Virus record (IMG/VR): IMGVR_UViG_3300021197_000412
Span: 1-27,386 of that record
From: a virus
Length of the DNA stretch: 27,386 nucleotides
Reading direction: 5' to 3' (one strand)
Shown: positions 1 through 27,386 of the stretch, piece after piece
Layout: each line of letters starts with the position of its first letter
Position numbering within the stretch: the stretch's first letter is position 1
Made by a program: the position numbers and the translations under genes
Notes under the pieces: model-generated
Told to the model about the DNA's origin: nothing
What the model saw: the letters and a program-made list of their open reading frames with translations, nothing else
Databases searched by the model: none

Positions 1-1
1 A

Positions 2-46
2 CTTGAATGGGTTGCAGACGGCAACACCATAGCTGCAGCAGATTAG
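2..46 (+). CDS. C-terminal end of an unidentified gene (partial)
   Basis: The first bases are open in one frame and end in LEWVADGNTIAAAD followed by TAG at 44-46, one base before the ATG of the next gene. The tight spacing is typical of the + strand late block, so I read it as the last 14 residues of a gene that begins outside the window. The fragment is too short to name. The alternative ATG at position 7 in another frame overlaps both this fragment and the better-supported gene at 48 and is treated as a shadow. Confidence 0.5.
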   Translation, partial: LEWVADGNTIAAAD

Positions 47-47
47 T

Positions 48-311
48 ATGGAAAAAAACAACTGGCATCTCAGTAAGTCCGTACCTGTCACCCTCATCGT
101 TGCACTTGTACTACAAGCAGCCGCCATCGTGTGGACTGTATCACAAATGCAATCTAGCATTGAAGCTAATGCAACAAACCTCATCAGATTAGAAACACGA
201 ACAGAGAAGCTAGAGATGGCAGTACAAAGCCAAGCTGTAGCTCTGGCACGAATAGACGAGAACATCAAAGCAATACGAACTCACGTAGAACGTATAGCGT
301 CTAAAGATTAG
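48..311 (+). CDS. Small membrane-anchored coiled-coil protein, possibly lysis-related
   Basis: This is an 87-aa protein. Residues about 12-31 (VPVTLIVALVLQAAAIVW) form one hydrophobic segment after a short polar N-terminus. The remaining 50 residues are a charged or polar helix with regularly spaced L, I and A (LETRTEKLEMAVQ, ALARIDENIKAI), consistent with a coiled coil. A membrane anchor followed by a coiled coil resembles XhlA-like or Rz-like phage lysis accessory proteins in shape only; no signature motif is visible. It lies just after the partial gene and 18 bases before the 732-aa virion gene. A small inner-membrane protein of the late operon is the safe reading; holin or spanin subunit is a guess. 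Confidence 0.7.
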   Translation: MEKNNWHLSKSVPVTLIVALVLQAAAIVWTVSQMQSSIEANATNLIRLETRTEKLEMAVQSQAVALARIDENIKAIRTHVERIASKD

Positions 312-329
312 TATATCAAGGATTAAATA

Positions 330-2528
330 ATGTTACAATTTAAAGGATTTAAACCTGCAGCAATGCAACGTATGGCAAAGTCAGTGGGCTATGAAGGAGA
401 CATAAAAGAGTTTAATAAGTTTCTTGAGGACAATCCTGATAAACAAGAAAAGATGAATGTCTATTCTGACAAAGCTAGAGAGATGATGATGGGTGGCTAT
501 GTAAAGGGCTATGCTAATGGTGGTTTAATAGATCCACGACTACAACAACCCGTACAAAGAAACCCTAATGTTGTATCTGGGTACTATGACTCACCAGAGT
601 TTCAAAATTTTAATCAAAATATAGCAGGTGGCATGGGAACTATGGATGTACGTGATAGTCCTTACTTTGGCAGACAAGGATCTGGAAGTATTGGTGCTGC
701 AGCAGATCAAGCATATATAGATTATTTAACTAGAACAGGACAAACAAGTTACTTACAAGGTGGTTCTGATTTTACACAGGCTCCACCACAAGTTTTACCT
801 GAATTTAAAGGGTTATCACCCACATCACCAGTAGACTACACACAGGGGCCAGTGCCTCAGTCAACTGGGTATCAGGGTCAAAATATTGCTACTCAAATGG
901 CTAACAGGGCATATACACCCGGTCTGCCGTATGGAGCTACAATTCAGCCAGTAGGTACTGCATTTAATGTTAACCAAGCTGTAGACCCCTCTATGGGGCA
1001 GGTAACAGGTGACATATCTACTACACCTATATCAGCAACTACTACAACTGCAGCAATGCCAACAGTAACAGATCCACGTACTATGACTGCAGATACAGCA
1101 GCAGCAGGTGTACAAGCAGTAACAAGTGCTATGGCTCCTGCACAAGGTGTAGTAGACCCACGTGCAGAAGTTACAGGACAGCAAACAACAGGAACAAGTG
1201 TAGAAGCTTTAACTGAAGCACAGGGTACAGCAACTACAATGGTTAACCCTGTCACACGTACTATACAAGCAGGTGAAGTTGTAAGTGGTGCAGCAAATGC
1301 TGAGACAGCAGCAACCTTTATGGAACAGGTACAAGCTGCAGAGGCAACACCAACCAATAAAGCTACAGTACAAGGACAGTTAGAAGGATTGATGGCAGCC
1401 TTTGAAGGTGGTAATACACCTGTATGGGCAGCAGGAGCAATGCGTAACGTCACGACACAGATGGCTAACAGAGGTTTAGGTGCATCAAGTATGGCAGCAC
1501 AGGCTCTTATACAAGGGGCTATGGAATCTGCACTACCAATAGCACAGGCAGATGCATCTGTGATTGCACAATTTGAAGCACAGAACTTGTCAAACAGACA
1601 ACAACGTGCTATGCTTGCAGCACAACAACGTGCCACATTTATGGGCATGGAGTTTGACCAATCATTCCAAGCAAGAGTACAAAACTCTGCACGTATAGGT
1701 GACATAGCAAATATGAACTTTACTGCAGATCAACAAGTTGCATTAGAGAATAGTCGTATAGCTAATACAGTTAATCTAGCAAATTTAAATAATAGTCAAG
1801 CAATGGTAATGGCAGAGGCTGCTGCATTATCACAGTTAGATATGGCAAACCTATCCAATAGGCAACAGGCTGCAGTACAAAATGCTCAGAGCTTTATGCA
1901 GATGGATTTAACAAACTTATCTAACCAGCAACAAACAGATATGTTTAAGGCACAGCAAAGAATACAATCTTTGTTTACAGACCAAGCTGCTGAGAATGCA
2001 GCACGACAGTTTAATGCAAGCAGTCAGGCACAGACTGATCAGTTCTTTGCTAACTTAGCAAATACAACATCTCAGTTTAATGCATCACAAACAAATGCCC
2101 AATCACAGTTTAATGCTGCCGAAGGTAATGCAGTACAAAAGTTTAATGCAGAATTAGACAATCAACGTGATCAGTTCAATGCACAGAACTCTATTGTGAT
2201 TGCACAGAATAATGCACAGTGGCGTAGGGAGATTGCAACTGCTGACACAGTAGCTGTTAACAGGGCAAATGAGATAAATGCAAGGGCTATTTTAGATATG
2301 TCTGAGCAGTCTTATGCTAACTTGTGGCAGTACTATGCAGATAGTATGGAGTGGGCATGGAAGTCAGCAGAATCACAACTAAACCGTATAAATGATTTAG
2401 CTGTTGTAGAGATTGATGCAAAGTCACGTGAACGAATAGCAGACGAACAATCTAAATCTGCTGCAGGTGAAGCAGTAGGTGGACTAATTGGTACTCTTGG
2501 TAGTGCCTATATAACAAGTAAGTTTTAA
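330..2528 (+). CDS. Virion-type structural protein with long 11-residue repeat helix
   Basis: This is a 732-aa protein with AAGGA 7 bases before its ATG. Residues 1-70 are a charged N-terminal region ending in GGYVKGYANGG, a motif I recognise from many marine-phage structural proteins. Residues about 70-350 are low-complexity, rich in T, A, Q, P and G, and probably extended. Residues 419-638 are an uninterrupted run of twenty 11-residue units, described separately. The C-terminus (about residues 698-732) is small and Gly/Ala-rich and could be membrane-active. It begins the run of large proteins that closes the late block, the place where T7-like phages keep internal core and tail proteins. 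An internal virion or ejection protein, or a tail-fibre-like rod, are both possible; no enzymatic motif was seen. Confidence 0.75.
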   Translation: MLQFKGFKPAAMQRMAKSVGYEGDIKEFNKFLEDNPDKQEKMNVYSDKAREMMMGGYVKGYANGGLIDPRLQQPVQRNPNVVSGYYDSPEFQNFNQNIAGGMGTMDVRDSPYFGRQGSGSIGAAADQAYIDYLTRTGQTSYLQGGSDFTQAPPQVLPEFKGLSPTSPVDYTQGPVPQSTGYQGQNIATQMANRAYTPGLPYGATIQPVGTAFNVNQAVDPSMGQVTGDISTTPISATTTTAAMPTVTDPRTMTADTAAAGVQAVTSAMAPAQGVVDPRAEVTGQQTTGTSVEALTEAQGTATTMVNPVTRTIQAGEVVSGAANAETAATFMEQVQAAEATPTNKATVQGQLEGLMAAFEGGNTPVWAAGAMRNVTTQMANRGLGASSMAAQALIQGAMESALPIAQADASVIAQFEAQNLSNRQQRAMLAAQQRATFMGMEFDQSFQARVQNSARIGDIANMNFTADQQVALENSRIANTVNLANLNNSQAMVMAEAAALSQLDMANLSNRQQAAVQNAQSFMQMDLTNLSNQQQTDMFKAQQRIQSLFTDQAAENAARQFNASSQAQTDQFFANLANTTSQFNASQTNAQSQFNAAEGNAVQKFNAELDNQRDQFNAQNSIVIAQNNAQWRREIATADTVAVNRANEINARAILDMSEQSYANLWQYYADSMEWAWKSAESQLNRINDLAVVEIDAKSRERIADEQSKSAAGEAVGGLIGTLGSAYITSKF
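1584..2243 (+). repeat. Twenty in-phase 11-residue (hendecad) coding repeats
   Basis: Residues 419-638 of the 732-aa protein divide without gaps into twenty 11-residue units. Examples are NLSNRQQRAML, NLSNRQQAAVQ, NLSNQQQTDMF, NASSQAQTDQF, NASQTNAQSQF, NAAEGNAVQKF and NAELDNQRDQF. Position 1 is N in 14 of the 20 units, and position 11 is often a hydrophobic residue. Units also pair into 22-residue repeats (NLSN at residues 507 and 529). An 11-residue period fits a hendecad coiled coil or long amphipathic helix. The DNA copies have diverged, so this is an old repeat kept by selection at protein level. Confidence 0.8.
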
Positions 2529-2543
2529 TAGGATAATGTAGAA

Positions 2544-2756
2544 ATGACTAGACAATTAAATCCGGGTGTGTTAGCATATACTAATATAAACTCAGTTAAA
2601 TTAGAAGAAGAAACAAAGCCTATGGGTTCAGGATTACTGTCTCCAAGATTACGAGAAGATAAATCTAGTAAAAACTTAGAACCATATGAAAGAGTTGCTA
2701 CATATGTTATGGCAATACGAGAACAACGAGAGGAGTTGAAGAATGGCTCTTCCTAA
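2544..2756 (+). CDS. Small hypothetical protein in the late block
   Basis: This is a 70-aa protein that I do not recognise. It is polar and rich in E, K and R, with a run of charged residues at the C-terminus (AIREQREELKNGSS) and no membrane segment. It starts 15 bases after the 732-aa gene, with only a weak ribosome site (AGGA about 11 bases upstream). Its last 14 bases overlap the start of the 173-aa gene, which points to translational coupling. Composition and coding frame match the flanking structural genes, so it is probably a real late gene, perhaps a small virion component. Confidence 0.65.
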   Translation: MTRQLNPGVLAYTNINSVKLEEETKPMGSGLLSPRLREDKSSKNLEPYERVATYVMAIREQREELKNGSS

Positions 2757-3264
2757 TCCACAACCATCTTTTGATGCACCAATACCCGGTCAAGCTTTAG
2801 TAGCTGAACTAGGATCAAGACCTTGGCAGCAACCAGCCCAGTACAGTACTATTGAAGAGGCTGTTGACTTCTATATTGCAAAGATGTCCTCTGATGAGGC
2901 TGCTGTACAAATAGAAGATATATTAGAAATGGGTGTATCTGTAGCTGATCTAGCACATGTTATACAACTATCTAATGTAATGGAAGGTATTCACAGCATT
3001 GATGTAGGGGTAATGGCTACACCTGTACTTATAGAATTTATTATGCTTATAGGAGACAGTGCAAAGATAGATTATGAAACAGGTTTAGAAGATGAAAACA
3101 AAGCTATGAAAAAAGCACTTGTAAATAGAGCTATGAAACAGTTTAAAAAAGAGTCTGCTAAAAATACGTCAGAACCAGAGGAAGAAGTAGTAGATGAAGT
3201 TATTACAGGAACTGAGGAAGAAAAGATTAATCAGTTAACTGGTCTTATGGCAAGGAGAATATAA
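2743..3264 (+). CDS. Hypothetical late protein, mostly helical with acidic tail
   Basis: This is a 173-aa protein without a recognised family. Residues 1-30 are Pro/Gln/Ala-rich, the middle (about 35-120) looks helical, with a hydrophobic stretch near TPVLIEFIMLIGDS, and residues 135-160 are lysine-rich then glutamate-rich (SEPEEEVVDEV). Its start lies inside the end of the preceding gene, and its TAA shares a base with the next ATG (TAATG), so three genes are coupled in a row. Position between virion-type genes suggests a structural or assembly role. Confidence 0.7.
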   Translation: MALPNPQPSFDAPIPGQALVAELGSRPWQQPAQYSTIEEAVDFYIAKMSSDEAAVQIEDILEMGVSVADLAHVIQLSNVMEGIHSIDVGVMATPVLIEFIMLIGDSAKIDYETGLEDENKAMKKALVNRAMKQFKKESAKNTSEPEEEVVDEVITGTEEEKINQLTGLMARRI

Positions 3265-4598
3265 TGAGTTTTTTTAGAGGTGTTGTAAAAGGAGCAGCTA
3301 AAAGTGTTGATAAGAATATACAAGACCAGTTAAAATTTTTACGTGAGGAAACATCTAATGTAGCAAAAATTAGAGCTAATCGTGCTATAAGGGAACAGGA
3401 TAACTACCAAGATGCGTTTGATGAAAACTTAGCAGAAGTAAAAGATTTAAGTAGGAAAGTGGGAGGAACTGATCAGTTTCAATTTTTACTAGATAAGTAT
3501 GGTGTTGCTGAAGCAAAGGTAATGGCTCAACAACTCTATGATTTCTCACAAAAAGATCCAAATTTTAATATAGCAGAACAATTAAAAATAGAAAAAAGAG
3601 AAGGTCCAAGTGTAACAGCTATTCAGCTTGCAGAATTTATGACACCAAAAGCAAAAGTTCCCCCATCAGGTGGGTATAATATAGGTACTGGTATGACCCG
3701 AATGTTGGGTATTGATGCCGATGCTAAGGTTATAGAACAATCAGATAGACTTATAAAAGCTGCAGGAATACCTACAAACGAAACAAAATATACAAATAAT
3801 GTTCCTACTGCATTAGCAGGAAGAGGTGTTCAAAGTTGGAGAATGCTCCGTTCATCTGATGGAAGACAAGATTATAATGAGCTAAGAGAATTAGCAACTA
3901 CAAAATTAAATAATGGAGATAAAAAAGAAGCAGAAGCTATAATGGCGTATGCTGAACTTAGATTGCAGTCTAGTGATACAAGTCTTAAAACAAATACAGA
4001 TTTTTCAGATACTCAGTTTGCAAGGTATTTAACAACTCACGCTAACTATTTACAACAAGTAGTTCTTGGTTTGGACAAGTCTAGTCCTTATAGAATGTCA
4101 GAAACTGGAGTATCATATATTGATGGAAAAACGAATCAAGACCACGACAAAGAAATAAGAAGAGCAATAGGTGAATTAGCATATATAACTACTCAAGCAA
4201 AAAAAATGGGTATAAATAATGTGACAATTAGTAATTTGACTACTGAAGCATTAAATCAAAATAAAAAGTTAGTTTTGGTAAATGGAGAACTAGTGTTAGG
4301 CAGTGAAAATGCCCCTTTGTATGATGAAAATGTTTTTAAAGTTCCTAATGACAATGGTGGCGGTAATGGTGGCGGTAATGGTGGTGGTGTACAACTTATG
4401 GACTACAGCACTATGAATAGGCAGCAAAAAGAAGCAGAATTATTAAAGTTAGAAGAAAGATACCAATCAATAACCTCAAGAAAAGGTCAGACACAGTTTA
4501 ATACAACAAAAGATTTTCATCAAGCAGTCAAAAAAATATTAATAGATATTGACTATTTAAGAACACAGTTAAATATGCCACGTCTAAGTGGGGGTTAA
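3264..4598 (+). CDS. Internal-virion-type protein with Gly-Asn linker
   Basis: This is a 444-aa protein whose ATG overlaps the previous stop by one base. The first 100 residues are strongly charged and helix-forming. Residues 364-375 are three NGGG units, a flexible linker, leaving a C-terminal domain of about 70 residues with predicted helices (EAELLKLEERYQSI and AVKKILIDIDYLRTQL). No catalytic motif is visible. Its size, charge and position just before the 1112-aa gene resemble the medium-sized internal core proteins of T7-like phages (gp14/gp15 region); this is analogy by position, not by sequence. Confidence 0.7.
   Translation: MSFFRGVVKGAAKSVDKNIQDQLKFLREETSNVAKIRANRAIREQDNYQDAFDENLAEVKDLSRKVGGTDQFQFLLDKYGVAEAKVMAQQLYDFSQKDPNFNIAEQLKIEKREGPSVTAIQLAEFMTPKAKVPPSGGYNIGTGMTRMLGIDADAKVIEQSDRLIKAAGIPTNETKYTNNVPTALAGRGVQSWRMLRSSDGRQDYNELRELATTKLNNGDKKEAEAIMAYAELRLQSSDTSLKTNTDFSDTQFARYLTTHANYLQQVVLGLDKSSPYRMSETGVSYIDGKTNQDHDKEIRRAIGELAYITTQAKKMGINNVTISNLTTEALNQNKKLVLVNGELVLGSENAPLYDENVFKVPNDNGGGNGGGNGGGVQLMDYSTMNRQQKEAELLKLEERYQSITSRKGQTQFNTTKDFHQAVKKILIDIDYLRTQLNMPRLSGG
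4353..4388 (+). repeat. 12-bp tandem repeat coding for NGGG units
   Basis: AATGGTGGCGGT occurs twice exactly and a third time with one change (AATGGTGGTGGT), giving NGGG x3 inside the 444-aa protein. Near-identical DNA copies suggest recent slippage, so linker length may vary between related phages. Confidence 0.85.
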
Positions 4599-4601
4599 AA
4601 A

Positions 4602-7600
4602 ATGGTAACAAACTCTTATCATTTAAAAGATAAACTAAGTAAAGATGAACTCATTAATGACAGGGGTTTTCAAGTAGATGCATCTATGTTTTTAATAGAT
4701 AGAGGTGGTTATTCAGCTTCAGATCTTAGAACTAAAGAGGATGTATATGATAAATATATGGAACATTTTCGTTCTCAAAATGTAAATGAAGTTACTGCGT
4801 TAAAAGACTTAACATATGCCCAAGAAGCAGAGACAGAAGACAAAGAGCAGTTTGGTAGACTTATGGATACCTACGATAAAATGGATTCTGACTTTGGGTT
4901 TAAGGCAGCAGGAGATTATCTTGAAGGAATATTTACTGCACCATCTACATATGCTGGTGCATTTTCTTTTGGTACAGCAAAGGTTGGAGCACTTGCAGCA
5001 AACCAAGGAATAAAACTAGGTGTTCGTCAAGCATTAAGAACCGGAATAGGTTCTGCTGTTGTTGAGGGTATTGCTGGAGGTGCAACTGTTGCTGCTCAAG
5101 AAGGAACACGTGTAGAGACAGGAATAAAAGAAGAGATGGACCTAAAAAATATAGGTGTGGCTACAGCTTTATCTGCAGGAACAGGTGGTGCTTTAGGTGG
5201 GTTTACAGGGTATATGAGAGGAGTAAATAATCTAAAGGCTGATGAGATATTAAAGTCAACAACCAAGATTGTAGACGAAGCAACTAAAAAAGCTCACGCA
5301 AAAGCAACAACTAAAACATTTAAAAACAAAAAGACTGCTTCTACAGCAAAAACATTTCAAGAAGAATTACTAGCTAACTTAGATGCTGAAACAAAAAAAC
5401 TTGCTAAGTCTAAGAAAAAAGCATTAAGAGAAACTGTTCCAGAAGAGCTTGAAAAAGGTAAAAAACTACGTGAGGAGTTAAGTAAAGGAGATTTAGTTTT
5501 ATCTATTGGAGCAAAAGAAATACAAAATATTGCTGCTGCTGCATCAGAAGTGTTTCATAAAATAGGAGCACATCCTACTTTAAAAAACCCAGCAGATGAA
5601 CGCTTTACATCAAGAGTAGCAAGAGGATTAACATCTGGAGTCTTAGACGAAAACTCATTTGGTAAAATTTTAAATGATCACAATATAACTACAGAACAAC
5701 TTGGAGCATTATATGCTGCAGAACTTTCTTCTTATGGTCTAGGTCTTAGATCAGGTAGAATGATAAAAGACATTGGTAAAAAAGAAAACTACACAGAAAT
5801 TATAACCAGATTAAATGAAATAGATGAAGCTACCTATAATGTTGGCACTCTAACAACCAAGTCTAGAGAAGCATTAGATGATCTACAAGTTAAAGGTACG
5901 GGAGCTAAGATAGCTGGATTTTTTCAGCATATAAATAAAGCACGTATTGGTATGATGACAATACAACCTGCAACTACCATGAGAAACACAACAAACGGTT
6001 ATCTTAGAAACTATGTTTATATGATGGATAACTTTGGTGCATCTATGGTAGATTATGCAAAGGGCAACTTAGCACTATTAAGAAATCCTAATGATGTAAT
6101 GGTTAGAAAGCACTCAGAAGATCTTGTGCGTAGAGCAAGAGCACAAGCTAGAACAGGTTTTCAGTCGTTACATTTAAAAGATCTAAAAATGGGTATGGAA
6201 AGTGTAAATACAAAAGCATTGTTTCAATTACTTGGAGATAAAAAATTTGGTAACCAAGATGTAGTAAAAAAATTACTACGTCAAATGGCAGATATTGCAG
6301 ACGTAACCGATCAAAATGGGGGTTTAATTGGGGTTGCACGTAATCTAAACAAACTTAACACAATGTCTGATAATATGTTCAAGAGAGCTATATTTTCAAG
6401 AGAACTAGATAAAAGTCTTGGTCTAGAACCTATTGTTATTAAAAGATTTCAAACAGGTCCGGGTGGGGAACAAATAACTACAGATCTTGTTCTTGATAGT
6501 CTTGACAAAGTTTTGAGGACAGGTAACTTTAGTGCTATAGATGCAAAAAGATTATCAAATTCTATGACAGAAGCGTTTGACTTTACCTATCAAACAGGTA
6601 GTTTTAGAGGTAGAGAGGGAGGATTTAATAAACTTGCTGATGCATTTATTGATATATCATCTAATAACCTTTTGGCATCTTCAGTAATACCTTTTCCTAA
6701 GTATCTTGTAAATCAGTTTAGGTTTTTGTATGAACATACTCCTATTCTTGGTATTGTAAATTTTGGGGGGGTTTTAAATAAAGCAGGTGGAAAAACAGGA
6801 AAAAGACACTTGGTAGATTTATCTTCCGATACATTAGGAAAACAATTAGGTGGGCTTGCTATTCTTGGTACATTTATGGCAGCAAGAGCTAACTTTGGTG
6901 ATGAAACTACAGGTGCTTATGAATATTTAGATCCAACAAGTGGTGGAACATTTAATGCAGAAGCATTGATTGGTCCGTTTTCTGCACACGCTGCTATAGC
7001 AGATGTTCTCTATAGAATGAATCCCGGTGGGTGGCATGATAATGACAGAGTTGCAAATACTAAACCTTTTGATAGTAGACGTTTTGTCAAAGCTGTTACA
7101 GGTGGTAATATACGTGCAGGAACTTCTCTTGACATGATGGAGGGTATGATAGAAGTAGTAAATAATGGTATAAATGCTGGAAGTTCAGAGTTAGAAATAC
7201 AAGACAATTTAGCAAAGTGGCTTGGTAATTATTTTAATACTTTTACGGTAGGAGCAGGATTATTTAAAGATTTACAAGCTCAGATAGATCCTTCTGTAAG
7301 ACAGCTTCCAGACAACACAGATGTAAATATGTGGCATTACTTTTTTAAGCAAGCTGGAAGATCACTTCCATTTGTTGGTAAAGTTGAAGAAGGTGGAAGA
7401 GAGCAATTAGCATCTGCAACTAGACGTACTGGTATAAGAAAATTAAACCCTATATTAAAACAATTTTCTGGTTTAACACCCCAGCAAGAAAAAACTAATG
7501 TTGAAAGAGAACTTGCAAGATTACAATTTGATTATCAAGAGTTAAGTCCTAGACGTATAAAATTTGATAAGCCTCTTACTAATCAAGCTAGACAATTAGT

Positions 7601-7940
7601 TGGAGAAAGAGTAGAACAAAGATTAAATGCGTTTATCTCAAGTGATGACTATTTTTATATGAGTGATGTTAGAAAACGAGATGCGCTTAAAGACCAATTA
7701 GAAACTATACGAACAGAAGCCAGAGCAGAAATATTAAATCCTAACAATGTAGTAACTGATGAAGAAAGAGAAAGAAGGCATAGGGCTACATATCTTAACC
7801 TGTCAAGTAGGGATAGAACATTAATTAATGATACCTTTAGATTTCTACAAGAAAAAAAAGGTATAACAGATATTAAGACAATAGAAAATACAGAAAATTG
7901 GAAACTAGGATTAAGGTTAAAAGCTGATATGAAAAGATAG
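4602..7940 (+). CDS. Very large internal-virion or DNA-ejection-type protein
   Basis: This is an 1112-aa protein, the largest in the window, starting three bases after the previous stop behind a GGGGG-rich site. Residues about 105-205 are Gly/Ala-rich and mildly hydrophobic (for example SAGTGGALGGFTGYMRG), as in proteins that enter membranes. Residues about 225-290 are extremely lysine-rich. The C-terminal 150 residues are charged and helical. I see no transglycosylase or peptidase motif. It ends the rightward block and is followed by a terminator. A giant protein at the end of the core-protein cluster is where T7-like phages keep gp16, the DNA-ejection protein; by that analogy it is probably packaged in the head and ejected. 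A run of seven G at about 6767-6773 does not break the frame. Confidence 0.75.
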   Translation: MVTNSYHLKDKLSKDELINDRGFQVDASMFLIDRGGYSASDLRTKEDVYDKYMEHFRSQNVNEVTALKDLTYAQEAETEDKEQFGRLMDTYDKMDSDFGFKAAGDYLEGIFTAPSTYAGAFSFGTAKVGALAANQGIKLGVRQALRTGIGSAVVEGIAGGATVAAQEGTRVETGIKEEMDLKNIGVATALSAGTGGALGGFTGYMRGVNNLKADEILKSTTKIVDEATKKAHAKATTKTFKNKKTASTAKTFQEELLANLDAETKKLAKSKKKALRETVPEELEKGKKLREELSKGDLVLSIGAKEIQNIAAAASEVFHKIGAHPTLKNPADERFTSRVARGLTSGVLDENSFGKILNDHNITTEQLGALYAAELSSYGLGLRSGRMIKDIGKKENYTEIITRLNEIDEATYNVGTLTTKSREALDDLQVKGTGAKIAGFFQHINKARIGMMTIQPATTMRNTTNGYLRNYVYMMDNFGASMVDYAKGNLALLRNPNDVMVRKHSEDLVRRARAQARTGFQSLHLKDLKMGMESVNTKALFQLLGDKKFGNQDVVKKLLRQMADIADVTDQNGGLIGVARNLNKLNTMSDNMFKRAIFSRELDKSLGLEPIVIKRFQTGPGGEQITTDLVLDSLDKVLRTGNFSAIDAKRLSNSMTEAFDFTYQTGSFRGREGGFNKLADAFIDISSNNLLASSVIPFPKYLVNQFRFLYEHTPILGIVNFGGVLNKAGGKTGKRHLVDLSSDTLGKQLGGLAILGTFMAARANFGDETTGAYEYLDPTSGGTFNAEALIGPFSAHAAIADVLYRMNPGGWHDNDRVANTKPFDSRRFVKAVTGGNIRAGTSLDMMEGMIEVVNNGINAGSSELEIQDNLAKWLGNYFNTFTVGAGLFKDLQAQIDPSVRQLPDNTDVNMWHYFFKQAGRSLPFVGKVEEGGREQLASATRRTGIRKLNPILKQFSGLTPQQEKTNVERELARLQFDYQELSPRRIKFDKPLTNQARQLVGERVEQRLNAFISSDDYFYMSDVRKRDALKDQLETIRTEARAEILNPNNVVTDEERERRHRATYLNLSSRDRTLINDTFRFLQEKKGITDIKTIENTENWKLGLRLKADMKR

Positions 7941-7971
7941 TGCCATAGGTATGACCGTTGTTAGTGAATAC

Positions 7972-8001
7972 AAAAGGGGGCAGTTAAGCCCCCATTTTTT
8001 T
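7972..8001. terminator. Bidirectional Rho-independent terminator between converging operons
   Basis: A perfect 6-bp stem GGGGGC (7976-7981) / GCCCCC (7988-7993) has the loop AGTTAA. It is followed on the + side by ATTTTTTT and preceded by AAAA, which becomes UUUU for leftward RNA. It lies between the end of the 1112-aa gene (7940) and the end of the mazG-like gene (8000, whose stop codon uses the T tract), so it can stop transcription from both directions. Confidence 0.9.
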
Positions 8002-8329
8002 ATCTCTTGTCACCACTTCCACCTATGGTGTTGTTGTCCATCCTATCACTAAGCTTTGCCTGATTCAAACCTGCAATCGTACCAAGTGATAGATTAAGAT
8101 CAGTTGCAAGTGCAGCACAGTACCATAACACATCACCTATCTCACTGGCTATGTCATCACGCCAAGTGGGTGGCATGTTAGCCACACCATCCCTCATTAA
8201 CTTCTTTACTTTATTTGCTACCTCTCCTGCCTCTCCTGCAAGTCCAAGTGCAGGGTAGGATATTTTATACTTATCATCATAGATAGCTGTTTTAGCTGAT
8301 GATCTCTGATAAGAGTTAAAGTCTGTCAT
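8000..8329 (-). CDS. MazG-like nucleotide pyrophosphohydrolase
   Basis: This is a 109-aa protein of the all-alpha MazG family, which hydrolyses (d)NTPs to NMP and pyrophosphate. The metal-binding pattern is present: GEAGE (E33, E36) with K40, then EIGD (E63, D66), in the GLAGEAGEVANKVKK and SEIGDVLWY contexts usual for phage MazG-like proteins. The start used here has AAGGAG nine bases upstream and gives the common family N-terminus (MTDFNSYQ). A start 17 codons further up (8380) is possible but lacks a good ribosome site and would overlap the upstream gene by 65 bases instead of 14. It is the last gene of the leftward operon. Likely roles are tuning dNTP pools or lowering (p)ppGpp; phage MazG function is still debated. 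Confidence 0.88.
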   Translation of the reverse strand: MTDFNSYQRSSAKTAIYDDKYKISYPALGLAGEAGEVANKVKKLMRDGVANMPPTWRDDIASEIGDVLWYCAALATDLNLSLGTIAGLNQAKLSDRMDNNTIGGSGDKR

Positions 8330-8579
8330 TTGGTACTTCTCCTTCAACCAATTTTTTGCCTCTGTCTCTAGTTTGTTCATGCTTAGTAACTCTCTTTAAA
8401 TTTTCACTAAACGCTTTATTAAAGCCCCTGTTCCACTCCCTAAATTGCATAGTGTCCATATGGAAAGGGTTGTTTACCCTACCTCTTGTAAAGTCTTCAT
8501 AGCCTCTCTGAAATTGAACCTTCAGTGGGGCATCATATTTTCCAAGACCTCTTTCTTTTCGTGTCAACATACGTTTCAT
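8316..8579 (-). CDS. Ribosome modulation factor (RMF)-like small basic protein
   Basis: This is an 87-aa basic protein with AAAGGAG six bases before ATG. Residues about 24-57 follow the pattern of RMF: QRGY, a G six residues later (RG), NPF, then W..GF..AF. Escherichia coli RMF has QRGY ... G ... CPY ... W..GW..A with closely similar spacing. RMF binds 30S subunits and drives formation of inactive 100S ribosomes; the family (including CrpP-type proteins) also has members with other roles. The C-terminal 30 residues are an extra charged extension. The family assignment rests on about eight aligned positions, so it is tentative. It lies between nucleotide-metabolism genes. Confidence 0.6.
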   Translation of the reverse strand: MKRMLTRKERGLGKYDAPLKVQFQRGYEDFTRGRVNNPFHMDTMQFREWNRGFNKAFSENLKRVTKHEQTRDRGKKLVEGEVPNDRL

Positions 8580-8771
8580 TTATGTCTCCTTTGAGTTAAG
8601 TTTTCCTTTAAGTTCGTCTGTCTTTGTATTCTGTATTGCCTGTACACATTGTGACATGTGGTTTAGTATATTCAGTGAATTACTACCATTAGACAGAGTA
8701 CGTACAACACCCATGATGTCTTCATCTTTCTCATCTATTTCATAATCTTTATTTTCTACAGTTATTTTCAT
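8580..8771 (-). CDS. Small acidic hypothetical protein
   Basis: This is a 63-aa protein that I do not recognise. The N-terminus (MKITVENKDYEIDEKDED) looks like a beta hairpin followed by an acidic helix; the rest is polar with one Cys. GGAGAG lies five bases before ATG. It overlaps the upstream gene by four bases (ATGA), and its stop touches the leader of the RMF-like gene. Good spacing on both sides supports a real gene. Confidence 0.65.
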   Translation of the reverse strand: MKITVENKDYEIDEKDEDIMGVVRTLSNGSNSLNILNHMSQCVQAIQNTKTDELKGKLNSKET

Positions 8772-9043
8772 TTGCTCTCCTTCTCTAATTGTTTCTCTAA
8801 ATTAGCCATAGCTCTCCATGCTACTTGCGCCCAGTCTTCATCTAGTAAGTGTCTCATCAATGCATCCAACTCATCCTTAGACTTTGTACGATCCCAGAAT
8901 AAATTCTCTGGTGTTTGTCCATGTTGTAGTCCACCTGTATATGATATCTTTGCTACTTGTGCAATAGCTCTAGGAAAGTATTTGATAAATCCTGTATACA
9001 CAGGTATTGCTTTTCTTTCCTTACTATCAGTTGGTAATATCAT
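8768..9043 (-). CDS. dATP/dGTP diphosphohydrolase-like protein (DUF5664-type)
   Basis: This is a 91-aa protein that matches, by eye, the small phage family annotated as dATP/dGTP diphosphohydrolase N-terminal (DUF5664). Shared features are LPTDSKERKAIPVYTGFIKYFP at the N-terminus, a central HG...FW/WDR segment, then KSKDELDALMRHLLD and a final helix WRAMANLEKQLE. In this family the conserved D, H and E residues are thought to bind metal and remove pyrophosphate from purine dNTPs. It follows the ribonucleotide reductase by 10 bases and precedes a second pyrophosphohydrolase (MazG-like) three genes on, so it belongs to the nucleotide-supply part of the operon. Start chosen: first ATG; upstream ATTGGC is a weak site. 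Confidence 0.7.
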   Translation of the reverse strand: MILPTDSKERKAIPVYTGFIKYFPRAIAQVAKISYTGGLQHGQTPENLFWDRTKSKDELDALMRHLLDEDWAQVAWRAMANLEKQLEKESK

Positions 9044-9053
9044 GCCAATCTCC

Positions 9054-10961
9054 TTATGTTATGTCTACTATCTCACAAACATCACCTGAACAGGCTAGTG
9101 TCTGCATTGCTACTGTATTATCTTCTTCCTCATAACTAGACAATAATGACCAGTCAATCTTCTCTGGAAGTTGTTTTGATAATGCCTGATATTCTTTCTT
9201 TGTGCAATCCTGATATGGTGCTTGTTGATAAGTATGATCAGAGTGTGGCAAGAAAGACACACCTGACATTTCATCAAAATATTTATAGACAAACGCACCA
9301 ACTTCCATCCACTCTGCGTCACGTACTGTGATAGTAACAGATGGTTTGTGTTCACAGAAATGTCTTTGGTACTCCAACCATATCTCTAGCTGATCTATAG
9401 CTGTCATATCATTACGAGTGACTGCAGCTTTGGGTGACTCAATAGGAAAACTAAACACAGTTGTAGTGTCAGGTTTCATAACACATGGTTCTGCAGGTAC
9501 ACCTTGATCAATCATAAACTGTGTCAGTGGATCTTTGTTGTCACCTCTTACAGTTCGTATATAATGTTTACTGTGCCTAGCATGTATACCACTTGCACTG
9601 TCCACCAGTTGTGACACAGTACCAGATGGTTTAACACAGGTTACAGCAGTAGATTGTTGTATGCCCAGCTTCTCAGCCCACTCTTTATTTGTATTTACAG
9701 CAATCATTCTAAGATGCTTGAGTGTCTGTTCAAGACCTTTGTTTTTATTAGTCATCAGAGGATTGTCCATGATACCTGTAAGTGATACACCAAGTAGACG
9801 CTCTTCCTCTGTGTTATTCTGCCACACCTTACGTAGATATGGGAACTTAGTAAACTGAGATTGAATTGTACCCAAGATAGTAGCAAGCTTTACTTTGTTA
9901 GACAGACTTTTAATATCATCTGTTGCTCGTACAACTATTTCTGTGAGGTTACAAAATTGGTATGGGCGTAGGATTATCTCTGAACAAGGGTTACACGCAA
10001 ACTCCCAATCAGGATCACGCCTACCATTCCTAGCTGCTTGCTTCTGTGCGGCCTGTCTGTTAAAGATACCACGTTCACCTGACTTAGATTCTACAAGTGC
10101 AGTCCACTCACGCAAGAATGTTTCCATGTCGGGCTTCTCTGTGTAACAAACTGAGTTATTAGACAATGCTCTATGAGGTGCTGACTCCCACCAGTTACCA
10201 GACTTAGCATGACGCATACGATCATCAGAAAGATTAGACAAACTAATCATAGCTGACCTACGTACACCACCCACAACAACTATCTCACCTATCTTACACA
10301 TGATGTCGTGACACTCAATGCTTGACAGCTTACGATTCTGTGCTGACTTAAACGTGCCAACAACAAACATGAATAGATCTACAAGTGGGGCAGGACCAGA
10401 GGCTCTACCACCAAACGTCTTGAGCTTTGCACCTGCAGGACGTACCAATGACATATCCCATTTGGGTATCTCACCTGCCCATAGAAGTGCAAGCAGTTGA
10501 CGTAGTGCTTTAGCCCAACCTTCTTTACTATCCTTAACCACAATCGTTGTATCACTATCAAACAGTTGTGGTATCTCAGGTAGCTTGGAAATAAACTGTC
10601 TCTCTACACTAAAGCCTACACCTGTACCACAAAGTAATACAAACATAGCTTCATCAAAACTCTTTGGATCATCTACAGGTAGATAGCTACAGTTGTAACC
10701 TGCTGTGTTATCACGGTCAAGTGCAGGGCCAGCAGTCATCAATGCTCTCATAGAAGGCATAACAGAGAGACTAGCAATAGCATCATATAATTTTTCTTTT
10801 GTATCAGTGTCTAACTCATAGCCTATCTTGTCAGCAATGTAATCAATATATCTGCCAACAGTTTCTCCCCAGTTCTCCCGTCTTTTTTCTTTATCTAACC
10901 ATCGTGCGTAACGAGATGTGTGTATAAACGCTTGATAGTCTGTTGGTAAATAGTTGTTCAT
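9054..10961 (-). CDS. nrdJ: Adenosylcobalamin-dependent ribonucleoside-triphosphate reductase (class II)
   Basis: This is a 635-aa monomeric class II ribonucleotide reductase of the Lactobacillus leichmannii type, making dNTPs from NTPs with B12 as radical source. The visible active site includes C91 in YNCSYLPVDD and C337 in QFCNLTEI (the redox pair), and the finger loop NPCSE with N324, C326 (thiyl radical) and E328. The FDEAMFVLLCGTGVGFSVER segment is characteristic. The C-terminal shuttle pair is C624 and C629 in ACSGDVCEIVDIT. It is about 100 residues shorter than the bacterial enzyme, as is common in phages. GGAG lies six bases before ATG. It depends on host-made or imported cobalamin and on a host reductant, since no thioredoxin or glutaredoxin gene is in the window. 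Confidence 0.97.
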   Translation of the reverse strand: MNNYLPTDYQAFIHTSRYARWLDKEKRRENWGETVGRYIDYIADKIGYELDTDTKEKLYDAIASLSVMPSMRALMTAGPALDRDNTAGYNCSYLPVDDPKSFDEAMFVLLCGTGVGFSVERQFISKLPEIPQLFDSDTTIVVKDSKEGWAKALRQLLALLWAGEIPKWDMSLVRPAGAKLKTFGGRASGPAPLVDLFMFVVGTFKSAQNRKLSSIECHDIMCKIGEIVVVGGVRRSAMISLSNLSDDRMRHAKSGNWWESAPHRALSNNSVCYTEKPDMETFLREWTALVESKSGERGIFNRQAAQKQAARNGRRDPDWEFACNPCSEIILRPYQFCNLTEIVVRATDDIKSLSNKVKLATILGTIQSQFTKFPYLRKVWQNNTEEERLLGVSLTGIMDNPLMTNKNKGLEQTLKHLRMIAVNTNKEWAEKLGIQQSTAVTCVKPSGTVSQLVDSASGIHARHSKHYIRTVRGDNKDPLTQFMIDQGVPAEPCVMKPDTTTVFSFPIESPKAAVTRNDMTAIDQLEIWLEYQRHFCEHKPSVTITVRDAEWMEVGAFVYKYFDEMSGVSFLPHSDHTYQQAPYQDCTKKEYQALSKQLPEKIDWSLLSSYEEEDNTVAMQTLACSGDVCEIVDIT

Positions 10962-10964
10962 ATG

Positions 10965-11123
10965 CTACTCCGCTATTATTCTAATTGTTTCTATTGTCAT
11001 ACCATCTATATCATAGATAAATTCATGTAATGCTTCTCTAATTTCTTCGTCAACAAATCCATCAACAGGTATGGGATAATCGTCTTCATCTAAAGTTATA
11101 CTTAAAAATACTTTTACTTTCAT
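10965..11123 (-). CDS. 52-aa acidic hypothetical protein
   Basis: This is a short gene filling the gap before the reductase: ATG at 11123, TAG ending at 10965, three bases before the reductase ATG. TAGGA lies about six bases upstream of its start, and the upstream gene stops eight bases earlier. The product begins MKVKVFLSITLDEDD and is acidic throughout, with a beta-then-helix look and no known motif. Operon spacing and codon use match the neighbours, so it is very likely translated. Confidence 0.7.
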   Translation of the reverse strand: MKVKVFLSITLDEDDYPIPVDGFVDEEIREALHEFIYDIDGMTIETIRIIAE

Positions 11124-11131
11124 ATCTATTC

Positions 11132-11452
11132 CTAATGAAACTTTAATTTAACTACATTATCTGTTACAGATTCTACTGTAGGTTTTTTATTTACAGGTTC
11201 CATAGATTCTTGAGTATACTTATCTAGCATACTTCTAAACTTCTCACTCTGTTCCATTAAGGGTACTGCTGAACATATCATAGTTGATAAGTACATTAAG
11301 TGGGAGTAGTCTTCATCATCTAGAGTGTTATCATCTGTAGTAATAGTTCCTACTTTTAGTTCACCTGTCCACTTGTTATCTGCATCTAGTAGAGGTGATA
11401 TTCTTACAATGAAATCGTTAGGTTCAAAGTCTATAAATATTTTATCATCCAT
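11132..11452 (-). CDS. Hypothetical protein in the replication operon
   Basis: This is a 106-aa protein without a recognised family. The first 45 residues suggest beta strands (KIFIDFEPNDFIVRISPLL), the centre is acidic (TTDDNTLDDEDYSHLMY), and the rest is helical. It starts one base after the end of the endonuclease I-like gene, with GGAG within ten bases. Acidic composition and location among recombination genes would suit a regulator or DNA mimic, but nothing in the sequence shows that. Confidence 0.65.
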   Translation of the reverse strand: MDDKIFIDFEPNDFIVRISPLLDADNKWTGELKVGTITTDDNTLDDEDYSHLMYLSTMICSAVPLMEQSEKFRSMLDKYTQESMEPVNKKPTVESVTDNVVKLKFH

Positions 11453-11453
11453 G

Positions 11454-11942
11454 TTATGTTCTCCTTATCTTCTTTAATGGGAAAGGTATAACACTTTTAT
11501 CACTTAATTGCCATAGTGTTTTTGTTTTTTTATTATTTTCTTTTAACCATTCTTGTGGAATAATTCTGTCATAATATAAAAAATTGTACTTTTCACACCA
11601 ACTGGCATACGTACCCTTTGAACCCTTACTTAACTTACGTTTACTACTTTCAAATACAAAACGTATGTCAAGATTATTATGTTGTTTTTGTATAGCCAAA
11701 TGTTTGCGTCTATCTGATGCTACAAAACGACCTTTTGTTTCTATTATAATACCATTAGGTAGCAGGAAGTCTGGTGTATATGTTCTATACATAAGATCTT
11801 CCCACTCTATCTTAAAGCATTCGTATCTAAAGTCTTGGTCCAATTCTTTTAAGTAATCAGATACTTTAATCTCTAGACCACTACGATAACCATACTTTAA
11901 GGCAGCTTGAAACTGCTTTACGTTACGCATTAGATGGGTCAT
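11454..11942 (-). CDS. T7 endonuclease I-like Holliday-junction resolvase
   Basis: This is a 162-aa protein closely following phage T7 gp3, which cleaves branched DNA and breaks down host DNA. The aligned blocks are YRSGLE with E24, YTPDFLLPNG with D58, and IIETKG with E68 and K70, which together form the PD-(D/E)XK active site (T7 E20, D55, E65, K67). The downstream LDIRFVF, KLSKGS, Y..WCEK and IIPQEWLKE segments also match. Length is close to the T7 protein (149 aa). It overlaps the exonuclease gene by 20 bases; no clear ribosome site precedes either M1 or M5, so translation is probably coupled to the upstream gene. Confidence 0.96.
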   Translation of the reverse strand: MTHLMRNVKQFQAALKYGYRSGLEIKVSDYLKELDQDFRYECFKIEWEDLMYRTYTPDFLLPNGIIIETKGRFVASDRRKHLAIQKQHNNLDIRFVFESSKRKLSKGSKGTYASWCEKYNFLYYDRIIPQEWLKENNKKTKTLWQLSDKSVIPFPLKKIRRT

Positions 11943-12672
11943 AGTTCTTAAACAACTTCCAGTATGTCAATAAACTTTTAAACATCTGTAGGTGTTTAGG
12001 GTGTGTATCTTTATCCCATTTGTATGGAACTATTAATCCTGTATCCTTTCTGTCTACAAAAATAGATACTCTTTCAGGGTCAGTAAATCCACAGCCTTCA
12101 GCATAAGCTGATAACTGCATACCATGTTCATTGAACACAAGCTTAGATCCTTCTTTACCATCTAAGTTGTCCTTAGTTTTAAAGTCAACAAAGATACCTG
12201 ACTCAGAATATAAGTCTATCTTACCACCATAACCTTCCTTAGCACAGAACGAATCCTCTGCTATCCACTTCTCATCAGGAAATGTTTTATCTAAGTATTC
12301 TTTTATTACCATATAAGGCTTTGTTTCCTTACCACCTGCAAAACCTTGCTCTATCATAGCATGTATAGTTGTACCCATCTCTGCTGCTTGCTTACCTACA
12401 CTCTTTGAATGCTCCTTACATCGGTAAAAGAACTGTGAGTCAGACTCGTCTTTGTTCTTCTTTAATGTAAGTGCAGCAGTTATTGCTTGGTTGATCTTCC
12501 AATTCTCAAGTGGTGGCTTGGCTGCAACACCAAGGATAGTAGTAACAGACGGTACATACCCATGTTTCCTAGCATCCTTTAAGTTGGTGTTACGCTCCTT
12601 ACCATTAGAGCCGACAACTGTATATGCAGCTTCTCCTGTCTTATCATACCAGTGTTCAGACTCTTTATCCAT
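11923..12672 (-). CDS. PD-(D/E)XK exonuclease (RecB/Cas4-like fold)
   Basis: This is a 249-aa nuclease. The motifs visible are PSVTTILG near the N-terminus, GTTIHAMIE with H104, GGKIDLY with D153, VDFKTKD with D163 and K165, and QLSAYAEG with Q186 and Y190. This is the motif order of RecB/Cas4-family exonucleases in phages. By position beside the polymerase and a single-strand-binding candidate it probably does the job of T7 gp6: removing RNA primers and degrading host DNA. Its start shares one base with the previous stop. There are no four-cysteine iron-sulphur ligands as in Cas4. Confidence 0.92.
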   Translation of the reverse strand: MDKESEHWYDKTGEAAYTVVGSNGKERNTNLKDARKHGYVPSVTTILGVAAKPPLENWKINQAITAALTLKKNKDESDSQFFYRCKEHSKSVGKQAAEMGTTIHAMIEQGFAGGKETKPYMVIKEYLDKTFPDEKWIAEDSFCAKEGYGGKIDLYSESGIFVDFKTKDNLDGKEGSKLVFNEHGMQLSAYAEGCGFTDPERVSIFVDRKDTGLIVPYKWDKDTHPKHLQMFKSLLTYWKLFKNYDPSNA

Positions 12673-13568
12673 TATGCAAATTCCTCTGCTGTAATATCTA
12701 TGAAGTCGTCAACAGTTTCCTTATCAACATCCTCATGCTTGTGCATATTCTCATCCCATGCATTTGTAATATAACCATTGTAGTTAGATACCCATGCTAG
12801 AAAGTTTGCAAAAGTTTCTTGTGCATCATCATCCATCTCAAGAGTTTTTGTTAAGTCAAGTGTTACTGATGGTAGATAAAAACAATTACCATTAGGTAGC
12901 TTACGTTCTTCTGTAGCTAACTTTACATAGTGCTGTATCGGTAGTCGTTTCATCTTATTAAGTTTATTAAATACAACAGTACCAAATGTTTTGAATGCAT
13001 CTCTGTTCTCTACTTCCCATATAAATGGTGTAGATCCTATAGAGACTGAAGCACCTGTTTCATCAGTAGGGTTATGTAGTTCTATTGTACCAAACAATAC
13101 ACGTACACGCTTGATCTGTTTCAGTAGATCCTGCATCTTCTCAGGTAGTGACTTGAAGTCCTGTATATATCCTGCAGGTTTACCACAGTTAAAGCCACCA
13201 TCATTATCTTTCAGGTCAACATTCAAGTTGTCAGCCATAATAGTTTTAATGAACCTGTTAGGTGTAGTGTCCGTCTTCATTACAAACCTTTTATGCATAA
13301 ACCTCTGCATGTAAGGTCTGATCGTTGCCGTCTCAGCATAGTATGTTGGGCCATCTGGTATATCCAGTTTGTATGTACCACCACTTACTACTTCTACATT
13401 AACCATCTTGCCTTTTACTTCTGACTTACCCATGATAGGAGCATGGTTAATACGCACACGTGCCAGTGCGTCTGCCTTTTCCTTATTAGATCCTGTATCC
13501 ATAACCATGCCCATAGCCTTTGCCATTGCTGCATAGTCCTTAGTATTTATATTTGCTACTTCATTCAT
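12672..13568 (-). CDS. Putative single-stranded-DNA-binding protein
   Basis: This is a 298-aa protein. I do not recognise a named family with certainty. The body is mixed beta with many aromatic and basic residues, and the C-terminus is an acidic tail ending DDFIDITAEEFA, the type of acidic, aromatic-containing tail that ssDNA-binding proteins such as T7 gp2.5 and T4 gp32 use to contact partners. It lies directly between DNA polymerase and exonuclease. It has its own strong promoter (13602-13630) and a good ribosome site (AAAGGAG), suggesting high expression, as expected for a stoichiometric SSB. The SSB role is inferred from tail, context and promoter. Confidence 0.6.
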   Translation of the reverse strand: MNEVANINTKDYAAMAKAMGMVMDTGSNKEKADALARVRINHAPIMGKSEVKGKMVNVEVVSGGTYKLDIPDGPTYYAETATIRPYMQRFMHKRFVMKTDTTPNRFIKTIMADNLNVDLKDNDGGFNCGKPAGYIQDFKSLPEKMQDLLKQIKRVRVLFGTIELHNPTDETGASVSIGSTPFIWEVENRDAFKTFGTVVFNKLNKMKRLPIQHYVKLATEERKLPNGNCFYLPSVTLDLTKTLEMDDDAQETFANFLAWVSNYNGYITNAWDENMHKHEDVDKETVDDFIDITAEEFA

Positions 13569-13601
13569 TTATTTCTCCTTTTGTATACTGTAAGGTTTCT
13601 A

Positions 13602-13630
13602 GTTATATCATGCCACATCTTTTGTGTCAA
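13602..13630 (-). promoter_or_regulatory. Strong sigma70-type promoter for the SSB-like gene
   Basis: On the - strand, TTGACA (13630-13625), a 17-bp spacer and TATAAC (13607-13602, followed by TAG) match the -35/-10 consensus with one mismatch. The -35 lies in the last codons of the polymerase gene and the -10 is just after its stop. Transcription would begin near 13595, about 27 bases before the ATG of the SSB-like gene. Confidence 0.7.
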
Positions 13631-15656
13631 GCCAATTATCTCCTATTTTTGCTTCTAATAATAATGGCACGTTAAAGTCTATATTCCATCTACTATTTAT
13701 TATATTTATTAAGTTATCGTTCGTTGCTTTTACTATTCTTATTACCTTATCTGTTTCATCTGGATGTACATCAATAACAATACTATCGTGTACTGTATTT
13801 ACTACACAACTTTGCATAGAGTTTTTCTCCAGTAGCTTATCTATGTATATCAGAGATATAGGTACGATGTCAGCAGTTGCAAAGGATTGAACAGGATAAT
13901 TCTTTATCTGTGTGAAAAATGTCACACTACCGTTACGCCTACGCTGTACATCAGGCCATGTAAACTCTCGTCCAGATGGTGTTTTGATTCTACCTGTGTT
14001 TAATATTTCACTAGCTAATCTTTTATGCCATTCAGATATACCCTTGTACTTAGTAGTAAACTGTTTATAGTAAGCAGCTTCTGCTTCTGTCCTACCAAAG
14101 CCACTTGCACCATACAAAGGAGCAAATGTGTGAGCCTTAGCATCCTGTCTAGACATCGGTTGTCCTGCATCTGATATAACTTTAGCTGTATAACTATGTA
14201 CATCAAAGCCTGTTGATACTTCTTCTATGGCTATCTTATCTTGACTAAGGAATGCAGCTACACGAAACTCTAGCTGTGCAAAGTCAGCTTCCATTATCTG
14301 ACCACCTTCCCATCGTGATACAAATACTTTCTTTACTGGAAATGTACCACCACGTGGCATGTTTTGCATGTTAGGGTTAGCACCTGACAGCCTACCTGTA
14401 CCCGTTCTATGCTGTAATAACTGAACGTGTAGCATACCATCTGATTTAATATGTGTAGATATACCCTCAACAAAGCTAGATAAATATGTATCTAGTGCTG
14501 ACAATCTTCTAACACGTTGTAAAAATACAACAGCATCTTGAAAGTTACGTTCTCTGGCACTGGTCTCTAGCTTTATAAGGTTATCTTTACTAGTACTAAA
14601 ACCATGTGCGCTTACCCAGTCAGGATTAGGAGCCATGAACTTTAAACCTGCTACATCCTTGGTGTCTGTAAACAAGTATCCTGCAGCCTTACACTCTAAA
14701 CACTTACTGGTATTTACAAAGGGCTTACCATTCTTTTTAGTTTTACGTACCTTACCTGTACCCTTACAAACAGTACACTGTCTTGCTTTCTGTTTATATA
14801 ACACATCTGAGTTCTTCTTAACTACAGATTTAAATTGTGAGTCAGTAAACCTAGGCTCAAAAGAGTTAGCCCACATAGGTTTATCGTGTGGCTTTCTACT
14901 ATATATAATCCATGATAATTGTTCAGGACTATTAAGATTTATAGGTCTATCACCCATCAATTCATGCACCTGAGATTGTAGTTGGGTTAGTAACTCTTGT
15001 TTTTCTTGTTCAAACTCCTTACGTACCTCTTCTAGTGCATCAGTATTAACATTGAAGCCTCTCTGATATATACGTGCAAGCTGTACACATATCTGGTTCG
15101 TTAGTTTAACAGTAGACTCTAACCCCTTGTCTTCTTGAGTAAGTTTGTAGTCTAGCTTCTTATATAGCTCCATTGTAGCATGTAAATCTGCTGACAGATA
15201 CTGTGATAACTCTGCATGAGGTATATCTCTGGTTGTATAACCCTTATTAAAATAATCTTTTAGTGTACCCATCTTCTGTGTATCACACTTATATCTTTCA
15301 GCTAAGTACTCAAGGCTTAGAGGCTCTTTCTGTCCTCTCTGTATAATGTATGCACCCAGCATAGTATCAAATATGTCTCCAGTGTAAGTAAAGCCTGACT
15401 CCCATAGCCATGTTAAGTCATGCACTGCATTCTGCATCACCAAGAGGTGGGTATCATCCAGAGTTTTCTGGACAATACTTCCACCCTCAGTAGTAGGTTG
15501 TTGCTCACTGTGATCAAACGTAATAATATTTTCTCCAGAGTGATTTAACATACCCACCATAGTTAATGAGTTCTCTGATTCAAAAGGATCAAGCATAAGT
15601 TTATTGTTACGTTTAATTGTAGTATTTTCTACATCTAAAACTGTTACAATATTCAT
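13608..15656 (-). CDS. Family A DNA polymerase with 3'-5' exonuclease and DnaJ-like zinc module
   Basis: This is the 682-aa replicative polymerase. Exonuclease motifs: DVE (D8, E10), NAVHD (D80) and YLSAD (Y153, D157). Polymerase motif A is DFAQLEFRV (D458), motif B is R503-x3-K507-x3-F511-x3-YG516, and motif C is VHD (H623, D624). Between the thumb segments NLNSPEQL (241-247) and HGFSTSKDNLIKL (351-363) lies an insert of about 100 residues containing C294-x2-C297-KGTG and C319-x2-C322. This is two of the four CxxCxGxG-type repeats of the DnaJ cysteine-rich domain, enough for one zinc site. A partial DnaJ domain in the polymerase is the known mark of HMO-2011-type phages. Its start overlaps the 45-aa gene by four bases. 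Confidence 0.97.
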   Translation of the reverse strand: MNIVTVLDVENTTIKRNNKLMLDPFESENSLTMVGMLNHSGENIITFDHSEQQPTTEGGSIVQKTLDDTHLLVMQNAVHDLTWLWESGFTYTGDIFDTMLGAYIIQRGQKEPLSLEYLAERYKCDTQKMGTLKDYFNKGYTTRDIPHAELSQYLSADLHATMELYKKLDYKLTQEDKGLESTVKLTNQICVQLARIYQRGFNVNTDALEEVRKEFEQEKQELLTQLQSQVHELMGDRPINLNSPEQLSWIIYSRKPHDKPMWANSFEPRFTDSQFKSVVKKNSDVLYKQKARQCTVCKGTGKVRKTKKNGKPFVNTSKCLECKAAGYLFTDTKDVAGLKFMAPNPDWVSAHGFSTSKDNLIKLETSARERNFQDAVVFLQRVRRLSALDTYLSSFVEGISTHIKSDGMLHVQLLQHRTGTGRLSGANPNMQNMPRGGTFPVKKVFVSRWEGGQIMEADFAQLEFRVAAFLSQDKIAIEEVSTGFDVHSYTAKVISDAGQPMSRQDAKAHTFAPLYGASGFGRTEAEAAYYKQFTTKYKGISEWHKRLASEILNTGRIKTPSGREFTWPDVQRRRNGSVTFFTQIKNYPVQSFATADIVPISLIYIDKLLEKNSMQSCVVNTVHDSIVIDVHPDETDKVIRIVKATNDNLINIINSRWNIDFNVPLLLEAKIGDNWLDTKDVA
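14691..14777 (-). other. DnaJ-like half zinc domain inserted in the polymerase thumb
   Basis: Coding segment for residues 294-322 of the polymerase: CTVCKGTG, then about 20 basic residues rich in K and N, then CLEC. It lies where T7 DNA polymerase carries its thioredoxin-binding loop, between the first thumb helix and the GxSTS-type segment. One zinc ion could be held by the four cysteines. Its function is unknown; see findings. Confidence 0.75.
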
Positions 15657-15790
15657 TTCATTTCCTTTATCTTTACTACAACGTAGCTATCTAATATGTC
15701 TCTTACCATTTGTGGACCATGTGCAAAGAGAGTTATACTTTCTTTATCATGTTCTGCATTGATCTCATACTCAACGTAGTACTTAATCAT
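15653..15790 (-). CDS. 45-aa hypothetical protein overlapping the polymerase start
   Basis: This is a short gene in the gap between endonuclease VII and DNA polymerase. ATG is at 15790 (overlapping the upstream gene by eight bases) and TGA at 15655-15653, overlapping the polymerase ATG as ATGA. The product begins MIKYYVEYEINAEHD and ends in a basic helix. No family recognised. Overlaps at both ends and unbroken codon use make it a probable real gene coupled to polymerase translation. Confidence 0.7.
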   Translation of the reverse strand: MIKYYVEYEINAEHDKESITLFAHGPQMVRDILDSYVVVKIKEMK

Positions 15791-16259
15791 TGGTGATTTT
15801 AACATCATTTAAACTCTCCTTATGTCTCTTTAAATATTTAACAGCTTTTCTAGCTATTGTCAAGTCATCTTGAAATCCACCTAATCCTCTGTTGCAATGT
15901 GAACACACCCAACCACGAAATGTATTGGTGTCATGGCAATGATCTAAAACCCATGTACTCATTTTAGATTTTCCATGTCTACTTAATTCTTCTACATCTC
16001 TACTACAAATAGGGCAACAATAATCTTCATCTGGATAAGGGTTTTCTTCTTTGAGTTTTCTAATAATTTTTTTATGTCCAGATCTACAAGAGTTACATGT
16101 TCTTTTTATTTCTCCAGTAGTTTTAGTTATAGTGGGTCTAGGTTTTTGAAAGTTGTATAGAGGTTGACGTACATCACACTTTATACAAACAATAGAGTCT
16201 TCTTCATCTTCTTCTACTTCTGTCTTTACTTCTTCTATTGAAAATAATTCTTGTTGCAC
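15783..16259 (-). CDS. Recombination endonuclease VII-like (T4 gp49 family)
   Basis: This is a 158-aa protein. The C-terminal half is the endonuclease VII domain: C82-x2-C85, LDHCH with D106, H107 and H109, FRGWVC, then C119-x2-C122-N123 and RGLGGFQDD. These correspond to T4 gp49 zinc cysteines and catalytic D40, H41, H43 and N62. The N-terminal half adds an acidic stretch and a second zinc-ribbon-like set (C25/C28, C55/C58). Such enzymes cut four-way junctions and mismatches and clear branched DNA before packaging. It shares a base with the helicase gene end. It is the second junction resolvase in this operon. Confidence 0.93.
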   Translation of the reverse strand: MQQELFSIEEVKTEVEEDEEDSIVCIKCDVRQPLYNFQKPRPTITKTTGEIKRTCNSCRSGHKKIIRKLKEENPYPDEDYCCPICSRDVEELSRHGKSKMSTWVLDHCHDTNTFRGWVCSHCNRGLGGFQDDLTIARKAVKYLKRHKESLNDVKITND

Positions 16260-17482
16260 TATACTTCATACCTTGCTGTTCTGTAGTTCAGTTCACAGTG
16301 AACAATACCATGCCATCCTGATAATTTATTCTTAACTACATTCAAATGTCGTTGGGTATCTTCTTCTTCCTGCCCTTCAACAGGTGGGTTCTTTGCTATA
16401 AGAATCATTAGGTCAGCTTCAGCAGCCTTACCTGTACGTGACCCTTCCATCATAGCCTGATTCAATACTACTTTATTCTCTGCATCAGCAGATAGCTGTG
16501 ACATATAAAAGATAGCACAACTATGTTGCTTGGCTATCTGTCGTGCATGTATAGCATTAGCCTTGAGTGCTTCATCGGGTCTGGCAAAGCCACCTGCCTT
16601 AGAAAACTTATCACCCATGTCTAGTATAACTATGTCTGGTTTGTAAGACTTACAGAGACTTTCTACCCAAGACATATCCCTACCAGTAGCATCTTTAACT
16701 TTTATGTTTTCACTTATGGGTGAGTATATATCTCTTGCTCTTGTTGGGTTAGCCTTAATCTCATGCATGTTCATACCTGTAGCTGCTGTTAAGTATCTAG
16801 CACCTACACGATGTGGACCTTCTTCATTACATAGTATGATACACTTAGCACCCTGCTGTGCAAAACCATTTGGTCCTGCAACTAAACTGGCATGAAAGGA
16901 TGTCTTACCTGTATTGGGTCTAGCACCAACCTCAATCAAGTGTCCTTCATTTACACCTTCTAACTTACGTGTAAGGGTTGGTATGTTAAATGTCCACCTT
17001 GCTTCAAGATCATTCTTAGCAAGTAGTGTTTCAATATCCATGTCATCCCATTCAATATTTAAGTCAGGTGTAAAGTCATCACCATACTGTTCTATTATAT
17101 TACGTATGGGTTCTAGGTTTGACATCGTACCATTTACCATTTCAAACCCAAGGTTAGCTACGTCTTCTCCTACTACCTGTTGGAATAACTTAGACAACAC
17201 TTCCTGTGCTACGTCATTACCCATAGGTGATTCTTTCTTTATCTGATTAAACAAAGAAGAGTATGCTTGTTTCTGTGCTGTCGTTAACTGAGCATTGTTA
17301 GACATAAAGAGTGCCTCAATCTCAGCAGGTGTCACAGTACGTTCATACCTTTCCATTGCTAGATCTATAGACTTCTTAATCTTACGTACATCCTTACTGA
17401 ACAAACGATCTGGACATTTTGCCCCTCTGTGATCGTCATAGAAACCTCTGTCCATAAGGCTACGTATTAATGATAGTTCCAT
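16259..17482 (-). CDS. Replicative DNA helicase (DnaB/T7 gp4 helicase-type)
   Basis: This is a 407-aa RecA-fold helicase. Walker A is GARPNTGKT (186-194, K193), E220/E221 follow in the CNEEG position of the catalytic glutamate, Walker B is DIVILDMGD (283-291), and FYMSQLS is the helicase motif with the sensor Gln. The N-terminal 160 residues are a helical domain, not a primase. It unwinds the fork 5' to 3' as a hexamer. Its first 23 bases overlap the end of the primase gene, so the two activities that T7 fuses in gp4 are here made as two coupled proteins. Confidence 0.94.
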   Translation of the reverse strand: MELSLIRSLMDRGFYDDHRGAKCPDRLFSKDVRKIKKSIDLAMERYERTVTPAEIEALFMSNNAQLTTAQKQAYSSLFNQIKKESPMGNDVAQEVLSKLFQQVVGEDVANLGFEMVNGTMSNLEPIRNIIEQYGDDFTPDLNIEWDDMDIETLLAKNDLEARWTFNIPTLTRKLEGVNEGHLIEVGARPNTGKTSFHASLVAGPNGFAQQGAKCIILCNEEGPHRVGARYLTAATGMNMHEIKANPTRARDIYSPISENIKVKDATGRDMSWVESLCKSYKPDIVILDMGDKFSKAGGFARPDEALKANAIHARQIAKQHSCAIFYMSQLSADAENKVVLNQAMMEGSRTGKAAEADLMILIAKNPPVEGQEEEDTQRHLNVVKNKLSGWHGIVHCELNYRTARYEV

Positions 17483-18242
17483 GCTGTACTCCTAGTGTTG
17501 TTAATCTTTCAATGTCGTTAGGGTCTTTATACTTTAAGTCATCTTTTAGTTTTAAAGCATGTACATTATTTACATGCCCTCTTAGTTCTTTTGTAAACTG
17601 TAACGTCTTTGGTAGTGCGTCAGGGTCAAGAGCTACAATGGCTGTTGAGAACTGTGATAAGAACCTCTTGTGTCCTTCGGATAGGGATGTACCCAACACA
17701 GCGACCCCGACATATACATCACCACCTACAATAGCAGCACTTATACAGTCCTCAACAACTACAGCAACATTACCATTACCAAAACTGTAAGGCAAGTCAC
17801 TTTTACCATATCGTTTCCATTTTGGTAGTCTATGTGTGATACTTCTGCCACTAGCATCAACCATCACACCCGACTTAACCACAGGAAATACGACACGATT
17901 CTCCTTTACATCATACAATAAACCCAACTCATCTGGATCTAAGCTCCATTGAGAACAGAACGATTGTATAGCTACATTATCTTTTACTAACCATTCAGGT
18001 TTGCTAAAGGTTATACAACTATCTTCTGTTGTACTACTAATAGATTTACGTATGTCTTCACTATCTAACTGTACTTGTTTCTTTCCAGATAAGTTACAAC
18101 TATTACTATAACAATTCCATAATATCATTCCCATGTTATTGGTCACTGTAAATGTTTTATACCTGTTACATGATGGACAATTCATTCTCTTAGTCTCACC
18201 ATTTACAAGTGATAAATCATTTATAATATTATTTATATTCAT
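17460..18242 (-). CDS. DNA primase (T7 gp4 primase-type, zinc and TOPRIM)
   Basis: This is a 260-aa primase. The N-terminal zinc-binding region has C22-x2-C25 (NCPSC) and C44-x4-C49 (CYSNSC), which recognises the priming sequence. The TOPRIM catalytic core follows: VVVEDCISA with E164, then VALDPDA with D206 and D208. RVVFPV (116-121) is the strand before the core seen in T7-like primases. The length is about that of the gp4 primase half alone. Its ATG overlaps the integrase stop by four bases, and its end overlaps the helicase start. Confidence 0.93.
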   Translation of the reverse strand: MNINNIINDLSLVNGETKRMNCPSCNRYKTFTVTNNMGMILWNCYSNSCNLSGKKQVQLDSEDIRKSISSTTEDSCITFSKPEWLVKDNVAIQSFCSQWSLDPDELGLLYDVKENRVVFPVVKSGVMVDASGRSITHRLPKWKRYGKSDLPYSFGNGNVAVVVEDCISAAIVGGDVYVGVAVLGTSLSEGHKRFLSQFSTAIVALDPDALPKTLQFTKELRGHVNNVHALKLKDDLKYKDPNDIERLTTLGVQHGTIINT

Positions 18243-19351
18243 AATGAATCACTTTCTGTGTTACTGCTTATAGCAGATTGTAAACTATTGGATCTCTGTG
18301 TCAATGCATTATTTGCACTATCGTATGTATGTTTCATGTATGGTTGCACAGAAGACACATGTGTATGCCCAGTTACAGACATTACTTGTAGAACTGGTAC
18401 TCCTGCGTCCACCATTTGTGTTACTCCTGTCCTTCTCAAGTCCATTAATCGTAGTGTCTCAGGTAGCCTAGCCTCACGCATGATAGCCCTTCCATTTTTA
18501 GATAGACGAGCTAAAGTATATGGGCTGAACACACCCTGTATGGGGCTAGGATGAGGTGCTACGTACCTTTGAAAGCCAAAGTCTTTGTGTTGTTCACGTA
18601 ACATGTCTATTAAGTCCTCTGATATGGGTAGAAATACCTCTGCTCTACGCTTACTTTGTTCAAGGTGTAGACGACAAGTATCCCAGTGTATGTTATCCCA
18701 TTCTAGTGTTCTCATATCTCCTAATCGTTGACACCATTCGTATGCCATCTGTATGATTAGACCTATGTTTCTACTAGAAAAGTCAGCATATGCTACATCC
18801 AAAAAAGTTTTTACATTGTCTTCTGTCCAGACAACTGTTCTCTTTTTAGATGCCTTACGTTTGATACTAGAGAATGGATTAAGTATAGCTTGCTCCATGT
18901 CAATGGCATAGTTAAATACTCTTGATGCACAGGTAGCTACATGGTTAGCATAACTTACACCCTGACCTAACCAAGTTTCGTAAGCACCCTTGGCTAGTTT
19001 AGTAGTGATGTTTTTATATTTAACTGTTGCAAATTTATCACACACTACATCTAGAAAGTATTTGTAATCCACTTTAGTTTTATCACGTAACATACTGTAA
19101 TCATTAGATAAATAATAATAATCAACCAAGTCTTTGAATGTACTTTTATTTGTGATCACTAATACCTGTGACTGTATGTCACGCCAGTTATCAATGGCTT
19201 CATTATCTTTACGTACAAGTCTACGCACCTGTTGCAGGTCAGTGCCAAAAGATTTTCTGGTCACTACACCTGCCTCAACTAAATGCTTAGGTGGATTAAA
19301 ACGATAATCACCATTGTCTTGTTTAACTACATATCTTGGTAGTTTATTCAT
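18239..19351 (-). CDS. Tyrosine recombinase (phage integrase) with variant box II
   Basis: This is a 370-aa integrase-type enzyme. An N-terminal SAM-like DNA-binding domain (about 68-150) is followed by the catalytic domain. Likely catalytic residues are R209 (CQRLGD), K234 in the beta hairpin (EQSKRR), R306 in MDLRRT, H329 in TGHTH, and nucleophile Y338 in QPYMKH, nine residues after the His. The box II position, normally His (HDLR), is Met303. It lies inside the leftward operon, coupled by four-base overlaps to DUF932-like and primase genes. No attP with a tRNA match was recognised beside it. It could integrate the phage or resolve genome multimers. Confidence 0.93.
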   Translation of the reverse strand: MNKLPRYVVKQDNGDYRFNPPKHLVEAGVVTRKSFGTDLQQVRRLVRKDNEAIDNWRDIQSQVLVITNKSTFKDLVDYYYLSNDYSMLRDKTKVDYKYFLDVVCDKFATVKYKNITTKLAKGAYETWLGQGVSYANHVATCASRVFNYAIDMEQAILNPFSSIKRKASKKRTVVWTEDNVKTFLDVAYADFSSRNIGLIIQMAYEWCQRLGDMRTLEWDNIHWDTCRLHLEQSKRRAEVFLPISEDLIDMLREQHKDFGFQRYVAPHPSPIQGVFSPYTLARLSKNGRAIMREARLPETLRLMDLRRTGVTQMVDAGVPVLQVMSVTGHTHVSSVQPYMKHTYDSANNALTQRSNSLQSAISSNTESDSL

Positions 19352-20190
19352 GCTGCCTCAAGAAACTGTGGTGTGCTGATCCACTTGGATACCTCTTGCT
19401 CACGTGAGAACATGCTAACAGCTACGGTATCATTACCTGTATTACGTAGGCTGAATCCATTACGCTCGTCAGCATAGGACGCATAGTTAGTGAACGCACT
19501 ATACAATGCAAACTTATTGTGTCCTCTGACTCCTGCCTCTTGCATATACAACTCATACATCTTCTTAGACTTACGCTCTGACTTGATAATCTCATCCAAC
19601 AATGTTGGTACACTTACGTATGTCAAGTCAGTGTCTGCCCATAGTTGTAACTTCTGACCCTGCATATCAAAGTCGGTCTTAGCTTTGGTCAACTCATGCT
19701 GAAAGCCTGACAGTGTGAAGCCTGATGTATTCTTCTTACGCACCTTGTCATAATCACCAGTGATCATACCATTCGTGCAGAAGAAATCTATAGCACCAAA
19801 CCATGTAGCAGGTGAAGCAGTACCATCTATACCATGCACAGCTATCAATCTCTGTGATATTTCTGTGTCATGTTTCTTTGTACGAATAGTTGTCTTGATC
19901 TTCGGTAGTGTGACATCAAGCATAGTCCATCCATTGTTACGTGCTGACTTAAAGTGTACATTGGCATCCTCTAGGTCAGATGCAGGTAGGTCATTGGACA
20001 TTACATCCCATACACTACGATAGAAATCACCATGACTTCTAGCTGTAGCTCCTTCACCTATGATTGCAATAGGCTCACCTGTCTGCGTGTTGATGACATA
20101 CTTCTTATCTGCAACTTTGGTAGGCTCAAACTCTACATCAAAGTCTAGGTCATATGGTACGTCTAGTTCTTTTGTTAAATCAAATGGCAT
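19348..20190 (-). CDS. DUF932-like phage protein
   Basis: This is a 280-aa protein resembling the DUF932 family found in phages and plasmids. Typical features are an early GEP(I)AIIGEG-type segment with YRSVWDV, the central ISQRLIAVHGIDGTASP, and FGAIDFFCTNGMI (a conserved CTNGM core). The C-terminal half is helical (LLDEIIKSERKSKKMYELYM). The biochemical role of this family is not settled; genes of this type usually lie in early or replication modules, as here. GGAG lies about 13 bases before ATG. It overlaps the integrase gene by four bases. Confidence 0.78.
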   Translation of the reverse strand: MPFDLTKELDVPYDLDFDVEFEPTKVADKKYVINTQTGEPIAIIGEGATARSHGDFYRSVWDVMSNDLPASDLEDANVHFKSARNNGWTMLDVTLPKIKTTIRTKKHDTEISQRLIAVHGIDGTASPATWFGAIDFFCTNGMITGDYDKVRKKNTSGFTLSGFQHELTKAKTDFDMQGQKLQLWADTDLTYVSVPTLLDEIIKSERKSKKMYELYMQEAGVRGHNKFALYSAFTNYASYADERNGFSLRNTGNDTVAVSMFSREQEVSKWISTPQFLEAA

Positions 20191-20208
20191 TATATATTCT
20201 CCTTTATA

Positions 20209-20442
20209 TTAATATTCTGTTCTAACTGTAAGACTCACATTAACTCTATTATATGGGTCTCGTTCTGTGGCAAACTTCATTAGTTCATACAATTCACCTA
20301 GATCATAAACACTTGCCTCAGATACGTGTACTTTCTCAGTCACTATAGGGGTCTTTAACTTTTTATGCTTACCTGTTTTCGGGTTGTACTCTGAGTCTTT
20401 AGTGTGAACTGTCCACATTTTTACATCATTATAACATATCAT
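20209..20442 (-). CDS. 77-aa hypothetical protein
   Basis: This is a small soluble protein with no recognised family. It has a basic middle (NPKTGKHKKLKTP) and a helical segment (VYDLGELYELMKFATERD). The start is set at 20442 because the preceding gene stops at 20444 and GGAG lies ten bases upstream; a start 12 codons earlier (20478) would overlap that gene without a ribosome site. It is the last small gene before DUF932. Confidence 0.65.
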   Translation of the reverse strand: MICYNDVKMWTVHTKDSEYNPKTGKHKKLKTPIVTEKVHVSEASVYDLGELYELMKFATERDPYNRVNVSLTVRTEY

Positions 20443-20443
20443 C

Positions 20444-20641
20444 TTATCTATTCTCCAAATCACTACTGGAAAACACATGTATACCAGCTTCTGAGTCGTT
20501 CTCCGCTTGTAGTTTTACTTCAAGAGCTTCATCATAGGTATCCCAACAGTTTCCATCTTCACCTTCAACAACTCCATTGTGTTCATCCAAAACTTCGTAG
20601 ACAACATGTGTAATTTCTGTTTGATTTACTGTGTATTTCAT
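20444..20641 (-). CDS. 65-aa acidic hypothetical protein
   Basis: This is a small acidic protein (MKYTVNQTEITHVVYEVLDEHN...). AAAGGAG is placed seven bases before the ATG at 20641. Another ATG two codons upstream is only one base from the ribosome site, so the inner one is chosen. No domain recognised. Confidence 0.65.
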   Translation of the reverse strand: MKYTVNQTEITHVVYEVLDEHNGVVEGEDGNCWDTYDEALEVKLQAENDSEAGIHVFSSSDLENR

Positions 20642-20738
20642 ATTCATTCTCCTTTGTTATGGCAACTGTGCCTTTGTTATATCACTACTTGATGATACAA
20701 GATAGCAATAAATTTCTTTTGTTATATCTGTGTGGCTA
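20642..20738 (-). promoter_or_regulatory. Intergenic leader with three ATAACAAA(A/G)G copies
   Basis: In this 97-base gap the - strand shows ATATAACAAAAG, ATATAACAAAGG and CATAACAAAGGAG; the last is the ribosome site of the 65-aa gene. TATAAC resembles the -10 of the two strong promoters in this operon, but no good -35 is at the right distance. It may hold a weak promoter or just a duplicated leader. Confidence 0.3.
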
Positions 20739-20963
20739 CTATGCAACAGCTTGCAACCACTCAGGCATAGCTCTGTTCTTGTTCCACCTAGCAAAGCCCA
20801 TCTTGTCACGCTTATAGAACGCACGATTTACTTTTTCTGTTGATTCTTCTGACAGGTTAGTAAAGGTAATTGTCATTTCATCAGCATCCCACACCCATTC
20901 ATACGTAACATCTGTGTCGTGGGTTGCTCTATAGATAGCACGTAGTAGTTCTGATTTAGTCAT
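20739..20963 (-). CDS. 74-aa hypothetical protein
   Basis: This is a small protein with pattern MTKSELLRAIYRATHDTD, then a beta-like stretch (YEWVWDADEMTITFTNL) and a basic, Trp-containing end. No family recognised. A GAGGAG site lies before its ATG, inside the end of the 49-aa gene that overlaps it by eight bases. Confidence 0.65.
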   Translation of the reverse strand: MTKSELLRAIYRATHDTDVTYEWVWDADEMTITFTNLSEESTEKVNRAFYKRDKMGFARWNKNRAMPEWLQAVA

Positions 20964-21105
20964 CTTTCATCTCCTCTACTATTGCATCCGATCCTAAGTG
21001 TTCAAGTATTCTACTATTTGATCCTACTTGTATTACTGCTTCGTCAGGATCAGTAGCTTCTACTTCTTCTTCATAGGTAAACATTACTCTATATGTTTTA
21101 GTCAT
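20956..21105 (-). CDS. 49-aa acidic hypothetical protein
   Basis: This is a short gene with ATG at 21105 and TAA at 20958-20956. GAGGAG lies eight bases upstream. It overlaps both neighbours by eight bases. The product starts MTKTYRVMFTYEEEVEA and contains DPDEAVIQV, a pattern of small phage proteins with a beta-beta-alpha look. The same eight-base overlap on both sides suggests it belongs to a coupled chain. Confidence 0.7.
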   Translation of the reverse strand: MTKTYRVMFTYEEEVEATDPDEAVIQVGSNSRILEHLGSDAIVEEMKDD

Positions 21106-21286
21106 CTTGATACTCCTCTTTTAGTTGTTCTAATACATGTATAGCTGTATGAATATGTCCTGTGCCACGATCTCTTATCTTCGTAGATAGCACAGAGATT
21201 ATATTATCAATAGCTGTTATGTCTTGTAAACGTATACGCTCAATCTGATCGTGTAAATTGTTTGAATATTCCATATCTGTTTCCAT
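21098..21286 (-). CDS. 62-aa hypothetical protein, helical
   Basis: This is an acidic, helix-rich protein (LHDQIERIRLQDITAIDNII, then HTAIHVLEQLKEEYQDD). AAGGA lies seven bases before the first ATG. No family recognised. It is part of the coupled block of small early genes. Confidence 0.65.
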   Translation of the reverse strand: METDMEYSNNLHDQIERIRLQDITAIDNIISVLSTKIRDRGTGHIHTAIHVLEQLKEEYQDD

Positions 21287-21295
21287 ATCTTATCC

Positions 21296-21532
21296 TTACA
21301 TTATTACTGGTGGTGTACTGTGTATGTAGTCATAGCCTTTATATTCTTCTGACTCAAAGTCCTTGGAATATAGCAAGTCTATCTTTGCGTCTGGCTTCAT
21401 GTAGTATGTCAGATAAAAAGCAAAGTCAACTGCACTCTTCCAATCATGTACATCTGGGTACGTATCGTCACACTCTACTAGTTCTTCTTGACCATCTACC
21501 AGTAGTCCTATCTCATATCTATGTACTGTCAA
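21296..21532 (-). CDS. 78-aa hypothetical protein
   Basis: This is an acidic, aromatic-rich protein (MTVHRYEIGLLVDGQEELVE..., VDFAFYLTYYMKPDAKIDLLY). A beta-strand start and central helix are suggested. No family recognised. A GAGGAG site lies eight bases before its ATG, inside the end of the 58-aa gene, which it overlaps by 14 bases. Confidence 0.65.
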   Translation of the reverse strand: MTVHRYEIGLLVDGQEELVECDDTYPDVHDWKSAVDFAFYLTYYMKPDAKIDLLYSKDFESEEYKGYDYIHSTPPVIM

Positions 21533-21695
21533 CTTTTATCTCCTCAAATGTAATCTTATCTGACAACTTGCCAGACTCTTTGTACTGTCCTGCGGCATAG
21601 TCTGCCCAGTTAGCTACGTATCTATATATTTCATAAGGTGACCCACTGTCAATGAGTATGTCCTCACTTTTAAATCTGATGTTGTACTTTGGCAT
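21519..21695 (-). CDS. 58-aa hypothetical protein
   Basis: This is a short gene from ATG 21695 to TAG 21519. The product starts MPKYNIRFKSEDILID and contains YRYVANWADYAAGQYKES. No family recognised. Its ATG follows the stop of the 30-aa membrane peptide without any gap (TAGATG), so it is probably translated by re-initiation; AGGA lies in the end of the upstream gene. Confidence 0.7.
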   Translation of the reverse strand: MPKYNIRFKSEDILIDSGSPYEIYRYVANWADYAAGQYKESGKLSDKITFEEIKVDST

Positions 21696-21788
21696 CTATC
21701 CTGTTAGCCCATAGGTTATGAGCATGAATGAGTATGCTATGGCACAAAGCGCAATGACACCCAGTAAGTCTTTGATATTATTGTACAT
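21696..21788 (-). CDS. 30-aa single-span membrane micropeptide
   Basis: ATG is at 21788 and TAG at 21698-21696. After the polar start MYNNIKD come about 20 hydrophobic residues (LLGVIALCAIAYSFMLI) and a short tail TYGLTG: one membrane span. It overlaps the upstream gene by 11 bases and abuts the next. GAGGG lies about nine bases upstream. It is one of three membrane micropeptides in this stretch; the role is unknown. Confidence 0.65.
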   Translation of the reverse strand: MYNNIKDLLGVIALCAIAYSFMLITYGLTG

Positions 21789-22008
21789 TATTCATGCCCT
21801 CATGTATAAACCTCTTGACTATATTTAATTGCTGTCTCATAGACTCCTTGTCTATACTACTGTCCTTACTGTGTTGTAGTACCTCTTGTATATCAGATAG
21901 CATACCCATTGCAACCATTGATGCACCTACCATTTTTGTGTAGCTGTCATCTATAAGGTCTTGAACGGCTTGCTTAGTCATACCATACATTTGTGTATCA
22001 TTACTCAT
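21778..22008 (-). CDS. 76-aa hypothetical helical protein
   Basis: This is a Met-rich, helix-forming protein (TKQAVQDLIDDSYTKMVGASMVAMGMLSDIQEVLQHS...). GGAGAAAAG precedes its ATG. No family recognised. A 7-bp hairpin stands in its leader, separating it from the 59-aa gene upstream. Confidence 0.65.
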   Translation of the reverse strand: MSNDTQMYGMTKQAVQDLIDDSYTKMVGASMVAMGMLSDIQEVLQHSKDSSIDKESMRQQLNIVKRFIHEGMNNVQ

Positions 22009-22026
22009 ATCTTTTCTCCATTGGTT

Positions 22027-22053
22027 GCTATCCCCACACTACATGAGGATAGC
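22027..22053 (-). promoter_or_regulatory. Hairpin in the leader of the 76-aa gene
   Basis: Perfect 7-bp arms GCTATCC (22027-22033) and GGATAGC (22047-22053) enclose a 13-base loop. There is no T tract, so it is more likely an RNA-stabilising or processing site between two cistrons than a terminator. Confidence 0.45.
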
Positions 22054-22065
22054 TATGTTAAAGAC

Positions 22066-22245
22066 TTAGGCTGACAGTCTAGCAAACTTGCCGTTAATTC
22101 TGTGACCTTCGTTTTTGATTAACCAAGTATGGTATCCTGCGTTTACATAGATACGCCCATTAGATGTGTTACGTCCACATAAATCTCTGATGTTTACGCC
22201 TTTGATTACTAATGGTGTGCCGTGTTGTATAAGTGTCTTTTTCAT
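22066..22245 (-). CDS. 59-aa basic hypothetical protein
   Basis: This is a short gene from ATG 22245 to TAA 22066, with CAGGAG nine bases upstream. The product is basic (MKKTLIQHGTPLVIKGVNIR..., GYHTWLIKNEGHRINGKFARL) and looks like a small beta-rich nucleic-acid-binding fold, but no family is recognised. It is the first gene after the strong promoter at 22289-22318, so it is probably highly expressed early. Confidence 0.75.
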   Translation of the reverse strand: MKKTLIQHGTPLVIKGVNIRDLCGRNTSNGRIYVNAGYHTWLIKNEGHRINGKFARLSA

Positions 22246-22278
22246 TGTGTTAGTCTCCTGTTTAAAGTTATTGTTAAA

Positions 22279-22290
22279 GTGTACACTAGT
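22279..22290 (-). promoter_or_regulatory. Palindromes at the start site of the 22.3-kb promoter
   Basis: GTGTACAC (22279-22286) is a perfect 8-bp palindrome lying at the predicted transcription start, and it runs into a second palindrome ACTAGT (22285-22290) next to the -10. A repressor bound here would block the promoter. The operator role is an inference. Confidence 0.35.
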
Positions 22291-22318
22291 TATATTACTA
22301 ATGCGGTTATCCTGTCAA
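22289..22318 (-). promoter_or_regulatory. Strong sigma70-type promoter inside the early block
   Basis: On the - strand, TTGACA (22318-22313), an 18-bp spacer and TATAAC (22294-22289) followed by TAG. The -35 covers the stop codon of the 46-aa gene. It shares the TATAACTAG core with the promoter at 13602-13630. The expected start is near 22282, about 37 bases before the ATG of the 59-aa gene. Confidence 0.7.
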
Positions 22319-22455
22319 GCAATTCTTTTTAATTTGCTGACAAAATTCTTTTGGTGTGACATATTTCTCAGCCTAACTTTATGCTTACGTTCTACATCAC
22401 GTTGGTATTTCCAGTGGTTTTTATAATTACTCTTCTTTACTTTCACGTATTGCAC
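22315..22455 (-). CDS. 46-aa very basic protein with GTG start
   Basis: This gene starts at GTG 22455, seven bases after a perfect AAGGAG, and ends TGA at 22317-22315; a second in-frame GTG lies at 22446. It overlaps the ArfA-like gene by 29 bases. The product is unusually basic (VKVKKSNYKNHWKYQRDVERKHK, then RLRN...KLKRIA) and probably binds RNA or DNA. No family recognised. The strong ribosome site decides the start. Confidence 0.65.
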   Translation of the reverse strand: MQYVKVKKSNYKNHWKYQRDVERKHKVRLRNMSHQKNFVSKLKRIA

Positions 22456-22582
22456 GTTTATTCTCCTTACTTCTATTGACCTTCACACCCTTACCCTTCT
22501 TAGGTGGTACTGTCTGGGGTGACTGTCTATCCTGTAGCATTGCCTTTGCCACAGGGTTGCGTATGCCTGTCTTGTATTTCAT
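22427..22582 (-). CDS. ArfA-like ribosome-rescue factor candidate
   Basis: This is a 51-aa basic protein. The stretch NPVAKAMLQD, a V five residues further on, then PPKKGKG, matches the core of alternative ribosome-rescue factor A: Escherichia coli ArfA has A.ALLHD...RV....KKGKG with the same order and nearly the same spacing. ArfA enters the empty mRNA channel of stalled ribosomes through its basic tail and recruits release factor 2. Here the tail is basic then acidic (NRSKENKRAIRESKEE). The start at 22582 is chosen because its ATG overlaps the stop of the 24-aa peptide (ATGA), allowing coupled translation; an upstream ATG at 22675 would read through that peptide and the end of the 59-aa gene in another frame. 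Assignment is by eye. Confidence 0.6.
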   Translation of the reverse strand: MKYKTGIRNPVAKAMLQDRQSPQTVPPKKGKGVKVNRSKENKRAIRESKEE

Positions 22583-22653
22583 ACTAACATAAGCCAACCA
22601 ACTATGGCTGAGGTATATATTAGCGTGAGTCCTGCTATGTAATAATAAAACAT
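22579..22653 (-). CDS. 24-aa membrane micropeptide
   Basis: ATG 22653 overlaps the stop of the upstream gene (TAATG), and TGA 22581-22579 overlaps the next ATG (ATGA). AAGG lies eight bases upstream. The product is almost entirely hydrophobic and aromatic (MFYYYIAGLTLI...GWLMLV), enough for one membrane span. Overlap at both ends with real genes argues that it is translated, though at this length chance cannot be excluded. Confidence 0.5.
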   Translation of the reverse strand: MFYYYIAGLTLIYTSAIVGWLMLV

Positions 22654-22832
22654 TATATCTGCCTTGGTCTAACATTAAAGGTAAAGCCCTTTGATCTCAG
22701 TAGACCTTCCAATGTTTCTGTTATGATTTTTGTGCCATGTACCTGTGTAAAAAATGTACTGGTCTCACAGTCAGGGTATAGTCTATCATTACCCCAAACT
22801 TTTTTTTCTATTACAAACAATTCTTTTTCCAT
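22653..22832 (-). CDS. 59-aa hypothetical protein
   Basis: This is a short gene from ATG 22832 (GAGGGA about seven bases upstream) to TAA 22655-22653. The product begins MEKELFVIEKKVWGND, contains one Cys and ends in a basic segment NVRPRQI. No family recognised. An A8 run within its codons 8-11 could allow slippage but the frame is intact. Confidence 0.65.
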   Translation of the reverse strand: MEKELFVIEKKVWGNDRLYPDCETSTFFTQVHGTKIITETLEGLLRSKGFTFNVRPRQI

Positions 22833-22849
22833 TGTGTTTCCCTCTGTTG

Positions 22850-22936
22850 CTATACATATAATACTATAGGTATCATTATCAATGTCAAGATAATTATGTT
22901 TATTAATGCAAAAATTATCATATTGTTGTTATCCAT
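22850..22936 (-). CDS. 28-aa membrane micropeptide
   Basis: ATG 22936 follows the stop of the 208-aa gene with no gap (TAAATG), and TAG lies at 22852-22850. The product is MDNNN followed by about 20 residues made almost only of I, L, M, V, F and A (IIFALINIIILTLIMIPIVL): one membrane span with a polar N-terminus. Probably translated by re-initiation. Confidence 0.55.
   Translation of the reverse strand: MDNNNMIIFALINIIILTLIMIPIVLYV
22861..22888 (-). promoter_or_regulatory. Possible promoter before the 59-aa gene
   Basis: TTGACA (22888-22883), a 16-bp spacer and TAGTAT (22866-22861) on the - strand. The -35 is perfect and the -10 matches four of six. It lies inside the coding sequence of the 28-aa membrane peptide, so the match may be chance in AT-rich DNA. 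Confidence 0.3.
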
Positions 22937-23563
22937 TTACTTAATCCCTAACTTTTCTCTATGAGTTACCCATGTAATGGCTTGCACTTGATACGGTAGT
23001 ATAGTTGTACCATGTTTCTTGTTATATAGCTTGGCGGCCTTGATATAGCTTTCTGTTATCACCCTATACTGTCTTGGAGTCATGTTAGACCCATTGCTAC
23101 TTAATGCGTGACGTTCCCCAGTGTATATATTCTTGGCGTGTCCATCCACACAGACTGTATCTATATTACTTGTATGGTTATATATACACCTAAAGAAGGC
23201 CGTTGTCTTACGTCCACTTAGTATGGTTTCAACCTCTGTAATATTAGTCTTACCAATCTCTAGTATACTTATGGCTTTATCCTTATTGGCATTATAGGTG
23301 CATACCTTAACATCACTATATGCCTCATTATTCACATAGGCATAACACATATTCATGGTATCCATTACGTTACGTTCCCACTTGTTGTTTGGACTCAATG
23401 CGGCAAGTACCCCAACCACTTTGACCAGTGGCACTTTATGCGTCTTGGATATCTGTTGGCATTGCTTGTATGCCCTTGCATACCATGTTAAACCAAACTC
23501 AATATGCCAAGGCTTGGCGGCACGTAGCGTTTTTAGAATCTCTGTTGCTTTAACTGTTAGCAT
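22937..23563 (-). CDS. Conserved phage protein, glycosylase-like helical fold suspected
   Basis: This is a 208-aa protein of a family I recall from many phages and some actinobacteria without assigned function. Typical segments are FGLTWYARAYKQC near the N-terminus, GVLAALSPNNKWERNV (about 51-66), NKDKAISIL, ILSGRKTTAFF, then TVCVDGHAKNI (usually VDRHA) and the final LPYQVQAITWVT. The all-helical pattern with L.G.K..AF followed by VD.H resembles helix-hairpin-helix DNA glycosylases, so a DNA-base or DNA-binding function is possible but unproven. It has the same 20-base leader as the first gene of the operon. Confidence 0.7.
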   Translation of the reverse strand: MLTVKATEILKTLRAAKPWHIEFGLTWYARAYKQCQQISKTHKVPLVKVVGVLAALSPNNKWERNVMDTMNMCYAYVNNEAYSDVKVCTYNANKDKAISILEIGKTNITEVETILSGRKTTAFFRCIYNHTSNIDTVCVDGHAKNIYTGERHALSSNGSNMTPRQYRVITESYIKAAKLYNKKHGTTILPYQVQAITWVTHREKLGIK

Positions 23564-23596
23564 TTTATTTACCTTCCATTAGTTGATATTAGACAA

Positions 23597-23618
23597 GGTA
23601 ACAACTTGCGCTGTTACC
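23597..23618 (-). promoter_or_regulatory. Hairpin between the first two genes of the leftward operon
   Basis: GGTAACA (23597-23603) and TGTTACC (23612-23618) form a perfect 7-bp stem with loop ACTTGCGC. It has no T tract. The arms carry the GTAACA/TGTTAC motif that recurs in the large intergenic region, so it may be a protein site rather than an RNA element. Confidence 0.4.
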
Positions 23619-23635
23619 CTGATTACTAGCAACTA

Positions 23636-23941
23636 TTAAGAATCCTCAAATATTTCATCCTCACCTGCCATTTCCCTAGGCTCATTTGATACACAACATG
23701 GTGTACGTAGGTATAAGATTGGATAGAAACCTTCCTTCCACTCCCAAGTCATGGGCTGCTGTTCCCCATCATAATTAACAAAGTAATGGCCTTGATTCAA
23801 AACACTATGAATGAAGTCATCTTTTTGTAGTGTCACCCACGTGCCATCACTACCAATATCCGCTACTACTATTGAACCTTTAGTTCTTAAAAACTTTTTG
23901 GCTTTTGTAGTTGTATATACTTCCTGTACTTTAAAATCCAT
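23636..23941 (-). CDS. First gene of the leftward operon, 101-aa hypothetical protein
   Basis: This is a 101-aa protein with no recognised family. The N-terminal half looks like a small beta barrel (FLRTKGSIVVADIGSDGTWVTLQ), the centre is aromatic (GHYFVNYDGEQQPMTWEWKEGFYP), CC is near residue 82, and the tail is acidic (EDEIFEDS). GGAAGGGA precedes its ATG. It stands directly behind the folded leader and candidate early promoter, so it should be among the first proteins made; early first genes in phages often act on the host. Confidence 0.7.
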   Translation of the reverse strand: MDFKVQEVYTTTKAKKFLRTKGSIVVADIGSDGTWVTLQKDDFIHSVLNQGHYFVNYDGEQQPMTWEWKEGFYPILYLRTPCCVSNEPREMAGEDEIFEDS

Positions 23942-23965
23942 TTTATTTCCCTTCCATTGGTTAAA

Positions 23966-24039
23966 TTAATAGTGGGCTTCTCACTCCGCAATCACGTTGG
24001 CTTGAGTTGGCTCAAGACTGAATGAGTCACCACTATTAA
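23966..24039 (-). ncRNA. Folded 5' leader RNA of the leftward operon
   Basis: Three nested stems read on the - strand. P1 is 10 bp, TTAATAGTGG (24039-24030) with CCACTATTAA (23975-23966). P2 is 7 bp, CTCATTC (24026-24020) with GAGTGAG (23986-23980). P3 is 6 bp, CTTGAG-CCAA-CTCAAG (24016-24001). P2 contains one pair that is G-U only in the leftward RNA; in rightward RNA it would be C-A. The structure ends 25 bases before the first start codon. I cannot match it to a known riboswitch. A cis-regulatory or stability element is likely. Confidence 0.6.
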
Positions 24040-24063
24040 CTTATTTTTCTGCCCTGCACTTTC

Positions 24064-24169
24064 GGCCACTTGACATCATCTCATAGCACCCCAGCGTTGG
24101 CATTTCAAAACACATACTAGCCCAGCCCTTTTTCATTTGCGGGAGAACTGCCAATCCCTTAAGTTGGCC
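24064..24169 (-). other. Second foldable segment upstream of the leader
   Basis: This is a GC-richer segment within AT-rich DNA. In leftward RNA, GGCCAACTT (24169-24161) can pair with AAGTGGCC (24071-24064) with one bulge, and inside it TTGGCA (24154-24149) pairs with TGCCAA (24102-24097), giving two nested long-range helices. A 4-bp GGGA/TCCC hairpin is an alternative. It would be part of the same 5' leader if the promoter at 24213-24242 is used. Confidence 0.35.
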
Positions 24170-24212
24170 GTTTGGTAGCTATGATCAAATCCATGATCTA
24201 GAAGCTGTTTTT

Positions 24213-24242
24213 ATCGTAGTATTATTTTTATTCGGTAGTCAA
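24213..24242 (-). promoter_or_regulatory. Candidate early leftward promoter
   Basis: On the - strand, TTGACT (24242-24237), an 18-bp spacer and TACGAT (24218-24213): five and four of six matches to the -35 and -10 consensus. It would start RNA near 24206 and give a leader of about 265 bases before the first gene, containing both folded segments. Confidence 0.4.
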
Positions 24243-24781
24243 GTAGTTATTTTATTTTTTGGCCTCTTGATTGCTAGCCTTGCTTTTATTCGGATGATTC
24301 TGCGTTTAAACTGTTGAACTTCAAGTTCGGTTGTTTGGTTGTTTGTCTTTCCGATGCTTACAACTAAATCAGAGTATAAATGATAAGTAAAGAGTTAATT
24401 TAACTTTTTTTTAATATTTATTCTAAGTGATTGTTTTTAAAGGATTCTTTTATTTATTTAATTGTTTATTACTATGTTTTATTAGAGTGTTCATGGTTTG
24501 TTCTATTGGTATATATATAAGGTATCAAATTTTTAGGGGTATATGCTCCTACATTGTAAAACACGGGATATGTTAAAAATCGTATGTTTTTCAACAGGTT
24601 ATAAATGGCAACTGTTCAAGTAACAGTATCAAATATAATGTAACCTATTGTTTTTACTACATATTATATAATAAATGTTTTATTTAATGTGACTATGTAA
24701 AAAACATTTTAAATTCTGGGCTAGTTTTGACCTTATGATTGAAAAGATGCACGGTAGGCAGGGGTCACCCCCCCGTACTAC

Positions 24782-24810
24782 GTATACGTATACACAGATC
24801 TACACAGATC
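24782..24810. repeat. GTATAC doublet plus tandem 10-bp TACACAGATC repeat
   Basis: GTATACGTATAC (24782-24793) contains the palindrome family ACGTATACGT. It is followed by two exact tandem copies of TACACAGATC (24791-24800, 24801-24810). Just upstream is a GGGGTCACCCC-type hairpin (about 24761-24771). Short direct repeats next to palindromes in a non-coding region are typical of protein-binding sites such as origins or attachment sites. Confidence 0.6.
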
Positions 24811-24863
24811 AGTAAAAATCACTGTTAACCACTTTATATATACAACTGCCCTAACACTCCTTG

Positions 24864-24878
24864 GTAACGAATTGTTAC
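24864..24878. repeat. Inverted GTAAC/GTTAC pair
   Basis: GTAAC (24864-24868) and GTTAC (24874-24878) are separated by five bases. One of several occurrences of this half-site in the intergenic region. Confidence 0.4.
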
Positions 24879-24968
24879 AGTTTATACACAATTATGTAAT
24901 AAGTGTGACCATTATAGAACAGAATTATCACAATTATTGTAACATTTTGTAATAAAGCACATTAGCTA

Positions 24969-24996
24969 TTGACATGATTTATGAAATGTGTAAAAC
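24969..24996 (+). promoter_or_regulatory. Candidate rightward promoter
   Basis: TTGACA (24969-24974), a 16-bp spacer and TAAAAC (24991-24996). The -35 is perfect, the -10 matches four of six, and TATATATAAC follows. It would drive the small genes from 25184 with a leader of about 180 bases. Confidence 0.4.
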
Positions 24997-25071
24997 TATA
25001 TATAACTAACTAACTAACCACTTAAAGTGATTCACTTAAATACTCTATTAATTAAACTTTAATAACATTTA

Positions 25072-25085
25072 AATGATAAATCATT
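25072..25085. repeat. 14-bp palindrome AATGATAAATCATT
   Basis: Six-base arms AATGAT and ATCATT are separated by AA, within 120 bases of the first rightward gene. Possible operator; AT-rich palindromes also arise by chance. Confidence 0.35.
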
Positions 25086-25106
25086 AAAAACGCAATACAC
25101 TATTAA

Positions 25107-25126
25107 TGTAACACTTAACTGTTACA
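25107..25126. repeat. Inverted TGTAAC/GTTACA pair upstream of the rightward genes
   Basis: TGTAAC (25107-25112) and GTTACA (25121-25126) have the spacer ACTTAACT. It lies about 60 bases before the first rightward start codon and resembles a dimer-binding operator. Confidence 0.4.
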
Positions 25127-25183
25127 CTTAAATGGTTTGTTTTTGTACCCTATTCGTAAATTATTTGTAAATAAGTGTTGACA

Positions 25184-25417
25184 ATGAGTAAAAAATCTGT
25201 AAAACTATACACAGACAATGTTTTAGAAGAGTTTTATAGCCATGTAGTAAGTGGTTCATTAGAGAATCTTCATATACCTCACAGTGATGTCTTCTATGTA
25301 CGTGAAGCTGTTCAAGCTCACTACGGAAGACCATTTACGTTAAAGCATGTAGAAGAAGCAATGAGGGCAGAAGGCTGGACAGAGCAAAGTTACAGTAATC
25401 CTGATTACGGAAAGTAG
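25184..25417 (+). CDS. 77-aa hypothetical protein, first rightward gene
   Basis: This is a small protein of mixed charge (MSKKSVKLYTDNVLEEFYSHVVSG...), helical, ending with a short winged-helix-like pattern (FTLKHVEEAMRAEGW). The DNA-binding fold is only suggested. The start is set at ATG 25184; an in-frame GTG at 25175 is possible, and neither has a good ribosome site (AAGTG is the best), so translation may be weak or leaderless-like. Two bases separate its stop from the HNH gene. Confidence 0.65.
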   Translation: MSKKSVKLYTDNVLEEFYSHVVSGSLENLHIPHSDVFYVREAVQAHYGRPFTLKHVEEAMRAEGWTEQSYSNPDYGK

Positions 25418-25419
25418 TA

Positions 25420-25734
25420 ATGGCTGTAAAACCTAAAAGAAAAACAAAGAAAATGAACGTAGGTGGTGTAGCAACTAAGCCTAAACGTAATTATGTAAGA
25501 GAAAATACCAACTATAAGTCAAGACCAGAGCAGATAGCTAAACGAGTCAAACGAAATGCCGCACGTAGAATGGCAAAGAGAAAAGGTTTAGTTAGAAAAG
25601 GTGACAACAAAGACGTACACCATAAAAATGGCAACGCAATGGACAACAGGCCAAGCAATCTTAGAGTTATAGGTGCAAAACAAAATCGTTCGTTTCCACG
25701 CACTAGAAATGCAAAGAAAAAGCGTACAGTTTAA
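25420..25734 (+). CDS. Small HNH endonuclease
   Basis: This is a 104-aa, very basic protein. The C-terminal half has the HNH core DVHHKNGNAMDNRPSNLRV: D65, H67-H68, N72, N76 and N80, with an RVKRNAARRMAKRKG helix before it. Small stand-alone HNH proteins of this sort are common in marine podoviruses and may aid packaging or nick DNA. The N-terminal 45 residues are lysine-rich and probably grip DNA. No signs of intron homing are seen around it. Confidence 0.88.
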   Translation: MAVKPKRKTKKMNVGGVATKPKRNYVRENTNYKSRPEQIAKRVKRNAARRMAKRKGLVRKGDNKDVHHKNGNAMDNRPSNLRVIGAKQNRSFPRTRNAKKKRTV

Positions 25735-25746
25735 AGGAGTATTATT

Positions 25747-25842
25747 ATGAAATACATATGGGATACAATTAAAGAAAATAAATTACTAATAATTGCAGCT
25801 ATTGTAATTGCAATATTAGCATATAACGCAGTAGTAGGGTAA
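25747..25842 (+). CDS. 31-aa single-span membrane peptide
   Basis: AAAGGAG lies eight bases before the ATG at 25747, and TAA (25840-25842) is followed at once by the ATG of the next gene. The product has a polar amphipathic start (MKYIWDTIKENK) and one hydrophobic span (LLIIAAIVIAILAYNAVV). The strong ribosome site and exact junction support translation. Small membrane peptides of this shape could be holin-like, but nothing proves it. Confidence 0.75.
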   Translation: MKYIWDTIKENKLLIIAAIVIAILAYNAVVG

Positions 25843-26478
25843 ATGCCCCGTATACTGTCCTACATACTGGTAACACTACTTGTAACAGCTTGTAGTATGG
25901 CCTATGCAGCAGACAGTAACACTGTATCTAGCACTGTGGTGACAGATAAAGCCCCACCAACGGCTTCTGCACCTTCAGTGGTAGTTAATAATTCAGATAT
26001 CTGTAAGTCAGGCGCAGCAGCCAGCATACAAACGCAGGTGCTAGGCGTAGCTACAGGTATAACAATTACAGATGAGAACTGTGAGCGTATAAAACTTGCA
26101 CGTTCTCTCTATGGTATGGGAATGAAGGTAGCTGCAGTGTCCACCCTCTGCAGAGACCACCGTGTCTTTGATGCAATGTGGATGTCAGGAACGCCCTGCC
26201 CCTTCATGGGTAAGATAGGCAACGAAGCCAAGATTGCATGGGAAAACAATTTAGATGTTATGCCTGATGAGTCAGAGATACGATTAAAAGAAGAAGTAAA
26301 ACAAGATGCCGTAGCATTAGCAGCAGCAAATAAAAAAGCAAAAGCTAAACTTATAAAGGCAAAGCAAGAAAGAGACGTTAAACGAAAAGCTAAAGAAGAG
26401 AAGAGGGCTAACGATGAAGGTAAAAAGCATATGTGGTTTAAGCCTATTGGTGCTATCCTTATGCTCCTTCTCATCTAA
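25843..26478 (+). CDS. Exported protein with lipobox-like signal and C-terminal hydrophobic tail
   Basis: This is a 211-aa protein. The N-terminus is a signal peptide: MPRIL, a hydrophobic core, then VTAC (lipobox with C17) and also AYA-AD (signal peptidase I site after residue 22), so it is either a lipoprotein or a secreted protein. The conserved middle (about 50-125) has four cysteines (DICKSG, DENCERIKLARSLYGMGMKVAAV, TLCRDH, TPCPFMG), suggesting disulphides outside the cytoplasm. Residues about 145-195 are a long K/E/A-rich helix, and the last 14 residues (WFKPIGAILMLLLI) are hydrophobic. I recall similar unnamed proteins in marine phages. Function unknown; envelope or spanin-like roles are guesses. 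It overlaps the next gene by 65 bases. Confidence 0.75.
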   Translation: MPRILSYILVTLLVTACSMAYAADSNTVSSTVVTDKAPPTASAPSVVVNNSDICKSGAAASIQTQVLGVATGITITDENCERIKLARSLYGMGMKVAAVSTLCRDHRVFDAMWMSGTPCPFMGKIGNEAKIAWENNLDVMPDESEIRLKEEVKQDAVALAAANKKAKAKLIKAKQERDVKRKAKEEKRANDEGKKHMWFKPIGAILMLLLI

Positions 26479-27386
26479 AGCAGAAGAGGTATGCCCATCA
26501 GGAACAGTGGGTCTTTGTGATCCTACAGTACTAGAAACAATAGTAGAGACTGTAACAGAGACAACACAAAACGATGGACAAGGAACTTTAACGACTACCG
26601 TAACAACAACTGTAACAACCACAGACACTGTAACAAACGAAGACTCAGGTAACCTTATATCATCTGACTCTACTTATGTATCATCTAGCAAACAAGGTGA
26701 TATGGACAGTGACTGGGGAGGCCAAGGACCAGCAAGTATGCCCACTGGCAATTCGTGTGGTAGTTTAGGCACAGATAAGTGTGCCATGATAACTGGGAGT
26801 GGTAACTCAACATCCGTAATGGGTGTACCTAATATGGGTACGACTTTTAAACAAACGATAAATATATCTAGTCTAAATATAACAAAAGGTGGAAAGACAA
26901 CCTATACCATAAAAGTAGATAAGCAAGATGCTAGTGATAGTATCTACATGCATATTACAGGTAAAAATGGAAATACCACTTCTTTTGCAGGAACAGACAT
27001 ACTATCAGCAGCAGGTACAGCAAGCGGATATGCAGAGTACACTGGTGGTTTTGACTTTGCTGATTCTCTTACTTCTCTTATCGTTGAAATAGGGGGCAGA
27101 GATATCAACTTGGCTGTAGGGCCAATGTTTGACGATGTGACGATCAATGTGTTGTATAACGTAGTGAGTCAGATTGTATTGCAGTCAATAACAACAGTAG
27201 AGCAATATGTATTACATAATGACGGTGCTAGTGATACAGAAATAGAAATAGTAAAAGATATCTTTGATAATAACATACCAGTAGAACAACCAGACGGTAA
27301 CTTAGATTTTGAACCAATAGATGGGGGAGACACAAACGAAGATTCATATGAGTCTGTAGAACTAGAACTAGAGTTAGACTTTGAGA
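26414..27386 (+). CDS. Exported Thr-rich surface-type protein (partial, runs off the window)
   Basis: An open frame from ATG 26414 to the window end gives 324 residues. GAGGG lies about six bases upstream. The N-terminus is a signal peptide (MKVKS, hydrophobic core, then SSKA-EE as signal peptidase I site). It is followed by a two-cysteine segment CPSGTVGLC, a Thr/Val-rich stalk (about 42-78), a Gly/Ser/Asn-rich region with C-x7-C, and a beta-rich domain with repeated strand patterns. The end is acidic (ESVELELELDFE). The overall look is that of a secreted adhesin or virion-surface protein. Its first 65 bases overlap the preceding gene in another frame, an unusually long overlap for this genome. 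Confidence 0.75.
   Translation, partial: MKVKSICGLSLLVLSLCSFSSKAEEVCPSGTVGLCDPTVLETIVETVTETTQNDGQGTLTTTVTTTVTTTDTVTNEDSGNLISSDSTYVSSSKQGDMDSDWGGQGPASMPTGNSCGSLGTDKCAMITGSGNSTSVMGVPNMGTTFKQTINISSLNITKGGKTTYTIKVDKQDASDSIYMHITGKNGNTTSFAGTDILSAAGTASGYAEYTGGFDFADSLTSLIVEIGGRDINLAVGPMFDDVTINVLYNVVSQIVLQSITTVEQYVLHNDGASDTEIEIVKDIFDNNIPVEQPDGNLDFEPIDGGDTNEDSYESVELELELDFE

Follow-up and report, generated by a model that had tools for sequence, protein, structure and literature searches.

A Structured Leader RNA with a CCAA-Capped Three-Way Junction at the Head of the Replication Operon of HMO-2011-Type Marine Phages

The leftward replication operon (∼16 kb) of the HMO-2011-type marine phage fragment analyzed here (the window, 27,386 nt in all) opens with a structured leader whose 3′ end forms a three-way junction with a CCAA loop; the isolates Roseobacter phages CRP-9 and CRP-207 and contigs L040, L076, and L238 have the same junction ahead of the gene that begins this operon. 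Comparison of the sequences supports the structure and the homology with high confidence, and this CCAA-junction RNA, which matches nothing in Rfam, looks like a new family of leader RNAs. The RNA is probably ∼240 nt long, the 74 nt of the original prediction being its 3′ domain only, and the best explanation overall, held with middling confidence, is a conserved two-domain leader at the start of the leftward replication operon in HMO-2011-type phages. The group is reported to be a dominant one with a broad distribution across the ocean (PMC9038755), and word searches of two papers on it return no mention of noncoding RNA. Coordinates of the features are collected in Table 1.

Table 1. Features of the leader and adjoining genes in the window
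Feature	Coordinates	Strand	Details
Promoter-like site TTGACT-18-TACGAT	24213..24242	-	Consensus scan; predicted leader 5′ end at ∼24206
5′ domain	24129..24205	-	Hairpins 1 and 2; R3 match; 94.8% identity to L002
5′ domain, hairpin 1	24198-24194/24187-24183	-	Loop UGGAUU
5′ domain, hairpin 2	24168-24164/24154-24150	-	Loop CUUAAGGGA
Middle of leader	24040..24128	-	Conserved; 91.0% identity to L002
3′ domain, three-way junction P1/P2/P3 (CCAA loop)/P4	23966..24039	-	Fold, L002 comparison, homologs, model R2
P1	24039-24030/23975-23966	-	10 bp
P2	24026-24020/23986-23980	-	7 bp, includes the G-U pair
P3	24016-24011/24006-24001	-	6 bp, loop CCAA
P4 hairpin CGU-GAUU-GCG	23987..23996 (helix 23996-23994/23989-23987)	-	3 bp; covaries with L002
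Shine-Dalgarno-like GGAAGGG	23949..23955	-	Outside P1; 7 nt ahead of ATG at 23941
First leftward-operon ORF	23636..23941	-	101 aa; ATG at 23941
DUF7178 gene	22937..23563	-	PF23802, E = 1.2e-37; second gene in window

The junction and its relatives

Read leftward, the 74-nt 3′ domain folds with a minimum free energy of −25.8 kcal/mol (z = −4.22), which none of 200 shuffled sequences equals, versus −22.6 (z = −2.75) for the rightward strand. Stems P1, P2, and P3 lie where the original prediction had placed them, and its argument for leftward polarity from a G-U pair in P2 gains from this strand difference and from the nearest relative, the IMG/VR contig L002, in which the leader fold is likewise better leftward (z = −2.59) than on the opposite strand (z = −0.62) and two further G-U pairs would be A-C on the other strand. 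The fold itself needs amending, however, since the stretch CCAACGTGATTGCG opposite P3, taken to be single stranded, holds the 3-bp helix P4, which covaries between the window and L002 and makes the structure a three-way junction instead of three nested stems. The P3 hairpin of the window (24016-24001) is CUUGAG-CCAA-CUCAAG.

Throughout the leader, L002 and the window are collinear (77% overall), and L002 alone matches exact DNA patterns of the window leader. The two are 91.3% identical over 24207-23966 and 87.8% identical across the 74 nt, compared with 62.5 to 83% in neighboring noncoding stretches. Nine differences fall within the 74 nt, and the five at paired positions all keep standard pairs: U-A becomes U-G in P2, A-U becomes G-U in P3, and in P4 (CAC-GUUU-GUG in L002) G-C becomes A-U by change on both sides and U-G becomes C-G. 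An alternative terminator-like hairpin is present in the leader of L002 only.

The other relatives were found partly by eye, among leaders lacking a different conserved RNA (element A, below). Across the seven members (window, L002, L040, L076, CRP-207, CRP-9, and L238) the CCAA loop on P3 is invariant, P3 pairs in 42 of 42 cells, and five of its six pairs change on both sides, giving a covariation score of 0.873 versus 0.353 for shuffled and at most 0.254 for slid alignments. This formal count covers P3 only, over seven distinct junction sequences, because MAFFT misaligned P2 when the window was included; P2 and P4 were therefore checked helix by helix, and P1, P2, and P4 were confirmed member by member. 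Pairing, whose loss in homologous leaders was to count against the original prediction, is thus kept in all six relatives, with compensatory changes. P2 encloses P3 and P4 in the window as well, with 7 bp in P2 and 3 bp in P4, and P1 and P2 together exceed 15 bp in L076 and L040. The window and L002 diverge most from the rest, with a shorter P2, a 3-bp P4, and GAUU and GUUU, respectively, in place of the CUUGA loop that caps P4 in L040, L076, CRP-9, CRP-207, and L238.

A covariance model (R2) built from L076, CRP-207, and CRP-9 only, leaving the window out, finds L040 at an E value of 6.1e-10, as scored with the short calibration on which E values of both R2 and the 5′-domain model R3 (below) rest. 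Its top match in the window, 23976-24030(-), has the right place and strand but only 13 bits and an E value of 0.37. Each of the phage records CRP-207, CRP-9, L040, and L076 contains a single match. A CCAA hairpin lying within a second helix occurs at nine distinct places in 1.9 Mb of loci, four of which are these leaders; the lone match of a looser hairpin pattern, in L111, was judged to be chance. No Rfam 15 family reaches its gathering threshold in the window, and permissive Rfam scans of the leader regions return chance-level matches only, in agreement with the earlier view that the layout corresponds to no known riboswitch.

The 5′ domain, the first genes, and the source phage

The leader does not stand alone as a compact 74-nt RNA, as had been proposed; conservation and a second structured domain reach ∼24206. 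L040, L107, and L076 have further RNA in common upstream of the junction region, and a model built only from these three (R3) has its best window match at 24129-24205(-) (22.6 bits, E value of 1.8e-4; the next is 0.2), so that the window too carries the linked upstream domain. An A-U pair of its hairpin 1 is U-A in L002. The promoter-like site lies just above this domain, and hence upstream of 23966, the point below which a transcription start was to count against the original prediction, and it points to a transcript of ∼240 nt up to 23966; L002 has the same TTGACT-18-TACGAT site with an equal spacer just above its 5′ domain, and a TTGAC box is upstream of the 5′ domain in L040, L107, L076, and L238. 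The middle of the window leader contains CAAGTGGCCGAAAGTGCA, which resembles CAAGGGCGGAAAGTGCA of L076 by eye only.

Linkage of the two domains is also seen independently of the window. The 5′-domain pattern alone, run over bacterial genome contigs, retrieved L238 and L240, which are one contig of 62,825 bases that had been assigned to a pair of unrelated marine MAGs. The 80-aa phage gene is present in L238, as is the 5′ domain (E value of 8e-21), after which comes the junction (E value of 1.6e-10 with R2); a locus fetched by its 5′ pattern thus has the 3′ junction downstream. Other genome matches of the pattern (L235-L237 and L239) score only 10.6 to 12.5 bits with R3 and were left out of the count, and a 5′-domain pattern match in L224 lies inside a coding gene and is attributed to chance. 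On the reverse strand of L107, upstream of the 80-aa gene, a different hairpin that lacks the CCAA junction comes after the 5′ domain, and a second TTGACT-led stretch lies upstream.

Nearly every member has a different gene immediately downstream of the leader: it is the 101-aa ORF in the window, DUF7178 in L002 and L040, a 50-aa ORF in L076, a 37-aa ORF in CRP-207, a 67-aa gene in CRP-9, and an unrelated 241-aa ORF in L238. This variety weakens the idea of a riboswitch or ligand site, and autoregulation through DUF7178 was set aside once L238 showed an unrelated first gene. The leader keeps its place, downstream of a promoter-like site and upstream of the first Shine-Dalgarno sequence, while the first gene changes, and since the RNA persists as its neighbors turn over, we infer from these arrangements that it acts in cis at the level of the whole operon. 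The original proposal of a structured leader of leftward polarity ahead of the first gene of the leftward operon is supported.

The window DNA polymerase is HMO-2011-like, with 72.9% identity to that of Roseobacter phage CRP-345 and 65.9% to that of Puniceispirillum phage HMO-2011 (coverage 99%). An 80-aa gene across the intergenic region from the leader is common to the HMO-2011-type group and, used as an anchor, yielded 80 loci at the same genomic place. The 101-aa ORF has no family above the cut-off, and a search for relatives found none; it is missing in the otherwise collinear L002, whose leader directly precedes DUF7178, and was gained or lost exactly between the two. Elsewhere in the window, three large rightward ORFs at 330-2528, 3264-4598, and 4602-7940(+) (732, 444, and 1,112 aa) have no Pfam or PHROG matches, and a noncoding block at 24753-24842 around GGGGTGACCCCTGCCTACCGTGCAT is also present in L002 and, more weakly, in many loci of the group.

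Leaders of sister phages

Most of the 80 loci, together with CRP-345, CRP-1, and HMO-2011, carry a different conserved RNA at the same place, element A, whose covariation over 58 sequences is very strong (0.357 versus 0.128 shuffled and at most 0.111 slid). It has near-invariant AGUUU and AAACG.C...G.GGAU motifs (for example, at L113:3005-3101, L116:2331-2427, and L117:2449-2545, in L046, L054, and L072, and in more than 50 further loci), 106 IMG/VR stretches contain an exact pattern of its core, and it has no Rfam match in the three isolates tested. After A comes element B, a long hairpin with a covarying P1 directly before the first Shine-Dalgarno sequence, that of gp01 (for example, L033:4036-4147:-, L046:1346-1457:-, and 36 more); its position is analogous to that of the 74-nt element, but it lacks the CCAA junction.

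The A-plus-B leaders of CRP-1, CRP-345, and HMO-2011 thus resemble the window leader in place and in plan, with a structured RNA upstream and a long hairpin after it, but share no sequence or model match with it. The element A model (R1) has no above-chance match in the window or L002, and GGCCGAAAGTGCAGGGCAG in the middle of the window leader, considered as a form of element A, was dropped for want of an R1 match. Among the 56 loci with enough flank, 43 have both A and gp01, 5 have gp01 without A, and 8, including L002, have neither; A leaders with enough flank precede the gp01 gene family, whereas gp01 has no match in the window. An operator-like palindrome, GTCCAACGTTGGAC, and variants of it lie upstream of element A in L113, L116, L046, and L058, and a palindrome of this type also precedes DUF7178 in L004.

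Possible roles of the leader

The leader probably controls the whole replication gene block. Processive antitermination of the kind carried out by HK022 put is the most likely mechanism, put forward tentatively and by analogy. The put RNA, a leader element located immediately downstream of an early promoter, needs no phage protein to modify RNA polymerase, and read-through of terminators proceeds via the zinc-binding domain of the β′ subunit (PMC9378689). By the same logic, the nascent leader would bind the transcribing RNA polymerase, and the leader-bound enzyme would read through the ∼16-kb operon. The likeness lies in a structured RNA below a promoter at the head of a phage operon and in presumed cis action, but put, of lambdoid phages, is ∼70 nt with two stem-loops in all, a description that the window leader does not fit, as it probably comprises ∼240 nt in two domains and branches at a three-way junction that bears a CCAA loop. 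That the RNA alone reprograms the host polymerase, as a new put-like class of antiterminator with a different architecture by which a dominant marine group drives its replication operon, is an unlikely extension of the analogy; sister phages have another, unrelated RNA in this position.

Other known systems fit less closely. The lambda-type nut site (boxA/boxB) is also a leader element of a long phage operon, but no boxA-like sequence is present in the leaders of the window, L002, L040, L076, CRP-9, or L238; CRP-207 (L227) has a boxA-like CGCTCTTAACAGA ∼252 bases before the CCAA loop, and boxA was dropped as a common feature, being found there only. The Rfam DUF2815 RNA (RF03084) gives a subthreshold match to the HMO-2011 leader hairpin only (24.5 bits against a cut-off of 41.2) and none to the window or the junction-bearing relatives. 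The leftward strand at 24207-23942 has no terminator-like site (a hairpin and T run before the first gene) and so lacks the intrinsic terminator of an attenuator or riboswitch.

The leader ends close to a Shine-Dalgarno sequence in every member, which also suits a role in translation or mRNA stability. A somewhat unlikely alternative is that the long P1-P2 helix adjacent to the Shine-Dalgarno sequence protects the operon mRNA from decay, or that RNase III cuts the helix to give a stable, well-translated 5′ end: irrespective of the first gene, every member has the helix ending within ∼10 to 15 nt of the start region, P1 and P2 together are long in L076 and L040, and the sister phages have an unrelated long hairpin, element B, exactly here. 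A simple stabilizer would need no invariant CCAA loop, no junction, and no second upstream domain with conserved loops, however. Counting against antitermination, DUF7178 is the first or second gene in many members (window, L002, L040, L076, L107, and CRP-207), so that a link to a protein may exist, and conserved loops and a three-way junction resemble binding sites. Yet a switch for the first genes, in which translation or early termination would be controlled through binding of the junction by an encoded protein such as DUF7178 or by a small molecule, is rather improbable, given the changing first gene, the 241-aa ORF that opens the operon in L238, a Shine-Dalgarno sequence that is unpaired in the modeled folds, the terminator-like hairpin confined to L002, and the lack of a riboswitch match in Rfam.

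Runs of at least six T's precede the junction in L076, CRP-207, CRP-9, and L238, as they would if the domains were two RNAs, one a small RNA that stops ahead of P1 and the other a short leader hairpin, and the L107 5′ domain does precede a different hairpin; the window and L002 lack such a run, however, and in several members it pairs in the outer helix of the junction, making this division quite improbable. That the inverted repeat arose by chance or works at the DNA level, with no function as RNA, is scarcely credible; the moderate z score of L002 alone might speak for this reading, which is contradicted by compensatory changes in P3, P2, and P4 over seven phages and by the asymmetric use of G-U pairs.

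The antitermination reading is directly testable in the cultured phages CRP-9 and CRP-207 and, if correct, would give phages a second means of controlling RNA polymerase with RNA alone; even as a stabilizer, the leader would be a covariation-supported RNA family absent from Rfam. The DUF7178 protein of the window has a confidently predicted fold (mean pLDDT of 92.5) and a VDGHA motif, and its best PDB matches are HhH-GPD 8-oxoguanine DNA glycosylases (AGOG 1xqp, TM score of 0.50, and OGG1, all with E values above 0.1), so it is possibly a phage DNA glycosylase-like protein.
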